Assembly (NCBI RefSeq): GCF_003001675.1
Contig: NZ_PVYW01000001.1
Location: 496,001 to 560,000 of the forward strand
Direction: 5' to 3'
Length of the DNA stretch: 64,000 nucleotides
Source: Cohnella sp. SGD-V74
Lineage (GTDB): Bacteria; Bacillota; Bacilli; Paenibacillales; Paenibacillaceae
The number at the start of each line of letters is the position of its first letter. The first letter of the stretch is position 1. Positions 1-64,000 of this stretch are shown piece after piece. The position numbers were made by a program, and so were the translations under genes. The notes under the pieces were generated by a model, which was not told the DNA's origin, made no database searches, and saw only the letters and a program-made list of their open reading frames with translations.

Positions 1-1361
1 CTGAAATCCCCAGTTACGCGCAGATCGGAGGACAGGACGACCGCCTCGAAGTCGCCGGCCCGCGGCTCTCCCGGATACCCGGTCACCCTGACGTAACGAA
101 AGCCGTGGAACGTAAACTTCGGCTCGTACGTCTCTCCCGCCTCGTCTCCGCGCAGCACGTAGACGTCCCTCTGATCCTTGAACCTGCCGCGAATGTTGTT
201 CAAATAATTGCCCCGCTCGTCCAGCACCTCGCTGTGCTCCAGCACGACCTCCGCTCCGGCCTCTCCCTGCACGCGCATGCGGACTCTTCCGGCGCCGACC
301 TGGCCGAAATCGACCACCGTCTCGCCCAGCGGCGTGCGAATAATGCGTTCGGCGGCAAGCGTAAGGACGGCCCGCACCGGCTCGCCGTACGCCGCGACCA
401 GAACGCCGCGATCCCGCTCGACTTCGCGGACGGCGCTCCAATCCCGGTCGTCGTAGCCGGCCGTGCTCCAGCCCGGCTTCTCCAGCCGGGCGTCGTACCT
501 CTCCCCGATGAACAGGTCGGAGTAGACGTAAGGTCCGAACGAGCTTCTGAAGCCGTCGTCCGACACGACCGTCTGCCGCGAACCGTCCTCGTATTCGATT
601 TCGAGCTGGAGCAGCAGAGCCAACCGGTTGCCGTATTGGCAGTTGTCGCCCATCAGACCGACGCGTCCCGCGTACCAGCCGTCCGCAAGCGTCGCCCCGA
701 GCGCATTCGCTCCTTCTTCCACCAACTCCGTCACGTCGTATGTCTGCACCTGCAAATAGCGGTCGTAGGACGTCATCTCCGGAGCCAGCTCCTGATCGCC
801 GACCCGCCGGCCGTTCAGCTCCAGCTCGTAGATGCCGTGAGCCGTCGCATAGATGCGCGCCCGCCGGACGGCTCCCTTCGCCTCGAACCGCCTGCGCAGC
901 AGCGGGCAAGGCAGCAGCCGGCCGTAATCGGTCGGCGGCAGCTTCTTCGTCCGGTCGTAGAAGTCGAGCGGCGGCTCCTCGGCCACCGTCGTCTGCTCCG
1001 GCTCGATCCACTTCGCCGACCAATCCTCCGGCCCGAGCAGCCCCATCTCCCACCAGGCCGTCCCGCTCCATTCGGACGCTTCGCCGCGCTCGTCCCACAC
1101 CATGACCTGCCACTCGTATCGGCGCCGCGCGCGCAGCTTGGTCCCTTCGTAAGTATGGCCCGACGAGCTGCCGGACGCCGTCTTCCCCGTATCCCACACG
1201 ACCGTATCGCCGTCCGTCACCCGAATCCGGTACGCGGTCTGGCGCACTCCCCTTCTTGCGGCGCGCAGCTCCCAGCTTAATCTGGGCGCCTCGATGCCAA
1301 GACCGAGCGGATCGACCATGTATTCGCATCTTAAGCCGCTTACGCGAACATTTTCCGGCAT
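1..1361 (-). CDS. GH78 alpha-L-rhamnosidase, N-terminal part (cut by window edge)
   Basis: The reading frame runs from an ATG at 1361 to the left edge without a stop, giving about 453 residues of a larger enzyme. The start has an AGGGGGA ribosome site 6-7 bases upstream. The N-terminal fibronectin-like part (PLGLGIEAPRLSWEL, then a YRIRV strand) followed by a beta-sandwich with ADGWYAGRVG and later FTFHGFRYVRVTGYPG is the order seen in bacterial GH78 enzymes, which release terminal alpha-L-rhamnose from plant glycosides and polysaccharides. The catalytic (alpha/alpha)6 barrel lies outside the window. There is no signal peptide, so it should act in the cytoplasm on imported rhamnosides. It is the last visible gene of the kinase/regulator/transporter operon, 12 bases after the permease stop. 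Family assignment is by recognition; the exact substrate is inferred. Confidence 0.88.
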   Translation of the reverse strand, partial: MPENVRVSGLRCEYMVDPLGLGIEAPRLSWELRAARRGVRQTAYRIRVTDGDTVVWDTGKTASGSSSGHTYEGTKLRARRRYEWQVMVWDERGEASEWSGTAWWEMGLLGPEDWSAKWIEPEQTTVAEEPPLDFYDRTKKLPPTDYGRLLPCPLLRRRFEAKGAVRRARIYATAHGIYELELNGRRVGDQELAPEMTSYDRYLQVQTYDVTELVEEGANALGATLADGWYAGRVGLMGDNCQYGNRLALLLQLEIEYEDGSRQTVVSDDGFRSSFGPYVYSDLFIGERYDARLEKPGWSTAGYDDRDWSAVREVERDRGVLVAAYGEPVRAVLTLAAERIIRTPLGETVVDFGQVGAGRVRMRVQGEAGAEVVLEHSEVLDERGNYLNNIRGRFKDQRDVYVLRGDEAGETYEPKFTFHGFRYVRVTGYPGEPRAGDFEAVVLSSDLRVTGDF

Positions 1362-1373
1362 ATCCGATTCCCC

Positions 1374-2192
1374 CTATCCTTTAACCGCTCCGCTGGCGAT
1401 CCCCTGAATAAAATGCTTCTGCAGCGCCAGGAACAGCGCAATCAGCGGCAGCGATCCGATCACGACGGCGGCGAAAATGAGCACCCAGTTGTTCGTATAC
1501 TCGCTCGTGAACGAGTAGAGCGACAGCGGAATATTGCGCATCGCCTTGCTTTGCAGGAACAGCAGCGGAATGAAGAAGTCGTTCCAAATAAACAGGCTCT
1601 TGATGATGACTACGGTCGACGTGATCGGCTTGACGAGCGGGAACAGAATTTTCCAGAACGTCCGAAACGGACCGCTGCCGTCGATCTGCGCCGACTCCTC
1701 CAGCTCGCGGGGCACCGTCTTGAAGAACGAGACGTACAGGAACACCGCGAACGGAATTCCCGTGGCGATGTACACCGCGATCGCTCCGGGATATTTTCCG
1801 ATCAGATTCAAGCCGTTAAGCAGCTTGTACAGCGGAATCATCGCGAGTTGGAACGGCACCATGATGCCCGCCAGAAAATAGACGTAGAGAGCGCCCGACC
1901 ATCTGTCCGTTCGCCGCGCCAGCGGGTAGGCCGCCATCGAGCTGAAGACGACGATGAGAATAAGAGAAACTCCGGTAATCAAAATGCTGTTCAGAAACGC
2001 CTGCCCCATATTCGCCTGCTGCCAGGCGGTCCAATAGTTGGAGAACTTCAGCGTCTCCGGCCACTTCAGCGGTCCGTATTGCAAATCCGCAGGCGACTTG
2101 AGCGACATGGTCACGACCAGGTAAAAAGGGATCGCCACGATCATCGCCCAGAAAGCGAGGCCAAGAGGCGTTAGCAAGCGTCGCAAAATCAT
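1374..2192 (-). CDS. Carbohydrate ABC transporter permease, MalG type
   Basis: A 272-residue integral membrane protein with about six hydrophobic segments. The EAA loop, which contacts the ATPase, is visible as EESAQIDGSGPFRTFWKILFP around residues 165-185, and the C-terminus ends in GAVKG, typical of CUT1 sugar permeases of the MalG branch. It forms the translocation pore with the MalF-type permease encoded immediately upstream (one base between stop and start). No ATP-binding subunit is encoded nearby, so it probably uses a shared MsmX/UgpC-type ATPase encoded elsewhere (family knowledge). The cargo is inferred to be a rhamnose-containing oligosaccharide from the GH78 gene downstream. Confidence 0.95.
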   Translation of the reverse strand: MILRRLLTPLGLAFWAMIVAIPFYLVVTMSLKSPADLQYGPLKWPETLKFSNYWTAWQQANMGQAFLNSILITGVSLILIVVFSSMAAYPLARRTDRWSGALYVYFLAGIMVPFQLAMIPLYKLLNGLNLIGKYPGAIAVYIATGIPFAVFLYVSFFKTVPRELEESAQIDGSGPFRTFWKILFPLVKPITSTVVIIKSLFIWNDFFIPLLFLQSKAMRNIPLSLYSFTSEYTNNWVLIFAAVVIGSLPLIALFLALQKHFIQGIASGAVKG

Positions 2193-2193
2193 C

Positions 2194-3066
2194 TCAGTAT
2201 TCCACCTCTCTTCTGCGCAGCAAGGCGATCTGAACGAGAGAGAAGACGAGAATCATCGCAAACATTAGCAGCGCGATCGCGTTCGCGTACCCCATCCGGT
2301 TCAAGGCGAACGCCTGCCGGTACAGCATAACCGCGAGATTTTCCGTCGATCCTCCCGGACCGCCGTTGGTCATAATGAAGATGATGTCGAAAAGCTTAAG
2401 CCCCACGATCATCGTCACGACGATGTTCACCGTAAAAGCGGGAGCGACGAGCGGGAACGTAATGTTCTTGAAACGGCTGAACGCCCCGGCCCCGTCGATG
2501 TCGGCCGCCTCGTACATATCGCGCGGAATCGACTGCAGCCCCGCGACGTAAATGATCATGCTGAACGCCACCCACTGCCACAGATTCGCAGCAATGACGC
2601 TGTAGATCGCCAATCTGCGGTCGCCCAGCCAATCCTGCGCCCAGCCCGACAGACCGACAAACTCCAAAATCGTATTGATAACCCCGAACTGCGGATTGTA
2701 CATATAGCTCCAAATGTATCCGATCGCAAGCGGACTGAGCAGAGCCGGCAGCAGATACCAGGCGCGAAGCAGGCGCTGGACGAACCCGGTTTTCTGCAGG
2801 CCGAGGGCGAGCAGCAGGCCGATAACGTTCTGCAGCACGGTGACGAGCAGCGCGATGACCAGCGTGTTTTGCAGCCCTTTCCAGACGTCCTTGTCGTGCG
2901 CGAGCTTGCGGAAATTGTCCAAGCCGATAAAGTCGATCGTCGGGCTCAGCCCGTTCCAATCCGTCATGCTGTAATAGAAGCTGCTGAGCACCGGATACGC
3001 CAGAAAAATCGTAAAGACCAGAAATGCAGGCAGCAGGAAGACTCCGTCGATGCCAGTCCGTCTCAT
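2194..3066 (-). CDS. Carbohydrate ABC transporter permease, MalF type
   Basis: A 290-residue membrane protein with six predicted hydrophobic segments and an EAA loop (YEAADIDGAGAFSRFKNITFP, about residues 185-205). I chose the ATG at 3066 (MRRTGIDG) because AGGGGGGG sits five bases before it; an in-frame start 13 codons upstream has no such site. The extension would also add polar residues unusual at the front of this family. It partners the MalG-type permease that follows after one base. A 183-base gap separates it from the binding-protein gene upstream, in which I see no clear terminator. Confidence 0.94.
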   Translation of the reverse strand: MRRTGIDGVFLLPAFLVFTIFLAYPVLSSFYYSMTDWNGLSPTIDFIGLDNFRKLAHDKDVWKGLQNTLVIALLVTVLQNVIGLLLALGLQKTGFVQRLLRAWYLLPALLSPLAIGYIWSYMYNPQFGVINTILEFVGLSGWAQDWLGDRRLAIYSVIAANLWQWVAFSMIIYVAGLQSIPRDMYEAADIDGAGAFSRFKNITFPLVAPAFTVNIVVTMIVGLKLFDIIFIMTNGGPGGSTENLAVMLYRQAFALNRMGYANAIALLMFAMILVFSLVQIALLRRREVEY

Positions 3067-3249
3067 AGTGTCCCCCCCTGTGTTCATCGCGACTGCGCGC
3101 GTCAAGCGATTGCGGTTTGCGCCGTCCTTGGGTCCGGCGAGTCAACGTCCATAATTCATATTATTTAGATGAAAATAGTTGGTTTATGTCCCGCGCCGTT
3201 ACTCAACCCGGGCGCAAACCGGATGATTCGCGCCCGCAGTCAATCTAAT

Positions 3250-4536
3250 CTACTTGTTGCCTTCCTTGTACGCCTCGTCCATCTTCGCGAGCATGTCGTT
3301 TACGCTTCCGCCGGCGAATACGCCCTGGATGCCGACGAACATTTGCGGCTGCACGGCGGCGGGCCAGTTCTGGTCGAGGAACGCGTACGTTCCGACCTTC
3401 AGACTCGGCTCGATCTCCATCAGCGCCGCGTCCAGGCTCGGCGTCACGTCGTCGACGATGGAGAACGACTGGGTGGCGTCGAGAATCGTCTTCATGCTCT
3501 CGGGAGAAGCGACGAAATCGAGATACTTTCTGACCGCCTCCGGATGCTTCGTCTTGGCGTACGCTCCGGCGAACAGCGCCGGGCCGGTCGATACCCAGAT
3601 CGGCTCGCCCGCTTCCACGTACGGCAGAGGGAACATGCCCCACTCCAGCTCGGGATTGGCCGCCTTCAGCGCCGGTACGACCGCATTCAGGCTGACCGTC
3701 ATCGCCACCTTGCCAGAGCTCATCAGCTGCAGCACTTGATCGTTGGCCGTGCCGAGAACGCCTTTGTTCGTCAAGCCTTGCTTTTCCAGATCGACGTAGT
3801 CCGCCATCATCTTCTCCCAGGCGGAGCCGACGAACGTCGCCTTGCCTTCGGCCATCTGTCCGTCGAATTCGGGATTGTCGCGGTAGATCGCCGAAGCGGC
3901 CATCGCGTAAGGAATCAGTTGGGTGACGAACTGGTCCTTCAATCCGAGCCCGATCGGCGTTACGCCCGAATCCTTGATCTTATGCGCGGCATCCAGGAAC
4001 GACTGCCAATCCGTCGGAACGGCAAGGCCGAGGTCCTTGAAAATTTTCTTGTTGTAGATGACGCCGATAACGTTCTGGCTGCGCGGCAATCCGTATATTT
4101 TGCCGTCCTTGCTCGCCGAGCGAATCGCCCCCGGGGTGAGCCGCTGCACCCAAGGCTCGTCGCTGAGGTCCAGCAAGTATCCGGCGTTGACGAACGGGTC
4201 CTTCTTCGTGCCGGCGAATACGGTGAAAATGTCCGGCGCGTCCCCGGAGGCGAGCTTTGTCTTGATAACGGTTTCAAATTGGTCGACCGGAGCGCCCTCG
4301 TAATCGAGCCGGATGTTCGGATATTTCTCCTCGAACTTCCGATGGACCTCCTCCAGGTTCAGGTTCGCATTGTTGACCAGATACAGCTTCAGCGTAACGT
4401 TCTCTTCCTTGGGCTGCGAAGAGGAGCCGCTCGCTCCCGCTTCGGGAGCGTTCTGCCCCCCGCCCCCGCATCCCGCCACCAGCAGCGACAAAGTCAGACA
4501 CAGCGCGGCGAAGCCCGCTTTCGTGCGTTTGCGCAT
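3250..4536 (-). CDS. Sugar-binding lipoprotein (family 1 solute-binding protein)
   Basis: A 428-residue extracellular receptor for the two permeases downstream. The start at 4536 (MRKRTK) follows GGGAGGT by nine bases; the longer in-frame start six codons earlier lies inside the ribosome site. Residues 1-22 form a lipoprotein signal ending in the lipobox LVAGC, with Cys23 as lipidation site, then a Gly/Ser-rich linker. The mature part has the usual family-1 features: KLYLVNN early strand, KFEEKYPNIRL and DAPDIFTVFAG. It is followed in mRNA order by the MalF/MalG permeases and preceded by the kinase/regulator pair. The ligand is inferred to be a rhamnoside. Confidence 0.93.
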   Translation of the reverse strand: MRKRTKAGFAALCLTLSLLVAGCGGGGQNAPEAGASGSSSQPKEENVTLKLYLVNNANLNLEEVHRKFEEKYPNIRLDYEGAPVDQFETVIKTKLASGDAPDIFTVFAGTKKDPFVNAGYLLDLSDEPWVQRLTPGAIRSASKDGKIYGLPRSQNVIGVIYNKKIFKDLGLAVPTDWQSFLDAAHKIKDSGVTPIGLGLKDQFVTQLIPYAMAASAIYRDNPEFDGQMAEGKATFVGSAWEKMMADYVDLEKQGLTNKGVLGTANDQVLQLMSSGKVAMTVSLNAVVPALKAANPELEWGMFPLPYVEAGEPIWVSTGPALFAGAYAKTKHPEAVRKYLDFVASPESMKTILDATQSFSIVDDVTPSLDAALMEIEPSLKVGTYAFLDQNWPAAVQPQMFVGIQGVFAGGSVNDMLAKMDEAYKEGNK

Positions 4537-4619
4537 CTCTTGATGACCTCCCATTTGTTTTTGCTTGCCTGTGTCCCATTATAGGGAACGGGAGCGCGGC
4601 AGGCTTCCGGTTGTTTTGC

Positions 4620-6113
4620 TCAATTGGGGGGGACGATTTTGCGCGATTTTTGAAATTCCGAGGGCGTCATGCCGGTATGCTTCTTGAAAAGCTGGCTGAA
4701 ATATTTGCTGTCCTCGTAGCCGACGCGCGAACCGACCTCGATGACGCTGAGCGTCTCCGAAGCCAGCAGCAGCTTCGCCTGCTCCATGCGCACGTCGATC
4801 AGATAGTCCGAGAAGTTGACCCCGGCCTCCTTCTTGAACAAGCGGGACAGATGGCTGACGCTGATATGATGCTCCTTGGCGAAGCTGTGCAGAGAGTCGA
4901 TTCGGTCGTAAGAGCGGCGGATGTCGCCCATCAGCTTGCGCACAAGCGCTCTCGGCTCCTTGCCTCCGCCTCCCTGCTCCTCCAGCCAGTCGGTCAGCCG
5001 CTCTTCCAGCCAGTCGGACAGTTGGACGTATTCGACGGCCGTCTCGGTAATGTGCGCGATCGCTTCGGCTTCGGCGATCGCCGCGATTTTTCCGGGGAAC
5101 AGCTTGAACTGCAGCGCCGTAAACATGTCGCTTAGCAGCTGCGCCAGCGCCTTGGCCGGAAGCCGCAGCGTTCTCGCCTGCGAGACGATCCGGTCGACGG
5201 ACGGCCGAATTTGCTTGAAATCCCGTTTGGCCAGATGGGCCTCCAGCACCCGGATCGCATTCCATACGGTCGTCATGTCCGAGGCGCGTTCTCCGTCGAC
5301 GCCCGGAGAGGATAACGTGCTCGTCTCCAGTCGAACCTGCCGCTCCAGCAGCCCGATCGCCCGGCGGTAAGCGTCCTCCGGGCGCTCGGCTCCCTCCTTG
5401 GCGAAGACGATCGTATGCACGGGCAGCTTCGTCCGTCTGTACGTCTCTTGCAGCGACTCGATCGCTTCCCGGGCGGCCTGCTCCTCGCGGCTGCTGCCGC
5501 AAGAGAACAGCAGGCATTGCAGGTTGGGCTCGGGATATAAAATGCGCGGGTCGGCAGGACATGCGGCGATCGCCTGACACACCGACTCTTCGTGCCGCTC
5601 CCAGGCATGCCCCGACTTCCAGTTGCCGAGCAGCGAGATCGCCAGCAGCAGGGGGCCGGCCAGCTCCTCCCGTCCGTTCGCCGACCGGCCCTCCAGCGTG
5701 CGCACGAGCCGCCACTGCTCCTCGTCCCGGTCGAGCCGCCTTTTCTCCGTTAAGGTTTCCAGAACCGCGCCGACCGCATGCATAAGCTCCCGCCTCTTCA
5801 CCGGCTTGACGAGAAAATCCTTCACTCCGAGCTGCAGTCCGGTGCGCGCGTAAGCAAAATCGTCATAACCGCTAACGAGGATCGCTTCCGCGCCGGGACA
5901 GACGAGCTTGAACCGGCGAATGAACTCCAGCCCGTCCATTCCCGGCATACGTATGTCCGTTACGACAAGATCGGGACGAACCCGCTCGGCCAGCGCCAGC
6001 CCCTCCACTCCGTTCGGGGCGGAGAACACCGCATGCTCCGGTTCGTACTCCTTCAGCAGCAGCTCAAGCTCCTCCAGCGCGATCGGCTCGTCTTCGAGAA
6101 CCAAGATGTTCAT
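4620..6113 (-). CDS. AraC-type response regulator, YesN-like
   Basis: A 497-residue transcription factor. Residues 1-120 are a CheY-like receiver with the acidic pair Glu7/Asp8, phospho-acceptor Asp53 (VTDIRMPGMDG) and the conserved Lys near 103 (DFLVKPVKRRE). A long middle region of unknown fold follows. The last ~100 residues are a double helix-turn-helix of AraC type (HISVSHLSRLFKKEAGVNF, then EVGSRVGYEDSKYFSQLFKK and the closing TGMTPSEF). It is encoded directly downstream of its kinase (six bases between kinase stop and this start) and upstream of the sugar transporter, which is the typical YesM/YesN arrangement. It should activate the transporter/GH78 genes when its kinase detects the inducer. 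Confidence 0.95.
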   Translation of the reverse strand: MNILVLEDEPIALEELELLLKEYEPEHAVFSAPNGVEGLALAERVRPDLVVTDIRMPGMDGLEFIRRFKLVCPGAEAILVSGYDDFAYARTGLQLGVKDFLVKPVKRRELMHAVGAVLETLTEKRRLDRDEEQWRLVRTLEGRSANGREELAGPLLLAISLLGNWKSGHAWERHEESVCQAIAACPADPRILYPEPNLQCLLFSCGSSREEQAAREAIESLQETYRRTKLPVHTIVFAKEGAERPEDAYRRAIGLLERQVRLETSTLSSPGVDGERASDMTTVWNAIRVLEAHLAKRDFKQIRPSVDRIVSQARTLRLPAKALAQLLSDMFTALQFKLFPGKIAAIAEAEAIAHITETAVEYVQLSDWLEERLTDWLEEQGGGGKEPRALVRKLMGDIRRSYDRIDSLHSFAKEHHISVSHLSRLFKKEAGVNFSDYLIDVRMEQAKLLLASETLSVIEVGSRVGYEDSKYFSQLFKKHTGMTPSEFQKSRKIVPPN

Positions 6114-6119
6114 GATTGT

Positions 6120-8132
6120 CTACTCCTTCTCCCTGCCGGCTTGCGCATCGTTCGGCAGCCTTATCGTCACCTTCGTGCCGCCCTCCGGCGCGCTCTCGAT
6201 TCGCAGGCCGCAGGGCGATCCGAACAGCAGCCGGATTCGCTTGTGAATATTCATTAACCCGATGCCGGACTTCCCTTCCCGCGTCAGCTCCCGCTCCAGC
6301 TCCGCCACGCTGTCGTCCTGACGGAATGCCCGGTTGAATCGGACGACGAGCTCCTCCGGCATGCCCGGCCCCGTATCCGTAACCGCAATCTCCACGTCCA
6401 TCGCCGTCACGTTCTCCCGGTATGCCCCGCCTATGCCGGTCTCCGTCGCCGCGCTTTCCGCAGATTCATCTGTCTCCGTCGTTCCGCCTTCCGCAGTTCC
6501 GCCTGTCTCCGTCTTCCCGTTTTCCGCAATTCTGCCTGTCCGCGTCGCCGCGCCTCCCGCGCCTCCGCTTGTCTCGCTTTGCCCGCTTCCCGAAACCAAT
6601 CGAGCTTCCAGCCGCACCGTGCCGCCCTCGATCTTTTTCTCGATCCCGTGGAAGATCGCGTTCTCGACAAGAGGCTGCAGCGACAGCTTGGCCATCCGCA
6701 GCCGCAGCAGCGAATCCGGCACGTCCGCTTCGAACGCGAACCGGTCCTTGTAACGCATCTCCTGAATCCGGACGTAATGCCGCACATTCTCCAATTCCTT
6801 CTCCAGCGTCGTCGGCTCGTTCCAGCCCCTCATGCTGTAGCGGAACAAATCCGCCAAGTTTTCCGCCATATCCGCCACGTCATGAACGCCTTGCTTGCGG
6901 CTGAGCGCCTTCATAATATTAAGCGTGTTGAACAGCATATGAGGATTGATCTGGGCCTGAAGCGCCATCAGCTTGGCGTCCTTCTCCCTGAGCTCCAGCA
7001 GAAAAACTTGGTGGATCAGCCGGTCCACGCTTTCAAGCATCAGGTTGAACCCTCTGGACAGCCGTCCGGTCTCGTCCCGGTAGCTGCGTTCTTTCGCGCG
7101 CACCTTGAAGTCGCCCGTCTCCACCCGCTTCATGTTCTGCGCCAGGGCGGCAAGCGGACGACTGATGCCGGAGGCGAGCACGTACGAGGCCGCTCCGACG
7201 ACGCCGATCGCCAGCGCGATCGCGACTAGAATGAGGCCGCGGATGCTGTCCGATTGCTTCACGACGTCCGCGTGCGGCGCAAGCGCCACAATCGTCCACC
7301 CGCTGTAATCGGAACAGTTGCCCGAGAACAGATACCGCGTGCCCGCCCAATCCGCGCTCCCTTCCGGCTCCGTCGCCGCCGCGGCCAGTTCGTCCGGCAT
7401 CGTCCGCCCCGTCCATTCGTCCCCGCTGTCGTACAGAACGTTTCTACCTTCGTCCACCAGCATATAGCGCAGAGGCAGCGCGTCTTCCGCCTTGTCGACG
7501 CCGAGCAGGAGCGATTTCAGCGCCAATACGCTCATATCGATCTTCATATACCCCAGCCGCTGCCCGGGAAGCGAATACTGGAAGTCGTTGATCGGACGAA
7601 TCAGCGAGAAGACGAGCTGCGGATCTCTCAGCGCCATCGTCTCCGGTCCCGTCGGCCAGAAAAACATCGAAGGCTCGACCTCGTCCCCCAGCTGCGCGAA
7701 CCACGGCTCCTGCCTGACCGAATATTCGTTGGACGGCGCTCCGCCCTTCGACAGATTGAACAGCCGTCCGTCCTCCGCGAACAAATAAACGCCCTGAATA
7801 TACGGCCAAGGGGCCGTCAGTTGGACAAGCCGATGCGCAATCTCGTTATTGTCGTACTGAACGCCGTAATCCGACGTCGGCTGGCGCATAATGCGCTGAA
7901 TGATCGGATCGCCGAAGATGGCAAGAGAGAGCCTGTCCATATCCTTGGCGTACAAGTCCAGCGTAATCGTCATCTGCGCCAGCGACGTGTCCACGAGGTC
8001 GAGCGTCCGCTCCGTATAATCCCTTTTCATATGAAAATAAGTCAGTCCGCCCAAGACGGCCACGGCCACGACGAACAAACTCGTAAACGTAACCGCCATC
8101 TTCGTGCGCAGCCGCCAATCGTTCCACCGCAT
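6120..8132 (-). CDS. Sensor histidine kinase, YesM-like, with a low-complexity insert in the ATPase domain
   Basis: A 670-residue membrane kinase. Residues 12-33 form the first membrane segment, 34-295 a dCache-like extracellular sensor, 296-321 the second membrane segment, then HAMP (about 322-375). The His kinase domain has the phospho-acceptor His398 in QINPHMLFNTL. The GHKL ATPase shows the N box VENAIFHG (489-496), DTGPG (586-590) and GKSGIGL (620-626). Between N box and DTGPG there is an unusual stretch, residues about 513-574, rich in Gly, Ala, Thr and Glu, made of imperfect TETGGTAEGG-like repeats; relatives have a short loop there. The partner regulator follows after six bases. A cre-like site and the terminator of the upstream gene lie just before the start. 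Confidence 0.93.
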   Translation of the reverse strand: MRWNDWRLRTKMAVTFTSLFVVAVAVLGGLTYFHMKRDYTERTLDLVDTSLAQMTITLDLYAKDMDRLSLAIFGDPIIQRIMRQPTSDYGVQYDNNEIAHRLVQLTAPWPYIQGVYLFAEDGRLFNLSKGGAPSNEYSVRQEPWFAQLGDEVEPSMFFWPTGPETMALRDPQLVFSLIRPINDFQYSLPGQRLGYMKIDMSVLALKSLLLGVDKAEDALPLRYMLVDEGRNVLYDSGDEWTGRTMPDELAAAATEPEGSADWAGTRYLFSGNCSDYSGWTIVALAPHADVVKQSDSIRGLILVAIALAIGVVGAASYVLASGISRPLAALAQNMKRVETGDFKVRAKERSYRDETGRLSRGFNLMLESVDRLIHQVFLLELREKDAKLMALQAQINPHMLFNTLNIMKALSRKQGVHDVADMAENLADLFRYSMRGWNEPTTLEKELENVRHYVRIQEMRYKDRFAFEADVPDSLLRLRMAKLSLQPLVENAIFHGIEKKIEGGTVRLEARLVSGSGQSETSGGAGGAATRTGRIAENGKTETGGTAEGGTTETDESAESAATETGIGGAYRENVTAMDVEIAVTDTGPGMPEELVVRFNRAFRQDDSVAELERELTREGKSGIGLMNIHKRIRLLFGSPCGLRIESAPEGGTKVTIRLPNDAQAGREKE
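6411..6596 (-). repeat. Low-complexity repeat insert within the kinase ATPase domain
   Basis: These 186 bases encode residues about 513-574 of the kinase. They consist of degenerate repeats of roughly 24 bases whose plus-strand core reads like CGCCTGTCTCCGT with variants. The frame stays open and both flanking ATPase motifs are intact, so the insert is in frame. The repeated bases suggest expansion by slippage. Confidence 0.65.
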
Positions 8133-8189
8133 GGCCGAAGTCCCCCCTTGCCGTCCTGTCCATGCCGTTCTTTCTTTGATTTATTGTAG

Positions 8190-8203
8190 TGCAAGCGATG
8201 TCA
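8190..8203. promoter_or_regulatory. Candidate cre site (CcpA) before the rhamnoside operon
   Basis: TGCAAGCGATGTCA matches the cre consensus TGWNANCGNTNWCA at all but one fixed or W position. It lies 58-71 bases upstream of the kinase start, next to a TACAAT that could be the -10 element. Carbon catabolite repression of the first operon is therefore likely but inferred. Confidence 0.5.
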
Positions 8204-8252
8204 AAAAAATAGACCGCCAGCGGGAAGGTCCGTTACGAGTCTCCCTGCTGGC
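8203..8252 (-). terminator. Rho-independent terminator after the YjbR-type gene
   Basis: Read on the minus strand, GCCAGCAGGGA pairs with TCCCGCTGGC (one bulged A) across a 16-base loop and is followed, after GGTCTA, by seven T residues. It ends the transcript of the gene stopping at 8346. It abuts the promoter region of the following kinase operon, so the T-run may be part of both. Confidence 0.75.
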
Positions 8253-8345
8253 TGGCGAAGTTTCAGAAGAGAAGCGGCGGAGAAAATAAACCGAAGGGTA
8301 CCGAGAGGCTAGAGGAACAAAGGGGAATGCCGACAACGCGGAGTA

Positions 8346-8681
8346 TTATCCGACAAAGCGCTTTACGAGACTTTTGGGGGCGACCTGCATCCAAGCGCCT
8401 GCGAGCAGCGCGCGAAGCTCGTCCCGTTCGATCCGGTCGAGGCGGACGAAGACATAGGCAAGCTTGGCGTACTTCTCCGGAACTTTGAAAACGTCGGGAG
8501 CGGCCGAGACGCTGATCTCCCTCTCCTCCAAGGACATTTTCAACAGGGCCGTCACGCCGTCCGGCTGCTCGACGGCGAAGATTTTGCCCCGCACCCGGTA
8601 AGAGAGCTTATCCCAGTGAGCGTGCTCCTCCGCCTCCGGCAGCTCCAGCGCCAACCGGCGCAGCTCATCCGTAGTAACCAC
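8346..8681 (-). CDS. MmcQ/YjbR family protein
   Basis: A protein of 111 residues of the MmcQ/YjbR fold (PF04237-type), a small cyclophilin-like fold sometimes called DNA-binding although its function is not established. Typical features are the early LELPEAEEHAHWDKLSYRV, where the charged His/Trp patch precedes a beta strand, and the C-terminal VAPKSLVKRF. The start is taken as GTG at 8681, with GGGAGG five bases upstream; a longer frame to 8777 would overlap the preceding gene far more. It overlaps the VOC gene upstream by 17 bases, so the two are translationally coupled. A terminator follows. Confidence 0.82.
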   Translation of the reverse strand: MVTTDELRRLALELPEAEEHAHWDKLSYRVRGKIFAVEQPDGVTALLKMSLEEREISVSAAPDVFKVPEKYAKLAYVFVRLDRIERDELRALLAGAWMQVAPKSLVKRFVG

Positions 8682-9075
8682 GGTCGCCTCCCGTAAACGT
8701 CGCGATGTACCAGTGGTTGCCCTGCGGGTCCTCGACTCCGGCGCTTCTTTCCCCGTACGGCATATCCGCCGGTTCATACAGCGATGCCGCGCCGGCCGTC
8801 AGAGCCCGAGCATAGCAATCGTCCGTATCCGGAACGAATACGTGCAGCGTGTTCGCGCGAGGCGGATATCGGTCGCTGCCTGTAGAAAGTTCGACGACCG
8901 TTTCGCCGATTTTCACCTCGGCATGCCCGACGGTTCCATCCTCTCTCCCGGACCGATTCAGCACCTCGGCGCCGAAAACCCGCTGCAGAAATTCAATTTG
9001 CTTGTCCGCGTCCGCCACCGTGAAATACGGCGTGACGGTCTGGTACCCCCGGGGTGCGTATCCGTTGCTTGCCAT
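8665..9075 (-). CDS. VOC-family (glyoxalase/PhnB-like) protein
   Basis: A 136-residue protein of the vicinal-oxygen-chelate fold, PhnB/YdeN-like branch: GYQTVTPYFTVADADKQIEF at the start, HAEVKIGETVVEL in the middle and GVEDPQGNHWYIAT at the end are the typical beta-alpha-beta repeats. Members are small metal-dependent enzymes or antibiotic-binding proteins; which applies here cannot be told. The ATG at 9075 has AAGGAGG eight bases upstream; an in-frame ATG 23 codons earlier does not. It is the first gene of a two-gene unit with the YjbR-type gene. Confidence 0.85.
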   Translation of the reverse strand: MASNGYAPRGYQTVTPYFTVADADKQIEFLQRVFGAEVLNRSGREDGTVGHAEVKIGETVVELSTGSDRYPPRANTLHVFVPDTDDCYARALTAGAASLYEPADMPYGERSAGVEDPQGNHWYIATFTGGDRGYYG

Positions 9076-9205
9076 GTTTCCCGCCTCCTTGTCATGATCG
9101 CCTGCCCTTCCATCCTTCCAAGTCCGTCCTATGCTGCATGGCAAACGTCCTGTCTCTCTATCTTCGACATGTCCGTTCCGAATTACTGCCGCCGCCTGCG
9201 GAAAA

Positions 9206-10240
9206 TTACGCCCGCTTCAGCTCGGCGCCGCGAAGCCCCCTCATCCGCGCCAGCACGAGACCCGCCAAGTCGGCGACGCGGCAGGCATACCCGCTCTCGT
9301 TGTCGTACCAGGCCAGCAGCTTGACGTACCCGTCGGAGACGCTGACCGTCAGGGCGTCGATAACCGCCGATTGCTCGTTGCCGATAAAATCGGCGGACAC
9401 GAGCGGCGCGTCCGTATATCCGACGTACGGGGATAGCGCTCCCTCGGCTTCGGCGCGGAAAGCTTCGAGCACTTCCCGGGTATCGACCGGCCGCGACAGC
9501 TTGGCCGTCAGATCGATCAGCGACACGTCCTGTGTAGGTACGCGGATCGAGCTGCCTTCAATGCGCTGCGCCAGATGGGGAAGCACGCCCATCAGCGCTT
9601 TGCCGACGCCGGTCGTCGTAGGCACGATCGACTGCCCGCACGCCCGCGCCCTCCGCAAGTCCTTGTGCGGATTATCCAGATGGTTCTGGTCCGACGTATA
9701 CGAGTGAACCGTCGTCATCCATCCGCGCTCCACGCCGAAGGCGCGGTCGAGCACGAGCAGGACGGGCGACAGACAGTTCGTCGTGCAGGACGCCGCAGAC
9801 AGCAGATGGTGCTTGCCCGGATCGTACAGATGATCGTTCACGCCCATGACGACGGTCAGATCCATCCGTTCCCCCGGCGCCGTAATGATCACTTTCCGCG
9901 CCCCTCCGGCCATATGCTTCCGAGCGCCGGTTCCGTCGTTGAACTTTCCCGTCGCGTCGATGACGATGTCCGCCCCGAGCGAACGCCACGGAATGCGCTC
10001 CGGATCTCTCTCGTACGTCATCCCAATGGAATAACCGTCGATGACCAGATTTCCGTCCCGCACGCCGACATCCGCCGTCCAAGTCCCGTGCACCGTATCG
10101 TATTTCAGCAGATGGGCGATCGTCTCGACCGGATACGCGCTGTTTATCGCTCTCAGATCGCCCGGTCGTCTTGCCATCCACTTTCTAACCAACAGCCGTC
10201 CGATTCTCCCCATTCCGCTAATTCCGATACCTTGGCTCAT
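9206..10240 (-). CDS. gapB: Glyceraldehyde-3-phosphate dehydrogenase, GapB-like
   Basis: A 344-residue phosphorylating GAPDH. The nucleotide-binding GxGxxGR motif is at residues 9-14, catalytic Cys152 in ASCTTNC and His179 in TTVHSYT. After the second strand the sequence is INSAYPVET, lacking the Asp that selects NAD in glycolytic GapA and resembling the INASYSAET of Bacillus GapB, which prefers NADP and works in gluconeogenesis. RDPERIPW and ATGKFN are further GapB-like signatures. The late motif is WYDNESGY where most GAPDHs have WYDNEWGY. AGGGGGAC lies three bases before the ATG. It stands alone, not in a glycolytic operon, with a very AT-rich upstream region. Confidence 0.9.
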   Translation of the reverse strand: MSQGIGISGMGRIGRLLVRKWMARRPGDLRAINSAYPVETIAHLLKYDTVHGTWTADVGVRDGNLVIDGYSIGMTYERDPERIPWRSLGADIVIDATGKFNDGTGARKHMAGGARKVIITAPGERMDLTVVMGVNDHLYDPGKHHLLSAASCTTNCLSPVLLVLDRAFGVERGWMTTVHSYTSDQNHLDNPHKDLRRARACGQSIVPTTTGVGKALMGVLPHLAQRIEGSSIRVPTQDVSLIDLTAKLSRPVDTREVLEAFRAEAEGALSPYVGYTDAPLVSADFIGNEQSAVIDALTVSVSDGYVKLLAWYDNESGYACRVADLAGLVLARMRGLRGAELKRA

Positions 10241-10489
10241 ATTGTCCCCCTATTGGTTAACCAGTTAATTATTACACATTAAATATACATTTATTCGAAA
10301 TAATACTCAATATAAACACCAACAAAACTTATTTATGACTCATTATAAAATATATATGACACAAATATAATTGTTCATTCATCTCCTGATGAGCATTCGT
10401 CCTCTCCCGAGCGCCTAATCAACGTTGCAGCAAATAGACCACACAGTTACTCCTGCATCGTCTCCCTCCCGAACGCGAATGAACAGAGT
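10241..10489. other. AT-rich intergenic region before gapB-like gene
   Basis: About 250 bases, strikingly AT-rich for this genome between 10260 and 10385. It holds the promoter of the GapB-like gene, with several TATAAT-like hexamers on the minus strand and a short GGTTAACC palindrome close to the ribosome site. I could not single out one promoter and see no gene. Confidence 0.5.
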
Positions 10490-11415
10490 TACAGCTCGAC
10501 GGTGCCGGCCTAGAGCGTGCAAACATCGAAATTTCGAGCTGCAGCCCGACAGCGTCGGCCTAGAGCGTGCAAACATCGAAATTTCGAGCTGCAGCCCGAC
10601 GGCGTCGGCTTGGAGCGTGCAAACATCGAAATTTCGAGCTGTAACCCGACGGTGCCGGCCTAGAGCGTGCAACATCGAAATTTCGAGCTGTAACCCGACA
10701 GCGTCGGCTTGGAGCGTGCAAACATCGGAATTTCGAGCTGTAACCCGACGGTGTCGGCCTAGAGCGTGCAAACATCGGAATTTCGAGCTGTAACCCGACG
10801 GTGTCGGCCTAGAGCGTGCAAACATCGGAATTTCGAGCTGCAGCCCGACAGCGTCGGCCTAGAGCGTGCAAACATCGGAATTTCGAGCTGTAACCCGACG
10901 GCGTCGGCCTAGAGCGTGCAAACATCGAAATTTCGAGCTGTAACCCGACGGTGTCGGCTTGGAGCTGCAACATCGGAATTTCGAGCTGTAACCCGACGGC
11001 GTCGGCTTGGAGCGTGCAAACATCGGAATTTCGAGCTGCAGCCCGACAGCGTCGGCTTGGAGCGTGCAAACATCGGAATTTCGAGCTGTAACCCGACGGT
11101 GTCGGCTTGGAGCGTGCAACATCGGAATTTCGAGCTGCAGCCCGACGGTGCCGGCTTGGAGCGTGCAACATCGGAATTTCGAGCTGTAACCCGACGGCGT
11201 CGGCCTAGAGCGTGCAAACATCGGAATTTCGAGCTGCAGCCCGACAGCGTCGGCTTGGAGCGTGCAAACATCGAAATTTCGAGCTGTAACCCGACGGCGT
11301 CGGCCTAGAGCGTGCAAACATCGGAATTTCGAGCTGTAACCCGACGGTGTCGGCTTGGAGCGTGCAAACATCGGAATTTCGAGCTGTAACCCGACGGCGT
11401 CGGCCTAGAGCGGGT
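10490..11415. repeat. Tandem array of 18 copies of a 50-bp unit
   Basis: After a partial first unit there are 18 head-to-tail copies of about 50 bases, each containing GAGCGTGCAAACATCG, then AAATTTCGAGCTG, then CCGAC-NNN-GTCGG, with no spacer between copies. Units differ at a few fixed positions: CGAAATTT or CGGAATTT; CTGCAGCCC or CTGTAACCC; ACAGCGTC, ACGGCGTC, ACGGTGTC or ACGGTGCC; GGCCTAG or GGCTTGG. Four junctions have lost one or more bases. CCGAC/GTCGG can form a small hairpin in most copies. The array gives stop-free frames on both strands because the unit lacks stop codons, but no ribosome site or codon pattern supports translation. Confidence 0.95.
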
Positions 11416-11511
11416 TACCGTTATGCGAGCGTATTGCCTGCCTCAGGACAATCGCTAATGAAACATGTTAGTCGATATCGTTCATCGGGCTAAGTCACAT
11501 CCCCCATGCAA

Positions 11512-11553
11512 AGAAGCCCTCCCCCAGCCATACAACCAGGGGGAAGGGCTTCT
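11512..11553 (-). terminator. Terminator after the second binding-protein gene
   Basis: On the minus strand AGAAGCCCTTCCCCCTGG pairs with CTGGGGGAGGGCTTCT around an eight-base loop and is followed by TTTGCATG. The stem is strong and the T-run short. It lies 14 bases after the stop of the gene at 11567 and closes the kinase/regulator/binding-protein unit. Confidence 0.75.
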
Positions 11554-11566
11554 CCATCCGAACCTC

Positions 11567-12874
11567 TTACTCCTGAAGCCACTCGTCAATCTGCTTGGCC
11601 AGCTGCTCCAGACCGATTTCGACCGGGACGCGGCCGTGCAGCATTCGCTCGAACATCTCGTTAAACGCCGTGTCGATCTTCGCCCAGCTCGCCACCGGAG
11701 GACGGAGGAACGACGCGTCGAGGCTTTCCACGTACGGCCTGATCGTCGGGCTGTAAGTCTCCTCCGATTCGCTCGCTTCGGCGTTCGTCGGCAGCAGCCC
11801 GGCTTTGAACATAAGCCGCTGCGCCTCCACGCCCGCCATCCACTTCACGAACGTCCAGGCCGCCTGCTTATTCCGGGAGCTTTCCATCAGCACCAGATTT
11901 TCTCCGCCGATGATCGAGCCTTTCGTCCCCGGATTATGCGGGAACGGAGCCGGCACCGTATTGTCCCGCAGCTTCTCGTCATCGTAGCCTTCCACATTCG
12001 ATAGAATCGTGTAGTACCACGGTCCTTCGTCCATCATGAGCAGCTTGCCGTCCGGCACCGCCTGCCAGCGCTCCAGCCTGCCGGACAGCACGTCGGCGCT
12101 GACGAGGTTCGATTCGACCAGGCGCTTCAGCGTATGAACGGCCTGAATGCTGTCCGGACTGTCCAAATACCCGCTCGCCCGCGTATAATCCTCGTTCGTC
12201 AGCCGTCCGCCCAGCCCGACGAAATAAGGCAGCACCGCCCACGTATTGATGCCGTTGACACCGAGCTGGTAGCCGGTCCGCTCGCTGAGCGCCACCAATT
12301 CGTCCATCGTCTCCGGCGGTTTGTCCAGACCGGCTTTGCGCAGCAGCTCTCGGCTGTAAATAGCGACCTTCGTATTGATGTTCAGCGGCAGCCCGTAGTA
12401 CCGGCCCTCGTATTTGCCGGACTCGAGCGCCGACTCCAACAGCAGCTTCGTGACGCGAGGCAGCTCGGGATAGGCGTCGATCGGCTCGATCAGCCCCAGC
12501 CGGGCGAATTCCGGCAGCCAGGCGATATCCATGCGCACGACGTCCGGCCCGGTGCCCGAAGTCGTCTCGGCGATCAGCGAGCCTTTGAAATACTCGTACA
12601 GATGCTTGACCGATACGACGCGAATATCCGGGTGCTGTGCCTCGAAAGCCGGAATGACCTCGTCCTCGAATACTTTCATCTCTACGTCGCTGTACGTATG
12701 CCAGACCGTGATCACTTCGGCGGCCTCCGGCTCCATTACCAGCTCGACCTCGTCCCTGCCGATGATGCTTTCCGCGCCGCAGCCCGTCAGCAGGACGACG
12801 ACCAGCGCCTGACGCAGGGCGGCAAGCGAACGGCGGCGAAGCTTACCACCAATCGTCCTCACAAGTTTCGTCAC
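11567..12874 (-). CDS. Sugar-binding lipoprotein encoded with the kinase/regulator pair
   Basis: A 435-residue family-1 binding protein starting with GTG at 12874, preceded by GGGGAGGG. The signal region is long and Arg-rich, ending in the lipobox LLTGC. The mature protein (ITVWHTYSDVEMKVFEDEV, then HPDIRVV and GPDVVRMDIAW) is clearly paralogous to the binding protein at 18257-19564, which has TYSDSEEKVLLEKI and PDLMRMDIIW at the same places. It is the last gene of the kinase/regulator unit, 14 bases after the regulator stop, not next to the permeases. It could be an alternative receptor for the same transporter or a ligand-presenting accessory of the kinase; the second is inference from position only. 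Confidence 0.9.
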   Translation of the reverse strand: MTKLVRTIGGKLRRRSLAALRQALVVVLLTGCGAESIIGRDEVELVMEPEAAEVITVWHTYSDVEMKVFEDEVIPAFEAQHPDIRVVSVKHLYEYFKGSLIAETTSGTGPDVVRMDIAWLPEFARLGLIEPIDAYPELPRVTKLLLESALESGKYEGRYYGLPLNINTKVAIYSRELLRKAGLDKPPETMDELVALSERTGYQLGVNGINTWAVLPYFVGLGGRLTNEDYTRASGYLDSPDSIQAVHTLKRLVESNLVSADVLSGRLERWQAVPDGKLLMMDEGPWYYTILSNVEGYDDEKLRDNTVPAPFPHNPGTKGSIIGGENLVLMESSRNKQAAWTFVKWMAGVEAQRLMFKAGLLPTNAEASESEETYSPTIRPYVESLDASFLRPPVASWAKIDTAFNEMFERMLHGRVPVEIGLEQLAKQIDEWLQE

Positions 12875-12888
12875 CGTCGTCCCTCCCC

Positions 12889-14466
12889 TTATTCGCGTCT
12901 CGGCAGACGTTCGCGATATTCGACCGGAGACGCTCCGGTCGTCTTTTTGAACAGCTTGCTGAAGTATTTGACGTCGTTGAAGCCCGATCTCTGCGCCACC
13001 TCGTATATTTTCAGGCTCGGGTCCCCCAGCAGTTCCTTCGCTTTGCCGATGCGCAGGCGAATCAAATAATCGATAAAGTTAAAACCCGTATGATGCTTGA
13101 ATTGGAGACAGAAATAGTTTTTGCTCATATGGACGTAATCGGCAAGCTGCTGCAGCGTGATTTCGCCCGTATAGTGCTGCGCGATGTACGCGATCGCCTT
13201 ATCGATCAGCTGTTTGTTGCCCTTGTACGTATGCGATCCGGCGGCGAACGACTTTCGGTAGCCCCGAATCTGCGCCTGCAGCAGGTCGGTCAGCTCTCCG
13301 AACGTTTCGCTGCGCTTAAGCTCCTCGAAGCCTTCGAGCAGCACGATCATCTCCTGCTCGTTCATGAACAGCGCCGTCACGATCTCGAACGCTTCCTTGC
13401 GCACCGCATCGGGATCGGGCCGCATCGTCTCCCAGCGTCCGATCCATGCGCGCACGATCGCGTCGGCGCTCTCCGCATCCCGGGTCTGCGCGCTCGTCTT
13501 CAGCTCCTGCAGCAGTTGAGCGGAAGTCGGATACTCCGAGGACGGCTCCTGCCCCTGCGCCTGTCCGGCCCCGGACGGACCGTACAGCCCGCCGCCTTCG
13601 AAAAAACGGCGCTCCGCCGCCGAACCGCTCGCCTGGAAGACGTCTCTCAGCTCTTCCGCGCTCCCTCCGAACGCGCAGCCGATCGTTACCCTGACGCCGA
13701 GTCTTTCTGCCCACCGCTCCGCAACGGAGCCGAGAACCGGCTGCGGCAGCACTCCGCCGCCTGCTCCCGCAGGAACGATCAGCACGAGCGTTCGCGTTCC
13801 GACCAGGAACGCGACGCCTTCCTCCGCCGTCTCGTAGAACAGCTCCTGCATCTCCTCCAGCAAAATGGCGGCATGAAGCTGGCCGAACCTCTCCTCCGTC
13901 TCTCTCAGCCCGTCGATCAGCACGGTGCAGATCGCATAGCCGCGCTTCATCCATTCGGGCGCCGCATCCGCGGACAGACCTCCGTCGTCGTGGGCCAGCG
14001 CACGCTTGACGTCCGATTCCAGCCGCTTGCGGCCGGAGGCCAGCTTCGTCATCCATACGAGCTGTCTGTCCCGGTCCTGCCGCCTCTCTTCCTCGATCTG
14101 CCCCAGACATTTGCGGACGAGCTCCAGCAGTCCCTCGGGCTCCAGCGTCGGCTTCAGCAAATAATCGACGACGCCCAGCTTCAGCCCCTGGCGGACGTAT
14201 TCGAAATCGTTGTAGCTGCTGACGAAAATCACCTTCGTCCGCGGATGGCGCTCCAGCGTCCGTCTCGTCAGCTCGAGGCCGTCCATGACGGGCATCTTGA
14301 TGTCGGTGATCAGAATATCGACCGGCTCGCTTTCGAGCGACCGCCAGGCTTCTTCTCCGTTGGCGAAATCGCCGATAAGCCCGACGTTCTCCCGTCCCCA
14401 GTCGACCGACGCCTTGATCCCGAACCGGATGACCGGCTCGTCGTCCACGATCGCTACCCGGTACAT
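12889..14466 (-). CDS. AraC-type response regulator, YesN-like
   Basis: A 525-residue regulator. The receiver has DDE at 8-10, phospho-acceptor Asp55 (ITDIKMPVMDG) and Lys in LLKPT. A long central segment follows, then a C-terminal AraC double HTH (ITLQQLADYVHMSKNYFCLQ, EVAQRSGFNDVKYFSKLFKK, TGASPVEYRERL). The start at 14466 is chosen because AGGAGG lies seven bases upstream; the kinase gene ends at 14469, so two bases separate them and the ribosome site lies inside the kinase 3' end. Its likely targets are the adjacent transporter genes. Confidence 0.94.
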   Translation of the reverse strand: MYRVAIVDDEPVIRFGIKASVDWGRENVGLIGDFANGEEAWRSLESEPVDILITDIKMPVMDGLELTRRTLERHPRTKVIFVSSYNDFEYVRQGLKLGVVDYLLKPTLEPEGLLELVRKCLGQIEEERRQDRDRQLVWMTKLASGRKRLESDVKRALAHDDGGLSADAAPEWMKRGYAICTVLIDGLRETEERFGQLHAAILLEEMQELFYETAEEGVAFLVGTRTLVLIVPAGAGGGVLPQPVLGSVAERWAERLGVRVTIGCAFGGSAEELRDVFQASGSAAERRFFEGGGLYGPSGAGQAQGQEPSSEYPTSAQLLQELKTSAQTRDAESADAIVRAWIGRWETMRPDPDAVRKEAFEIVTALFMNEQEMIVLLEGFEELKRSETFGELTDLLQAQIRGYRKSFAAGSHTYKGNKQLIDKAIAYIAQHYTGEITLQQLADYVHMSKNYFCLQFKHHTGFNFIDYLIRLRIGKAKELLGDPSLKIYEVAQRSGFNDVKYFSKLFKKTTGASPVEYRERLPRRE

Positions 14467-14468
14467 GC

Positions 14469-16295
14469 TCATCCCTCCTCGCGCTGCTCGCGCTCGCCCT
14501 TCGGCTTGATCAGCTTCATGTGCACGACCGTTCCTCCCGCCTCGCCGCCGCTGCCGATTCGCATTTCCGAGCCGGGAGGGTAATAGAGCCGAATCCATTC
14601 GCGAACGTGCATCAGCCCGATTCCCGTCATTCCGGCCGGCTCCGCGCCTTGCGGAACGCCGCCCAGCTTCTGCAGATCGTCCGGCGAGATCCCGCGGCCG
14701 TTGTCGCGGATCGCAATGGCGATCGCCTCCTCCGTCGCGCTCGCCTCGATCCGTATGTCGCCTCCTCCGCCAAGCGGCACGAGCCCGTGGAACACGGCGT
14801 TCTCCACGATCGGCTGAACGAGCATCCGCGGCACCGGGAACGTCTCCGCCTCGGGCGCGATGTCAAGCTGCAGCCGGAATTCCGTATCGTAACGGATTTG
14901 CAGGATGGACAAATATTTCGCGACGATGTCCAACTCCTCCGCAAGCGTGACGAAGCTGCCCTTCTTGCCCATGTTGGCCTCCAGCAGCAGCACGAGCGAC
15001 GACAGCGCGTCGTACGCTTTGGAGCTCTGGTTGTAGCGGACGAGCCACTTGATCGTGCTGAGCGTATTGAACAGGAAATGCGGATTGATGCGGTGCATGA
15101 CCGCCCTCAGCTCCGCTTGGCGCTTGCTCTCCTGCACCTCCCGCACTTCGCGCACGAGCTCGTCGATTCGCTTGATCATTTTGTTGAACTGCCGGCTGAG
15201 CAGCCCGATCTCGTCCTTGGTCCGAACTTCCGTACGCGCCGTGAAGTCGCCGCCTTCCGCCACCTTCATCTGCGAAGTCAGCTGCTGGATCGGCTTCGTC
15301 ACCTGGCGAGCCAGGACGAGACCGATCGCCACGGCGAGCAGCGCGAATCCGACGGCCGACGTCCAGATCATGCGGCGCATGCTCGTCAGTTGATCGGTTA
15401 TTTCGTGGATCGGCACCGAGCCGACGACGCTCCAGCCGTTCGTCAGCGTCTGCTTGATATGGTAGAAGCGAACGCCGTCCTCCTCGTGCTCGAACTCGGC
15501 GGCGTTGCCGGACGCCGCCCATTCCCTCAGCTCCGGATCGGACAGAGGCTGCCCGAGACGGTCCAGTCGGCGGTCGATCACAATCGTCCCAGACTCGTCG
15601 ACGACGAAAAATCCGCCGGTATCCCCGAGACGGATTTGTCCGATCCGATCCAATATTTTGTTGCCGTCCAGGTTAACGAGCAAATAGCCGATGTCGTCGA
15701 GCGACTCGAAATCTTTAATGACGCGGGTGACGGGCAGCACCAGATCGTTGATGTCCCCGATGCCGCTGTACGGATCGTAAGCCAGCTTTCCCCAAGCCGG
15801 CTTCCCGTCCTTCAGCCTGGCCATCCTGGCCCACTCCAGGTCGTCCAGCGATTGCACGTAGATTTTCGACAGCTTAAACGAACCGCTCCCCCAGCTTGTG
15901 CCTTCCTCTCTGAGCACGTACAGCGTTTTCACGAAGGAATTGGAGCCCACGTAGTTGTTCAGCAGATTGGACACGTACGTTTTGTAGGCTTCCTCCTCTT
16001 CCGGCGTCGGACTCGCATTGCGCGCGGCCTGCTGCAGCTTGACGTCGCTGTACAGAATGTTGGAGGCGTCCGTGCCGGCAAGCATGATCGCGGACAGAGC
16101 GTCGGCGGCCTGCCGGACGAGTTGAAGCGAGGAGACGCGGACGTTTTTCTTGACGAGCTTCGACGAAGCGTTGTAGAACAGCACGCTCGTCAGCGTCGGA
16201 ATGAGAATGACGACGAGCAGGGCCAGGATCATTTTCGTCGCGAACCTTCTGCTCCCTCGAAGCCTCTGGGCCGCGCCCCATACGAGTTGATTCAT
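14469..16295 (-). CDS. Sensor histidine kinase, YesM-like
   Basis: A 608-residue kinase. Membrane segments are at about 21-41 and 308-330 and flank an extracellular dCache-like sensor. HAMP covers about 331-383. His406 in RINPHFLFNTL is the phospho-acceptor. VENAVFHG is the N box, followed by DNGRGIS and a MTGIGLMHVREWI G2 box. It lies immediately upstream of its regulator. The gap before it (16296-16392) holds a cre-like inverted repeat and a TACAAT hexamer, so this unit has its own promoter separate from the transporter genes upstream. Confidence 0.95.
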   Translation of the reverse strand: MNQLVWGAAQRLRGSRRFATKMILALLVVILIPTLTSVLFYNASSKLVKKNVRVSSLQLVRQAADALSAIMLAGTDASNILYSDVKLQQAARNASPTPEEEEAYKTYVSNLLNNYVGSNSFVKTLYVLREEGTSWGSGSFKLSKIYVQSLDDLEWARMARLKDGKPAWGKLAYDPYSGIGDINDLVLPVTRVIKDFESLDDIGYLLVNLDGNKILDRIGQIRLGDTGGFFVVDESGTIVIDRRLDRLGQPLSDPELREWAASGNAAEFEHEEDGVRFYHIKQTLTNGWSVVGSVPIHEITDQLTSMRRMIWTSAVGFALLAVAIGLVLARQVTKPIQQLTSQMKVAEGGDFTARTEVRTKDEIGLLSRQFNKMIKRIDELVREVREVQESKRQAELRAVMHRINPHFLFNTLSTIKWLVRYNQSSKAYDALSSLVLLLEANMGKKGSFVTLAEELDIVAKYLSILQIRYDTEFRLQLDIAPEAETFPVPRMLVQPIVENAVFHGLVPLGGGGDIRIEASATEEAIAIAIRDNGRGISPDDLQKLGGVPQGAEPAGMTGIGLMHVREWIRLYYPPGSEMRIGSGGEAGGTVVHMKLIKPKGEREQREEG

Positions 16296-16343
16296 TCCCG
16301 CTCTCCTCCCGTACGCCTATTGTACACCGCCGGGAGGACTCTA

Positions 16344-16357
16344 TGAAAGCACTTTCA
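16344..16357. promoter_or_regulatory. Cre-like inverted repeat before the second kinase
   Basis: TGAAAGCACTTTCA is a perfect inverted repeat (TGAAAG-CA-CTTTCA) that differs from the cre consensus TGAAANCGNTTNCA at one centre base. Nineteen bases toward the kinase lies ATTGTA (16319-16324), a TACAAT -10 candidate on the minus strand. CcpA or another dimeric regulator could bind. Confidence 0.45.
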
Positions 16358-16392
16358 ACATGGTGTCTCATATTCCGGAATTCCGTCCCCCG

Positions 16393-17226
16393 TCACCCTT
16401 TTACCGCCCCTTCGTTAAAGCCCGACTGCACGAATTTCTTCTGGAAGGCGATATAGATCAGAATGACCGGCAGCAGCGCGATGATCGAAGCGGCGAAAAT
16501 TTGCCCGTAGTTGGTCGCGTACTTGTCGTTGAACATCAGAATGGCGATCGGCAGCGTGCGCAGCGCCTCGCTCTTGATGATCGTCAGCGCCAGGAAGTAT
16601 TCCTCCCATGTCGCCTGGAACACGAAGATCGCGAGCGTTCCCATCGCGGGCAGCGACAAGGGCAGGTAGATGTTCCAATAGATGCGCCAGTTCCCCCCGC
16701 CGTCGATCAGCACCGACTCCTCCAGCTCCCGCGGAATGCTCTCGAAGAACCCCCGGAGAAAAAACATGTTGCCCACGACGCCGGTTGCGATGTAGACGAG
16801 CCATAATCCCGCGTACGTGTTCACCAGCCCCATATTTTTGATGATGATGAATTGCGGAATGATGTTGATGACCGACGGGATCATCATCGTGAGCAGGAAC
16901 AAGCGGAATACGCCCTCCTTGCCGGGAAAAGAAAACCGCGCAAACCCGTATGCGGTCAACGAACTGACGAGCAGCGCTCCCAGCATCGCCACCGACGTGA
17001 GCAGCATGCTGTTGCCGAAGTATTGCGCGAAATGGTTTTTGCCCCACACCACCTGATAGTTGATGAAGTTGGGCGTGACGCTGAACACTTCCTCCGGCCT
17101 CGGCAGCGAGAACGTGGCGGTGAAGAAGGAAGTGAGAATCATATAAATGAACGGAAAAACGAACAGCAGCGCTCCGGCCACGAGAATGGCATATACGGCG
17201 AGCTTCGTCATCCATGGCGTTCGCAT
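16393..17226 (-). CDS. Carbohydrate ABC transporter permease, MalG type
   Basis: A 277-residue permease with six hydrophobic segments, beginning MRTPWMTKLAVYAILVAGAL. The EAA loop is EESVLIDGGGNWRIYWNIYLP, near residue 185, and the C-terminus is NEGAVKG. The ATG at 17226 follows GGAGGAGACCCGACT. The frame remains open a further 300 codons upstream, but that part merely overlaps the MalF-type gene out of frame and has no homology, so the start is secure. Partner permease lies 23 bases upstream. Confidence 0.94.
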   Translation of the reverse strand: MRTPWMTKLAVYAILVAGALLFVFPFIYMILTSFFTATFSLPRPEEVFSVTPNFINYQVVWGKNHFAQYFGNSMLLTSVAMLGALLVSSLTAYGFARFSFPGKEGVFRLFLLTMMIPSVINIIPQFIIIKNMGLVNTYAGLWLVYIATGVVGNMFFLRGFFESIPRELEESVLIDGGGNWRIYWNIYLPLSLPAMGTLAIFVFQATWEEYFLALTIIKSEALRTLPIAILMFNDKYATNYGQIFAASIIALLPVILIYIAFQKKFVQSGFNEGAVKG

Positions 17227-17249
17227 AGTCGGGTCTCCTCCAATCGTCG

Positions 17250-18179
17250 TCAGAACAAGCGTTGCTTGCCGATCTTGGTCATCTGGTAATACGTGACGGC
17301 AAATACGAGCAGCCCCATCATGACGCCCATCGCCGCCGCTTCCCCGAAGTGGAAGTGCTTGAACGCCTCCATGTAGATCAGGCTCGGAATGACCTGCGTC
17401 TGGTTCATCGGACCGCCGGCCGTAATGAAGTACACCTGCGGGAAAAAGCCGAACGCCCCGTTGACCAGATTGATCAGCACGAACACCGTAATCGGGCGCA
17501 GCATCGGCAGCGTCACGCGGAAAAACTTCCCCGTCGCCGAAGCGCCGTCCATGTCCGCCGCCTCGTACAAGTCGCGCGGGATGCCCTGGAGGGCGGCCAG
17601 ATAGATGACAATGCCCCAGCCGACCGTCTTCCAAATATGGAACAGCCAGATCATGATCATCGCCGACCAGTAATGGCTCTTCCAGGCGATCGGCTCGGAC
17701 AGGATGCCGACGTTCAGCAGCACGTAGTTGACGAAGCCGCCCGATCCGTCGGCGAACAAATATTTGAACAGCAGCGCAACGACGATCCACGACGTCACAA
17801 TCGGCAAGTAGTACAGCGTGCGGAACGCGACCTTCATTTTCACGAATCGGGTATTGATGACGACAGCGAAAAACACCGCGAGAAACCAGTTGATCGGCAC
17901 GGTGACCGCTACGTTGAGGAACGTGTTCTTGAGCGCGATCATGAACTTGTCGTTCGGATCGTCGAATACGGAGCGGTAGTTGTCCCACCCGACCCACGGA
18001 CTGTTCTGTCCGGGTAAAATATTGAATTCCTGAAAGCTCACCTTGACGTTCTGGATCATCGGGTAGACGACGAAGACGAGAACGCCGACGAGCCCGACGG
18101 CGACGAACGGAAGAGCGTTCAGCCATTGCGTCAGACCGGTTCGGAACCGGGATTTGCGGGGCAGCGTCGCTTGCGTCAC
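17250..18179 (-). CDS. Carbohydrate ABC transporter permease, MalF type
   Basis: A 309-residue permease with six membrane segments. It has an EAA loop (YEAADMDGASATGKFFRVTLP, about 209-229) and the periplasmic loop common to short MalF homologs. It is encoded between the binding-protein gene (77 bases upstream) and the MalG-type permease. Together these three make a CUT1 importer without its own ATPase. The substrate is not evident: no glycoside hydrolase is encoded in this unit. Confidence 0.95.
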   Translation of the reverse strand: MTQATLPRKSRFRTGLTQWLNALPFVAVGLVGVLVFVVYPMIQNVKVSFQEFNILPGQNSPWVGWDNYRSVFDDPNDKFMIALKNTFLNVAVTVPINWFLAVFFAVVINTRFVKMKVAFRTLYYLPIVTSWIVVALLFKYLFADGSGGFVNYVLLNVGILSEPIAWKSHYWSAMIMIWLFHIWKTVGWGIVIYLAALQGIPRDLYEAADMDGASATGKFFRVTLPMLRPITVFVLINLVNGAFGFFPQVYFITAGGPMNQTQVIPSLIYMEAFKHFHFGEAAAMGVMMGLLVFAVTYYQMTKIGKQRLF

Positions 18180-18256
18180 GGCTATGGCCTCCTTCTATGG
18201 GATAGCGACGGCCGCGCCGCGAGTGCTTCGCCGGCGCAGCCGTCTTCGTGGTAAAG

Positions 18257-19564
18257 CTACTTGGCCAGAATGGCGTTAATCTGCTTCACCGCTTCGTTCA
18301 GCGCGTCCGCCGCCGTCTGATCGCCGCGGATCGCTTTCTCCAGGCTCAGGTTGAAGATCGTCTCCATCTCGCCCCATTGCGGGATCGGCGTGCGCGGCAG
18401 CGCCGTGTTGAGCTGCTCGATGAACGTGCCGATGTACGGATTCTGGCCCGGATCGATCGCCTGCGCGGCCTCGCGGTTCGTCGGCACCATCCCGGCTTCG
18501 ACCATGATCTGCTGCGGCTCCTTGCCGAGCATCCACTTCATGAACGTCCAAGCTTCCTCCGGATGCTTGGAATTGGCGAACGATACGAGGTTCTCTCCGC
18601 CGACAACCGAGATGCTGCCGCCGGGACCGGCCGGGAGCTGCGCGCGAACCGTTTTGTCCAGCGGGTTAAACGTGTTCTCCGCATCGCCGAGCAGAATGCT
18701 GAAAAACCACGGACCGTCGTCGATCATCATATACTGGCCGGACTTCAGGCCGTCCCACGAGCCCGGTTCTCCGCCGAGCAGCGCCGGAATGACGAGCCCT
18801 TCGTTGTTCCAGCTCACGATCGTCTCCAGCGCCTCGATGCTGGCCGGGCTGTTCAGATAACCGTCCACCTGCGTATAGTCGTCGTTCGTCACTTTGCCGC
18901 CGAGGCTCCAGAAGTAAGGCAGCACGCCCCACGCCCCGATGCTCGATACGCCGATGCCCTGCTTGCCTTGGGATTTCAGGTTGCGGGCGGCTTGCACGAG
19001 TTCGTCCATTGTCGCCGGCGCCTGATCCAGCCCCGCTTCCTTCAGCGTATCAGCGTTGTAGATGGCGACTTTCGTGTTCGTGTTAAGCGGCACGCCGTAA
19101 TATTCGCCCTTGAAAATGTTCGTCTGCATCGGACTGTCGAATACGGCGCTCTTCACGTCGTCGAAGCCGGGCAGATCGCTCAGCTTCTTCAGCGCTCCCT
19201 TCGAGGCGAGCTCGGGCACCCAGATGATGTCCATCCGCATCAGATCGGGAGCCGCGTCGCCGGCCACCGCCGCGATCACCTGGTCCTTCAGCCCCTCGTA
19301 CGGCATGCGGGTCAGCTTCAGCTCGATGTTCGGATGCTCGGTCTCGAACTTCGGCTTGATCTTCTCGAGCAGCACCTTCTCCTCGGAGTCCGAATACGTG
19401 TGCCAATATTCGATCGTGACCTTTTCCGCCGGTTTCGCGGAGCTCTCGGACGCCTTGCTCGGGCTGGCGCTTCCGCTCGGCGCCCCTTCGTTATTTCCCC
19501 CGCCGCATGCGGCCAATACGAACGTCAGCGCGAACGCCAGCACAACGGATAAGCTTTTTTTCAT
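18257..19564 (-). CDS. Sugar-binding lipoprotein (family 1 solute-binding protein)
   Basis: A 435-residue receptor with a lipoprotein signal ending LAAC (Cys20) followed by a Gly/Asn- and Ser/Ala-rich linker. The mature sequence has TIEYWHTYSDSEEKVL, EHPNIELKL, DLMRMDIIWVPELA and NTNTKVAIYN, typical of family-1 oligosaccharide receptors. It is the first gene of the second sugar transporter; its upstream region carries a good cre match. The gene at 11567-12874 encodes a paralog of it. Confidence 0.95.
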   Translation of the reverse strand: MKKSLSVVLAFALTFVLAACGGGNNEGAPSGSASPSKASESSAKPAEKVTIEYWHTYSDSEEKVLLEKIKPKFETEHPNIELKLTRMPYEGLKDQVIAAVAGDAAPDLMRMDIIWVPELASKGALKKLSDLPGFDDVKSAVFDSPMQTNIFKGEYYGVPLNTNTKVAIYNADTLKEAGLDQAPATMDELVQAARNLKSQGKQGIGVSSIGAWGVLPYFWSLGGKVTNDDYTQVDGYLNSPASIEALETIVSWNNEGLVIPALLGGEPGSWDGLKSGQYMMIDDGPWFFSILLGDAENTFNPLDKTVRAQLPAGPGGSISVVGGENLVSFANSKHPEEAWTFMKWMLGKEPQQIMVEAGMVPTNREAAQAIDPGQNPYIGTFIEQLNTALPRTPIPQWGEMETIFNLSLEKAIRGDQTAADALNEAVKQINAILAK

Positions 19565-19676
19565 CGCCTGATCTCCCCCATTAACGTGATTTACATCTGA
19601 CTCCGGGCAACCCCTTCGGCTGACCCGGAGGTTGGATGTCGTTGCTCGTTTAGTATGCGAGAATTCGGCCGGATTC

Positions 19677-19691
19677 GGAAACCGCTTACAT
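19677..19691 (-). promoter_or_regulatory. Candidate cre site before the second sugar transporter
   Basis: Minus-strand ATGTAAGCGGTTTCC fits WTGNAANCGNWNNCW at 14 of 15 positions. It lies about 115 bases upstream of the binding-protein start, with CATACTAAA 20-30 bases closer that could serve as -10. This predicts glucose repression through CcpA. Confidence 0.5.
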
Positions 19692-19748
19692 TACGCTTTA
19701 GGGGGACTGCGTTCCGTAGTTTGACGAGGCTTGGACCGCACGCGCAGC

Positions 19749-19796
19749 AAAAAAGGTGTCGAACGTTCCGATTGCAATCGGAATGCCCGACACCTT
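19749..19796 (-). terminator. Strong terminator after the Gfo/Idh gene
   Basis: On the minus strand AAGGTGTCG pairs with CGACACCTT, enclosing a second perfect palindrome TTCCGATTGCAATCGGAA, and six T residues follow. It ends the transcript of the dehydrogenase gene that stops at 19813. Confidence 0.9.
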
Positions 19797-19812
19797 ATTG
19801 GGGTAATATTTC

Positions 19813-20886
19813 TTATTCCGCTTCGACCGCAACCGCAGCCCGGGCCGTGTTCGCCCGCACGACCGCTTCGAGAAGCAGTTGATTGCGATAGCCGTCCTCC
19901 AGCCCGGCGAATTCCGGGCTGGCCGGACTCTCGCCGCGGATGCGTTCGGCGAACTCCGCCCACGGGTTCAGCCCTTCGTTCTCCGCGACGTCGATCTTCT
20001 GGGTCGCCGTCTCCCTGCCGTCCTCCGTCGGATACGTCCAGACGAGCTGCCGGTCGTTCAGCGTGCTGACGCGCAGCGTCCCCTTCTCCCCGTACAGCGC
20101 GATCTCGTGCTGGTTGCCTGAGCCGAGCGCGTTGCGCGACGTCTGGAACACCCCGACTGCGCCGTCCGCGAAGCGGGCGTTAAAGCAGGCGAAGTCGTCG
20201 ACCTTGACCGGTACGGACTCCCCCGTCCGCGGATGAGGGCGCTCCGGCACGATCGTCGTTAGCATTGCCTGAAGCTCGGCCATGCGTCCCCCGGTCAAAT
20301 ATTCCGCGATGTCGATCATATGCGAGCCGAGGTCTCCGAGCGTCCCCGTTCCCGTCACCGCCTCGTCGAAGCGCCACAGGAACGGCGTGTTTTTCACCGT
20401 CGAGCCCCAGTCCTGCAAATATTGCACGAACAGATGGTTGATGCGGCCCAGCTTGCCTTCGGCGACGAACTTCCGCGCATATTGGAAAGCCGGTCCGTTG
20501 CGGTACGAGAAATTGATCAGCAGCGGAATCGGGCGGCGGCGGTACGCCTCCAGCACCTCGCGCGCCTCGTCCAGCGTCCGCGTCAGCGGCTTCTCCGCGA
20601 AGAGCGGCTTGCCCGCCGCGATGCATGCCAGCAGAATCGCCGCATGCGAATCGTTCGGCGTCACGGAGACGACGCCTTCCACCCCCGCATCGGCGATGAG
20701 CGCATCCGCATCGCGATAGCGCCGCTCCTCCGGCACGCCCAGATTGCCGCCCACCTCCGCCAGCGCTTCCTCGCTGACGTCGCACAGCGCGACGATCTTC
20801 ACGCCCTCCACCTTGCCCAACTGCTCGATATGATATCTTGCCATTCCGCCCAATCCGATAACTCCGATGCTGACTTGCCTGCTCAC
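19813..20886 (-). CDS. Gfo/Idh/MocA family NAD(P)-dependent dehydrogenase
   Basis: A 357-residue oxidoreductase. The N-terminal Rossmann domain begins VSIGVIGLGGMARYH (GxGGMA dinucleotide loop). The motif ekp at LFAEKPLTRTL contains the conserved catalytic-domain Lys, and DLGSHMIDIAEYL carries the Gly-Ser-His-x-x-Asp seen in sugar and inositol dehydrogenases of this family. I prefer the GTG at 20886 (GAAGG eight bases before); an ATG at 20907 is an alternative that adds seven residues. It is transcribed alone, between two terminators, and may act on the sugar taken up by the neighbouring transporter; that link is inference. Confidence 0.87.
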   Translation of the reverse strand: MSRQVSIGVIGLGGMARYHIEQLGKVEGVKIVALCDVSEEALAEVGGNLGVPEERRYRDADALIADAGVEGVVSVTPNDSHAAILLACIAAGKPLFAEKPLTRTLDEAREVLEAYRRRPIPLLINFSYRNGPAFQYARKFVAEGKLGRINHLFVQYLQDWGSTVKNTPFLWRFDEAVTGTGTLGDLGSHMIDIAEYLTGGRMAELQAMLTTIVPERPHPRTGESVPVKVDDFACFNARFADGAVGVFQTSRNALGSGNQHEIALYGEKGTLRVSTLNDRQLVWTYPTEDGRETATQKIDVAENEGLNPWAEFAERIRGESPASPEFAGLEDGYRNQLLLEAVVRANTARAAVAVEAE

Positions 20887-21047
20887 AGAGATCGCCTTCT
20901 TTCGCATGAAGAGGTTCAACCCTCATCATAAGGGTATCGCCTTATCGATTCGCAGCGCGCGGCGAAATTCCTGCAAGCCGCGGCATCTTCCGAATATAAA
21001 ACACGGAATCGGAACGGGCGACTCCTTCTTGGCGGCAATGAACAGCG

Positions 21048-21086
21048 AAAAGCCCTCCGACCCGCAGCTGCGGAATCGAAAGGCTT
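21048..21086 (-). terminator. Terminator after the siderophore lipoprotein gene
   Basis: Minus-strand AAGCC-TTTCGATTCCGCAG pairs with CTGCGG-GTCGGAGGGCTT, followed by TTCGC. The gene it follows stops at 21113. The stem has a few mismatches and the T-run is short. Confidence 0.6.
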
Positions 21087-21112
21087 CTCTCTCGCACGTA
21101 TAGGTACATGGC

Positions 21113-22156
21113 TCAGGGAGCCAGGCTTTCCAGCACGTCCTCGACGATTTGCCGGTTGGCGATAATTCCGGTATACAGCCAGCTGGAATTGGCCGGATAT
21201 TCGTGGACGTTGCCGTTTTTGACCGCTTTGACGCTCTGCCAGATCGGGTCCTTGAGCGCCTCCGACCCGGTGGCGGCGTCGCTGTTGATCAGGAAAATAT
21301 GGTCGGCGTCCAGCTCGGTCAGCGCCTCCAGCGAGACGGATTTCCAGATGCCGCCCTCGCCCTTGGAGATGCGCTCGACAAGCTCCGGCACGGCCAATCC
21401 GAGATCGCGGTACAGCACGTCGCCGCTGGACTGGTTGTCGCTGACCATCCAGAACGTTTTGGACACGAGCCAGATGGCCGTGGCGGAAGGACGCTTGCCT
21501 TCGTACGCCGCGTCGATCTTCTCGCGGGCGACCCGCAATTCCTCATCGTACGAGTCCAGCACCGACTGGGCTTCCTCTCCCTTGCCGAGCACCTCGCCGA
21601 TCTTGAGCAGCGCCTTGCGCCAGTCCGTATTCACTTCCTGGCCGAGGGCGTAGGTCGGGGCGATTTTGGCGTACGTATCGTATTTGCCGTCGGCGATCAG
21701 CGCCTCGTCCCCGATCAGAATCAAGTCCGGAGCGAGGCTGGTCACCGCTTCGAACGGAAGGTCGTGCGGAACCGTCTGAACGTCCGCCAGCTCCTCCTGC
21801 AAATATCCCATAGGCGAACCGCCGACCGACCACTGGGCTACCGGCTCGACGCCGAGCGCCACCAAGTAGTCTTCCAGATAAGACCCCAGCACGCGCTGGG
21901 GCTTGGCGGGCACAACCACCTCATGTCCGAGCGGATCGACCAGCGTCCGCTCCGTCTGCTCGTCCTCCTGAGGCTCGGCTTCCGGAGAAGCGGCCTCCTG
22001 CTCTTGCGAAGGAGCCGCCTGACCTGTACCGGCCGGTTCGGTCGCTCCGGCGTCCCCCGCTTTATCGTTATTGCCGCCGCAAGCCGCAAGCAGCATCACC
22101 GTCATCGCTGCGGCGACCAACGCATACAGCAATCTGTTTCTTCTTTTCCAACCCAT
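21113..22156 (-). CDS. Siderophore-binding lipoprotein (FecB/FhuD-type)
   Basis: A 347-residue iron-complex receptor. The signal ends LLAAC (Cys26), followed by a linker rich in Ala, Glu and Gln. The mature part has the helical-backbone binding fold: LGHEVVVPAKPQRVLGSY, then ALGVEPVAQW, LAPDLILIGD and the C-terminal GNVHEYPANSSWLYTG. The promoter region carries a Fur-box-like sequence. It is the last gene of the iron cluster, downstream of the Btr-like regulator, and could deliver cargo to the two FecCD permeases further upstream. Confidence 0.92.
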   Translation of the reverse strand: MGWKRRNRLLYALVAAAMTVMLLAACGGNNDKAGDAGATEPAGTGQAAPSQEQEAASPEAEPQEDEQTERTLVDPLGHEVVVPAKPQRVLGSYLEDYLVALGVEPVAQWSVGGSPMGYLQEELADVQTVPHDLPFEAVTSLAPDLILIGDEALIADGKYDTYAKIAPTYALGQEVNTDWRKALLKIGEVLGKGEEAQSVLDSYDEELRVAREKIDAAYEGKRPSATAIWLVSKTFWMVSDNQSSGDVLYRDLGLAVPELVERISKGEGGIWKSVSLEALTELDADHIFLINSDAATGSEALKDPIWQSVKAVKNGNVHEYPANSSWLYTGIIANRQIVEDVLESLAP

Positions 22157-22198
22157 CCTTCGTAACTCCTCCCGATTCCATAAACTGCCCCACTTAGA

Positions 22199-22218
22199 TG
22201 AGATCGATTCTCATTATC
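22199..22218 (-). promoter_or_regulatory. Fur box before siderophore lipoprotein gene
   Basis: GAGATCGATTCTCATTATC (22200-22218) agrees with the 19-base Fur consensus at 14 positions and contains the strong half ATTCTCA. It is 45-60 bases upstream of the lipoprotein start, so iron repression by Fur is expected. Confidence 0.7.
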
Positions 22219-22256
22219 ATCGGACAATCTTATTTTATCAGGATGAATGCGGCCGT

Positions 22257-23903
22257 CTATGGATTAAAGTCATTCCTTTCATGCACAAAGACGCACGGGC
22301 CGCCGCCTGCCCTTCCGTGCTTCAGCAGCAGCTCTCTTTGCAGCTCCAACTGCTTGATCATCGACAGCATGTCCGCGGAATGGAACAGCTGCCGGTCGAC
22401 AAAGTAAATACGATTGTTGCGATACGCCTCGATCGAGCTCCAAACCGGGTGACGCATCATACGAGCGACCCACGCCTCGCTGTCGGAGGTGAACGGATAG
22501 CAGACGAACATATGGTCCGCCGCATACTCCGGCAACTGTTCCATCCGCAGTTCGGTAATCATCCCCTTGCCCATGACGTGACGGCGAACGCTGTCCGGGG
22601 GCTCCAGCTCCATCGCCCGATACAGGTTGTACCCCCCGCGTCCGTGAAACTCGCTGAATACCCAGATGCTGTCGGGACTGAGCTCGTAGAGGCCGACCGT
22701 CTCGCCAGGAATGATAATATCGGCGATCTCCTCCCGAATCCTCTTCCCCCGCTCCATATAACGCGACACGCAGGCTTCCGCCTCCGCCCGCTTGCCGAGA
22801 GCGTCCGCCAGACGGCGCAAGCGCTCGACCGGGTCTCCGTACGGAACGACCATCGTCGGCGCGACCGCCTGCAGCTTGCCGATCAGCTCCGCGCCGAGCC
22901 ATAGCGGCGCGACGATCAATTCCGGGTCCAGATCGATAACCGGCTGCACAGACGTCCGCCCCACGTCGACCAGATCCCGCACTTCCTCCCTCAGCAGAAA
23001 ATGTTTGCCCAGCCCGCCGAAGTAGGAAGCTCCGACCGGCTTTACGCCGAGCGCGAGCAGGCTGCCGATCCAATCGTAGATGACGACCCGCTTCGGCTCG
23101 CTCAAGTAAGCCTTCGGCGAGAAGCCGGTCGCCTGCTTAAACTTGCGGCTCAAATACAGGCCGTTCGAGTAACCGACATTGCGGGCGATCTCGTCCAGAT
23201 TGTCGCGGGTAAGCAGAAGCTGCTCCTTCGCCTTGCGAATGCGGATGCCGGCCAAATAGTCGGCGAAGCCGATGCCCGTCTCCTGTTTGAACAGGCCGGA
23301 GAAGACGCGCGGATGGAAGCCGGCCAGCGCCGCCATCGCATCCCTCGTAATCTCTTCGTTGTAATGCTGCTGCAAATACGAGGTCACCATGTGGATCGCC
23401 GTTCGGTGATCCGGAGCCGCGGCAGGACTGCCGGCTGCCGGGCTTTGCTCCCTCAACCGCAGCAGCAGCTCGTACAGCAGCATCTCCCTGCGCATGAGCT
23501 TAATGTCGTCGGTATCCGTCGAAGCGGCCAGAATGTCCCGAACAAGCTCCGCCGTCCGATAGGAAGCGCCGGTCTCGATCTCGCCGTCCGGCAGCCAGCG
23601 GTTCGTCCGTTCCCGGTAGACGCCTTCTTCGCCCGCCGCTTCGCTGCGGCGGACGATGGAGAAGCGCACGCAAGCGACTTCCAGATGGCGTTTATCGGCC
23701 GCCTGCATTTCCGCGAACCGGTCCGGATTGCAGAAGACGATCGTTCCCGGCGTCATCATCCATTGCTCCCCGTCGATCGCAAGCCGGCCTTGGCCTCCAA
23801 GGGCGGCGAACAGACAGTAGCCGTCCGTCCAGCGTCTGTCCGCCCCGTCCGCCGCTTGCAGCACGGTCCGCCATGCGCCCGTGCACGTATATAATTCATC
23901 CAT
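22257..23903 (-). CDS. AraC regulator fused to a siderophore-binding domain (Btr-like)
   Basis: A 548-residue two-part regulator. Residues 1-150 are an AraC-type cupin-like sensor region, about 165-270 the double HTH (ITRDAMAALAGFHPRVFSGLFK, EIARNVGYSNGLYLSRKFKQ, TGFSPKAYL). From about 275 to the end there is a FecB/FhuD-type binding fold (RVVIYDWIGSLLALGVKPVG, LDPELIVAPLWLG) with no signal peptide, so the whole protein is cytoplasmic. This is the architecture of Bacillus Btr, which activates bacillibactin uptake genes when the binding domain holds the ferric siderophore. It lies between the two permeases and the lipoprotein gene it probably controls. Confidence 0.93.
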   Translation of the reverse strand: MDELYTCTGAWRTVLQAADGADRRWTDGYCLFAALGGQGRLAIDGEQWMMTPGTIVFCNPDRFAEMQAADKRHLEVACVRFSIVRRSEAAGEEGVYRERTNRWLPDGEIETGASYRTAELVRDILAASTDTDDIKLMRREMLLYELLLRLREQSPAAGSPAAAPDHRTAIHMVTSYLQQHYNEEITRDAMAALAGFHPRVFSGLFKQETGIGFADYLAGIRIRKAKEQLLLTRDNLDEIARNVGYSNGLYLSRKFKQATGFSPKAYLSEPKRVVIYDWIGSLLALGVKPVGASYFGGLGKHFLLREEVRDLVDVGRTSVQPVIDLDPELIVAPLWLGAELIGKLQAVAPTMVVPYGDPVERLRRLADALGKRAEAEACVSRYMERGKRIREEIADIIIPGETVGLYELSPDSIWVFSEFHGRGGYNLYRAMELEPPDSVRRHVMGKGMITELRMEQLPEYAADHMFVCYPFTSDSEAWVARMMRHPVWSSIEAYRNNRIYFVDRQLFHSADMLSMIKQLELQRELLLKHGRAGGGPCVFVHERNDFNP

Positions 23904-24008
23904 AGGTCAGCGTATCCGTCCTTCGGCTAATCATTGTCGCGATGTACTTTCAGTGTACACGCATGACGGCCGTCGGACAATCGCTCGGCCCCGGACACCC
24001 GCCCGCTT

Positions 24009-25013
24009 TTACGACTTCGCTTTCTCTCTCCGCATAAGCAAATACAGGAAAAACGGCGCTCCGATCCCGGCCGTAAACACGCCTGCGGGAATGTCGAGAG
24101 GCTGGAACAGCGTTCTGCCGGCCAGATCGGACAACAGCAGCAGATTGGCGCCGATCAGCGCGGATACCGGAATGATTACCGCATGCGATCGTCCGGCGAT
24201 TCTCCTCGCCATATGAGGCGCCAGCAGCCCAATAAAGGAAAGCGTGCCGGCTATGCCTACAGCCGCTCCCGCCAAGGCGACGCTGATTCCGATAAGGATG
24301 ATGCGATGAAGCTGAAGCCGGCTTCCCAGACCGATGGCCGCGGCGTCGCCGAGCGACTGCACGTTCAATTCCTTGGCATAGAGCAGCGAGAGCGGCAAAA
24401 ATAACGCAACCCACGGCCATAGCGCCTGAATGTACGTCCAGTTGGTGCCGTAGACGCTTCCCGTCATCCAGTTCAGCACCTGAGCCGCGAGATAAGCCGG
24501 GCCGCTGATCAGCAGGAACATCGTGATTGCGCCGGCCGCCGTGGAGATGCCGATTCCGATCAGCACGAGCCTCATCGGCGATACGCCCTTGCTCCAAGCC
24601 AGCACGTAGTTGATCGCGGCCGCGACGAAAGCGCCGGCAATCGCGACGACCGGAATCCAGTGAACGCTGTATCCCTGGAACAGCGTCATGAAGGCGACTG
24701 CGGCGACCGAAGCGCCTCCCGTCACCCCCATCAGATCGGGCGAAGCGAGCGGATTGCGAACGACGCCCTGGAGCAGCGCCCCGGACACCGCCAGCGCCGC
24801 TCCAACCAGCAGAGCCGCCATGATTCTTGGCATCCGGAGCTTCATGACGATCAGGTCGCTGCCCTGGTCGTTCCTTCCGATCAGAGACAGGACGACCTCC
24901 TTGAGGGGAACTCCCACTCCTCCTATCGACAGACAGACAAGCGCGGTCAACGCCGTTACAACGGTTAACGACAACAGCAGGTACATCGTCCTGCGCGAAT
25001 TCCGCCTACTCAT
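24009..25013 (-). CDS. Siderophore ABC transporter permease, FecCD family
   Basis: A 334-residue membrane protein with about nine hydrophobic segments. Recognisable family parts are LRMPRIMAALLVGAALAVSGALLQ, NPLASPDLMGVTGGA and, near the end, GTLSFIGLLAPHMARRI, which carries the loop contacting the ATPase. The first codon overlaps the end of the preceding permease gene by eight bases, so the pair is translationally coupled and builds a heterodimeric pore. No ATPase gene lies in the cluster. Confidence 0.95.
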   Translation of the reverse strand: MSRRNSRRTMYLLLSLTVVTALTALVCLSIGGVGVPLKEVVLSLIGRNDQGSDLIVMKLRMPRIMAALLVGAALAVSGALLQGVVRNPLASPDLMGVTGGASVAAVAFMTLFQGYSVHWIPVVAIAGAFVAAAINYVLAWSKGVSPMRLVLIGIGISTAAGAITMFLLISGPAYLAAQVLNWMTGSVYGTNWTYIQALWPWVALFLPLSLLYAKELNVQSLGDAAAIGLGSRLQLHRIILIGISVALAGAAVGIAGTLSFIGLLAPHMARRIAGRSHAVIIPVSALIGANLLLLSDLAGRTLFQPLDIPAGVFTAGIGAPFFLYLLMRREKAKS

Positions 25014-26043
25014 GCTTCCTCCTTCTCGCGACGCGGATCAGAAACGGAACGCCGATCAGCGCCGTCGCGACCCCTACGGGAACTTCCTTCGGCATCAGGA
25101 CGAATCGCGAGGCGAGATCGGCCGTAACCAGAAGAATGGCGCCCGTTATCGCGCAATAAGGAATGAGCCAGCGGTGGTCGTTGCCGACGAGCGCCCTGCA
25201 CAGGTGCGGCACGACGAGGCCAACGAACGCGATCGGACCGGCGATGGCGACGGAGCTGCCCGCGAGGAGCACGACGGCGACCGCCGCCGCGGCCCGGGAG
25301 ATCAACAGTCTCTGACCGAGGCTCTTGGCGTTGTCGTCGCCGAGCGCCATGACGTTCAGCGATCCCGACAGCAGCATCGCCAGCGCCAGTCCCGCCAGCA
25401 TGTAGGGAAGAACGTCCGCCAGGTGCTCCAGCTTCCTGCCCGAGACGGAGCCGATCATCCAGAACAAGGCGGATTCCAGCGATTGCTTGTGGAGAAGCAT
25501 GAGCCCCGACGTAGCCGACGACGCGAAAGCCGCGATCGCGGCTCCGGCCAAGGTCAGCCTGACCGGCTCGAAGCCTCCCCGTTCGCGGGCGCCGATCGCA
25601 TAGACGAACGCTGCCGCCGCGAGCGCGCCCGCGAACGCGATCCAGATCATGCCGCCGAGCGTCAGCGAAGAGCCGAAGGCGATCAGCCCAACCACGACGA
25701 ACAGCGACGCGCCCGAGTTAATGCCCAGCACCGACGGCGACGCCAGCGGATTTTTCGTGACGACCTGCATGACCGCTCCCGCAACGGCAAGGCTGGCTCC
25801 CGTCGCAAGCGCCACGAGCGCCCGGGGCACCCGGGTCGTCGTCAGGATCAGATGGTCGTTGGAACCGTCGAAATGGCGGTAGGATTGCCACAGATCCGCG
25901 ATTCCGTAATTGTGAAGACCGAGCAATATGCTCAATAAGACGCTTGCCAGCAGCAGAACTGCGCCGACGAACAAGCCGGCCGCCCTCTGCCTGCGGTTAT
26001 GCAAACGAAACGCGTTTTCCTGCGATTGCTTCAACTGTCTCAC
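25006..26043 (-). CDS. Siderophore ABC transporter permease, FecCD family
   Basis: A 345-residue FecCD permease: TRVPRALVALATGASLAVAGAVMQ, NPLASPSVLGINSGAS and GPIAFVGLVVPHLCRAL are the family landmarks, with about nine hydrophobic segments. It begins 63 bases after the lipoprotein gene that stops at 26107 and overlaps the next permease gene by eight bases. The order lipoprotein-permease-permease is that of feuABC-type loci that borrow a YusV/FhuC ATPase encoded elsewhere. Confidence 0.95.
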   Translation of the reverse strand: MRQLKQSQENAFRLHNRRQRAAGLFVGAVLLLASVLLSILLGLHNYGIADLWQSYRHFDGSNDHLILTTTRVPRALVALATGASLAVAGAVMQVVTKNPLASPSVLGINSGASLFVVVGLIAFGSSLTLGGMIWIAFAGALAAAAFVYAIGARERGGFEPVRLTLAGAAIAAFASSATSGLMLLHKQSLESALFWMIGSVSGRKLEHLADVLPYMLAGLALAMLLSGSLNVMALGDDNAKSLGQRLLISRAAAAVAVVLLAGSSVAIAGPIAFVGLVVPHLCRALVGNDHRWLIPYCAITGAILLVTADLASRFVLMPKEVPVGVATALIGVPFLIRVARRRKHE

Positions 26044-26106
26044 CCGTCGCCCAAAAGCTCAACAAGCCGACGCGTCAGGGGCGTCAGCTTGCCGGCATGC
26101 CATTTC

Positions 26107-27129
26107 TTATTTCACTTCGAAGTATGCCACCAGCTCGTCCAGCAGCAGGTTCGCCGCTTCATAGCCTCCGGCCGTATTCCAGATCGCTTCGTCCACCTGG
26201 ATCACCTTGTTGTTCTTGGCTACGCTCAAGTTTTTGAACAGCGGATCGTTCATCCACTCTTCCACCACTTTGGACGCGTCCGTAGAGCCCGGATTTTCCG
26301 ATACGAAGTAGAACATGACGTCCCCGTCCATATTCGGAATGTTTTCCTTGGTCATAATTTCGATGAACGCGTCTTTGTCCTGCGCCTCAGGCCGGGCGAT
26401 TCCAAGCTGGTTCAGCAGCACTCCGGCGAACGTTTGCTTCTGATAGATTCGCACCTGAGCGGCGGAGAAACGGACCAGGGACACTTTCGTCGCCGCCTTG
26501 TCGCCGAGCTTGGCCTTCACTTCCTCAACGCGCTTGTCGAAGTCGGCCATCGCCTTCTCGCCTTCCGCTTTTTTGTTGACCGCTTCGGAGTACAGCTCGA
26601 AGTTTTCCTTCCAGTTGCCGCCCAGATCGGCCGCGAATACGGTCGGCGCGATCGCCTTTAATTGCTCGTAGATTTTTTCCTGTCTGACTTTGTTGCCGAT
26701 AATCAAATCCGGTTCGAGGCTGGCGATCAGCTCGACGTTGGGCTGAAGCTCGTCCCCTACCGCCGTTACGCCTTCCATTTCGTCCTTGATATGGTCGTAC
26801 CACGGATCTCCGATCCAGGATTGCACCGCCCCGACCGGCTTGATGCCAACCGCCAGAAGCGCCTCCGTTCCTTCGTTGGTCAGAATGACGACGCGCTTCG
26901 GCGTGCCGACCAGCGTCTCTTCTCCCATCGCATGCTTGACGACGCGCGGCGCCTCGCTCGCGGATGCTTGCGGCGAGGACGCGGACGGCGACGCGACGCT
27001 GCCGGACGATGGCGACGGGCTTCCGGTGGCGGAACTATTGTTTGCCGCTCCGCACGCGCCGAGCAGCAAGGACAGACCTAGCAATAAAGTGGCGAACGTA
27101 AGAGCTCTCGATTTGACTTGCCATTGCAT
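26107..27129 (-). CDS. Siderophore-binding lipoprotein starting inside the AraC frame
   Basis: A 340-residue receptor starting at ATG 27129 with AGGGAG eight bases before it. The signal peptide MQWQVKSRALTFATLLLGLS leads to lipobox LLGAC (Cys26), then a Ser/Pro/Ala linker and a FecB/FhuD fold (VKHAMGEETLVGTPKRVVIL, GIKPVGAVQSW, LEPDLIIGNK). Its own promoter (27181-27209) and Fur box lie upstream, so it is very probably made as a separate protein whatever the AraC frame does. The two FecCD permease genes follow. Confidence 0.88.
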   Translation of the reverse strand: MQWQVKSRALTFATLLLGLSLLLGACGAANNSSATGSPSPSSGSVASPSASSPQASASEAPRVVKHAMGEETLVGTPKRVVILTNEGTEALLAVGIKPVGAVQSWIGDPWYDHIKDEMEGVTAVGDELQPNVELIASLEPDLIIGNKVRQEKIYEQLKAIAPTVFAADLGGNWKENFELYSEAVNKKAEGEKAMADFDKRVEEVKAKLGDKAATKVSLVRFSAAQVRIYQKQTFAGVLLNQLGIARPEAQDKDAFIEIMTKENIPNMDGDVMFYFVSENPGSTDASKVVEEWMNDPLFKNLSVAKNNKVIQVDEAIWNTAGGYEAANLLLDELVAYFEVK

Positions 27130-28086
27130 GTGTATGACTCCCTCTCTACCCAGTTGATAATGATTCTCATGTTCATTAACAATATAGCCGGATGAGCCGA
27201 TCTTCGCAATGGAGGATCCGGACAAGCGAAATGGATTATGGCGACGCCCCTGAACGCTGCCGCCCATATCCTTGAAGCGAATCGGCGAAACCCCCTCCGT
27301 TTTCTTGAACAATCGGCCGAAATAGTAGCTGTCCGCGTAGCCTACCCCTTCCGCGATGTCTTTAAGGGTGAAATCCGTCGTCAGCAGCAGCTCCTTCGCC
27401 TTGTCCATGCGCACGCGAATGAGATAGTCGATCGGGCTCGTGCCCGTTCTGCTCTTGAACAGCCGCTGCAAGTGCCGCGGATGGCAGTCGAGCAGTCCGG
27501 CGAGAGATTCGAGCGTAATCGGCTCCTTATAGTTCTCGTGGAGGTAGCGAACCGCCTGCGCGACCGGGTCGGGCTTAAGCGCCGCCACTCCCTGATCGCC
27601 GAATTGCCGCAGCATTTCGTGCACGAAGCGATAAAATAAAGCTTTCGCATACAGCTTGTCCTCCGGCCTCTCCGGCCGCCAGCTTCCTTCCATCCGAACG
27701 AGCAGATCGAACAGGGCGAGCGGTTCCCCCGGCTTGAAGTCGTATTGCAGGCCGAACGGCCTCTCCTTCTCCAGCAGATTTACGAGCTCTTGGCGGCAAG
27801 GCGGCGATAAATTCGCCTTGTACAGGATGAGATAATACTCGAGCGGATCCTGCGCCTCGATATCGAGGCGAGTTCCTTTGCCCCCGTGCAGCACGTGAAA
27901 CCGCTCCACAGATTTGCTCTCCCCGTCCAAACCGACGATCGCGCTTCCCCGAACGATATAGATAAAAGCGCTGGACGGCAGCCGATAAGCCCGCAGAGCC
28001 GTCCCCCGCTCCATATGCGTATGACGCAGGTCCATCACCTGGACGAACGCTTGGTTCCACAACAAGACATGGTCTCGATAATTCAC
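26107..28086 (-). CDS. AraC regulator reading through in frame into a siderophore lipoprotein (659-codon frame)
   Basis: One uninterrupted frame. Residues 1-165 are an AraC sensor region, about 178-278 the double HTH (ITLESLAGLLDCHPRHLQRL, DIAEGVGYADSYYFGRLFKK, EGVSPIRFKD). Residues about 280-319 are encoded by what looks like an ordinary intergenic region with promoter, Fur box and ribosome site. From Met320 a complete lipoprotein with its own signal follows. AraC proteins of this type normally stop near residue 280. A one-base shift just after the HTH would meet a TAA near 27241. So this is either a true fusion, a recent loss of the AraC stop, or a base error. A Fur box lies 45 bases upstream. 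Confidence 0.6.
   Translation of the reverse strand: MNYRDHVLLWNQAFVQVMDLRHTHMERGTALRAYRLPSSAFIYIVRGSAIVGLDGESKSVERFHVLHGGKGTRLDIEAQDPLEYYLILYKANLSPPCRQELVNLLEKERPFGLQYDFKPGEPLALFDLLVRMEGSWRPERPEDKLYAKALFYRFVHEMLRQFGDQGVAALKPDPVAQAVRYLHENYKEPITLESLAGLLDCHPRHLQRLFKSRTGTSPIDYLIRVRMDKAKELLLTTDFTLKDIAEGVGYADSYYFGRLFKKTEGVSPIRFKDMGGSVQGRRHNPFRLSGSSIAKIGSSGYIVNEHENHYQLGREGVIHMQWQVKSRALTFATLLLGLSLLLGACGAANNSSATGSPSPSSGSVASPSASSPQASASEAPRVVKHAMGEETLVGTPKRVVILTNEGTEALLAVGIKPVGAVQSWIGDPWYDHIKDEMEGVTAVGDELQPNVELIASLEPDLIIGNKVRQEKIYEQLKAIAPTVFAADLGGNWKENFELYSEAVNKKAEGEKAMADFDKRVEEVKAKLGDKAATKVSLVRFSAAQVRIYQKQTFAGVLLNQLGIARPEAQDKDAFIEIMTKENIPNMDGDVMFYFVSENPGSTDASKVVEEWMNDPLFKNLSVAKNNKVIQVDEAIWNTAGGYEAANLLLDELVAYFEVK
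27155..27209 (-). promoter_or_regulatory. Sigma-A promoter and Fur box inside the AraC-lipoprotein frame
   Basis: On the minus strand TTGCGA (27204-27209) and TATATT (27181-27186) are separated by 17 bases. Downstream of the -10, TGATAAT-G-ATTCTCA (27155-27169) matches the 7-1-7 Fur motif at 13 of 14 positions and would cover the transcription start. This drives the lipoprotein and permease genes. Confidence 0.8.
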
Positions 28087-28129
28087 TCGACGCTCCTCCC
28101 AACTTCCTTGCTCTCTGCCAAATTATAAT

Positions 28130-28144
28130 TGAAAATCATTCTCA
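28130..28144 (-). promoter_or_regulatory. Fur box before the AraC gene
   Basis: TGAAAAT-C-ATTCTCA matches the 7-1-7 Fur consensus TGATAAT-N-ATTATCA at 12 of 14 positions. It lies 44 bases upstream of the AraC start, so the regulator itself should be induced by iron shortage. Confidence 0.72.
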
Positions 28145-28196
28145 ATAACAGGATTGTTTTGGATGGGAGGGGCGATTAAATCGAAAAATATTATTG

Positions 28197-28245
28197 TTGC
28201 CACTAAACTGTATACATAATATACTGTTTACAAAACATACAGTTT
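28197..28245 (+). promoter_or_regulatory. Promoter and operator of the DrrAB-like exporter
   Basis: TTGCCA (28197-28202) and TATACT (28220-28225) are spaced by 17 bases. Around the -10 there are nested dyads: GTATACATAATATAC, and CTGT...ACAG further right. The 13 bases TATACTGTTTACA (28220-28232) recur exactly, on the minus strand, before the divergent-cluster TetR gene (30901-30913), marking this as the likely TetR operator. Confidence 0.7.
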
Positions 28246-28270
28246 TATAAAGGACGAAAGGGGAACAAGG

Positions 28271-29161
28271 ATGAAACAGCTCGCTATAGAAACGAAGGGT
28301 TTGAAGAAACGCTTCGGCAAGCAAGTCGTTCTGGACGGGGTCGATCTGTCCGTGCCATCCGGCATCATCTATGCGCTGCTCGGACCGAACGGCGCGGGCA
28401 AGACGACGCTGATCAATATTCTGTCTACTTTGACGGCCGCCGATGCGGGAGAGGCGAGGGTAGCGGGGTACGACGTTGCGGCGGAGAAAACGAAAGTGAA
28501 AATGTCCATCAGCTTGACCGGACAGTTCGCGGCCGTGGACGAAATGCTGACCGGGGAAGAAAATGTGCGGATGATCTGCCGTCTGTCCGGATTATCCCCG
28601 TCGGAGTCGAAGACACGTACGGCGGAGCTGCTGCAGCGGTTCGAGCTCCAGTCGGCAGCAGGCAAGCGGGTGAAGTCGTATTCGGGCGGCATGCGCAGAA
28701 GGCTTGATCTCGCCGTCAGCCTTGTCGTCGATCGTCCGGTGCTGTTTCTGGACGAACCGACGACCGGCCTGGATACGATAAGCCGGCAGACGCTATGGAA
28801 GATCATCCTCCAGTTGAAAGAACGCGGCATTACCGTCTTCCTGACGACGCAATACTTGGAGGAGGCCGACCAATTGGCCGATACGATCTCGGTCATCGAC
28901 GGCGGACGGATCGTCGCGACCGGAACGCCCGCAGAGCTGAAAGCCAGAGTCGGCGAGGAAGTGATCGAGCTGCGCGACCGCAACGAGGCGCTGCTGCGGA
29001 CGGTGTCCACGTCCGGCACGATCGCCGACGTCCGTCAGGCGCTGTCCGAGCTTGCTCCCCTGCTCCCGCCGGACGCGCGCGTAAGCCTGCGCAAGCCGAG
29101 CATGGACGATGTGTTCCTGGCTCTTACATCCCAACCGCGTTTGGAGGAATCGATCTCATGA
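28271..29161 (+). CDS. ABC exporter ATP-binding protein, DrrA-like
   Basis: A 296-residue ATPase of the daunorubicin-resistance (DrrA/CcmA-like) group. Walker A is GPNGAGKT (38-45), the signature YSGGMRRRLDLA sits near 138 and Walker B is VLFLDEPTTGLD. The C-terminal extension (about 225-296) is typical of DrrA. Ribosome site AAAGGGG precedes the ATG. The stop overlaps the permease start as ATGA, so the two are coupled. Export substrate unknown; a drug or lipid-like molecule is expected from the family. Confidence 0.94.
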   Translation: MKQLAIETKGLKKRFGKQVVLDGVDLSVPSGIIYALLGPNGAGKTTLINILSTLTAADAGEARVAGYDVAAEKTKVKMSISLTGQFAAVDEMLTGEENVRMICRLSGLSPSESKTRTAELLQRFELQSAAGKRVKSYSGGMRRRLDLAVSLVVDRPVLFLDEPTTGLDTISRQTLWKIILQLKERGITVFLTTQYLEEADQLADTISVIDGGRIVATGTPAELKARVGEEVIELRDRNEALLRTVSTSGTIADVRQALSELAPLLPPDARVSLRKPSMDDVFLALTSQPRLEESIS

Positions 29162-29949
29162 ATCTCTCTTCCCGTTCGGCGCCCGCTTCGGCTTCCTTCC
29201 TCGTCGCCAACGCCGTCTTCATCGGCCGCAGCATTCGCCTCAGCCTGCGAAACGTCGAGGCTCTGCTCATGGCCGTTATGCTTCCAGTGATGCTTATGCT
29301 GCTGTTCACCTATGTATTCGGCGGCGCGCTCGATCCGAGCGGCAACTATGTCAACTACGTCGTTCCGGGCATCATCCTGCTGTGCGCCGGCTTCGGATCT
29401 TCCAGCACAGCCGTCGACGTCTCCATGGACATGACGAACGGCATCATCGACCGCTTCCGCACGATGCCGATTCACAGCATGGGCGTCGTGACCGGTCATG
29501 TCGCCGCCAGCCTCGCCCGCAATCTGCTCGCCACCGCGATCGTCATCGGCGTCGCCTTCCTCGTCGGCTTTCGCCCCAATGCCGGCCTGACGGAGTGGCT
29601 GGCCGCGCTCGGCGTCATCGTGCTGTTCATTCTCGCCTTCACGTGGCTGTTCGCCGCGATCGGACTCGTCGCGGGCAGCCCATCGGCGGCCAGCGGCTAC
29701 GGCTTCGCCCTGCTGTTCCTCCCCTACCTGTCCAGCGCGTTCGTGCAGACGGAGACGATGCCGGGCTGGCTGCAAGGCGTCGCCAACCACCAGCCGATTA
29801 CGCCGGTCATCGAGACGATCCGCGGCCTGCTGACCGGCACGCCGATCGGCGATCAGGCCTGGCTGGCCGTCGGCTGGTGCGCGCTGCTCATCGCAGTCGC
29901 CATCGCGTGGTGCGGCATCTCGTTCCGCCGCCGCGCCGGACGCAGATAA
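29158..29949 (+). CDS. ABC-2 type exporter permease, DrrB-like
   Basis: A 263-residue membrane protein of the ABC-2 family. It starts at the ATG of the ATGA overlap with the ATPase gene (MNLSSRSAP). About six hydrophobic segments are present, with the family stretch PVMLMLLFTYVFGGALDP after the first and the conserved FAAIGLVAGSPSAASGYGF in the second half. A longer open frame covering the same bases in another register is a shadow. Works with the preceding ATPase as a homodimeric or 2+2 exporter. Confidence 0.93.
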   Translation: MNLSSRSAPASASFLVANAVFIGRSIRLSLRNVEALLMAVMLPVMLMLLFTYVFGGALDPSGNYVNYVVPGIILLCAGFGSSSTAVDVSMDMTNGIIDRFRTMPIHSMGVVTGHVAASLARNLLATAIVIGVAFLVGFRPNAGLTEWLAALGVIVLFILAFTWLFAAIGLVAGSPSAASGYGFALLFLPYLSSAFVQTETMPGWLQGVANHQPITPVIETIRGLLTGTPIGDQAWLAVGWCALLIAVAIAWCGISFRRRAGRR

Positions 29950-30020
29950 ACCGATAAGCTCGCCTCTCGAGCTCGACCAGGGCCGGACCCGGCTGCGAGA
30001 GTTAAGCGCGCCTCATGAAC

Positions 30021-30839
30021 TTATTGACCGAGGCCGGGCCCAGGCGCCTTCCGAGTATCCAAATAATGCTGAACGCCGTCCAGAATGCGCTCCAGGCCGA
30101 AATCGAAGTCGTCGCCGACCGTGCTCGTCTGTTCGTTCTCCCCTGCGTAGGTGCCCGACATGACGATCGGATACAAGTGAGGATAGCTGTCCGGCTTGAC
30201 GAGCTGCTTCAGCGCCGCGCTGTACTCCAACCCGTTGAACGTATCCGGATTGGCCCCCGCCTTAAGCGCCTGGCCGAAATCGCGGTTGATCAATCCGACG
30301 GAGCGGCTGTAGCTGCTCAGAAGCAGCAGGATCGACATCTTCTCATGCTCGTTCAGCGGAAAAGTGCGCATCGTCCCCAACATCCAATCGATGATTTTCA
30401 GCGTGTTCGGCATGATCGGGATCGAGGTCACCGGAATATCGCCAAACCAGGGATGCTTGACGAACACCTCCACACACGCCCACACGTACGCCCGCATCTC
30501 GGCCCGCCAATCTCCGTCCTTTCTCTCCGGGAGCTCCAGCTCGCTTACGGAATCGTACATCAGCATCAGAAGATCGTCTTTGCTCGCGATATATCGATAC
30601 AGCGACATCGTCGTAAAACCAAGAGACGCCGCGACCCGGCTCATCGATACGGCGGCAAGGCCGTCCCGGTCGGCCAGCGCGACTGCCGCGTCGACGATTT
30701 TCTTGACGCTCAGCTCTCCTTTCGGTCCCCGCGTCGAAGGCTTCACCAGCCCCCACCCGAGCTTCGCTCCGTTCGGCAGCTTCTCCAGCGCCTCTTCGTT
30801 TAATCCGTCCCCATTGTTTCCGTCGCGCATCTGTTCCAT
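30021..30839 (-). CDS. TetR-family regulator of the exporter
   Basis: A 272-residue regulator with an N-terminal TetR HTH (VSMSRVAASLGFTTMSLYRYIASKDDL, about 68-95 from this start) and a C-terminal ligand domain of the TetR_C tetracyclin-repressor-like type. The start at 30839 has AAGGAGAG five bases upstream; a longer frame to 30947 runs into the operator. It is convergent with the exporter genes. The exact 13-base sequence shared by its own promoter and the exporter promoter indicates that it represses both. Confidence 0.9.
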   Translation of the reverse strand: MEQMRDGNNGDGLNEEALEKLPNGAKLGWGLVKPSTRGPKGELSVKKIVDAAVALADRDGLAAVSMSRVAASLGFTTMSLYRYIASKDDLLMLMYDSVSELELPERKDGDWRAEMRAYVWACVEVFVKHPWFGDIPVTSIPIMPNTLKIIDWMLGTMRTFPLNEHEKMSILLLLSSYSRSVGLINRDFGQALKAGANPDTFNGLEYSAALKQLVKPDSYPHLYPIVMSGTYAGENEQTSTVGDDFDFGLERILDGVQHYLDTRKAPGPGLGQ

Positions 30840-30892
30840 CGTTCTCTCCTTGAAGTGTTCGCGAGCCCCCGCCAAGGAACTGCGCAAAAAGT

Positions 30893-30914
30893 GTATACGA
30901 TGTAAACAGTATAC
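30893..30914 (-). promoter_or_regulatory. Operator/promoter of the TetR gene
   Basis: GTATAC-N10-GTATAC forms a 22-base dyad that includes TGTAAACAGTATA, the reverse complement of the exporter promoter element at 28220-28232. TATACT inside it can serve as -10 on the minus strand, so binding would block transcription of the TetR gene (autorepression). Confidence 0.7.
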
Positions 30915-30991
30915 CACAATCGCCGGAGGGAAAATTGAACCGCTCACCGAGAATGGCCGGGAGTCCCGCTCCCGGCCATTCCGATTTTCGC

Positions 30992-33496
30992 TTATCGAAC
31001 CGCGTACTTCTCTCGCAGGAACTGTCCGGTATGCGACGCTTCGACCGCGGCGACCTCTTCAGGCGCCCCTTCGGCGACGACGCGCCCTCCGCCCGCACCG
31101 CCCTCCGGACCGATATCGACGACCCAATCCGACTGCCAGACGAGGTCCATATTGTGCTCCACCAGCACGACCGTGTGGCCGGCCTCGACCAGCTTCGAGA
31201 GCAGCACCTGAAGCTGCCGCACGTCTCCCGGGTGAAGCCCCGTCGACGGCTCATCCAGCAAGTACAGCGTGCGCTGCTTCGTCTTCTTGCCCAGCTCCTT
31301 CGCCAGCTTGAGGCGCTGCCCCTCGCCGCCCGACAGCGTGCGAACCGATTGCCCCCACTTCAAGTAACCGAGGCCGACCTCGCACAGCAGCTCGGTCGTC
31401 TCCGCGATTTTCGGCCTGCCGGCAAGAAAGGACAAGCTCTCCTGAACCGTCATATCGAGAATGTCGGAGATCGTGCGCCCTTCGTACTGGACGCTCAGCA
31501 CCTCCTCTTTGAACCTTCTGCCGCGGCAGGCGGGACAGCGCACCTCCAGCTCGGGCAGGAAATGCATATGAACGGATACGACGCCGAGTCCCTCGCAATG
31601 CTCGCAGCGTCCTCCCGGCGTATTGAACGAGAAATGCTTGGCCGTCAGCTTGGCTTGCTTCGCTTGCGGCAGGCCGGCGAACCAGTTCCGCATATGCGTA
31701 TACACGTCGGAGTAAGTGGCGACGTTCGAGCGCTGCATCCGCGACAGAGGCGTCTGGTCGACCGTGATCAGTTCGGGAACCGCCTCCCATCCGTCTATGC
31801 CCGCGCAGCCGGGGAACGGACCGCCCGATCTCCCCGACGCGGCCAGCAGGTCGAACAGCAGCGTCGACTTGCCCGAACCGGACACTCCGGTGACGGAGAT
31901 CTGGCAGCCGAGCGGCAGCGACACGGTAATGCCCTGCAGATTGCGCAAGTTTGCGCCGCGAATCGTCAGCCGCTCCCCGCTCCCTTTCCGTCTCGGCGGA
32001 GCCGCCTGCACGCCTTCGTCCCTGAAGATCGCCCCGGTCACCGAGCGCGGGTCCGCGATCAGCTCCTCCAATCGTCCCTGTCCGACGACGGTTCCTCCGA
32101 AGCTCCCGGCTCCCGGACCGATGTCGATAATATGGTCCGCTGCCCGCATCACTTCCTCGTCGTGCTCGATGACGAGAACGGTATTGCCCAAGTCCCGAAG
32201 CTGCTTCAATACCCGGATCAGCCCTCTCGTATCCCGGGGATGCAGCCCGGCGGTCGGCTCGTCCAGAATGTACAGCACGCCGGTCAGCCCCGAGCCGAGA
32301 ATGGACGCCAGCCGCAGCCGCTGCGCCTCGCCTCCGGACAGCGTAACCACCTGCCGGTTCAGCGACATATAGCCGAGTCCGACGTCGACGATGCGCTTCA
32401 TCCGGACGATCATATCGTGCAGCAGCGCCTCGGTGATGTCCGATTGTCCGGGCGTCAGTCCGCTTCTGAGCGTCTGCGTCCAGTCCAGCGCGTCCGCGAT
32501 TGCCCGGGAAGAGATCTCGCCAATGGAAGCGCCGTTCACCTTCACCTGAAGGCTCGACTTCTTCAGCTTCTCTCCGCCGCATTCCGTACAGGTCCGCTCG
32601 ATGAACAGCTCCGCTCCTCCGCCCTCGCTGCCCTTCTCCCGATATTTTCTCCAGATTCCCGTAACGACGCCTTCGAACTTGCCTTGGCCGACCGCCTTCG
32701 GCGGCTTGACGTCGGGGAAGCGGCTGGAGAACCGCTCGCTCTCGACGCCGTAGAACAGCAGGTCCCGCTGCGCTTCCCCAAGCGTCTTGATCGGGGCATG
32801 CTCGTCGAACTCGAAGCCGTAATGGTTGGCCGCCGCCTTCAAAATACTCAAGCTGTATTCGACGATAAAGTCGTACCAGATCCGCACGCCCCCTCCGCGA
32901 ACGCTGAGTTCCTCGTCGAAGACGGCCGTCAGATCGAGCGACGCGACATGGCCGAGCCCGCTGCAGCCTTCGCATGCCCCTTCCGGCTTGTTGAACGAGA
33001 AGTGCGTCATCGTCAGCTTCTCGAGGGCATGGCCGCATCTCGGACAGGGTTCGCTCAGGCGCATGTCCGCTTCCTCGTCTTCGTCCGGAATCCCGTAGCC
33101 TCCCGCTCCGTCCGGAGCGGAGACGACCGTCGTCCCGCATCGGGGGCACGGTCGTTCTCCCAGCTTGGAGAATACGATTCTGAGCAGCGTGTAGACGTCC
33201 GTCACCGTGCCGATCGTCGAACGCGGATTGCGATTGGTCGCATGCTGGCCGACTCCGATCGACGGCGACAGCCCTTCGATGGAATCGACCTTCGGCTTGG
33301 CCACCGAATCCGACACCATGCCCATCGACTCCATGTACTGCCGCTGGCACTCCCTCTGCAGCGTGTCCATCGCGAGCGTCGACTTGCCTGAGCCCGACGG
33401 TCCGGTCACGACGACCAGCTTGTGCTTCGGAATGTCGAGAGAGATGTTTTTCAGATTGTTCTCCCGCGCTCCCTTGATCCGAATCGTTCCTTGCAT
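30992..33496 (-). CDS. Short UvrA paralog (UvrA2/DrrC-like)
   Basis: An 834-residue twin-ABC protein, about 100 residues shorter than housekeeping UvrA. The first Walker A is GPSGSGKST (32-40), and the second ABC unit has GVSGSGKST. Two signatures [12 protein letters not shown] and [12 protein letters not shown] are intact, as are the zinc-module cysteines (CPRCG, CEGCSG, CEHCEG, CPACRG). The start at 33496 has AGGAGG seven bases upstream. UvrA2/DrrC-type proteins bind DNA or drug-DNA adducts and confer resistance without needing UvrB. Its place beside a DrrAB-like exporter and TetR supports that role; whether it still takes part in excision repair is open. Confidence 0.9.
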
Positions 33497-33799
33497 CTTC
33501 ATTCCTCCTCGCAGGGATGCTTAGCCTAGATTAACAACTCTATGCTACAACATTCATGCAAGTCTTAAAGTTCGACGCCCTCCCCTTGCGCAGCATCGGT
33601 TAGCGAACGCTTCAAGACCGTCATGGTGATTGAAGCTTTTACGGCAAGGTACAACGGCTTTTCACCCCGAACTCATACTTTTTTAACAGATTCAAATAAA
33701 AGTTCGGCAAGAAATCTAATAGATTTGTGAGAAAATAGCCTCAAATGACAACAGGAAAAAGATACCAATAGACGAAATCGCAGTCAGGAGAGGTGACCC
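33497..33799. other. Intergenic region between the UvrA paralog and the GGDEF/EAL gene
   Basis: A stretch of 303 bases between divergent genes, AT-rich from 33650 on. It contains an inverted repeat CCGAACT...AGTTCGG (33667-33708) and a perfect dyad AAATCTA-A-TAGATTT (33712-33726). These are possible regulatory sites for the plus-strand gene; no gene or clear -35/-10 pair is visible. Confidence 0.5.
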
Positions 33800-35968
33800 A
33801 TGACGCCCTATAAAGTGATCATCGTGGACGACTCCAGCTTGGTGCGCAGCATTTTGACCAAGCTGTTTGCCAAGGACGAAAGCTTTATGATAGTTGGAGA
33901 AGCAAGAGACGGGTTGGAGGCAATCGAGATGATCGTCTCGAAGCGCCCCGATCTCGTCACGATGGATATCGAGATGCCGGTCATGGACGGATTGACGGCA
34001 TTAAAACAGATCATGCACGACTGCCCCGTTCCCGTCATTATGGTCAGCAGCTACACGGACGAAGGGTCCGACTACGCGATGGAATCGATCGACAGCGGGG
34101 CGTCCGACTTCTTTTTCAAGGATTTGCTGCTGCAGCCGTCCGGCGACGGACTTCACGAGGACAATTTCCTGCTCCGCTGCAAAGTCGCGCTGAAACAGAA
34201 GGACTCGCTTATGTCCGACCAACTGTTCAAAATTCAGGAGCAGAACCACCAGTTGATTTTGGAGTCTTTCTCCCACTTGGTGAAAATCGAGGAAGATTTG
34301 GCGATCGTGCACGAAGAACTGCGGGGGACGCTGCGGGGGCAACGAGGTCTTATCCTGAAACTGTGCCGTAAGGACGGCAAATACATATGCATGTACGGGG
34401 AAGGCGAGCTGCTGCATTTGTTCGGAATGCCCGCGTCCCATCTGGTCGGCAAAGACAGCGTCGAATTGTTTTCCCATGAGCCCGCTTGTTATCAAGAGCC
34501 CTTCTACAATCAAGCCTGGAACGGGGAGAAGCTCGTCAGCTATGAGATGCAATGGAAGGGGCTGTATTTGCTCACCCATCTTCGGCCCGTCTTCCGCGGC
34601 GGAGAAATCATGAGCATCCTGATGATCAGCTTCGACATCAGCCCGCAGCGCCAGATGGAGCAGCGGGTCGTCTTCCTGCGGGACAACGACGCGCTGACCA
34701 AGCTGCCCAACCGCGCTTCTCTCGTGCGCTGGCTGGACGATACGATTCGCCAGCCCTACTCGTCTCTGACGATCGCCTCGATCGACCTGGATCACTTCAA
34801 AGTCGTCAATGAAGTATTCGGCCGCAATGTAGGCGACCGCATTCTGCAAATCGTCGCCAGGCGTATCGAAAACTGCGGGCTCTACGAGAAACAGTTCTAT
34901 ACCGCGCGCGTCGGCGGAGACGAATTCATATGCGCCTATACGTCAAGCAACGAGAAGTCCAGCCGTCTGCTGGCCGAAGCGATCTTCCAAAGCCTGATGA
35001 AGCCGATCTCGCTGGACGATCAGCAGCTGCCGGTGCGGATCAGCATGGGCATATTTTCGAGAGAAACGAGCGGATTCGGCGCCTACGAGCTGCTGGCCAA
35101 CGCGGAGAACGCGATGTATTTCGCCCGCAAGCAGGGCGGCCATCAGATGAAGTTCTGGGAGCCTTCGCTGAACGAGCAGATCAAGCGCCGGGTCCAGATC
35201 GAGCTGCAGCTCAAAAGGGCGATAGAGCGACGGGAGTTCCGGCTCGTCTATCAGCCCCAATACGATCGCAAGAACGGAAGAGTCATCGGCTTCGAAAGCC
35301 TTATTCGCTGGAACAACCCGATTCTCGGCCAAGTGCCACCGGTCGAATTCATCCCGATCGCCGAGGAATCGGATTGCATTATCGAGATCGGCGAATGGGT
35401 GCTGCAGCAGGCTTGCCTCTTCGGCAAGAAGCTGCACGCGGAGACTTGCGCGCCTATTAAAATCGCCGTCAATCTGTCCTCCAAGCAATTCGCGGACGAT
35501 CGTCTGTGCGATATCGTCAAACATATTTTGGCGAATACGGGGCTGAACCCCGGCTGCCTGGAGCTCGAAATTACCGAAAGCATGACGATGGACGTCCAGT
35601 CGACGCTCGCAACGATGCGCGAACTGAAGCAAATCGGCGTCAAGCTCGCCATGGACGACTTCGGCACCGGCTACAGCTCGCTCCGATGGATCAAGGAATT
35701 TCCGCTCGACTGCCTGAAGATCGACCGCTCCTTCATTATGGACATCTGCTCCAACGTGTACAATCACTCCATCGTCCGAACGATCACGGCCATGTCGGAC
35801 AGCCTGCAGCTGGAGATGATCGCCGAGGGCGTCGAAGACGAGGACACCGCGCAGATCCTGGACGGATTCGGCTGCACGATGCATCAGGGCTATTATTACA
35901 GCAAACCCGTCGAGGAGCACGAGGTGTTGGACGCCTACCTGTCTTTGACGAGGAACGATTACAGTTGA
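33800..35968 (+). CDS. Response regulator with PAS, GGDEF and EAL domains
   Basis: A 722-residue cyclic-di-GMP protein. Residues 1-115 are a receiver with Asp56, close to the CheB receiver (VSSYTDEGSDYAMESIDSGA). A helical linker and a PAS-like region (about 185-285) follow. GGDEF at 372-376 is intact, but no RxxD inhibitory site precedes it. The EAL domain (about 470-712) has ESL at 499-501 in place of EAL, with the catalytic landmarks ITES, DDFGTGYSSL (619-628) and AEGVED, so phosphodiesterase activity is plausible. Both making and breaking of c-di-GMP are possible; the net direction cannot be read from sequence. AGGAGAGGTG precedes the start. No partner kinase lies nearby. Confidence 0.94.
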   Translation: MTPYKVIIVDDSSLVRSILTKLFAKDESFMIVGEARDGLEAIEMIVSKRPDLVTMDIEMPVMDGLTALKQIMHDCPVPVIMVSSYTDEGSDYAMESIDSGASDFFFKDLLLQPSGDGLHEDNFLLRCKVALKQKDSLMSDQLFKIQEQNHQLILESFSHLVKIEEDLAIVHEELRGTLRGQRGLILKLCRKDGKYICMYGEGELLHLFGMPASHLVGKDSVELFSHEPACYQEPFYNQAWNGEKLVSYEMQWKGLYLLTHLRPVFRGGEIMSILMISFDISPQRQMEQRVVFLRDNDALTKLPNRASLVRWLDDTIRQPYSSLTIASIDLDHFKVVNEVFGRNVGDRILQIVARRIENCGLYEKQFYTARVGGDEFICAYTSSNEKSSRLLAEAIFQSLMKPISLDDQQLPVRISMGIFSRETSGFGAYELLANAENAMYFARKQGGHQMKFWEPSLNEQIKRRVQIELQLKRAIERREFRLVYQPQYDRKNGRVIGFESLIRWNNPILGQVPPVEFIPIAEESDCIIEIGEWVLQQACLFGKKLHAETCAPIKIAVNLSSKQFADDRLCDIVKHILANTGLNPGCLELEITESMTMDVQSTLATMRELKQIGVKLAMDDFGTGYSSLRWIKEFPLDCLKIDRSFIMDICSNVYNHSIVRTITAMSDSLQLEMIAEGVEDEDTAQILDGFGCTMHQGYYYSKPVEEHEVLDAYLSLTRNDYS

Positions 35969-35993
35969 ACCGCAGACACGGCGAAGAGCGGCC

Positions 35994-36992
35994 TCACGAG
36001 CTCGTAGATTCGCCGCCGTCCACATGCAGCACCTGACCGGTCACGAACCGGGAATCGTCGGACGCCAGGTAGACGAAAGTAGGCGCCATCTCGAACGGTT
36101 GGGCCGCCCGTTCCATCGGGTTGAACGCCCCGAACACCGCCACCTGGTCCGACGAGAAGCTCGCCGGAATGAGCGGCGTCCACGTGCGCCCGGGCGCCAC
36201 GGCGTTGACGCGGATGCCCCGCTTGACTACGCTCATGGCCAACGCCCGGGTAAATCCGACGATCGCGCCCTTGGTCGCGGTGTAATCGATCAATTGCTCC
36301 TCGCCGACATACGGGACGACGGAAGCCGTTCCGATGATGGAGCTTCCGGGCTTTAAATGCGGGAGCGCGGCTCTTGTCGTGTAGAAATGGGAGTAGATGT
36401 TCACTTTGAACGTGTCGTCGAATTGCTCGTCCGTAATGTCGCACAGGCTCTGTTGTTGAAATTGGATGCCGACGTTGTTGCACAGAATGTCGAGCCTTCC
36501 GAATACGGCGACGGTCTGCTCCACGATCGCCGCGCACACCCTCTTGTCTCTCACATCTCCGGGCAGCAGCAGACAGCGCTGCCCCAGCTCTTCGATTCTC
36601 CGCTTCGTCCGGTTCGCGTCCTCGTGTTCGTCCAGATAAGAGATCGCCACGTCGGCGCCCTCCTTCGCGAACGCGATCGCCGCGGCCGCGCCTATGCCGC
36701 TGTCCCCTCCGGTTATCAGAGCGACCTTCCCGGTCAGCTTGCAGCTTCCCTTATAATGAGGATTTTCGTTGATCGGCCTCGGAACCATCACGCTCTCGAT
36801 GCCCGGCTGCCTAAGTTGGCGCTGCTCCGGCATGTTGATCGGGATATCCTGATATCTCGTGATTTGCCCGTAATTGGGATAGAGAGGATAAGGCTCCTTC
36901 GCCTTGTTCGCGTCGAACCATTGCTGCGCCTCTTCGATCTGCTTGAGCTTCAGCCGTTCCGATTCGGCCGGATTTTGCGGGTTCGGATTCAT
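35994..36992 (-). CDS. SDR oxidoreductase with N-terminal extension (YghA/YhdF-type)
   Basis: A 332-residue short-chain dehydrogenase. A roughly 85-residue extension, rich in Pro and charged residues, precedes the Rossmann fold ([15 protein letters not shown]), with the active-site YTATK and the later [10 protein letters not shown]. The extension and order match the YghA/YhdF group, linked to general stress and sporulation-stage genes in Bacillales. ATG at 36992 has AAGGAGGTC seven bases before it. The family usually has a Ser in the strand before Tyr; here the strand reads GTASVVPY, which keeps one Ser. Confidence 0.92.
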
Positions 36993-37134
36993 AATCGGAC
37001 CTCCTTGTCGCTTTCCGTTCAGCATATGAACAGTAGGCATTCGCCGTGCCGGTCTTCCCGGAAATAAAGACTGGCTCGCCGCGTCCGTTCGGCGAATAGG
37101 CTAATGGGTAAATCCATTTTCGGAGGGTCCGCCT

Positions 37135-37305
37135 ATGATTTTCGAATTCGATCCTTGCGTCCGCCTGCTTCTCGTCAACGGCTCGAATGCCCGCGTCCAG
37201 ATGCGCTACGCGTCCAATCCGTATACGTGGTCCATGCCCGAGATCGGGCCTCGCCCGCCCTTCTACGCCAATCCCCGCTACGGCGCGAATTATCCGATCC
37301 TCTGA
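37135..37305 (+). CDS. Small hypothetical protein, 56 residues
   Basis: A short frame with GGAGGG seven bases before the ATG. The product begins MIFEFDPCVRLLLVNGS and has a C-terminal half rich in Pro, Tyr, Asn and Arg (GPRPPFYANPRYGANYPIL). It has no signal peptide or membrane segment. It is divergent from the SDR gene and convergent with the lipoprotein gene at 37329, ending 24 bases before it. I do not recognise a family. Support rests on the ribosome site and the isolated intergenic position. Confidence 0.5.
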   Translation: MIFEFDPCVRLLLVNGSNARVQMRYASNPYTWSMPEIGPRPPFYANPRYGANYPIL

Positions 37306-37328
37306 TTTCCGCCCGCGGCCAAGCCGAG

Positions 37329-38603
37329 CTACCGCTCCGCGTTCGGCCGAACCTCGAGAAGCTTGCTCGCGGGAACGTCGTAGACGTATTCCCCGGAGTA
37401 GGTCTCGTCGTCCGCTCCGGTCCATTGGAACGATACGCGCAATCTGCGGTTGTCCAGCCACTCCTCGGACCGGAAGAGCGGATCGGGGCGCTCTTCGTGC
37501 ACCGTCGTCTCCCCTTCCCATTGCTTGCGCAGCGATTCCAGATCGGGCAGCGCGATCTCCGAACCGTCGCGCGCGTCGACCGCGACCGTTCCGCCCCAGA
37601 TGCGAGCCTCATAGGAGACGGCTGCATAGCGGCTGTTGGGCGACCAGACGAAGGAATGGCTGTAGTAGCCCATCGTCGACCACAGCTCCTTGCCGGTGCT
37701 TATCTGCACGAGCCGGATCCCTTCCGCGGGATACAGTCCGCCTGCCGTCACCCCTTTGTTAACGCCGTAGGCTTCGGCCAAGTACTTGCCGTCCGGCGAC
37801 TCCGCCGACTCGTTGTTGACTCCCGGCTCCGCCAATGCGCCCGTTGCCGGGGAAGAGGCCTCAGCCTCTGCCGCTTGCTCGTCCTCTTCGAAGCGGAATG
37901 CCGTCAACGCGTACTTCCCATCTCTATAGTTCACGTCCGCGATCAGTTCTCCGATGTAGTCCGGCATCGGATCGTCCTGCGTCACGGTTCCGGCGCCGAT
38001 CGACATCCTCAGTCCGGCCTCGGTCTTCTCGTACGAAATCCAGTTGCCGAAAGAGATTTTCTGGTCCGCATACCGAGCCGGAATGGCGGAACTGCTCTTC
38101 AGCCCGGCGATCGCTTGATCGACCTGGGGCCGATATTCCTCCTCCAGCAACGGGTAATCTCGAAGATCGTCGAGCTCGACGACGTGCAGCTCATCTACGG
38201 ATACTCCCGTCCCCGATCCGATGTACAGAATGACGGCCAGCTCGTCCTTCCCGTCGCCGTCGAAGTCCGCCACGTGCAGCACAGGCTCTATTCCCTGCGG
38301 AGTCATGTAGCCCCAGGCGTATTCCCGCGACAGATCGCCCGCATGCAGCGTAACGCCGTTCTCTTCGGCGAACAGGTAAATGCGCTGCTCGGGAACCGAG
38401 GCCAGCAAGTAGGAGCGGAAGGGCTCGTCGGAGCCGGACGCCGGCTGTTCCGCCTGAATCGCAAGCGCGGCCGCGCTCCCTTCTGCCGTCTCTTCAGGCC
38501 CGCTCATCTTCGTATTTGCGCCGGAACAGGACGCCGACAGCGCAGCCCCGAGCGCCAGGATGACTAACGCGAACGCCTTTTTCTTGCCAACATAGATCGA
38601 CAC
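37329..38603 (-). CDS. Hypothetical lipoprotein with calcium-loop and propeller-like halves
   Basis: A 424-residue exported protein starting with GTG at 38603 (AAAGGGG eight bases before). The signal ends in SAS-Cys26. The first half contains ADFDGDGKDELAVILYIG, an FG-GAP/integrin-type calcium-binding loop. The second half reads SPDGKYLAEAYG and VWSPNSRYAAVSYEA, blade motifs as in TolB/WD-like propellers. The function is unknown. It stands alone. Similar FG-GAP-like lipoproteins are frequent in Paenibacillaceae (general knowledge). Confidence 0.82.
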   Translation of the reverse strand: MSIYVGKKKAFALVILALGAALSASCSGANTKMSGPEETAEGSAAALAIQAEQPASGSDEPFRSYLLASVPEQRIYLFAEENGVTLHAGDLSREYAWGYMTPQGIEPVLHVADFDGDGKDELAVILYIGSGTGVSVDELHVVELDDLRDYPLLEEEYRPQVDQAIAGLKSSSAIPARYADQKISFGNWISYEKTEAGLRMSIGAGTVTQDDPMPDYIGELIADVNYRDGKYALTAFRFEEDEQAAEAEASSPATGALAEPGVNNESAESPDGKYLAEAYGVNKGVTAGGLYPAEGIRLVQISTGKELWSTMGYYSHSFVWSPNSRYAAVSYEARIWGGTVAVDARDGSEIALPDLESLRKQWEGETTVHEERPDPLFRSEEWLDNRRLRVSFQWTGADDETYSGEYVYDVPASKLLEVRPNAER

Positions 38604-38689
38604 GCTGGAGCCCCTTTCGCCAATTAAAGATATCTCCTAATTTAACGTAAGATAATGGTAAAAGGTTTAAATATTTTTCCAGATACGCC

Positions 38690-38737
38690 AAAAGAGCCGC
38701 CCCGGGATACGTCCGCGAAATCCCCAAGGCGGCCCTT
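38690..38737 (-). terminator. Terminator after the DUF1801 gene
   Basis: Minus-strand AAGGGCCGCCTTGGG pairs with CCCGGGGCGGCTCTT around a 16-base loop, and TTTTGG follows. It lies just after the gene that stops at 38745. Confidence 0.8.
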
Positions 38738-38744
38738 CCTTGCC

Positions 38745-39131
38745 CTAGATCGACGCTTCGATCCAGTTCACGACAGCTTGCGCCAGCCGTTCTCTCTTCT
38801 CCTGCACATCGTTCATGTCCCCCAGCTTGACTGTCGCCCGGTCGGCGGCGGCCCACGCCATAAGCCCCGTGTCGTCCCGGAATTCGAAGCCGTCTTGCTT
38901 GGCTTTGGCGCCCCGATGGAAGACGAGCAGGAAGCTATCCCTGCCCCGCAGGTTCATCGTAATGCGGTCTTCCCCGTCGACGCAGAAGCTCGGCGCATTC
39001 CATTTGACGTGCTCGGTCAGACGGTCGTCCGCGGCCAACACGATGCGCCGCACTTCCTCGATCTCCGCCTTCAGCGGATGCTCTAGCTTGCTCAAGTACT
39101 GTTCCACTTGCTCCGTTCCCGCTTGCGGCAT
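38745..39131 (-). CDS. DUF1801 (YdhG-like) domain protein
   Basis: A 128-residue protein of the DUF1801/YdhG fold: PLKAEIEEVRRIVLAADDRL leads to HVKWNAPSF, the family hallmark, followed by FLLVFHRGAKAK. The biochemical role is unknown; some relatives are suggested to bind metal or iron-sulfur chaperone partners. The ATG at 39131 is taken because AAGGGG and GGAGAG precede it; the frame extends 20 codons further without a better site. It lies 36 bases after the stop of the ABC ATPase gene. Confidence 0.82.
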   Translation of the reverse strand: MPQAGTEQVEQYLSKLEHPLKAEIEEVRRIVLAADDRLTEHVKWNAPSFCVDGEDRITMNLRGRDSFLLVFHRGAKAKQDGFEFRDDTGLMAWAAADRATVKLGDMNDVQEKRERLAQAVVNWIEASI

Positions 39132-39166
39132 CTCTCCAGCCCCTTTCTTGTCCGCGCCCTTACAGG

Positions 39167-39934
39167 CTACAAGCCTAGGTTCGCCAGCCAACCGGCCAGA
39201 TCCTCTTCCCTCGCCTTGACGTCGCCTTTTCCCTTCCTGTACTTGCCCAGATTCCGCTCGGCGACGAGACTGCCGTCCAGCATGAACAGAATGCGCTCCG
39301 TCTTCGCCGCGACCTTGACGTCGTGCGTCACGAGCAGAATCGTCGTTCCGGCCTCGTTGATATCCGCGAGCAGATCCATGATCTCTCCCGCGGATTTGGA
39401 ATTAAGCGCGCCGGTCGGCTCGTCGCCGAACACGATCTCCGGCTGATTGATCAGCGCCCTGCAGATCGCCACCCGCTGCAGCTGCCCTCCCGAAGCCTGC
39501 GTAATGCTCTTGCCCGCCAGCTCGTCGATGCCCGACTTCCGCATGTATTCGAGCGCTCTCGCATTGATGCTCTTGCGGCTGCTACGCTTGGCCAGGTAAG
39601 CAGACAGGACGATATTGTCGAGGAGACTCAAGTTTTTCAAGAGATGGATGTGTTGAAAAATAAACCCCATCTTCGTCAGTCGCAGCTCGGACAGCCGCTT
39701 CTCTGAGAATGAGCAGATGTCCTCGCCGCCGAACGTTACGCTGCCGGAGCTGGCCCGATCCATCCCGCTCAGGTTAAAGAGCAGCGTCGACTTGCCCGAG
39801 CCGGACGGCCCCATCACCGCTATGAATTCGCCTTTGCGAATTTGCAGATTCACCTTCTTCAATACCTGCTGCCCGTCGTTCGGGCCGCTTGCGTACGATT
39901 TGCTCAATTCCTTCGCTTCCAGCAGCACTCCCAC
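39167..39934 (-). CDS. ABC transporter ATP-binding protein, MacB/LolD type
   Basis: A 255-residue ATPase. Walker [10 protein letters not shown] is at about 40-48, the signature is ASGGQLQR (the usual LSGGQ with Leu replaced by Ala), and Walker B reads PEIVFGDEPTGALNSK. The sequence GDEPTGALNSK and the Q-loop context FIFQHIHLL are those of ATPases that partner FtsX-type permeases in bacitracin or lantibiotic sensing and export modules. It is encoded 15 bases after the stop of the large permease gene. No sensor kinase is adjacent; a TetR regulator heads the operon instead. Confidence 0.94.
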   Translation of the reverse strand: MGVLLEAKELSKSYASGPNDGQQVLKKVNLQIRKGEFIAVMGPSGSGKSTLLFNLSGMDRASSGSVTFGGEDICSFSEKRLSELRLTKMGFIFQHIHLLKNLSLLDNIVLSAYLAKRSSRKSINARALEYMRKSGIDELAGKSITQASGGQLQRVAICRALINQPEIVFGDEPTGALNSKSAGEIMDLLADINEAGTTILLVTHDVKVAAKTERILFMLDGSLVAERNLGKYRKGKGDVKAREEDLAGWLANLGL

Positions 39935-39949
39935 CGCAATTCCTCCCTC

Positions 39950-42292
39950 TTAGGTCGCGTTCATCTCGGACATTTTCACTTTGCGGATCGATGCCAGGCT
40001 GACGAGAGCCGTGACAGTTACGGCGGCCAGCAGCAAAGCGGGATACAGCACGTAAGCCTGAAGCGGATCAATCGCGAACTTGATGCGGGCGGCGCCCATG
40101 AAGGACATCGCGACCCCCGCGGCGCTCGGCCCCGCCGTATTGGACAGGACGGTTCCGACGGCGATGCCGGCGACGAGCACGAGCAGCGCCTTCGTCACGT
40201 ACTGAATGCGAACGTGCAGCATGGAGAAGCCGATGCTCTTCATGATCGCGATCTGACCGGCGTCCTTGGCTACGGCCATCTTCACGAACAGCGCCGTAAT
40301 GAGCGCCGATACGAGCAGAGCGACGACCGTGGCGACTCTCGTCACCAGCTTGAGCTGTTCGAGCGTATTGCCGAACGTCTGCGCCATATAGCCGGCCAGA
40401 TCGGTCACCTTCGCCGGATGCATCGCTTGCGCGTACCGGTCCCTCTTGTCCGCGACGTCGGCCCCGGGCTTCAAGTCGACGGCGATTTCGTAACGAAGCA
40501 CCGTGTCCAGCCGGACGGGCAGCGCCGCCTTGGCCGTGCGGCCTCCGTTCGTCACGTCCTGGTAGATGCCGCTCACCTTAAGCGTTATCTCCCGCCCGTC
40601 CACAATCAGCCGCACCGGATCGCCTACCTTCTTCTCCATTTCCTTGCCGTTTAAGTAGGAGAGCGCAATCTCGTCGGCCCGCGATGGAGCCGATCCCTGC
40701 ATGTACTCCAGCGGGAACGCCGCGAAGTCGCCGACTTCGACGGTCATATTTTCAAGAGTTCCGTCGTCGCCAACCGTCTTGAACGAGCTGACGAGCACTG
40801 CGGCGTATTTCTCCACGTCGTTATCGTTCTCCAGCTGCGCGACAATGCTCCGATAGTCGTCCCCGGCGGAGCCGGCATGCTGCAGGTCGATGCGCAGATC
40901 GCTTCTCTCGATGCCCATGTAATTGTTGAATCCGGGAGATTGAACCGTATGGAAAAAGTTGACCGGCACGAGCATGATGAACGAGCTGATGATGAAGACG
41001 AGCAGCAGCATCCGGTACATCTTGAAGCGGCCGACGATGTCCTTGACCGCCAGGAATACGGGAACGCTGAGCGTCCGGTTTCGGTGCAGCGCCGGTTTCG
41101 TGCCGGGCGGACGCCCCTCTCCCGCCGCGCCGGAGCGAAGCGCCTCCACCGCGGAAATCCGGTCGAACCGTCTTAGCGTCAGCATGCAGAACGCGATCAC
41201 GATCGCGAACGTGAACGCGGCGGCCGCGACCGGAACGAGCTGCAGGACCAGCCCTTTCGGCGCCTTCCCGATATAGAGCATAATATTGCGCGTAAACAGC
41301 GGATGAAGCAGCAGGGACGCCGCATAGCCGATAACCGAAGCGACGGCGGCCGTCAGCACGTATTTCGCCAGATAGAGCTTGCGGATATGCTTGGAGGAGA
41401 TTCCGATCGCCTTCATCACGCCGATCTCGCGATAATCCTCCTCGATTGCCGCCAAAATCGTGAATCTCAGGCAGAGCAGCGCGATCGTCCCGATCAGGAA
41501 GCTGACCAGCAGAATAACGGCCGCCAGCAGCCCGTCCGTCAATGCGTTCAGCGTCCGGAACAGCGTATGGTCGATGGCCGGTCCCAGCTTGGGCAGGTTC
41601 GACGCCTCGTAAGCGGTTCTGAATTCGCCGAGCTTGCCTGGATCGGTCAGCTGGAATTCGAGCAAATATTCCCGCTCCCCGGCACCGCTGCCGCTCAACC
41701 GGGCGAAGTCGGCGTCGTAGACGACGAATCTCTTCGAATGAATGATGGAAGGATTCATCTGCGCGTCCCGAACGAAGTCGGCGATCCGAAGCTCCATCGC
41801 GAAGCCCGGAGCGGCGATCCGAATCTTATCGCCGATCTCCAGACCGTCCCTCTGCTTATAATAGACCGGCACCGCGATTTCCCCCCGCTTCACTTGGACG
41901 GGTTGGCTGTCCAGGTCGAGCAGCAGGTCGAAGGACCGATTCTGCTTAACGAAATAATGGTCCATGATGCCGCCGCTTCCGGGTGCGGCTCCATCGCCGA
42001 GCACGAGATGGGCATCCTCGACCTTGATCATCTCGGCCGCCTGATGACGCCGGACCAGCTCGTTGCCCTGAGCCCACCGGTCGATGGCCGCGCGGTCGAC
42101 TTCTCCGGCATGCATCTGCACGTAATGGGGAACGCCGGATTTGGCGAACAGCGCGCCGAGCGAACTCGACAGCTCCGCGATCATATTCGCGCCGCTGGAC
42201 GCCAGCAGCGCGGACAGAGAAATAAAAACAAGCAGAGCCGCGGAAATGCTTTTGTTTCTAAGCCAATCCTTTCTCAGCATGCGCATGAGCAT
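39950..42292 (-). CDS. FtsX-type ABC transporter permease, 780 residues
   Basis: A large permease with an N-terminal membrane helix (about 15-40), a ~200-residue extracellular domain and three helices (about 250-370). A fourth helix follows around 420-440, then a second extracellular region (about 450-620) and a last trio of helices (about 650-770). This is the duplicated FtsX/MacB_PCD plan of permeases that handle antimicrobial peptides or lipoproteins. The gene begins ten bases after the TetR stop and precedes the ATPase gene, so all three form one unit. Confidence 0.92.
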   Translation of the reverse strand: MLMRMLRKDWLRNKSISAALLVFISLSALLASSGANMIAELSSSLGALFAKSGVPHYVQMHAGEVDRAAIDRWAQGNELVRRHQAAEMIKVEDAHLVLGDGAAPGSGGIMDHYFVKQNRSFDLLLDLDSQPVQVKRGEIAVPVYYKQRDGLEIGDKIRIAAPGFAMELRIADFVRDAQMNPSIIHSKRFVVYDADFARLSGSGAGEREYLLEFQLTDPGKLGEFRTAYEASNLPKLGPAIDHTLFRTLNALTDGLLAAVILLVSFLIGTIALLCLRFTILAAIEEDYREIGVMKAIGISSKHIRKLYLAKYVLTAAVASVIGYAASLLLHPLFTRNIMLYIGKAPKGLVLQLVPVAAAAFTFAIVIAFCMLTLRRFDRISAVEALRSGAAGEGRPPGTKPALHRNRTLSVPVFLAVKDIVGRFKMYRMLLLVFIISSFIMLVPVNFFHTVQSPGFNNYMGIERSDLRIDLQHAGSAGDDYRSIVAQLENDNDVEKYAAVLVSSFKTVGDDGTLENMTVEVGDFAAFPLEYMQGSAPSRADEIALSYLNGKEMEKKVGDPVRLIVDGREITLKVSGIYQDVTNGGRTAKAALPVRLDTVLRYEIAVDLKPGADVADKRDRYAQAMHPAKVTDLAGYMAQTFGNTLEQLKLVTRVATVVALLVSALITALFVKMAVAKDAGQIAIMKSIGFSMLHVRIQYVTKALLVLVAGIAVGTVLSNTAGPSAAGVAMSFMGAARIKFAIDPLQAYVLYPALLLAAVTVTALVSLASIRKVKMSEMNAT

Positions 42293-42302
42293 CTTCTTCC
42301 CG

Positions 42303-42965
42303 TCAGCTCCCTTCCTTGGACCCTGTCGTATTATCCGTCTCTTTAGCGACTACGCCCAGCATATAAGCGAAGCTGCCGCGCTCTGCCCCGAGCGTCGTTT
42401 CCATAATGGAAGCAAAAGCCGCCGCCTTCTTCGCCAGCTCCTCCGGCTTCCATTGGAAAATGCCTTCGTCGAACAAAAATTGCGAGGACACAAGCAGAAA
42501 CTCCACCGTCTCCCGCGGGTAATCCGTACGGAACTCGCCTTCTTCGATTCCCTGTTCGATGACTTCCGTCAACACGGGCGTAAGGCGCAAGATCGTCTCG
42601 ACGAGACTCTTCTGGTGCATCTCCGCGTTGTCGACCTGATGCAGTTGCTCGATCATCTGTTCCTTCCCGTCCGATTCCGCGCCGCTGCCCGTGACGATCC
42701 GGAACATCTTCTCATGGGCGCTCAGCGCCGGATCGGCGGCAACCGCCTTGGCGGCCTCCACTCCGGATTCGATATACCGCATGACGATGGCGTCCATCAC
42801 CTCCTCCTTCGACTGGAAGTGATAGTAGAACGTGCCTTTGGCGATCCCGACCTCGCTTAGAATATCGTTGATCGTCGCGCGCGAGTACCCCTTGGTCGCG
42901 AACAGCCTTTCGGCGGCGTCCAATATTTCGCTTTTCCTCTCTTCGGGCTTCTTGGAGATTCTCAT
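42303..42965 (-). CDS. TetR/AcrR-family regulator
   Basis: A 220-residue repressor. The HTH lies in residues 10-56 (ERKSEILDAAERLFATKGY, then TINDILSEVGIAKGTFYYHF), followed by an all-helical ligand domain without recognisable specificity. It is first in the operon with the FtsX-type permease and its ATPase. A perfect 15-base dyad of the GACCGAC/GTCGGTC type lies 35 bases upstream, so it most likely represses its own operon. Confidence 0.93.
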   Translation of the reverse strand: MRISKKPEERKSEILDAAERLFATKGYSRATINDILSEVGIAKGTFYYHFQSKEEVMDAIVMRYIESGVEAAKAVAADPALSAHEKMFRIVTGSGAESDGKEQMIEQLHQVDNAEMHQKSLVETILRLTPVLTEVIEQGIEEGEFRTDYPRETVEFLLVSSQFLFDEGIFQWKPEELAKKAAAFASIMETTLGAERGSFAYMLGVVAKETDNTTGSKEGS

Positions 42966-42999
42966 GACCGTACCCTCCGCATTGCTTTATCTTCCATTC

Positions 43000-43014
43000 G
43001 ACCGACCGTCGGTC
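43000..43014 (-). promoter_or_regulatory. TetR operator
   Basis: GACCGAC-C-GTCGGTC is a perfect 15-base inverted repeat, 35 bases upstream of the TetR start. The TAGACCGACNGTCGG shape resembles the operators known for many Bacillales TetR regulators. Confidence 0.75.
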
Positions 43015-43056
43015 TATAAACAACAGTAACATTTTTCTATTTTGGCAGTCAAGCTG

Positions 43057-43104
43057 CAAAATAAAGAGCCGCCCCCTCGCATCCGTTGGATGGGGGAGCG
43101 GCTC
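43057..43104 (-). terminator. Terminator after the orphan siderophore lipoprotein gene
   Basis: Minus-strand GAGCCGC-T-CCCCC pairs with GGGGGC-GGCTC, and TTTATTTT follows. It separates the lipoprotein gene (stop at 43114) from the downstream TetR operon promoter. Confidence 0.88.
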
Positions 43105-43113
43105 GCGTCCGAA

Positions 43114-44082
43114 TTAGTTACCCAGGAATCCTTTTTTGAAGATGTCCAGCAAATATTCGAGCGTAGTCGGATCGCTGTACGACGACGCTTCCGTGTCGAT
43201 CTCGATCACTTGGTTGTTTTTGACCGCGGGAATGTTCTTCCAAGTTTCCGAATCCAGGAAGGCGCCGTTGCCTTCCTTGTTCTTGCTCAGCACGATGAAG
43301 TCGCCGGCGTATTCGGGAACCACTTCCTGGGACAGCGTGTAGTAGCCCGGCTCCAGCGCGTCCTGTTCGACTTTGGCCGGCATTTTCAGCCCCATCGCCT
43401 GATACAGAATCTCGGTGCCGCGCGCCCAGTTGTTGCCGAATACGTAGACGTCCTTCAGGTCGTATTCGAAGACGGATACGGTCACGTTCTCGCCGTACTT
43501 CGCTTTGATCTCGTCGCCGGCCGCTTTGGCCCTGCTCGTGAAATCGTCGATCCAAGCTTGCGTCTCCGTTTCCTTGCTCAGCAGCTTGCCGATCTCGAGC
43601 TGCTGGGCCAGATAGTCCAGCTTGCCCCATGTGTATACGATGGTCGGAGCGATCTCGCTCATCTTGTCGAGGTTGTTCATCCAGGAACCGGCAATGATCA
43701 GATCGGGATCGAGCTCGATGATCTTCTCCAGATCGGCGTCGGATACGGTTTCCACGTTGGCCGTTTTGTCGGCGAACAGAGGGTTTTTCTTCGTCCACTC
43801 GTCTACTCCGATCAGCTTGCCGTCCAAGGAAATAATATTAGGAGCGTTCGTCAGACCGATAATGCGCTGCGGGTTGGCCGGAATTTCCACCGGACCGTTC
43901 TCGGATTCGTAGATGACGGTTCCGGCAGACGCTTCCTGGCTCGGAGCTTCGCTGCTGGCTGGAGCGCTGCTCTCCGGAGCGGCGCTGCCCGACGGGCTGC
44001 TCGATTGTTCCTGCTTGTTGCCGCCGCATGCGCTAACGATCAGAACGAGCAGCAGTACGACGGGTAGAAATGCTTTTTTCAT
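43114..44082 (-). CDS. Siderophore-binding lipoprotein, stand-alone
   Basis: A 322-residue FecB/FhuD-type receptor. Start at 44082 (MKKAFLPVVL) follows AGAGGGG; the frame extends upstream only through the promoter and Fur region. The lipobox is VSAC (Cys19), then a Ser/Ala linker and IGLTNAPNIISLDGKLIGVDE, LDPDLIIAGSW and AGDFIVLSKNKEG in the mature part. No permease or ATPase gene adjoins it; it must serve permeases encoded elsewhere, perhaps those at 24009-26043. It has an excellent Fur box. Confidence 0.92.
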   Translation of the reverse strand: MKKAFLPVVLLLVLIVSACGGNKQEQSSSPSGSAAPESSAPASSEAPSQEASAGTVIYESENGPVEIPANPQRIIGLTNAPNIISLDGKLIGVDEWTKKNPLFADKTANVETVSDADLEKIIELDPDLIIAGSWMNNLDKMSEIAPTIVYTWGKLDYLAQQLEIGKLLSKETETQAWIDDFTSRAKAAGDEIKAKYGENVTVSVFEYDLKDVYVFGNNWARGTEILYQAMGLKMPAKVEQDALEPGYYTLSQEVVPEYAGDFIVLSKNKEGNGAFLDSETWKNIPAVKNNQVIEIDTEASSYSDPTTLEYLLDIFKKGFLGN

Positions 44083-44121
44083 GTTGATGTCCCCTCTATC
44101 CCTATGTCTTGTATAGTCGAC

Positions 44122-44140
44122 GATAATGAGAATCATTGTC
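44122..44140 (-). promoter_or_regulatory. Fur box of the stand-alone siderophore lipoprotein
   Basis: GATAATGAGAATCATTGTC matches the 19-base Fur consensus at 17 positions, the best match in this window. It lies 40-58 bases upstream of the start at 44082. Confidence 0.88.
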
Positions 44141-44253
44141 GTTTCGCACATTATTATCATATAGATTATTGGGGAATTGTCAAGCTCCAATTGCGATATT
44201 CCCGCGTCCCGAGCGCTCTCCCGCCTTTCTTCGCCGCGCTTCGGAATACCGAA

Positions 44254-44300
44254 AGAGCCTTCTCGTCCGCCGCGAAAGTCGGGAAGAACGAGAAGGCTCT
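44254..44300 (-). terminator. Hairpin terminator after ydjO
   Basis: AGAGCCTTCTCGT and ACGAGAAGGCTCT form a perfect 13-base stem with a 21-base loop. On the minus strand TTTCGG follows, a weak T-run. It lies 44 bases after the stop of the YdjO-like gene. Confidence 0.7.
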
Positions 44301-44343
44301 CGATAAATAACAGTTAGAATAATTGCGGCCGTCGGCGGGGTGA

Positions 44344-44559
44344 TTACCAGGCGCTCGCTTCGTCTTTGCTCTTGCGGGGGCTCTTGTGCTTCTTGATCAG
44401 CTTGGGCAAGTGCTTGATGCCCCGCACCATGCCGCCTTTGCACATCGGGCATTCCGGCGAAGCGGACGAGGCCAGTTCCTCCCGGACCCATACTTTGCAT
44501 TCCGCATTTCGGCAGCGCCAGATCGGCACCGGCGACAATTCGGGCTTAACGGATTCCAT
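44344..44559 (-). CDS. ydjO: Cold-inducible protein YdjO-like, zinc-ribbon
   Basis: A 71-residue protein. The spacing W-x-C-x4-C-x2-W-x-R-x4-ASS-x2-P-x-CPMC, with M and GI then L after it, matches Bacillus YdjO along its length. The four Cys should bind one zinc. YdjO is reported as cold-induced in B. subtilis, with unknown function. The ATG at 44559 (MESVKP) has GGAG seven bases before it; a longer frame starts 14 codons earlier. The C-terminus is Lys-rich. Confidence 0.85.
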   Translation of the reverse strand: MESVKPELSPVPIWRCRNAECKVWVREELASSASPECPMCKGGMVRGIKHLPKLIKKHKSPRKSKDEASAW

Positions 44560-44637
44560 ATTCGTGCTCCACCTCCGCGGATGTAAGATACCCGTATTCA
44601 TCCGGTTCCATGCTATTCAATTTCGTTCCCATAACGC

Positions 44638-45261
44638 CTATTGAAGCCCATGCTCCTCCCGGATCTTGTACAGGCCTTGCAGCAGCATATCGGCCGGATC
44701 ACGATTCAGAAGCAAGTGCGTAAACAGCAGATGGAGGGGAATCGCGCATACATTGTTTCCGTCCCGTACGGCCGGAAATCCGGTTTCGAAGACGGGGCCG
44801 TGCTCTTGGTTCCAAGCCAGTCCGGCATGCACCTGTTCCGGCGCGAACTCTTCGGTGACCGCTTTAATGCATTGGGGAACGAGCACGTTGTCGATCAGCC
44901 CTCTCGCTTCCGCTTCGTTCGCGGGAGGTTTCGGAAACGGTTTGCCCCCTTTGTCTTTCATCAGATCGACGAAAAACGACGCCATCCATTCCGAGGGATT
45001 GCCTTCTCCCTGAAACTTGGCAACCAGCTCGCGAAGGAAAAATCCGCATTCATAGCCGTCGTTCGCTTCGTCCTTGACCTGAAAGACGAAAACCGGACCA
45101 TAGATGTCCTGGTTCAACACTTGCCCTTCCACATGCTCGAAGTGCATTCTTAGCGCGACAAGGCCGTTATGGTGGACCGCCTTGACCAGCTCGGCAAATT
45201 TCTCGTCCTTGTTCGGCGCTTGGCCGTCGTTTGCCGTGTTCGTTGTCTCATTATTAGTCAT
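44638..45261 (-). CDS. Hypothetical protein, 207 residues
   Basis: A soluble protein with no signal or membrane segment. The N-terminus is polar (MTNNETTNTANDGQAPNKDE). The centre shows alternating strands (LVALRMHFEHVEGQVL, GPVFVFQVKDE) and helices (CGFFLRELVAKF). The C-terminal part contains CAIPLHLLFTHLLLNRDPAD. Composition is acidic. I do not recognise the family. It lies between ydjO and an SDR gene on the same strand; a weak GGGTGAG precedes the ATG. Confidence 0.75.
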   Translation of the reverse strand: MTNNETTNTANDGQAPNKDEKFAELVKAVHHNGLVALRMHFEHVEGQVLNQDIYGPVFVFQVKDEANDGYECGFFLRELVAKFQGEGNPSEWMASFFVDLMKDKGGKPFPKPPANEAEARGLIDNVLVPQCIKAVTEEFAPEQVHAGLAWNQEHGPVFETGFPAVRDGNNVCAIPLHLLFTHLLLNRDPADMLLQGLYKIREEHGLQ

Positions 45262-45358
45262 TGTCTGCTCACCCGCTTCCCATCATACCACGAAATGAGA
45301 AGTTGTCCTACTCGGAGAGCGGCATCCAAATCCTTCTTTTTCGCAGCGCGTACGCCGT

Positions 45359-46123
45359 TCAGATCAGCATGCCGCCGGAAGCTTCCACTCTCTGCGCGTT
45401 GACCCAGCCCATGTCGGCCGTGCAGAGGGAAGCGATCACCCCGCCGATGTCGTCGGGCTCGCCGACTCTGCCCAGCGCGATCATCGATCCGATGCGCTCC
45501 CTCGCCGCCGGATTGTCCCTTGTCACGCCTCCGCCGAAGTCCGTCGCAATCGCCCCGGGAGCGATCGTGTTCACCCGGATGCCTCTGCCGCCCCATTCCT
45601 TGGCCATGTACTTCGTCAAAATTTCGACCGCGCCTTTCATCGCCGCGTACGCGCCGTAGCCTTCCAGCGAAAAGCGGGTCAGACCCGTCGAAACGTTGAT
45701 GACGCTCCCGTTGTCGGCAATGCGGGGCAGCAGCTTCTGCGTCAAGAATAACACGCCCTTCACGTGCACGTTCATCAAGCTGTCGAACTGCTCTTCCGTC
45801 GTGCTGGCCAGAGGCGCGTTGATCCCGAAGCCGGCGTTGTTGGTCAGAAAATCGAACTGCTCCCTCCCCCATTTCTCCCGCAGCAGATCGGCCAGCCGGG
45901 ATTCGAACGCGCCGAAGGACGCCGTGTCTCCCGCGTCAAGCTGCAAGGCCGCGGCCCGGCCGCCGGTCCGTTCGATCTCCCGGACGACCGCTTCGGCCTC
46001 CTCGTTCCGGGTATGATAAGTGACGATGACGTCGATGTTTTTGCGGGAAAGCGCGAGCGCGGCGTTCTTGCCGAGTCCGCGGCTTCCTCCGGTAACCAGT
46101 GCGATTTTACGGAAGTCGTTCAT
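45359..46123 (-). CDS. SDR oxidoreductase under MerR control
   Basis: A 254-residue classical short-chain dehydrogenase. It has the Rossmann loop TGGSRGLGKN, NNAG, catalytic Ser in INVSTGL, the YxxxK pair in YGAYAAMKGA, and PGAIATDF. ATG at 46123 follows AAGGAGAAGG. It is divergent from the MerR regulator gene; the promoter has a MerR-type 19-base spacer, so its expression is expected to depend on that regulator. The substrate is unknown. Confidence 0.92.
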   Translation of the reverse strand: MNDFRKIALVTGGSRGLGKNAALALSRKNIDVIVTYHTRNEEAEAVVREIERTGGRAAALQLDAGDTASFGAFESRLADLLREKWGREQFDFLTNNAGFGINAPLASTTEEQFDSLMNVHVKGVLFLTQKLLPRIADNGSVINVSTGLTRFSLEGYGAYAAMKGAVEILTKYMAKEWGGRGIRVNTIAPGAIATDFGGGVTRDNPAARERIGSMIALGRVGEPDDIGGVIASLCTADMGWVNAQRVEASGGMLI

Positions 46124-46158
46124 ATTCGATCCTTCTCCTTTTGTCATGAAATGACCTC

Positions 46159-46219
46159 TTGATCCGCCTTGATTCGCGGTCTATAGTGAAGATATCACTT
46201 AGAGTTCACTCGAAGTCAA
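46159..46219. promoter_or_regulatory. Overlapping divergent promoters with MerR operator
   Basis: Minus strand: TTGACT (46214-46219) and TATCTT (46189-46194) are 19 bases apart, the overlong spacing that MerR proteins correct. The dyad ACTT-N2-AGT-N2-ACT-N2-AAGT fills most of the spacer. Plus strand: TTGATC (46159-46164) and TATAGT (46182-46187) are 17 bases apart and serve the MerR gene. The two start regions overlap. Confidence 0.82.
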
Positions 46220-46237
46220 CCTATGGAGATGAAGAAA

Positions 46238-46645
46238 ATGAACTATACCATTAACGAGGCGGCCCGACAGTTCGGTCTGACCGCTCACACGCTGCGTTAC
46301 TACGACAAGGAGGGACTTCTTCCCTTCATCGGAAGAGGCAAGTCCGGCAACCGCACGTTCAGCGAGCAGGACCTGCAATGGCTTGCGCTGATCTGCTGCT
46401 TGAAGGATACCGGCATGCCGATCAAGGAAATCAAGACGTACAGCGACCTGTGCGTCGAAGGCGGCGCAACGGCGGAAACCCGTAAAACGATCCTGCAGTC
46501 GCACCGTGCCGAAGTGGCGAGACAGATCGACGAGCTGCAAAAAAATCTCGGGCTCATCGACGCGAAAATCGCTTCGTACGACGATCCCGAGAGGCTTAAA
46601 ATGATGGAAGAGCATGCGCGCATGAGCAAAGAACGGACGGAATAA
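46238..46645 (+). CDS. MerR-family regulator
   Basis: A 135-residue regulator. The winged HTH is MNYTINEAARQFGLTAHTLRYYDKEGLLP (one continuous start, residues 1-29), followed by a GNRTFSEQDLQWL wing and a coiled-coil dimerisation helix (about 75-115). There is no Cys-rich metal site, so it is an organic-ligand or stress type. The ATG at 46238 is preferred because GGAG lies nine bases before it; an in-frame ATG at 46223 is less well placed. It should activate the divergent SDR gene. Confidence 0.9.
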   Translation: MNYTINEAARQFGLTAHTLRYYDKEGLLPFIGRGKSGNRTFSEQDLQWLALICCLKDTGMPIKEIKTYSDLCVEGGATAETRKTILQSHRAEVARQIDELQKNLGLIDAKIASYDDPERLKMMEEHARMSKERTE

Positions 46646-46740
46646 GCTAATCTGCGCGTCCGGCAGCAGGTATTATCGAGATACATCCCCGTTCTTGTTC
46701 ATCGATAATGCCATCTGTTCCCAATCGCTCCGGGGCTCCG

Positions 46741-47556
46741 TTACGTCCGGCGCATATACGCCCGCACCGTGATCGGAGCGAAGATCGCCACGATGACGGC
46801 GGCCCCGAGCAGGGAAATGCCGAGATCCCAGCCTGCCGTTCCGGAGTTGGCCAGCTCGCGGACAGCCGTTACGAGATGCGAGACCGGATTGATGTTGACG
46901 AACCATTGCAGCCACTTCGGCATCGTCTCTACCGGCACGAAGGCGTTGGACAGAAACGTGAGCGGGAACAGCACGATCATTGAAATCCCCTGCACGCTCG
47001 AGGCGGTGCGGGCGATGACGCCGAAGAAAGCGAAAATCCAGCTGATCGCCCACGAGCAGAAAATGACCAGCACCGCCGCAAGGGCGACATGCTCCAGGCC
47101 TCCGTCCGGACGATAGCCCATCAAATAGCCCATGGTAAAGGTAAGCACGGTGGCGATCGTATAGCGGATTGTGTCGGCCAGCAAAGCCCCGGCCAGCGGC
47201 GCGATTCGCGCGATCGGCAGCGACTTGAACCGGTCGAACACGCCTTTGTCCATATCCTCGCGCAATTGCACGCCGGTCACGATCGAGGTCGTAATGACGG
47301 TCTGAACGAGGATGCCCGGAATAATGACGGGCAAGTAGCTGACGACGTCGCCGGAGATCGCCCCGCCGAAAATGTAAGTAAACATCAGCGTGAACAAAAT
47401 CGGCTGCAGCGTAACGTCGAACAGCTGCTCCGGCGTGCGCCGGATTTTCAGCAGCCCCCGGTAAGCCATCGTTAACGAATGGCGCAGCGACTGCCCGAAG
47501 CTCGTATGGTTTTTCAATTGGCGGGCGACTCCCGCTTTGACGGATGCGGTTCTCAT
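46741..47556 (-). CDS. ABC-2 type exporter permease, DrrB-like
   Basis: A 271-residue permease with about six hydrophobic segments. LQPILFTLMFTYIFGGAI after the first helix and WIFAFFGVIARTASSVQGI in the middle are typical of the DrrB group. The start overlaps the end of the ATPase gene by four bases (ATGA type). Together they form a second DrrAB-like exporter, not closely identical to the first pair at 28271-29949. Confidence 0.94.
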   Translation of the reverse strand: MRTASVKAGVARQLKNHTSFGQSLRHSLTMAYRGLLKIRRTPEQLFDVTLQPILFTLMFTYIFGGAISGDVVSYLPVIIPGILVQTVITTSIVTGVQLREDMDKGVFDRFKSLPIARIAPLAGALLADTIRYTIATVLTFTMGYLMGYRPDGGLEHVALAAVLVIFCSWAISWIFAFFGVIARTASSVQGISMIVLFPLTFLSNAFVPVETMPKWLQWFVNINPVSHLVTAVRELANSGTAGWDLGISLLGAAVIVAIFAPITVRAYMRRT

Positions 47557-48524
47557 GCGCTTGCCTCCTCTTTGTTCTTGGCGCCTTCGCCTGTAATCGT
47601 GAGGAAAACCTCGTCAAGCGTCGGCTTCTGCACGCTCATCTCGGCCAGACGAATGCCTTTCGCGCGGAGCGCGACGAGCAAATCCGTCACCAGATCCGCA
47701 TTCGCCATCGGCGCGGTAATGACGCCGGCTTCCGACGATACGCCGGATACGGCATGGAGCACCTGCTCGATTGTGCGGCGAGTTTCCGGAACGTCCGACG
47801 CCTGCTCCACTCGCAAATGCAGCGACGAGGTTCCTACGGACGTCTTCAATTCGTCCACGGTTCCCTCGGCGACGACGCGGCCGCGGTCGATGACCGCGAT
47901 CCGGTCGGCCAACTGGTCCGCTTCGTCGAGATACTGCGTCGTCAGCAGAACGGTGGAGCCCGTCTTCACCAGCCTGCGGATCGTCTCCCACATCTGCGCG
48001 CGGGTGCGGGGGTCCAGACCGGTCGTCGGTTCGTCGAGGAAGATGAGCGGCGGCTGGGCGATCAGGCTCGCCGCGAGGTCCAGACGGCGGCGCATCCCGC
48101 CGGAGAAGTTCTTGAGCGGACGCTTCGCCGCTTCCGTCAAGCCGAATTCCTCCAGCAGCTCCTCCGCCTTGGCTTTCGCCTCCGCCCTTCCCAGCCCGAG
48201 CAGCCGGGAGAAGATCACCAAATTTTCGGTCGCGCTGAGCGATTCGTCCACCGAGGCGTATTGCCCCGTCACCCCGATCAACTGGCGGACGATCTGCGAT
48301 TCCTTGACCGCGTCGTAGCCGAAGACGCGCGCCGAACCGGCATCCGGCCGCAGCAGCGTCGCCAGCATCCGGATCGTCGTCGTCTTGCCCGCTCCGTTCG
48401 GGCCGAGCACGCCGTATATCGAACCTGCCCGCACCTTCAAGTCCACTCCGTCTACCGCCCGATTATCGCCGAACACTTTGACAAGCCCGTGCGCTTCGAC
48501 GGCCCATTCGTTGTTTTTATACAT
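47553..48524 (-). CDS. ABC exporter ATP-binding protein, DrrA-like
   Basis: A 323-residue ATPase: Walker A GPNGAGKTT (about 38-46), signature FSGGMRRRLDLA, Walker B PLIFLDEPTTGLD, plus the ~100-residue DrrA C-terminal domain. AAGGGAGG lies six bases before the ATG. No regulator gene adjoins it; upstream (48560-48600) there are two GTTCATA direct repeats on the minus strand that could bind one. The substrate is unknown. Confidence 0.94.
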   Translation of the reverse strand: MYKNNEWAVEAHGLVKVFGDNRAVDGVDLKVRAGSIYGVLGPNGAGKTTTIRMLATLLRPDAGSARVFGYDAVKESQIVRQLIGVTGQYASVDESLSATENLVIFSRLLGLGRAEAKAKAEELLEEFGLTEAAKRPLKNFSGGMRRRLDLAASLIAQPPLIFLDEPTTGLDPRTRAQMWETIRRLVKTGSTVLLTTQYLDEADQLADRIAVIDRGRVVAEGTVDELKTSVGTSSLHLRVEQASDVPETRRTIEQVLHAVSGVSSEAGVITAPMANADLVTDLLVALRAKGIRLAEMSVQKPTLDEVFLTITGEGAKNKEEASA

Positions 48525-48790
48525 CGTAATTCCTCCCTTAATGGCTCAACACTTAGAAAAATAACTCACGTTTATGAACTGAGTATGAACGGTTCCGTCG
48601 CTCTGGCCGGTTTCTTTTTCTATTGTAAGAAGAGAGGGGCCGCCGTTAAACCTGCCGAAGAACGGTTTGAATTCATTCCCGGGAATGAGGCCGGCGTCGT
48701 TCCGAAGAAGGGAGATTGTCATGCGTCGCCGGGAGAATCGTGATACAATTCAATTTTAGAGCGACTAGTATTCAGGAGGCGATTTACCGA

Positions 48791-49861
48791 ATGACAACCC
48801 GAACGTTTGCCTTTATCGGCTCTTATGCGGAAGAGAGCAGCCCTGGCCTGTACGCCTGCTCCTACGACGAGCGGACCGGCCGGTTAACGCTGCTCGACCG
48901 GGCGGACGGCCTGCCCAATCCGACGTTCCTCGTTCCGGACGAAGAGAGGAAGACGATCTACGCCATTACCGAGAGCAAGGACGAGGAAGGCCGCCGAGTG
49001 GGCGCCGCCGCCTCGTACCGATTCGATCCGGAGGCGGGGAAGCTGCAGCGGCTGAACGTGGAAGCGACGACTCCCGCGACGACGTGTCATATCGAGCTGG
49101 ATCGCACGCGGCGCCTCGCGATCACGTCAAGCTATCATGGCGGCCTGCTCGGCGTCTCGCCCATTCTCGACGACGGCCGCATCGGTCCGGCGGTCCAAGT
49201 TCATCGGCATGAAGGCTCAAGCGCGCTGCCGGTGCAATCCCAAGCGAGAGTCCATTCGGCCGTCGTCGACCGGAACAATCGTTACGCCGTCGTCTCCGAC
49301 CTCGGGCTGGACAAGGTGTTCGTCTACGAGATCGATGCCGCCGGCGAATCGTTATCCCTTCGCAGCGAGACAAGCGTCGCCCCGGGCTCTGGCCCGCGCC
49401 ACTTCGTCTTCCATCCCGAGCTGCCTTACGGCTACGGCATTAACGAGCTGAACGGCACGATCACCGTCTACGCGTTCGACGCAGATGCGGGGACGCTGAG
49501 CGTTGCGCAGACGATCTCCACGCTGCCTGACGGCTACGAGGGAGACAACGCCTGCGCGGACATCCACCTGTCCCCCGACGGCCGATTCCTGTACGGCTCC
49601 AACCGCGGGCACGACAGCATCGCGGTATACCAAGTCGATGCCGCGGACGGCAGCTTGACGCTGGTCGAGCACGCGCCGACGCTCGGCGGTCACCCGCGCA
49701 ACTTCGCCGTCTCTCCGGACGGACGGTTCGTGCTCGTCGCCAATCGCGACGGCAACCATATCGTGACGTTCGCCCGCGACGCCGAGAGCGGCAAGCTTCA
49801 GCCGGCCGGCATCGAGCTCGAAGCGTCCAAGCCGGTCTGCGTGCGCTTCGCGCAATATTGA
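48791..49861 (+). CDS. Lactonase-fold (YkgB-like) seven-bladed propeller protein
   Basis: A 356-residue protein of the lactonase family (PF10282-type), which includes 6-phosphogluconolactonases of the propeller class. It starts FAFIGSYAEE and has repeated blades with GSGPRHFVFHP, DIHLSPDGRFLYGSNRGHDSI and GGHPRNFAVSPDGRFVLVANRDG, the most conserved strand pairs and active-site His/Arg. ATG at 48791 is preceded by AGGAGG, eleven bases away. It is monocistronic with a hairpin after it. A role in the oxidative pentose phosphate pathway is likely but other sugar lactones are possible. Confidence 0.88.
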   Translation: MTTRTFAFIGSYAEESSPGLYACSYDERTGRLTLLDRADGLPNPTFLVPDEERKTIYAITESKDEEGRRVGAAASYRFDPEAGKLQRLNVEATTPATTCHIELDRTRRLAITSSYHGGLLGVSPILDDGRIGPAVQVHRHEGSSALPVQSQARVHSAVVDRNNRYAVVSDLGLDKVFVYEIDAAGESLSLRSETSVAPGSGPRHFVFHPELPYGYGINELNGTITVYAFDADAGTLSVAQTISTLPDGYEGDNACADIHLSPDGRFLYGSNRGHDSIAVYQVDAADGSLTLVEHAPTLGGHPRNFAVSPDGRFVLVANRDGNHIVTFARDAESGKLQPAGIELEASKPVCVRFAQY

Positions 49862-49867
49862 TAGAAG

Positions 49868-49906
49868 AAATGGCGACATAGGGATGACCTCCCTATGTCG
49901 CCATTT
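49868..49906. terminator. Hairpin after the lactonase-fold gene
   Basis: AAATGGCGACATAGGG and CCCTATGTCGCCATTT form a perfect 16-base stem with a seven-base loop, six bases after the stop. The run of T after it is short, so it may act in both directions or mainly stabilise the mRNA end. Confidence 0.75.
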
Positions 49907-49998
49907 CTCGATTTCAGTCTACTGTAGCTTTCTTTAGCAAGTTGTGGGCAAGCGCAAGTCATCAAGGACTGCGTCAGGTTTATTTTCTCCGGATTTCT

Positions 49999-51723
49999 TT
50001 ACGGTTCCAGACTCGCGACCAACTCGTCATAGGTTTTCTTGTAGTAGTCGAACACTTCGGCCGCGCCTTTGGAAGAGTATGCGTCCAGGAAGTCCTGCTT
50101 GGCCTTCTCGTAAGCGTCATCCGTCTTCTGGTAAATGATTTTGGCGATATTGGCAACCAGATAAGCATCCAGCTGCTCCTTCTTCGCCTGAATGTCGGAG
50201 CCTGCCTCCGGGTTGACCGCGCTCATGAGAGACGTATCGAATTTGTAATTCGGAATGTTCGTGAACGCTTCGTTAACCGAATCGTATCCGTAGTGCTCCA
50301 TAAAATCCAGCTGCACGGGAAGCGCCATCTTCTTCAACGTCTCCGGAACATTCGTAAAGTTGACGGGATCGCCTTGCGGATCCTCGTGAGGCGTAAAGCG
50401 CGCCAGGTGAATATACTTGCCGACTCCCGTCTTCAGGTAATGGTTCGGATCGTTCTGGATGGCTTCGATTTCGGAATCCTTCAATAAAGGTACGCCGTCC
50501 GCCACATCGTACTGTTTTCCTTCCACGCCGTTTTGCAACAGCTTGGCTCCCTCGTAGGTGTACAAGTAATTAATGAATTTCATGGCCGCTTCCGGATTTT
50601 TGCTGCTCTTGGGAATGAACATCTGGTATTGGTCGCCGCTGGCGAACGCCTGAACGATGTAGATGTTCTCTTCGTTGTGATCGACCAGGAAAGGCGCGAA
50701 GCCCTTCTCGGATTGTCCGTCGGCAATAAACTGGTTGTCCGCGCCCGCCAGCGACCAATAGGCGGTAGCGGCGAAATATCTGCCCGTCTTGTATTTCTCG
50801 GATATCGCGTTAAACTTCAATGTAGCCGATTCCGGATCGAGAATGCCTCTCTGATACGCTTTGTTATAAAACTTCATCGACTCCCAGAAAATCCCTTCGG
50901 GGTCGGAGACGCGCGGCACGATTTGCTGCTTGCTCATGTCATAGTACCAATCATTGTAGTTGGCTTGGACCATTCCGCGCATATTGGCAGTGGCCTTGTC
51001 GATCATTAAGTGGCCCCAGTCGTCCGATAAATTCAAGCCCAATCCGTAATTCTTTTTGTCGAATTTGTTGACCGGTTCCAGCTTCATCATGTCCTCAAGC
51101 ACATCAAGCAAGTCGTCCAGCGTGTCCAGCTTAGGATGGTTCAACTGCTTGTACAGATCCCACCGCAAGTTCCAGGCGTTCTGGTTGACTAGCGGCGAGT
51201 AGTCGTCCCCGCCGACCTTGCCGGGCAAGTAGTACAGGCTGTGCGACTCGTCCGAGTTCATCTGCTTGTACAACGCCAGGGCTTCTCCCGCGTTCTTCTG
51301 GATGTCCTGCCCATATTGCGCCACCAAATCGTCGAGCGGCATCGCCTGACCGGAATTGTACACCTTATCGCGATCGGTAAGCGCGTTGAAGACGACGATA
51401 TCGGGCAGATCCTTCCCAGCCAGCATGACGGCGAGCTTCTGAGAGGCGTCCGTCACGTTTAACGTCGGCGTGAAATCCAATTTCACGTTCGTCCGTTTCT
51501 CCAGCTCCGCCATCACGTCATCGTTCTGGAACGGCCCCTGAAGAGCCCCGTTGTTGACCAGTCCCCCGAATATCGTTAAGGTGACGGGTTCCCCCGCTTC
51601 GTTCGAGGAAGCGCTCGGACGGTTCGAGCCCTCGCTCCCTCCTTCGTTCACTTTGCCGCTGCAGCCGAGCGCGAGTCCTGTCAACAGAACGAGCGCGAGC
51701 ATCGATAGCAAGCTCCTTTTCAT
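49999..51723 (-). CDS. Sugar-binding lipoprotein, LplA-type (large)
   Basis: A 574-residue receptor of the LplA/YtcQ kind, larger than usual family-1 proteins. The signal ends LALGC (Cys21), followed by Gly/Ser/Asn. The mature part has VTLTIFGGLVNNGAL, LEKRTNVKLDFTP and GKDLPDIVVFN. It is encoded after the two LplC/LplB-type permeases. The ligand should be the oligosaccharide on which the GH110 and GH-D-like enzymes upstream act. The region 49907-49998 downstream holds nothing clear. Confidence 0.93.
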   Translation of the reverse strand: MKRSLLSMLALVLLTGLALGCSGKVNEGGSEGSNRPSASSNEAGEPVTLTIFGGLVNNGALQGPFQNDDVMAELEKRTNVKLDFTPTLNVTDASQKLAVMLAGKDLPDIVVFNALTDRDKVYNSGQAMPLDDLVAQYGQDIQKNAGEALALYKQMNSDESHSLYYLPGKVGGDDYSPLVNQNAWNLRWDLYKQLNHPKLDTLDDLLDVLEDMMKLEPVNKFDKKNYGLGLNLSDDWGHLMIDKATANMRGMVQANYNDWYYDMSKQQIVPRVSDPEGIFWESMKFYNKAYQRGILDPESATLKFNAISEKYKTGRYFAATAYWSLAGADNQFIADGQSEKGFAPFLVDHNEENIYIVQAFASGDQYQMFIPKSSKNPEAAMKFINYLYTYEGAKLLQNGVEGKQYDVADGVPLLKDSEIEAIQNDPNHYLKTGVGKYIHLARFTPHEDPQGDPVNFTNVPETLKKMALPVQLDFMEHYGYDSVNEAFTNIPNYKFDTSLMSAVNPEAGSDIQAKKEQLDAYLVANIAKIIYQKTDDAYEKAKQDFLDAYSSKGAAEVFDYYKKTYDELVASLEP

Positions 51724-51795
51724 ATGAACCCTCCTAATTATCGTCTATATATCAGGGACTTGCGCCCCGAGATACCGCCGCTGCCGATTCGAGAA

Positions 51796-52683
51796 TCAGC
51801 CTTTTACCGCGCCGAGCATAATGCCTTTCAGAAAAAATCTTTGCATAAAGGGATAGACCAGCAGAATAGGCAGCGTCGCCACGAACGTAATCGTCATCTG
51901 CACCGAAGTCGGCGTCAGAACGACCGCATGCTGCGACATGCTCGCGCTGGTCACCATCGATAATGCCGCATTTTGTTGATTGACATAGGTATAGAGCAGA
52001 AGTTGAAGCGTCTGCAGCTCCGGCTTGGGAGCCAAATACAGGTTGTCCACCCAAGTGTTCCATTGATTGACGGCGTTAAAGATGGCCACCGTGGCTAGAA
52101 CGGGCATGCATAACGGCAGAATCACCTTCCACAATATGGTGTACGCGCTCGCCCCGTCGACCATGGCGGACTCCTCCATCTCCTTGGGGATATCCTCCAT
52201 ATACGTTTTGATCAGAATCACGAAGAAGGCAACGACAACGCCCGGCAGGATGTAAACCAGGAAGTTATTGTATAAGCCGTAGGTTTTCATGGTCAAGTAT
52301 ACCGGAATGATCCCCGGACTGATGTACATCGTCACGATGACCGCCCCGTACATCCACTTGCGGAACGGCAGGAACGGCTTGCTGATGCCGTACGAAAATA
52401 TCGTGCAGCCGATGAGCGTTGCGATCGTCCCGAGCACGGTCCTCGATACGGAGATGAAGAACGCCCACAAAATATTCTGTTCCTGGAACAGCTGCCGGTA
52501 ATTGTCCAGACTGAATCCCCGCGGCAACAAATAAACTCCCCTTAAAGCCTCCGTCGGATCGCTGATGGAATAGATGAAGATATAATAGAACGGATACAGC
52601 GTCACGATTCCGAATAAAGTCAGAACGATCAGATTCAGCAGATCGAACGCCTTCTCCTTGGGTGCCAGCCGAATACTCTTCAT
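51796..52683 (-). CDS. Carbohydrate ABC transporter permease, LplC type
   Basis: A 295-residue permease, six hydrophobic segments, EAA loop EESAMVDGASAYTILWKVILP (about 188-208), C-terminal GIMLGAVKG. It starts 18 bases after the stop of the LplB-type gene. YAPKPEL-like segments in the periplasmic loop (LAPKPELQTLQLLLYTYVNQ) are characteristic of the LplC/YtcP branch. Confidence 0.94.
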   Translation of the reverse strand: MKSIRLAPKEKAFDLLNLIVLTLFGIVTLYPFYYIFIYSISDPTEALRGVYLLPRGFSLDNYRQLFQEQNILWAFFISVSRTVLGTIATLIGCTIFSYGISKPFLPFRKWMYGAVIVTMYISPGIIPVYLTMKTYGLYNNFLVYILPGVVVAFFVILIKTYMEDIPKEMEESAMVDGASAYTILWKVILPLCMPVLATVAIFNAVNQWNTWVDNLYLAPKPELQTLQLLLYTYVNQQNAALSMVTSASMSQHAVVLTPTSVQMTITFVATLPILLVYPFMQRFFLKGIMLGAVKG

Positions 52684-52701
52684 AACGGTTACTCTCCTTT
52701 C

Positions 52702-53601
52702 TTACATGATGGAATGTCCGGTCGTCATTCTGGAGAAGCGGTTCGCTGCGAACAGCAGGGCCACGCTGACGAAGGACTTGAACATTCCCGCGGCGGTCGC
52801 ATAGGAAAAGTTCAGTTGCGTAATTCCGATTCGATAAGTGTACGTATCGATAACCTCGATCCTCTCATGGACCAACGCGTTATGAAAGACATAGTATTGG
52901 TCGAACCCGATGTTCAGCATATTGCCGATATTGATCAGCAGAAGAATGATGAATGTCGGCATAATGCCCGGAACGGTAATGTGGATCGCTTGCTGCCATC
53001 GATTGGCGCCGTCTACTTCCGCCGCCTGATATTGCTCCTGATCGATGCCGGCTATGGCCGCGATGAAGATGATGGCCGTCCATCCGGCCGTCTTCCATAG
53101 CGTGGCGAAAGTCATCAACCACCACGAATATTTCGGTTCGGCCAAAATATTGGAAGGCTCGTCGAGCCAATGAAGCGTGCTGTACAGCAGCTTGTTCAGC
53201 GCCCCGTCGTCGATGGAGAAAAAAGCGAAGAACACCGAGTAGACGATAATCCAGGACGTAAAGTGAGGAAACGAGGTCACGGTCTGGATAACTCTGGAGT
53301 ACCATCGTTTGCGCACGTTCGTAATCATAATGGCCAATGCTACCGGCAGAGGGGTCAACAGCAGCTGCAGAAAGCTAAGCACAACCGTATTGCGCAGCAC
53401 TAATCCGAAGTCCGAAGTCTTGTCGAACAGCTGCCGGAAATACTTCAGTCCGGCAAACGGAGAGTCGGCTATGCTTCTGCCCGGCGTATAATCCACGAAT
53501 GCGAGCACCCATCCCCATAAGGGAACGAAGTTAAACAACAGAATCAGAATGAAGAAAGGGACGGTCATCAGCAGGTAGGGCGTGTAGTGTTTTCTGGCCA
53601 T
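52702..53601 (-). CDS. Carbohydrate ABC transporter permease, LplB type
   Basis: A 299-residue permease of the LplB/YteP branch. It starts MARKHYTPYLLMTVPF, then the typical PLWGWVLAFVDYTPGRS, and the EAA loop is YQAAEVDGANRWQQAIHITVP. The ATG at 53601 has AGGAAAGGAAA upstream; the frame extends 46 more codons with no homology. A terminator separates it from the response-regulator gene, so the transporter genes form their own unit, probably started from 53602-53716. Confidence 0.93.
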   Translation of the reverse strand: MARKHYTPYLLMTVPFFILILLFNFVPLWGWVLAFVDYTPGRSIADSPFAGLKYFRQLFDKTSDFGLVLRNTVVLSFLQLLLTPLPVALAIMITNVRKRWYSRVIQTVTSFPHFTSWIIVYSVFFAFFSIDDGALNKLLYSTLHWLDEPSNILAEPKYSWWLMTFATLWKTAGWTAIIFIAAIAGIDQEQYQAAEVDGANRWQQAIHITVPGIMPTFIILLLINIGNMLNIGFDQYYVFHNALVHERIEVIDTYTYRIGITQLNFSYATAAGMFKSFVSVALLFAANRFSRMTTGHSIM

Positions 53602-53716
53602 TCGAATTTCCTTTCCTCGCCGCGGCGGGCGACTCCATCTCATAACAAAATTATAAGATCGATCGCGTCGCGAAACATTCCACGCAATATAGATAGGCAT
53701 TGGATAAATTATAGAC

Positions 53717-53757
53717 AAAAAAAACTTCCCCGCAGGCACTGCGGCCGCGGAGAAGTT
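53717..53757 (-). terminator. Terminator between the response regulator and the transporter genes
   Basis: Minus-strand AACTTCTCCGC pairs with GCGGGGAAGTT, with an inner CCGCAG/CTGCGG stem, and eight T residues follow. It ends the GH110/kinase/regulator transcript just after the stop at 53774. Confidence 0.92.
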
Positions 53758-53773
53758 TGTACATTCGCTGTGT

Positions 53774-54979
53774 TCAGGTTTCCCGATACTTGCCCGGAGT
53801 CAACCCCTTTAATTGCTTGAAATGACGGTAAAAATGATCGACGTACTTATACCCGACCTTCTCCGAAATTTCGGCTGCGGTAAAGTCGGTCTGCTCCAAC
53901 AGCTTGCAGGCTTGCTCGATGCGGACTTGATTCATGTAGTCGTTAAAGTATAATCCGGTCTCCTTCCTGAACAATTGGCCGAAGTAGACCGCGTTATAAT
54001 GAAACAACCTGGACATTTCCTTGAGATTCAGGTCATTCATGTAATGAAATCCGACATAGTCGATAGCGGCCCGAATTCTGTTTTCCGTGTCGGTCGAAGC
54101 GTTCTTGCCGGTATCCATCATCTTGAGGGCGGTGACGTACGATTCCTGAATCTGTTCGATGCCCTGGACAACCGAACCGACTCCGAGAGTAACCGTCTCT
54201 TTCAAGCAGCGATGAATCGTATCCGGAATCTGCTCCGCCAGCCGGCAGACACCGCGATCCCCGTCATAGCCCTCTTCCCGTTCGGCCACCAAACATCCGT
54301 AATATCGGTCCGAAATTTCGAACAAATAGCCTTGATCCCCGAGCAGCTCCTCAACGACGTTCTCGATCGCAAACCTCTTGAGAGCGATCTCGTCCCCCGA
54401 AACGGCCACGATTTCATCGTATCGGTCGAGAGAGAAAACGATCATGCGATAATGGGCCTCGCTACGCACGTCGACCCCTAAAGCCGCAGCCTCACCGTAA
54501 TGCTTGGAAGACGATTCGCCGCGAACCCACTTGCCGAGCAAGGCGGTTCTCATCGTCTTCGCAGCCTTCGCGCTTTCCAGCTTGTGCCGAACGGAACTCG
54601 CCAGCTTCTCCCGAAGCTCGCCCAGCGCGCTCGCAAGTTCGACCGGATCGACCGGCTTCAAAAGATAATCGACGACGCCGTGCTTCATTGCTTCCTTCGC
54701 GTAAGAGAACTGATTGTAGCCGCTTAAGATCAGGACGACGGTGTCCGGATACCGTTCGCGGATGAGCTTGGACAGCTCGATGCCGTCTTTTCGCGGCATT
54801 TTCACATCCGTGACGACAAGATCCGGCGGTTCCCGCTGTATCAAGCTTAACGCTTCTTCTCCGTCCGCGGCTTCGCCCACAAGGGCAAAGCCCGCAGCCT
54901 CCCAGGAAATAATCGTTCGCAATCCTTTGCGAATTTGCGGTTCGTCATCGACGATTATAGCTTTGAACAGTTCGATCAC
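53774..54979 (-). CDS. AraC-type response regulator, YesN-like (short)
   Basis: A 401-residue regulator. Receiver: DDE at 11-13, phospho-acceptor Asp58 (VTDVKMPRKDG), Lys in LLKPVDP. The last 100 residues form the AraC HTH (LNLKEMSRLFHYNAVYFGQLF, EISEKVGYKYVDHFYRHFKQ, LKGLTPGKYRE). It overlaps the kinase gene by four bases. The central domain is shorter than in the other two regulators of this window. A palindrome upstream of the GH110 gene is a candidate target site. Confidence 0.95.
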   Translation of the reverse strand: MIELFKAIIVDDEPQIRKGLRTIISWEAAGFALVGEAADGEEALSLIQREPPDLVVTDVKMPRKDGIELSKLIRERYPDTVVLILSGYNQFSYAKEAMKHGVVDYLLKPVDPVELASALGELREKLASSVRHKLESAKAAKTMRTALLGKWVRGESSSKHYGEAAALGVDVRSEAHYRMIVFSLDRYDEIVAVSGDEIALKRFAIENVVEELLGDQGYLFEISDRYYGCLVAEREEGYDGDRGVCRLAEQIPDTIHRCLKETVTLGVGSVVQGIEQIQESYVTALKMMDTGKNASTDTENRIRAAIDYVGFHYMNDLNLKEMSRLFHYNAVYFGQLFRKETGLYFNDYMNQVRIEQACKLLEQTDFTAAEISEKVGYKYVDHFYRHFKQLKGLTPGKYRET

Positions 54980-56760
54980 CTCATTCCTTTGGCATCATAA
55001 ATGATCGGAAGCGTTACCTTGACGCGAGTTCCGCCGGGATCACTCTCGATCCGGATTCCGTACCGTTCGCCGAAATGCAGCACCAACCGGTCTTGAACGT
55101 TTTTCAAACCGATGCTGCCGCTCTTCTTCATATCCTGCGAGAGCAGCTCCTCCTGAATTCGGAGAAGCTTCTCCTCGGCAATTCCGGCGCCATTGTCTGC
55201 AATGGTAATTTCCATCGCTCCGAAGCCTTCGTCGGTTACGGCAACCTCGACCCACCCGTCCCTGGATATTGCTTCAATTCCATGCACGACCGCATTCTCG
55301 ACGATCGGCTGCAAGGTCAGCTTCGGAATCAATGCTTTATTCAACTGTTCCGGCAACGATGTAACATAATTAAGCCTGTCCGCAAACCGATACTTCTGGA
55401 TGCTTAAATACTTATTGGCCAACTCTATCTCTTCGCCCAGCGTAATAAACTCGCCCTGCCAGTCCAGCATGCTGCGGAACAGCTTCGCCAGGTTCAGCAC
55501 GATTACCGAAGTCTCGGCATCCCCTTTGTTATGCAGACCCATGCGGATTGATTCCAGCGTATTGAACAGAAAATGCGGATTGATCTGACTTTGCAGCGCA
55601 TACAATTCCGCTTCCTGCTTCTTGATCGTAATGTCCTTCAGCTTGAGATTCACTTCGTAATTTTCATAATGCGACTGCTGCAGGCTCTCGATCATCGCGT
55701 TAAAGCTTTTGGTCAGCGCCCCGACCTCGTCCGTGGAACCTCTGTCCTCCAGTTTGGACAAATTCCCGGTTTTGACGACCTGCATCTGCTTCACCAACGC
55801 TTTGATCCTCGAAGTGATCCGATCCAGCGACAGCATGGAAATCCCGAACGAGAGCAGCAATCCGGCCGCGATGACGAGCAGCCCCGCATTTCGGATTTGC
55901 CGCTCCTCGTCAATGAGTCGATCGAGGGGAATAAGCGTATACAACCGCCAATCCGGGTACGATTTTCCGTCCCCGATTTTCTCCGCGAGCACTTTATACG
56001 ATCTGCCCGTAGCTTGGTCTTTAATATCGAAGGCGTTCTCCGTTTCGGGTCGAGAGAATAGCCGGACATCCGTCGCGAGCTCGTCGTAATCCGCCGTATT
56101 GGCCGTAACGACGCGGCCTTCGGAATCGGTAATGAAGCTCCTGTTCTCGCCGCGCTCCATAATCAACGTGTGCAGCCGATTTTCCAGCACCTGAACCGAG
56201 ATGACCGCCGACAACTCCCCGTTCCTGTTGAATATGCTCCTCGACACATAGATGAATTTGTCTTTGATCCCCCACACGGGCTCTCCGTTACCGGCAACGG
56301 CGTTCCGGAACACTTCCGTCTCCCGGATGTCCGAATCGGCGAAAATAAAGGTTTCCAGATCCTGGAGCAATGTGGTGTTCAAAAAATAAATGCGCAACTG
56401 GGCGGATGTATCTTTGTAGTTAAAGTCATAAAAGGTAACGGGTTTCAAATAAAGAGAGTAGGCATCGATGCTCTCCAACTCGTCCTCGTATATCCGATCC
56501 GGATTCAAGTAATTGTTCAACGTCTGATCGAAACTGAGTCGATTGACGATATCCATGTATTCGTTCAACAAGATCTGGATATTCGTCGCCGTCTGTCGGG
56601 AACTTTCCTTCGTAATATTCGTCGTCTGTTCGATAATCTTGCTCCCGGACACCGACAATAGAATTTGACCTATCGCCACCAACGGTATGAAAATCGTTAG
56701 AAAGTAGAGCAGGATCAGCTTCGTCTTCAGCTTAAATGCAAATCTCCCCCTGCGGCGCAT
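54976..56760 (-). CDS. Sensor histidine kinase, YesM-like
   Basis: A 594-residue kinase. Membrane segments are at about 14-36 and 292-312; the sensor region between them is dCache-like. HAMP covers 313-365. His396 in QINPHFLFNTL, N box VENAVVHG, DNGAGI and GSIGLKNVQDRL complete the catalytic core. The start has AAGGAGGTACTGACGC directly upstream. It lies between the GH-D-like gene (57 bases away) and its regulator, unusual in that hydrolase genes come first in this operon. Confidence 0.95.
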   Translation of the reverse strand: MRRRGRFAFKLKTKLILLYFLTIFIPLVAIGQILLSVSGSKIIEQTTNITKESSRQTATNIQILLNEYMDIVNRLSFDQTLNNYLNPDRIYEDELESIDAYSLYLKPVTFYDFNYKDTSAQLRIYFLNTTLLQDLETFIFADSDIRETEVFRNAVAGNGEPVWGIKDKFIYVSRSIFNRNGELSAVISVQVLENRLHTLIMERGENRSFITDSEGRVVTANTADYDELATDVRLFSRPETENAFDIKDQATGRSYKVLAEKIGDGKSYPDWRLYTLIPLDRLIDEERQIRNAGLLVIAAGLLLSFGISMLSLDRITSRIKALVKQMQVVKTGNLSKLEDRGSTDEVGALTKSFNAMIESLQQSHYENYEVNLKLKDITIKKQEAELYALQSQINPHFLFNTLESIRMGLHNKGDAETSVIVLNLAKLFRSMLDWQGEFITLGEEIELANKYLSIQKYRFADRLNYVTSLPEQLNKALIPKLTLQPIVENAVVHGIEAISRDGWVEVAVTDEGFGAMEITIADNGAGIAEEKLLRIQEELLSQDMKKSGSIGLKNVQDRLVLHFGERYGIRIESDPGGTRVKVTLPIIYDAKGMR

Positions 56761-56816
56761 GCGTCAGTACCTCCTTCAGCTCTATTGTATACCGACGCCT
56801 GCGCCTTTGGGCAAAC

Positions 56817-59024
56817 TTAGAGAATCAAAGTCCCTTTGCCTTCGCCCAAGCTAATTTCAATGGCGGCGCAGTTCGCTTCGTCGTACACGAACACCCTGCC
56901 TCCGGCCCCGCTTTCGTAGGAAATCCGCAGACCGCCCCCGCGCATCTCTTCTTCGTAAGCCTGTACGCGGTCATCCGCATAGATGACTTGCTTGGGCTTA
57001 TCGTTCCTCCTCTGAATCCAATAGGCTCTCACGCCGGCATGACGGATTCGGTCATCGACTTCCAGTCCACGGGATCGCAAGACCGCCCCCTCGAACAAGC
57101 CGATAAAACCGTATTGAAATGCGCCGTCGTCGCCCAAGGTTACGTCCTGCACCAAGTAGGCATCCGCATCGCCTAACCATCTGATCGGAATCCGCAAGCC
57201 CGGGAAGCCGGCGGTTCGTTCATCCAGAACGATCAGCAGCGCCTGCGATCCGTCGCGGCTTCGGAACATCCAGGGCAGGATGCCGCCGCCCTCCTCTCCG
57301 TCGCATGGAACGGGAAGCGCGATTTCGTTCAGCAACGCTCGGATTCTTCCGTTGCCGCGCCATTCGTTGAATCGCTTCAAGACGGCGCGCGCCGAAGCTT
57401 CGAATCCGCACGGATCGTCGTAAAGGCTAACATGCCTGGCCGCCAGGAACGAGTAGAACTGGGCGACCGTTCCTCTCCAAGTTTGCGTATTCCAGAAATC
57501 CAACATGCCCTCGGAAGGAAATAAACCGAAATAACCGAACAAATTCCGGATCGGATGGTAATGATCGTAATCTTTGTTCTCCGACTGATACGCGCGGATT
57601 CCGCCCCAGAACAGCCCTGCGATCCCGTTGTCCGCCAGATGCATCAGACCGATAGACTGGTCCGTTACGATCGGATTTTCCAATTCGCAAGTCGTTTGCA
57701 TCACGAACTCCGGGTAATCGTGCGAGATTCGGTTCATGAAAGCCCTGACTCCGAGCCATTTGCGATAGACCGAATCCGATGGATCGCTGTATTCCGTGGG
57801 CGCGTCCGACAGCCACAGCTCTCCCAGATCTATCTGTTGCCAACTGCTTAAATAGCGCTTAATCAGCACCTCCTCGACTTGCCATCTCTTGAATTCGATC
57901 TGCGCGGAATCGGCCAAATCCCTGCCGAGTCCCCATTCGTCGCCCGTCAACGCGAACCAATAACCGATTCCCAGACCTTGTTCCCGAATCCATGCGGCAA
58001 GCGCGGGAAGGTCTTCCGTAAAGCTCGGCTCGACCTCGACGTCGTCTCGGGTCGGGGTATTCCATAAGTCGTCGATGAGAAGCTTGTCGAAGCCCATTTC
58101 GACCAATGCGGGGACGAGCGAGTTCCGATAATACGATTCCGTGCGCCGATCCCGGAAAAACCAGTCGTTCACGCTCAGGATTGTGGACGGGTCGCGGAAC
58201 TTGTATCTTTGACGCAAGTGTTTGGCCGCGGCGAGACGCCCGTCCCACGCGTCTCCCCGGAACACCTCGACGTTTACGGCGAAGTATTCGAGCTCCTCTT
58301 TGGGGCGAATGACGGCCTGTACGGCGACGGAATCGGTAGACACTTTAACGCTCTCGCCGTCCGGCCACAAGTCGATGTTCAGGAACGGATGCTCGGAAGT
58401 GCCTTGATAGGCTCCCGGTTCCAGGGAGGTGCTGTAATTGCTTTCCGGCGTCAGCACCCAGCCGTCTCCCGTATCGTAGACGACAACCGCGTTTCGTTTG
58501 CCCCCGCGGAGCCGGTCTCTCGTTTGGTTCCAGGACAAGCTGTTTTCCGCGTAATGAATGTCGCATGCGCGCTTGATCAGCTTCCATCCCGTCAGATCGG
58601 AATGGTCGATTCGTTTGCAGTCGTCTTCCAAATTCGTAATCCAGTATTGCACGCGCATTCCCGCATCTTCGTCGTACATTTGCATCGAGACTTTGATCTG
58701 CATGCGGCGCCCTTGCGTTCTCGCCACAGTCAAGAGGAGCTCTCTGCCCCAGGTTCGGTCGTACAGATCGATGCTGCGCTCGGTTGCTTCCTTCACGGTC
58801 CAGAAGCCGTCGTTCGAATACACGTCCGTGCCGTCGTAACGAAAATAAAACAGATATCCGGGATCTCCCGGCTGGACGTATTCGGCGTTAACGAGAGTGT
58901 TGACCAGACTCGTTAGACGGATCGAACCGTTCTCGAACGTCAAGACGGCCTTCATGACGCCGTTCTCCAGCACCCAGCAATCTTCGCCTCCGGCAATGCT
59001 CGCTCGTATGCTTTTAGAGTTCAT
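56817..59024 (-). CDS. Putative glycoside hydrolase, clan GH-D-like TIM barrel (alpha-galactosidase type)
   Basis: A 735-residue cytoplasmic protein. The first ~270 residues are a beta-sandwich like the N-terminal domain of GH36 enzymes. Then follows a barrel with NDWFF, FDKLLIDDLWN (about 312-322), LGIGYWFALTGDEWG, QQIDLGELWLSDAP (candidate nucleophile Asp near 399) and TTCELENP...HLADNG (candidate acid/base Asp near 465). These sit where GH36/GH27 enzymes have IDDGW, KWD and SDNTD. The C-terminus is a beta domain. Overlap with the GH110 gene (11 bases) means coupled translation. Assignment to clan GH-D is by motif order; the exact family is uncertain and it may be an undescribed branch. Confidence 0.6.
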   Translation of the reverse strand: MNSKSIRASIAGGEDCWVLENGVMKAVLTFENGSIRLTSLVNTLVNAEYVQPGDPGYLFYFRYDGTDVYSNDGFWTVKEATERSIDLYDRTWGRELLLTVARTQGRRMQIKVSMQMYDEDAGMRVQYWITNLEDDCKRIDHSDLTGWKLIKRACDIHYAENSLSWNQTRDRLRGGKRNAVVVYDTGDGWVLTPESNYSTSLEPGAYQGTSEHPFLNIDLWPDGESVKVSTDSVAVQAVIRPKEELEYFAVNVEVFRGDAWDGRLAAAKHLRQRYKFRDPSTILSVNDWFFRDRRTESYYRNSLVPALVEMGFDKLLIDDLWNTPTRDDVEVEPSFTEDLPALAAWIREQGLGIGYWFALTGDEWGLGRDLADSAQIEFKRWQVEEVLIKRYLSSWQQIDLGELWLSDAPTEYSDPSDSVYRKWLGVRAFMNRISHDYPEFVMQTTCELENPIVTDQSIGLMHLADNGIAGLFWGGIRAYQSENKDYDHYHPIRNLFGYFGLFPSEGMLDFWNTQTWRGTVAQFYSFLAARHVSLYDDPCGFEASARAVLKRFNEWRGNGRIRALLNEIALPVPCDGEEGGGILPWMFRSRDGSQALLIVLDERTAGFPGLRIPIRWLGDADAYLVQDVTLGDDGAFQYGFIGLFEGAVLRSRGLEVDDRIRHAGVRAYWIQRRNDKPKQVIYADDRVQAYEEEMRGGGLRISYESGAGGRVFVYDEANCAAIEISLGEGKGTLIL

Positions 59025-60756
59025 CTTCGATTGCATCCCCTTCCAGCAGGCTTTGCCCGTTTATCCTCATGCTTAGAGGCCCGTCCTTCGCCTCATTGCC
59101 GGTAATCCGAACATTCCGGACTTTTCTAAGCTCGATCGCGCGTTTCATAAAATGATGCCGGGGATAGCTGCCGCTCGCGCTAATTTTGTTGTTTCTGAAA
59201 ATAAAACCGTCAATGGAATGCCCGTGTACGAGCCCCGTATCGAACGTGCGAAATTCGTTGTTCTCGATGCGAATGTTGCGATGGTAATATTCCTCGCCGG
59301 CTTCCGGATTTTCGATCTCCGGATCGATGTCGATCACGGCCCGTCCCCAATCCGGGCAGCAGTAGTTGCAGTCCAGAAACGTATTGCCGCGAATCGTCAC
59401 GTCCCGCACCGCTCCCGATTCATACCATGAATTCGCGTCTCCCGAAATTTTGATTCCGGCGCCCGGCGCGCTGATCGTATTGTTTTCCAGCAGCACCTCT
59501 CCGGCAGTCGTGATCAGAAATCCCCTCGCCCGATTCGCTCTGACCTCGCAATGGCGAACCTCGAGATCGGGAATCCAGGTCATATTTTCAATGACGTCGC
59601 CGACTTTTAACCCGTCAGGAAGATCGTCGAGGGAGAGGAGGAAATAATCCCCGCTGATCCGTTCCGTCTTCCTTGCGCGCGCCTTCGCATAGCCGATCAG
59701 GGAATCATGGCGCGCGAACCGGATCGCATCGCCGGCCGCGACGATTTCCACGCCTTTCTGCATCTCGTGGACAAGCTTGACCAACACCGTATCCTCCGAG
59801 ATCAATTCCGTAATCTGTCCGTAGATGCCGTGGACATTGCAAGGATCATCCAGTTGATTTTCGAAGAGGCAGTGCGACAGCTCGATCAAGCCGCGGCAAT
59901 TCGCGAAATGGGTCGCGTCCGCCGTTGCCGTCACGAGGCGATTCGTTCCGGCCCTAAGCTTGACGTCGAAGGCATGCAGCCGAATATCCGTACAACGCTG
60001 CGCAACCAGCCCCATCCCCGGCGCATGATGAATCGCGACCCGCTCAATCCGCGTCGAAGAGCAATCTTTCAGCATAATTCCGGGATTTTCTCTTCTCCCG
60101 AACCGCATCGCAAGGACGTTGCCCACGGTTGGCCTATGACGCAAAGGTCCCTCCGCACGGATTCGCCCCGGCCCGATTTCGCTTAGCTTTAATTCCTTGA
60201 AGGCATCCCAACTGATCCGATCGCCGCTCTGATACGCGTGCGCGCGCGTTGCCGGATCGATTTCGTCGAACCCCCATACCTCCTCTTGCCGATGCCCGAA
60301 AGCAAAAACAAGCCGATCCCGGATAAACCGATAATCTACATCGGACGGCATTTGAATATCGAAGAAATCCGCCCCTGCTTCCACCACTGCTCCCTGTTCG
60401 AACATTGGTCTTTCCCAGTCTATCGTCAGGTTCTTTAAGGTTAATCTTTCGGCGTACTCCAGCATAAACGGAATCATCGGCCCGTGAAAAATAAACTCCG
60501 ATCCTTGCCCGTCTATCGTAAGATCGTGCATATCGAAGATCGGGAAAGCGATCCGCCGAAGACCTCCCTCGTCGTGATTCGAAATATAAACATGTCTTTC
60601 CAGCGCTTTGTCCGGCCAAAAATGGTACGTGGACTTCGGAAACAACAAAGCAGTGCAGTTATCCGCCCTGCACTGCTTCAATGCTTGATATACGGCAAAA
60701 GTCGTATCCCCGCCCTTGTCCCGATCGTGCAGAAATTGTCCGATGCTAAACCTCAA
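59014..60756 (-). CDS. GH110 alpha-galactosidase (alpha-1,3-galactosidase family)
   Basis: A 580-residue right-handed parallel beta-helix protein starting with TTG (AAGG eight bases before). Family landmarks are HVYISNHDEGGLRRIAFP (55-72), LTIDGQGSEFIFHG (79-92), IHHAPGMGLVAQR (242-254), ADATHFANCRG (279-289) and DDPCNVHG (303-310). Known GH110 enzymes remove alpha-1,3-linked galactose, for example from blood-group B or linear B structures, by inversion. There is no signal peptide, so it acts inside the cell on imported oligosaccharide. It is the first gene of the operon with the GH-D-like enzyme and kinase/regulator pair. Confidence 0.88.
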   Translation of the reverse strand: MRFSIGQFLHDRDKGGDTTFAVYQALKQCRADNCTALLFPKSTYHFWPDKALERHVYISNHDEGGLRRIAFPIFDMHDLTIDGQGSEFIFHGPMIPFMLEYAERLTLKNLTIDWERPMFEQGAVVEAGADFFDIQMPSDVDYRFIRDRLVFAFGHRQEEVWGFDEIDPATRAHAYQSGDRISWDAFKELKLSEIGPGRIRAEGPLRHRPTVGNVLAMRFGRRENPGIMLKDCSSTRIERVAIHHAPGMGLVAQRCTDIRLHAFDVKLRAGTNRLVTATADATHFANCRGLIELSHCLFENQLDDPCNVHGIYGQITELISEDTVLVKLVHEMQKGVEIVAAGDAIRFARHDSLIGYAKARARKTERISGDYFLLSLDDLPDGLKVGDVIENMTWIPDLEVRHCEVRANRARGFLITTAGEVLLENNTISAPGAGIKISGDANSWYESGAVRDVTIRGNTFLDCNYCCPDWGRAVIDIDPEIENPEAGEEYYHRNIRIENNEFRTFDTGLVHGHSIDGFIFRNNKISASGSYPRHHFMKRAIELRKVRNVRITGNEAKDGPLSMRINGQSLLEGDAIEDEL

Positions 60757-60797
60757 CCTGATCGCCTTCCTTCTATAGCCTTATCCGACTCGGATCT

Positions 60798-60828
60798 ATT
60801 ATAGGAAGAAGCGCGAATGCGCGCATTC
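60798..60828 (-). promoter_or_regulatory. Promoter and candidate regulator site of the GH110 operon
   Basis: TATAAT on the minus strand (60798-60803) lies 42 bases before the TTG start. The 17-base-distant hexamer is not a good -35, which suggests activator dependence. Just upstream, GAATGCGCGCATTC (60815-60828) is a perfect 14-base palindrome, and TAATGCGCTTATTA-like sequence follows; these may bind the AraC-type regulator. Confidence 0.55.
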
Positions 60829-61016
60829 CACAAATTTAATAAGCGCATTAGTAAAAATAAAGACAGCGCTGCCGCATGCCGCCGTCTCTTCGATAAATAT
60901 GGATTTTCGGTATAAATGCACATAAAATGCTTAACGATAAACCTTCGATCCGCGCTCCGTTTCCTCTAATCTTGTCAGTGTATGGGATTCCCAAGCACAC
61001 AAAGGAGTGGATCGGA

Positions 61017-63320
61017 GTGGCAAAAGTAGCGGATAAGTACCTCGTCGTGGACACGTGGAAGGTGATCGAGGAAGGCTTTGACCCGGCCAGGAACCGCGTC
61101 TCGGAATCGATATTTTCCCTGGGCAACGAATACATGGGGGTGCGCGCGTATCCGGAGGAAGGCTACAGCGGGGACTCGTTGATCGGCAGCTATTTTAACG
61201 GACTATTCGAAGAGAGCAAGGTCGCCGCTCATTACAAAGGCATCATCCGCTTCCTTCGGTTCATGGTCAGCGCGGTAGACTGGCTGTACGCGAGAATCAG
61301 CGTAAACGGCGAACAGCTCGATCTGGCGACGAGCAAGTTCAGCGATTTCACAAGGGAGCTCGACTTCAAGCGGGGCAAGTACGTTCGCAGCTTCGTCTGG
61401 CATTTGTCGGACGGCAAGCAGCTTCGGCTAACCTTCGAGAGGTTCGTCAGCATGAACGTATCGAACCTCGGCTGCCAGCGCATCGTCTTCGAGCCGCTTA
61501 ACTTCTCCGGACAGGTCGACGTCCGAACGGGCCTTGATTTCTCCGTCGTGCATGAGGATCAGGGGCGCTGCTTCTGGCAGAGCGTCCGTCACGGCCATGA
61601 GGGAGGCGTAACGGCGATGCTCGGCGAGACGATCCAGACGAAAAACCGCCTGTACTCCGGATTCTCGCTCGACGTGCCGAACGCTCTGCACGCGGATTCG
61701 GTCGAGGACGACCGCTTCATCGGACAGGACGTGGCGATCAAGCTGACGCAAGGCGAAGCGTCCACCTTCGATAAATTCGTCTACAACTATGCGGAAAAAG
61801 ATCGCTCGACGACGAACGATCAACTGTGGAGCCTGGGGCTGCGGCAAGCGAAGGCATACGTGGGCGCGAGTTATGCGGAGCTGGAGAAGCAGCAGGCGGA
61901 ATACTGGGCGAACGTGTGGAAGGAGTCGGACATCGTCATCGAGGGCGATCCCGACAACCAGCAGGGCATCCGCTTCTGCATTTTCAACTTGTACCAGACG
62001 TACCACGGCGACAATCCGGGCTTTAACATCGGCGCCAAAGGACTGACGGGCGAAGCGTACAGAGGGCTCGCCTTCTGGGATACCGAGTCCTATTGCTTGC
62101 CTTTCTATATTTTCAACAATCCGAAAGCCGCCAAGAGTCTGCTCGAATTCCGTTACAAATCTTTGCCTCACGCGCTGGAACGCGCGAAGGATCTGGACTG
62201 CGCCGGCGCCTTCTACCCGATCGCGACGATCGACGGCACGGAGAGCTGCGATCTCTGGCAGCACTCGAACCTGCAGCTGCATGTCGGAACGGCCGTTGCA
62301 TACGGCATTCGCCACTACGTGAACATTACGGACGACGTCGAATTCCTGTACGGGAAAGGGCTGGAGATGCTCATCGAGATCAGCCGTTTCTATGCGACCC
62401 GCGGCCAATGGGGGCAGAAGACCGGCCTGTACGGATACTTCGGCGTCATGGGACCCGACGAATTCCAGCTCATGGTCAACAACAACTGCTACCTCAACCT
62501 GATGGCCAAGAAGCTGTTCGAGTACACGCTGGAAACGATCGCCCGCATGTCCGCAGAAGCCGGGGAAGCGTTCCATGAGTTGGCCGGACGGCTCGGCCTG
62601 ACCGAAGAGGAGCAAGCCGACTGGAAGCGCAAGGCGGAGCTGATGAAAATTCCGCAGGATCCCGAGACCGGCATCTACGAGGAGCACGACGGCTTCTTCG
62701 ATATGCCTCATCTCGATATTCACTCGATTCCGGTTACGGAATTCCCGCTGTATTCGCATTGGTCGTACGACCGCCTGTACCGTTACGACATGATCAAGCA
62801 GCCGGACGTGCTCATGTTCATGTTCCTGTACAGCGGAGATTACCCGTTGGCCGAGAAGATCGCCAACTACGAGTACTACGAGTCGCGCTGTATCCACGAA
62901 TCCTCGCTCTCCCCTTCCATTCACTCCATTCTCGCCGCGGAGATCGGGAAGGATGAGGAGGCGTACCGGTTTTTCGAATTCGCGACCCGTCTGGATCTGG
63001 ACAACTACAACCGCAATACGCGCGAAGGGCTGCATACGACCTCCATCGCCGCCGCTTGGATGAACATCGTCTACGGCTTCGGCGGCATGCGGTCCGACGG
63101 CGACCATCTCGTCCTGCGGCCGACGATTCCCGCGCGCTGGGACAGCTACAGCTTCCCGATCTCGTACAAGGAATCGAAGCTGCTCATCGAAGTCGACAAG
63201 CGGCAAGCATCCATCAAGGTCGTCTCCGGCAGCCCTGTCGACATTACGATCTACGGGCAAGCCCGCAGCGTCGGCTCGGGCGGCGTGACATTCGAGCTTC
63301 AGCAGCTTGTCGGTCAATAA
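61017..63320 (+). CDS. GH65 glycoside phosphorylase
   Basis: A 767-residue enzyme starting with GTG at 61017 (AAAGGAG nine bases before). It has the N-terminal beta-sandwich (NRVSESIFSLGNEYMGVRAY), the (alpha/alpha)6 barrel with GLTGEAYRGLAFWDTE (342-357), the catalytic acid Glu482 in MGPDEF, the phosphate-site KQPDVL and ESSLSPSIHS, then a small C-terminal sheet. GH65 enzymes split alpha-glucosides such as maltose, kojibiose, nigerose or trehalose with phosphate. Which one is not readable here. The gene is divergent from the GH110 operon and is probably co-regulated. Product would be a beta-sugar 1-phosphate. Confidence 0.93.
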   Translation: MAKVADKYLVVDTWKVIEEGFDPARNRVSESIFSLGNEYMGVRAYPEEGYSGDSLIGSYFNGLFEESKVAAHYKGIIRFLRFMVSAVDWLYARISVNGEQLDLATSKFSDFTRELDFKRGKYVRSFVWHLSDGKQLRLTFERFVSMNVSNLGCQRIVFEPLNFSGQVDVRTGLDFSVVHEDQGRCFWQSVRHGHEGGVTAMLGETIQTKNRLYSGFSLDVPNALHADSVEDDRFIGQDVAIKLTQGEASTFDKFVYNYAEKDRSTTNDQLWSLGLRQAKAYVGASYAELEKQQAEYWANVWKESDIVIEGDPDNQQGIRFCIFNLYQTYHGDNPGFNIGAKGLTGEAYRGLAFWDTESYCLPFYIFNNPKAAKSLLEFRYKSLPHALERAKDLDCAGAFYPIATIDGTESCDLWQHSNLQLHVGTAVAYGIRHYVNITDDVEFLYGKGLEMLIEISRFYATRGQWGQKTGLYGYFGVMGPDEFQLMVNNNCYLNLMAKKLFEYTLETIARMSAEAGEAFHELAGRLGLTEEEQADWKRKAELMKIPQDPETGIYEEHDGFFDMPHLDIHSIPVTEFPLYSHWSYDRLYRYDMIKQPDVLMFMFLYSGDYPLAEKIANYEYYESRCIHESSLSPSIHSILAAEIGKDEEAYRFFEFATRLDLDNYNRNTREGLHTTSIAAAWMNIVYGFGGMRSDGDHLVLRPTIPARWDSYSFPISYKESKLLIEVDKRQASIKVVSGSPVDITIYGQARSVGSGGVTFELQQLVGQ

Positions 63321-63346
63321 AGCCTGAAAGACCTTTCGGAAATGCA

Positions 63347-63565
63347 ACGGGGCTGTCCCATAAATAAAAGAGACGTACCGAACAATTATCGATGAATGGA
63401 TGTTTAGGGGCATCTATCTCCTTCCGCTGCTATACGATCCTGAAATGGGAATGATAAACCCGTTGCAATGTGATTTCAGGACCGTATGAGGCAGTCTCCA
63501 GGAGATAGATGCCTTCTTTTTTTCATCAATAATTTTGTACGTCCCTACTTATGGGACAACCCCGT
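63347..63565. mobile_element. Fold-back MITE-like element, 219 bp
   Basis: The ends ACGGGGCTGTCCCATAA and TTATGGGACAACCCCGT are inverted repeats with one mismatch in 17 bases. Inside, further matching blocks occur in the same order: GACGTAC, ATTATYGATGA, GGCATCTATCTCC and CCTGAAAT. The entire element can thus fold into one long imperfect hairpin. It encodes nothing. The ends resemble those of insertion sequences, so it is likely mobilised in trans. It may also terminate both flanking convergent genes. Confidence 0.8.
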
Positions 63566-63579
63566 TTGTCTGCTTCCCG

Positions 63580-64000
63580 TTATTTGAGCGTTACCGAGAT
63601 CGTCAGCTTCGCCGAATCGACTTTGACCGTTCCGCCGAGCTGCTTCGCCAGCCAATCGGCAGAGACCAGCCACGTTGCGGGAACCGCAGACGCGAGTTTG
63701 ACGGTTTTGCCGTTCACGGTCGCTTGAGCGCTTCCCTTCTTCAGCACGATCTTCGATTTGCCCCGTGTGACGGTCGCCGTCGTCTTGTTTTTGTCGTAGG
63801 CGACTTTCGCTCCGAACGCCTTCGCGGCGTCGGCCAGAGACAGCGTCACGGCCGTTCCCTTCACGACGGGACTGGCGGCAAGCGCCACTTCCTTGCCGTT
63901 CACGACAAGCTTGTACTTCGCCGGAAGATCGGGCTTAACCGGCACGCTTCCGAACCCGCCGATGGCGACGGGAGTCTTCCGCGTTACGGTTGTGCCGTCG
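63580..64000 (-). CDS. Copper amine oxidase N-terminal-type repeat protein, C-terminal part (cut by window edge)
   Basis: The frame is open from the right edge to a stop at 63580, giving 139 residues of the C-terminus of a larger protein. YKLVVNGKEVALAASPVVKGTA, SLADAAKAFGAKVAYDKNKT and VSADWLAKQLGGTVKVD are the stalk-domain repeats (Cu_amine_oxidN1 type) common in secreted and surface proteins of Paenibacillaceae. The frame continues upstream of a GTG at 63945 (VTRKTPVAIGGFGS), so that GTG is not the start. The enzymatic or adhesive part lies outside the window. Confidence 0.85.
   Translation of the reverse strand, partial: DGTTVTRKTPVAIGGFGSVPVKPDLPAKYKLVVNGKEVALAASPVVKGTAVTLSLADAAKAFGAKVAYDKNKTTATVTRGKSKIVLKKGSAQATVNGKTVKLASAVPATWLVSADWLAKQLGGTVKVDSAKLTISVTLK

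Follow-up and report, generated by a model that had tools for sequence, protein, structure and literature searches.

The closest described relative of the gene analysed here is Btr (YbbB) of Bacillus subtilis, which we take to be an AraC regulator carrying a receptor-like sensor domain. Btr has no internal signal peptide, promoter or receptor start, and its receptor is encoded by a separate gene; lipoproteins of the YfiY/SirA type are also stand-alone genes. Genes with an in-frame internal start served by an intragenic promoter are a general phenomenon, and AraC-type activators bind tandem direct-repeat half-sites that lie roughly two turns of the helix from each other, at the −35 element. In the window that we analysed (the whole stretch of 64,000 nucleotides from Cohnella sp. 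SGD-V74), a single open frame of 659 codons (26107–28086 on the reverse strand, on which all features given below also lie) begins with GTG and runs without interruption through an AraC-type regulator, a linker, a lipoprotein signal and a Peripla_BP_2 siderophore receptor, as an earlier note on this DNA had read it, namely as an AraC regulator joined to a siderophore lipoprotein.

Both halves of the 659-residue protein are recognized clearly by Pfam. Residues 195–272 (27271–27504) form an HTH_18 helix-turn-helix domain, which scores 77.8 bits against a cut-off of 33.6, and HTH_AraC reaches 66.3 against 26.6, which places the DNA-binding part in the AraC/XylS family. Residues 399–633 (26188–26892) score 102.5 bits against a cut-off of 27.5 as a Peripla_BP_2 siderophore-binding domain, and the best solved relatives of the receptor half are 3tny and 3mwf, of the YfiY/SirA type. 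Between the two halves lie an internal start at Met320, a signal peptide and a lipobox with Cys345 (27052–27129); n-region, hydrophobic stretch and lipobox cysteine are all present, so that lipidation and cleavage are predicted, and Cys345 is invariant in all 12 sequences of one alignment. A predicted structural model of middling confidence (mean pLDDT 68), which served for domain limits only, including those of the HTH_18 domain, places a low-confidence helix at residues 326–342 between two linkers of equally low confidence. Directly downstream of the joined gene are two FecCD-type permeases recognized by Pfam (25006–26043 and 24009–25013), followed by a Btr-type gene (22257–23903) and another receptor lipoprotein. 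We consider it very probable, from the features set out below, that this one gene yields two products, a long regulator-receptor and a short lipoprotein; the former would correspond to the read-through product that the earlier note had described as possible.

The junction between the two halves carries a predicted promoter for the short product. A −35 element, TTGCGA (27204–27209), and a −10 element, TATATT (27181–27186), are separated by a 17-bp spacer (27187–27203) and match the consensus at 9 of 12 positions. A promoter scan alone proves little here, as the stretch holds 4 promoter-like sites against 0.9 in shuffles, and the −10 was placed by scan and orthologue comparison together. In all 53 orthologues, by which we mean 52 fused loci and the window gene itself (L001) with L072 and L074 left out, TTG stands exactly 17 bases before TATATT (28), TATAGT (24) or TATGTT (1), and the codon phase is constant; neither in this survey nor in the motif scan described below did the choice of the −10 favour TTG at the −35, as it did in the offset-identity and substitution-rate analyses. 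An internal Fur box, TGAGAATCATTATCA (27155–27169), is read in frame within EHENHYQ and agrees with 13 of the 14 defined positions of the 7-1-7 Fur consensus, which we assumed for scoring; a Fur-like box matching at least 12 of 14 is found here in 52 of the 53 orthologues. The third positions of its core codons are T in 157 cases and C in 2, whereas the same amino acids elsewhere in the genes use them 3489 and 3109 times respectively. A further Fur box, TGAGAATGATTTTCA (28130–28144; 12/14), lies upstream of the AraC start in what is predicted to be the promoter region of the long product, and here at least 12 of 14 positions match in 45 of the 53 orthologues compared with about 0.2% of control windows. 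By this consensus, a Fur box is present at the predicted promoter, as in Fur-regulated genes.

A purine-rich, Shine–Dalgarno-like sequence, AGAGGGAG (27138–27145), precedes the internal ATG at 27129 and would serve the short product. Across 105 fused genes, a strict Shine–Dalgarno motif stands before the internal start in 100, compared with 135 of 1384 other in-frame ATGs, and under a score that favours ATG, 101 of the best-scoring internal starts are ATG and the other 4 GTG. The spaced −35/−10 pair, the 13/14 Fur box, the ribosome site and the signal with its lipobox, all of which the earlier note had listed, were thus recovered in the sequence, and its suggestion that the lipoprotein can be made alone is supported by the predicted internal Fur-type start.

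Directly upstream of the −35, the conserved DNA repeats itself in tandem at an offset of 22 bp, where the profile overlap is 0.69 (0.43 at the next-best offset), and the repeat analysis places an upstream half-site inside the coding sequence at 27231–27247 and a downstream half-site, which touches the −35, at 27209–27225. Among 54 dereplicated fused genes, drawn from the 94 of 95 that could be anchored and covering several paralogue groups, identity averages 0.585 at offset 22 against 0.19–0.30 at all other offsets from 12 to 40, and an identity of 9/17 is reached by 42 of the 54 at offset 22 and by at most 3 at any other. Of 29 offsets compared gene by gene, 22 ranks first, alone or tied, in 10 of the 13 genes of the same genome that could be anchored (failing in L008, L089 and L091), and first in nine out of ten genes from other families (failing in L188); L092 has no recognizable −10. 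When the search was run without an anchor, offset 22 ranked in the top four for only 8 of the 14 same-genome genes, and for two of those 8 the repeat lay at another place in the linker. Many members of the second paralogue group described below show, by eye, two copies of the half-site CGTCCATTG; the repeat sequence varies between paralogue groups, while the 22-bp offset is constant.

As AraC-type activators use such tandem half-sites, and a 22-bp repeat abuts the −35 as a candidate binding site near its target promoter in the manner of the AraC/XylS family, we take the repeat to be, likely, the operator of the AraC protein encoded by the same gene. This attribution to the encoded AraC part is based on geometry, and the repeat might instead belong to another regulator, which we regard as rather unlikely. 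Against that possibility, a scan of L009–L088 and the window found the repeat motif of the window group once in each fused locus (the 52, L072 and the window) and in none of 27 other receptor loci in which no AraC was found, of which 25 are informative (L074 comes without upstream DNA, and L066 without the 5′ portion of its receptor). That the sequence differs by paralogue group at a fixed offset is also what would be expected if each regulator keeps its own site.

The same DNA shows constraint of two kinds. In 169 close pairs, which are not independent, substitutions per site in the promoter spacer are 0.111, 0.118 and 0.305 at codon positions 1, 2 and 3, and in the stretch after the helix-turn-helix 0.158, 0.111 and 0.336, whereas the operator, −35, −10 and Fur box taken together give flat rates of 0.068, 0.096 and 0.080; a separate run with 145 close pairs, again not independent, agrees. 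On these comparisons, the periodicity in the spacer and the post-HTH stretch is a coding signature, and the linker is dual-coding, constrained both as protein and as predicted promoter. Some 120 bp thus seem to be at once protein linker, operator, promoter, Fur box and ribosome site, with constraint visible for each.

We then asked how widely the joined frame occurs. A 98% identical protein in a Cohnella record (P0001), an 84% identical one (P0002) and a locus of Cohnella phaseoli (L009) all have it, and a remark in the earlier note that a one-base indel in the G-run near 27250 would restore a TAA is therefore not needed. A protein search gave 223 homologues; among the 120 listed, every one of the 115 longer than 600 residues has an internal lipobox, and those named come from Paenibacillus, Cohnella, Brevibacillus and near kin. 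Because the length window of this search favours joined genes, loci were also counted at the DNA level with two peptide patterns, both within the receptor half, and the best 80 of 556 loci were taken. An AraC match (tblastn, 1e-5) lies at most 900 nt upstream in 53 of these 80; in 52 of the 53 the two parts form one open frame, in none are there two whole separate genes, and the sole exception, L072, has a frameshift inside the receptor part. In the other 27 of the best 80, tblastn found no AraC within 900 nt upstream, a split that AraC proteins too distant for tblastn or more than 900 nt away would escape. Within these 27, where a closer look was confined to L058, L066 and L085, L074 is truncated by a contig end, the receptor of L066 is incomplete at its 5′ end, and upstream of L085 there is a 539-residue frame resembling a Btr-type regulator.

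The joined arrangement is also repeated within and beyond this orthologue group. The same genome holds 14 genes of this build, the window gene included, the other 13 having 31–41% identity with it over matched parts, and one split sister gene (L095) with a stop between the two parts. A second paralogue group is found in 27 of 118 genomes of the same family, the source genome included, and all listed members are open over at least 653 residues without stops, in a search whose E-value cut favours joined genes. At the class level, 107 of 250 genomes gave a match, many of the matches listed being receptor only; of 12 joined loci viewed from four other families, 10 have an internal lipobox and 2 do not. 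In 63 dereplicated linkers of 53 codons, stops occur in none in the gene frame, in 40 in frame +1 and in all 63 in frame +2; as these genes were picked for an open frame, this indicates how easily stops arise rather than an unbiased zero, and the less biased count is the 52 of 53 from the receptor-pattern scan. A FecCD match follows the gene on its own strand in 43 of the 52 orthologue loci (one of the nine without, L042, ends just behind the gene), but such a match occurs around only L003 and L139 among the 12 stretches that contain the remaining 13 fused genes. We accordingly rejected the idea that these permeases generally accompany the fused gene, and most paralogues must borrow a permease.

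Judged from these sequences, the joined frame is old and conserved across many Paenibacillus-like species. The earlier note had described an AraC gene without its stop, perhaps at an early stage of fusion, and had named two separate frames in all close relatives as a finding that would refute it. As 52 of the 53 relatives with this gene order (among the best 80 of 556 loci) share the frame and one genome has it in 14 copies, a missing stop or early stage is not supported, and the refuting pattern was not observed either. A lost stop or sequencing error was rejected because independent species keep the frame, and a young fusion because, in addition to these relatives, the second paralogue group and other families have it joined.

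Comparison with Btr-type genes, i.e. those with an AraC part and a receptor domain but no signal, was possible within the same genome, which has 20 of them beside the 14 fused genes. A separate receptor gene lies within 3 kb of 19 of the 20 Btr-type genes and of none of the 14 fused genes (Fisher 1.1e-8), in a table filled by reading locus listings, from which L120, with AraC and receptor parts in different frames, was left out; the 19 receptors include two without a recognized lipobox (L106 and L119) and one with an internal stop (L107), and L130 was classed as Btr-type by eye, its lipobox being a chance one inside the receptor domain. The fused gene thus occupies the place that a regulator and a receptor share elsewhere, in keeping with a single gene that has two products.

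A single clade, with an ultrafast bootstrap of 76, unites the AraC parts of the fused genes; it also includes the split L095, and five signal-less genes are nested within it with the joined frame kept (L130, L131, L132, L182 and L185). L185 has lost the whole signal, and L182 has a decayed signal with His at the position of the lipobox Cys; in L132, L182 and L185 relics of the repeat, the −35 and TATAGT can be seen by eye, and four of the five, L132 being the exception, have a separate receptor close by. That these members keep the joined frame indicates that the long product was retained after the short one was no longer made from the gene. The history thus most likely ran from a dual gene to a Btr-like regulator, as far as the AraC tree and these relics indicate; the count of separate signal losses depends on the tree method, the two methods placing L130–L132 differently. 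The earlier note had proposed a route from fusion to Btr-type genes: it holds in these five, but not for the neighbouring Btr gene of the window (22257–23903), which was rejected as a late stage of the joined gene since it lies on the other side of the AraC split and has a receptor of another group.

Taking the model as a whole, we consider the following the best explanation and, with its cytoplasmic sensor-activator included, moderately probable. A Fur-controlled start upstream would give a scarce long product, in which the receptor domain, as in Btr, would act as siderophore sensor for the AraC part. Once a ferric siderophore is bound, the long product would attach to the tandem repeats within its own gene and switch on the internal promoter. 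The short lipoprotein receptor would then be made, together with the downstream FecCD permeases at loci that have them, and Fur-iron would shut both starts. Sensor and transporter would then share one binding domain and one specificity. We infer both products, the owner of the operator and the ligand from sequence features. The least certain step is the place of action of the long form, and within the two-product model we lean somewhat towards its acting mainly from the cytoplasm.

This last preference has to be weighed against a long form that is tethered in the membrane, with the AraC part inside, the signal serving as a helix and the receptor sensing siderophore outside, in a topology like that of CadC/ToxR. 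In 101 of 105 fused genes the internal signal passes the usual hydropathy mark of 1.6 for membrane helices, a mark that some other stretch also passes in 11 of the 105 proteins; the structural model has its low-confidence helix at 326–342 between two low-confidence linkers, and DNA-binding regulators acting from the membrane are known (PMC11856585). However, a lipobox that never varies would expose the tethered protein to the lipoprotein peptidase, which could separate the sensor from the regulator. The signal is also weaker than in stand-alone receptors: the median 19-residue maximum is 1.74 in fused genes (n=14) against 2.22 in stand-alone receptors (n=26) of the same genome (p 1.2e-5), and 2.04 (n=53) against 2.17 (n=25) in the orthologue set (p 0.004), neither gene set being phylogenetically independent. 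Moreover, the signal-less relatives keep the joined regulator, for which a helix is thus not needed, and weaker signals and signal-less relatives together lean towards a cytoplasmic, Btr-like sensor. We therefore regard the tethered form as possible but doubtful. The same tentative standing applies to what would follow from it, a one-gene outside-in circuit in which a membrane-held long product senses siderophore outside with the uptake domain and activates a promoter in its own coding sequence, so that copying a single gene would add specificities.

The lipobox, kept in all 115 long homologues among those listed, could also be taken to mean that the inserted long form is a polyprotein, cut by lipoprotein signal peptidase into the receptor and an AraC protein that keeps a membrane stub at its C-terminus; the joined frame would then only couple their amounts. 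Such a reading leaves unexplained both the joined frame after lipobox loss in L182 and L185 and the rarity of split pairs, L095 being the one seen, and we hold it to be improbable. More improbable still is an artefact or accident, whether a hidden stop, a sequencing error or a chance open frame from which no long product is made. For the lipoprotein, the promoter and internal start alone would suffice, and stops in only 40 of 63 linkers in frame +1 indicate that chance open frames can arise; but independent sequences of many species share the frame and contradict this reading, against which the codon periodicity in the promoter spacer and the frame kept by signal-less relatives also speak.

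Public records name such genes either regulator or receptor, so that one of the two products is overlooked. A 2026 survey of siderophore clusters in five genera (PMC13293324) counts 6,023 Peripla_BP_2 genes, 229 of them with a co-occurring domain, which is HTH_18 in 98.7% of the 229; the domain co-occurrence is tabulated, without discussion in the passages concerned, and the words AraC, fused and fusion do not occur in the main text. The same source gives Paenibacillus the highest ratio of receptor genes per siderophore cluster, 29.43, and the 14 copies of the present gene in one genome would offer a simple account of the many receptors in scavengers such as Paenibacillus. A search of the open-licence PMC literature found no description of such a gene. 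As far as that literature shows, what is new is a dual-coding junction that also contains the likely operator for the protein it helps to encode, whereas an AraC regulator with a siderophore-receptor domain is of a kind known from Btr.

Compared with described systems, the locus shares something with each. CadC, ToxR and TfoS are transmembrane regulators whose topology the long form would have if inserted; CadC and ToxR belong to a DNA-binding family other than AraC, and in contrast to all three the helix here is a lipoprotein signal with a lipobox and signal-less relatives exist. The receptor half resembles YfiY and SirA, but forms the 3′ half of a regulator gene. With in-frame internal-start genes the locus has in common one frame, a second start inside it and, as predicted, two nested products, to which the junction adds a Fur box and a repeat resembling the operator of the encoded protein. 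The closest likeness is to Btr, in which a single protein likewise carries an AraC DNA-binding part and, after it, a siderophore-binding domain, and from which use of the siderophore as co-activator is expected; by this analogy the long product probably works like Btr. It differs from the Btr-type architecture by the signal and lipobox between the domains, and the Btr equivalog model NF049932 (NCBIfam) gives only 97.4 bits against a cut-off of 900, with residues 175–271 as the best stretch, so that the protein is not Btr itself. If both products are made, one gene does the work that Btr-type systems divide between two, and the sensor would be certain to recognize the same siderophore as the receptor.

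Across the whole 8.2 Mb genome of Cohnella sp. SGD-V74 (G000), the siderophore-receptor family was found at 65 matching places. At L143 (G000:C20:161000-172500), two fused genes stand in tandem, with AraC parts that are almost identical and receptor parts that differ, a pattern that looks as if the receptor halves had been swapped. In three paralogous fused genes (L008, L089 and L091), inspection by eye shows the Fur-like box overlapping the -35 and -10 elements or falling between them, and not downstream of the -10. A further sister of the fused genes (L095, G000:C7:13700-16200) is split: a stop codon closes its AraC frame, and the codon phase of the downstream Fur-like box differs.

Within the window, a second regulator-receptor pair occupies 21113-23903, directly behind the permeases of the fused gene: a Btr-type regulator, after which comes the receptor lipoprotein that belongs to it. 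The response regulator at 33800-35968 contains both a GGDEF and an EAL part. The stretch at 28271-33502 groups a DrrA-like ABC ATPase (312.3 bits against a cut-off of 312.45), a permease-like frame with no match in NCBIfam, a TetR regulator and a UvrA-like protein, which exceeds one UvrA cut-off. We take this gene arrangement to resemble that of drug self-resistance clusters.
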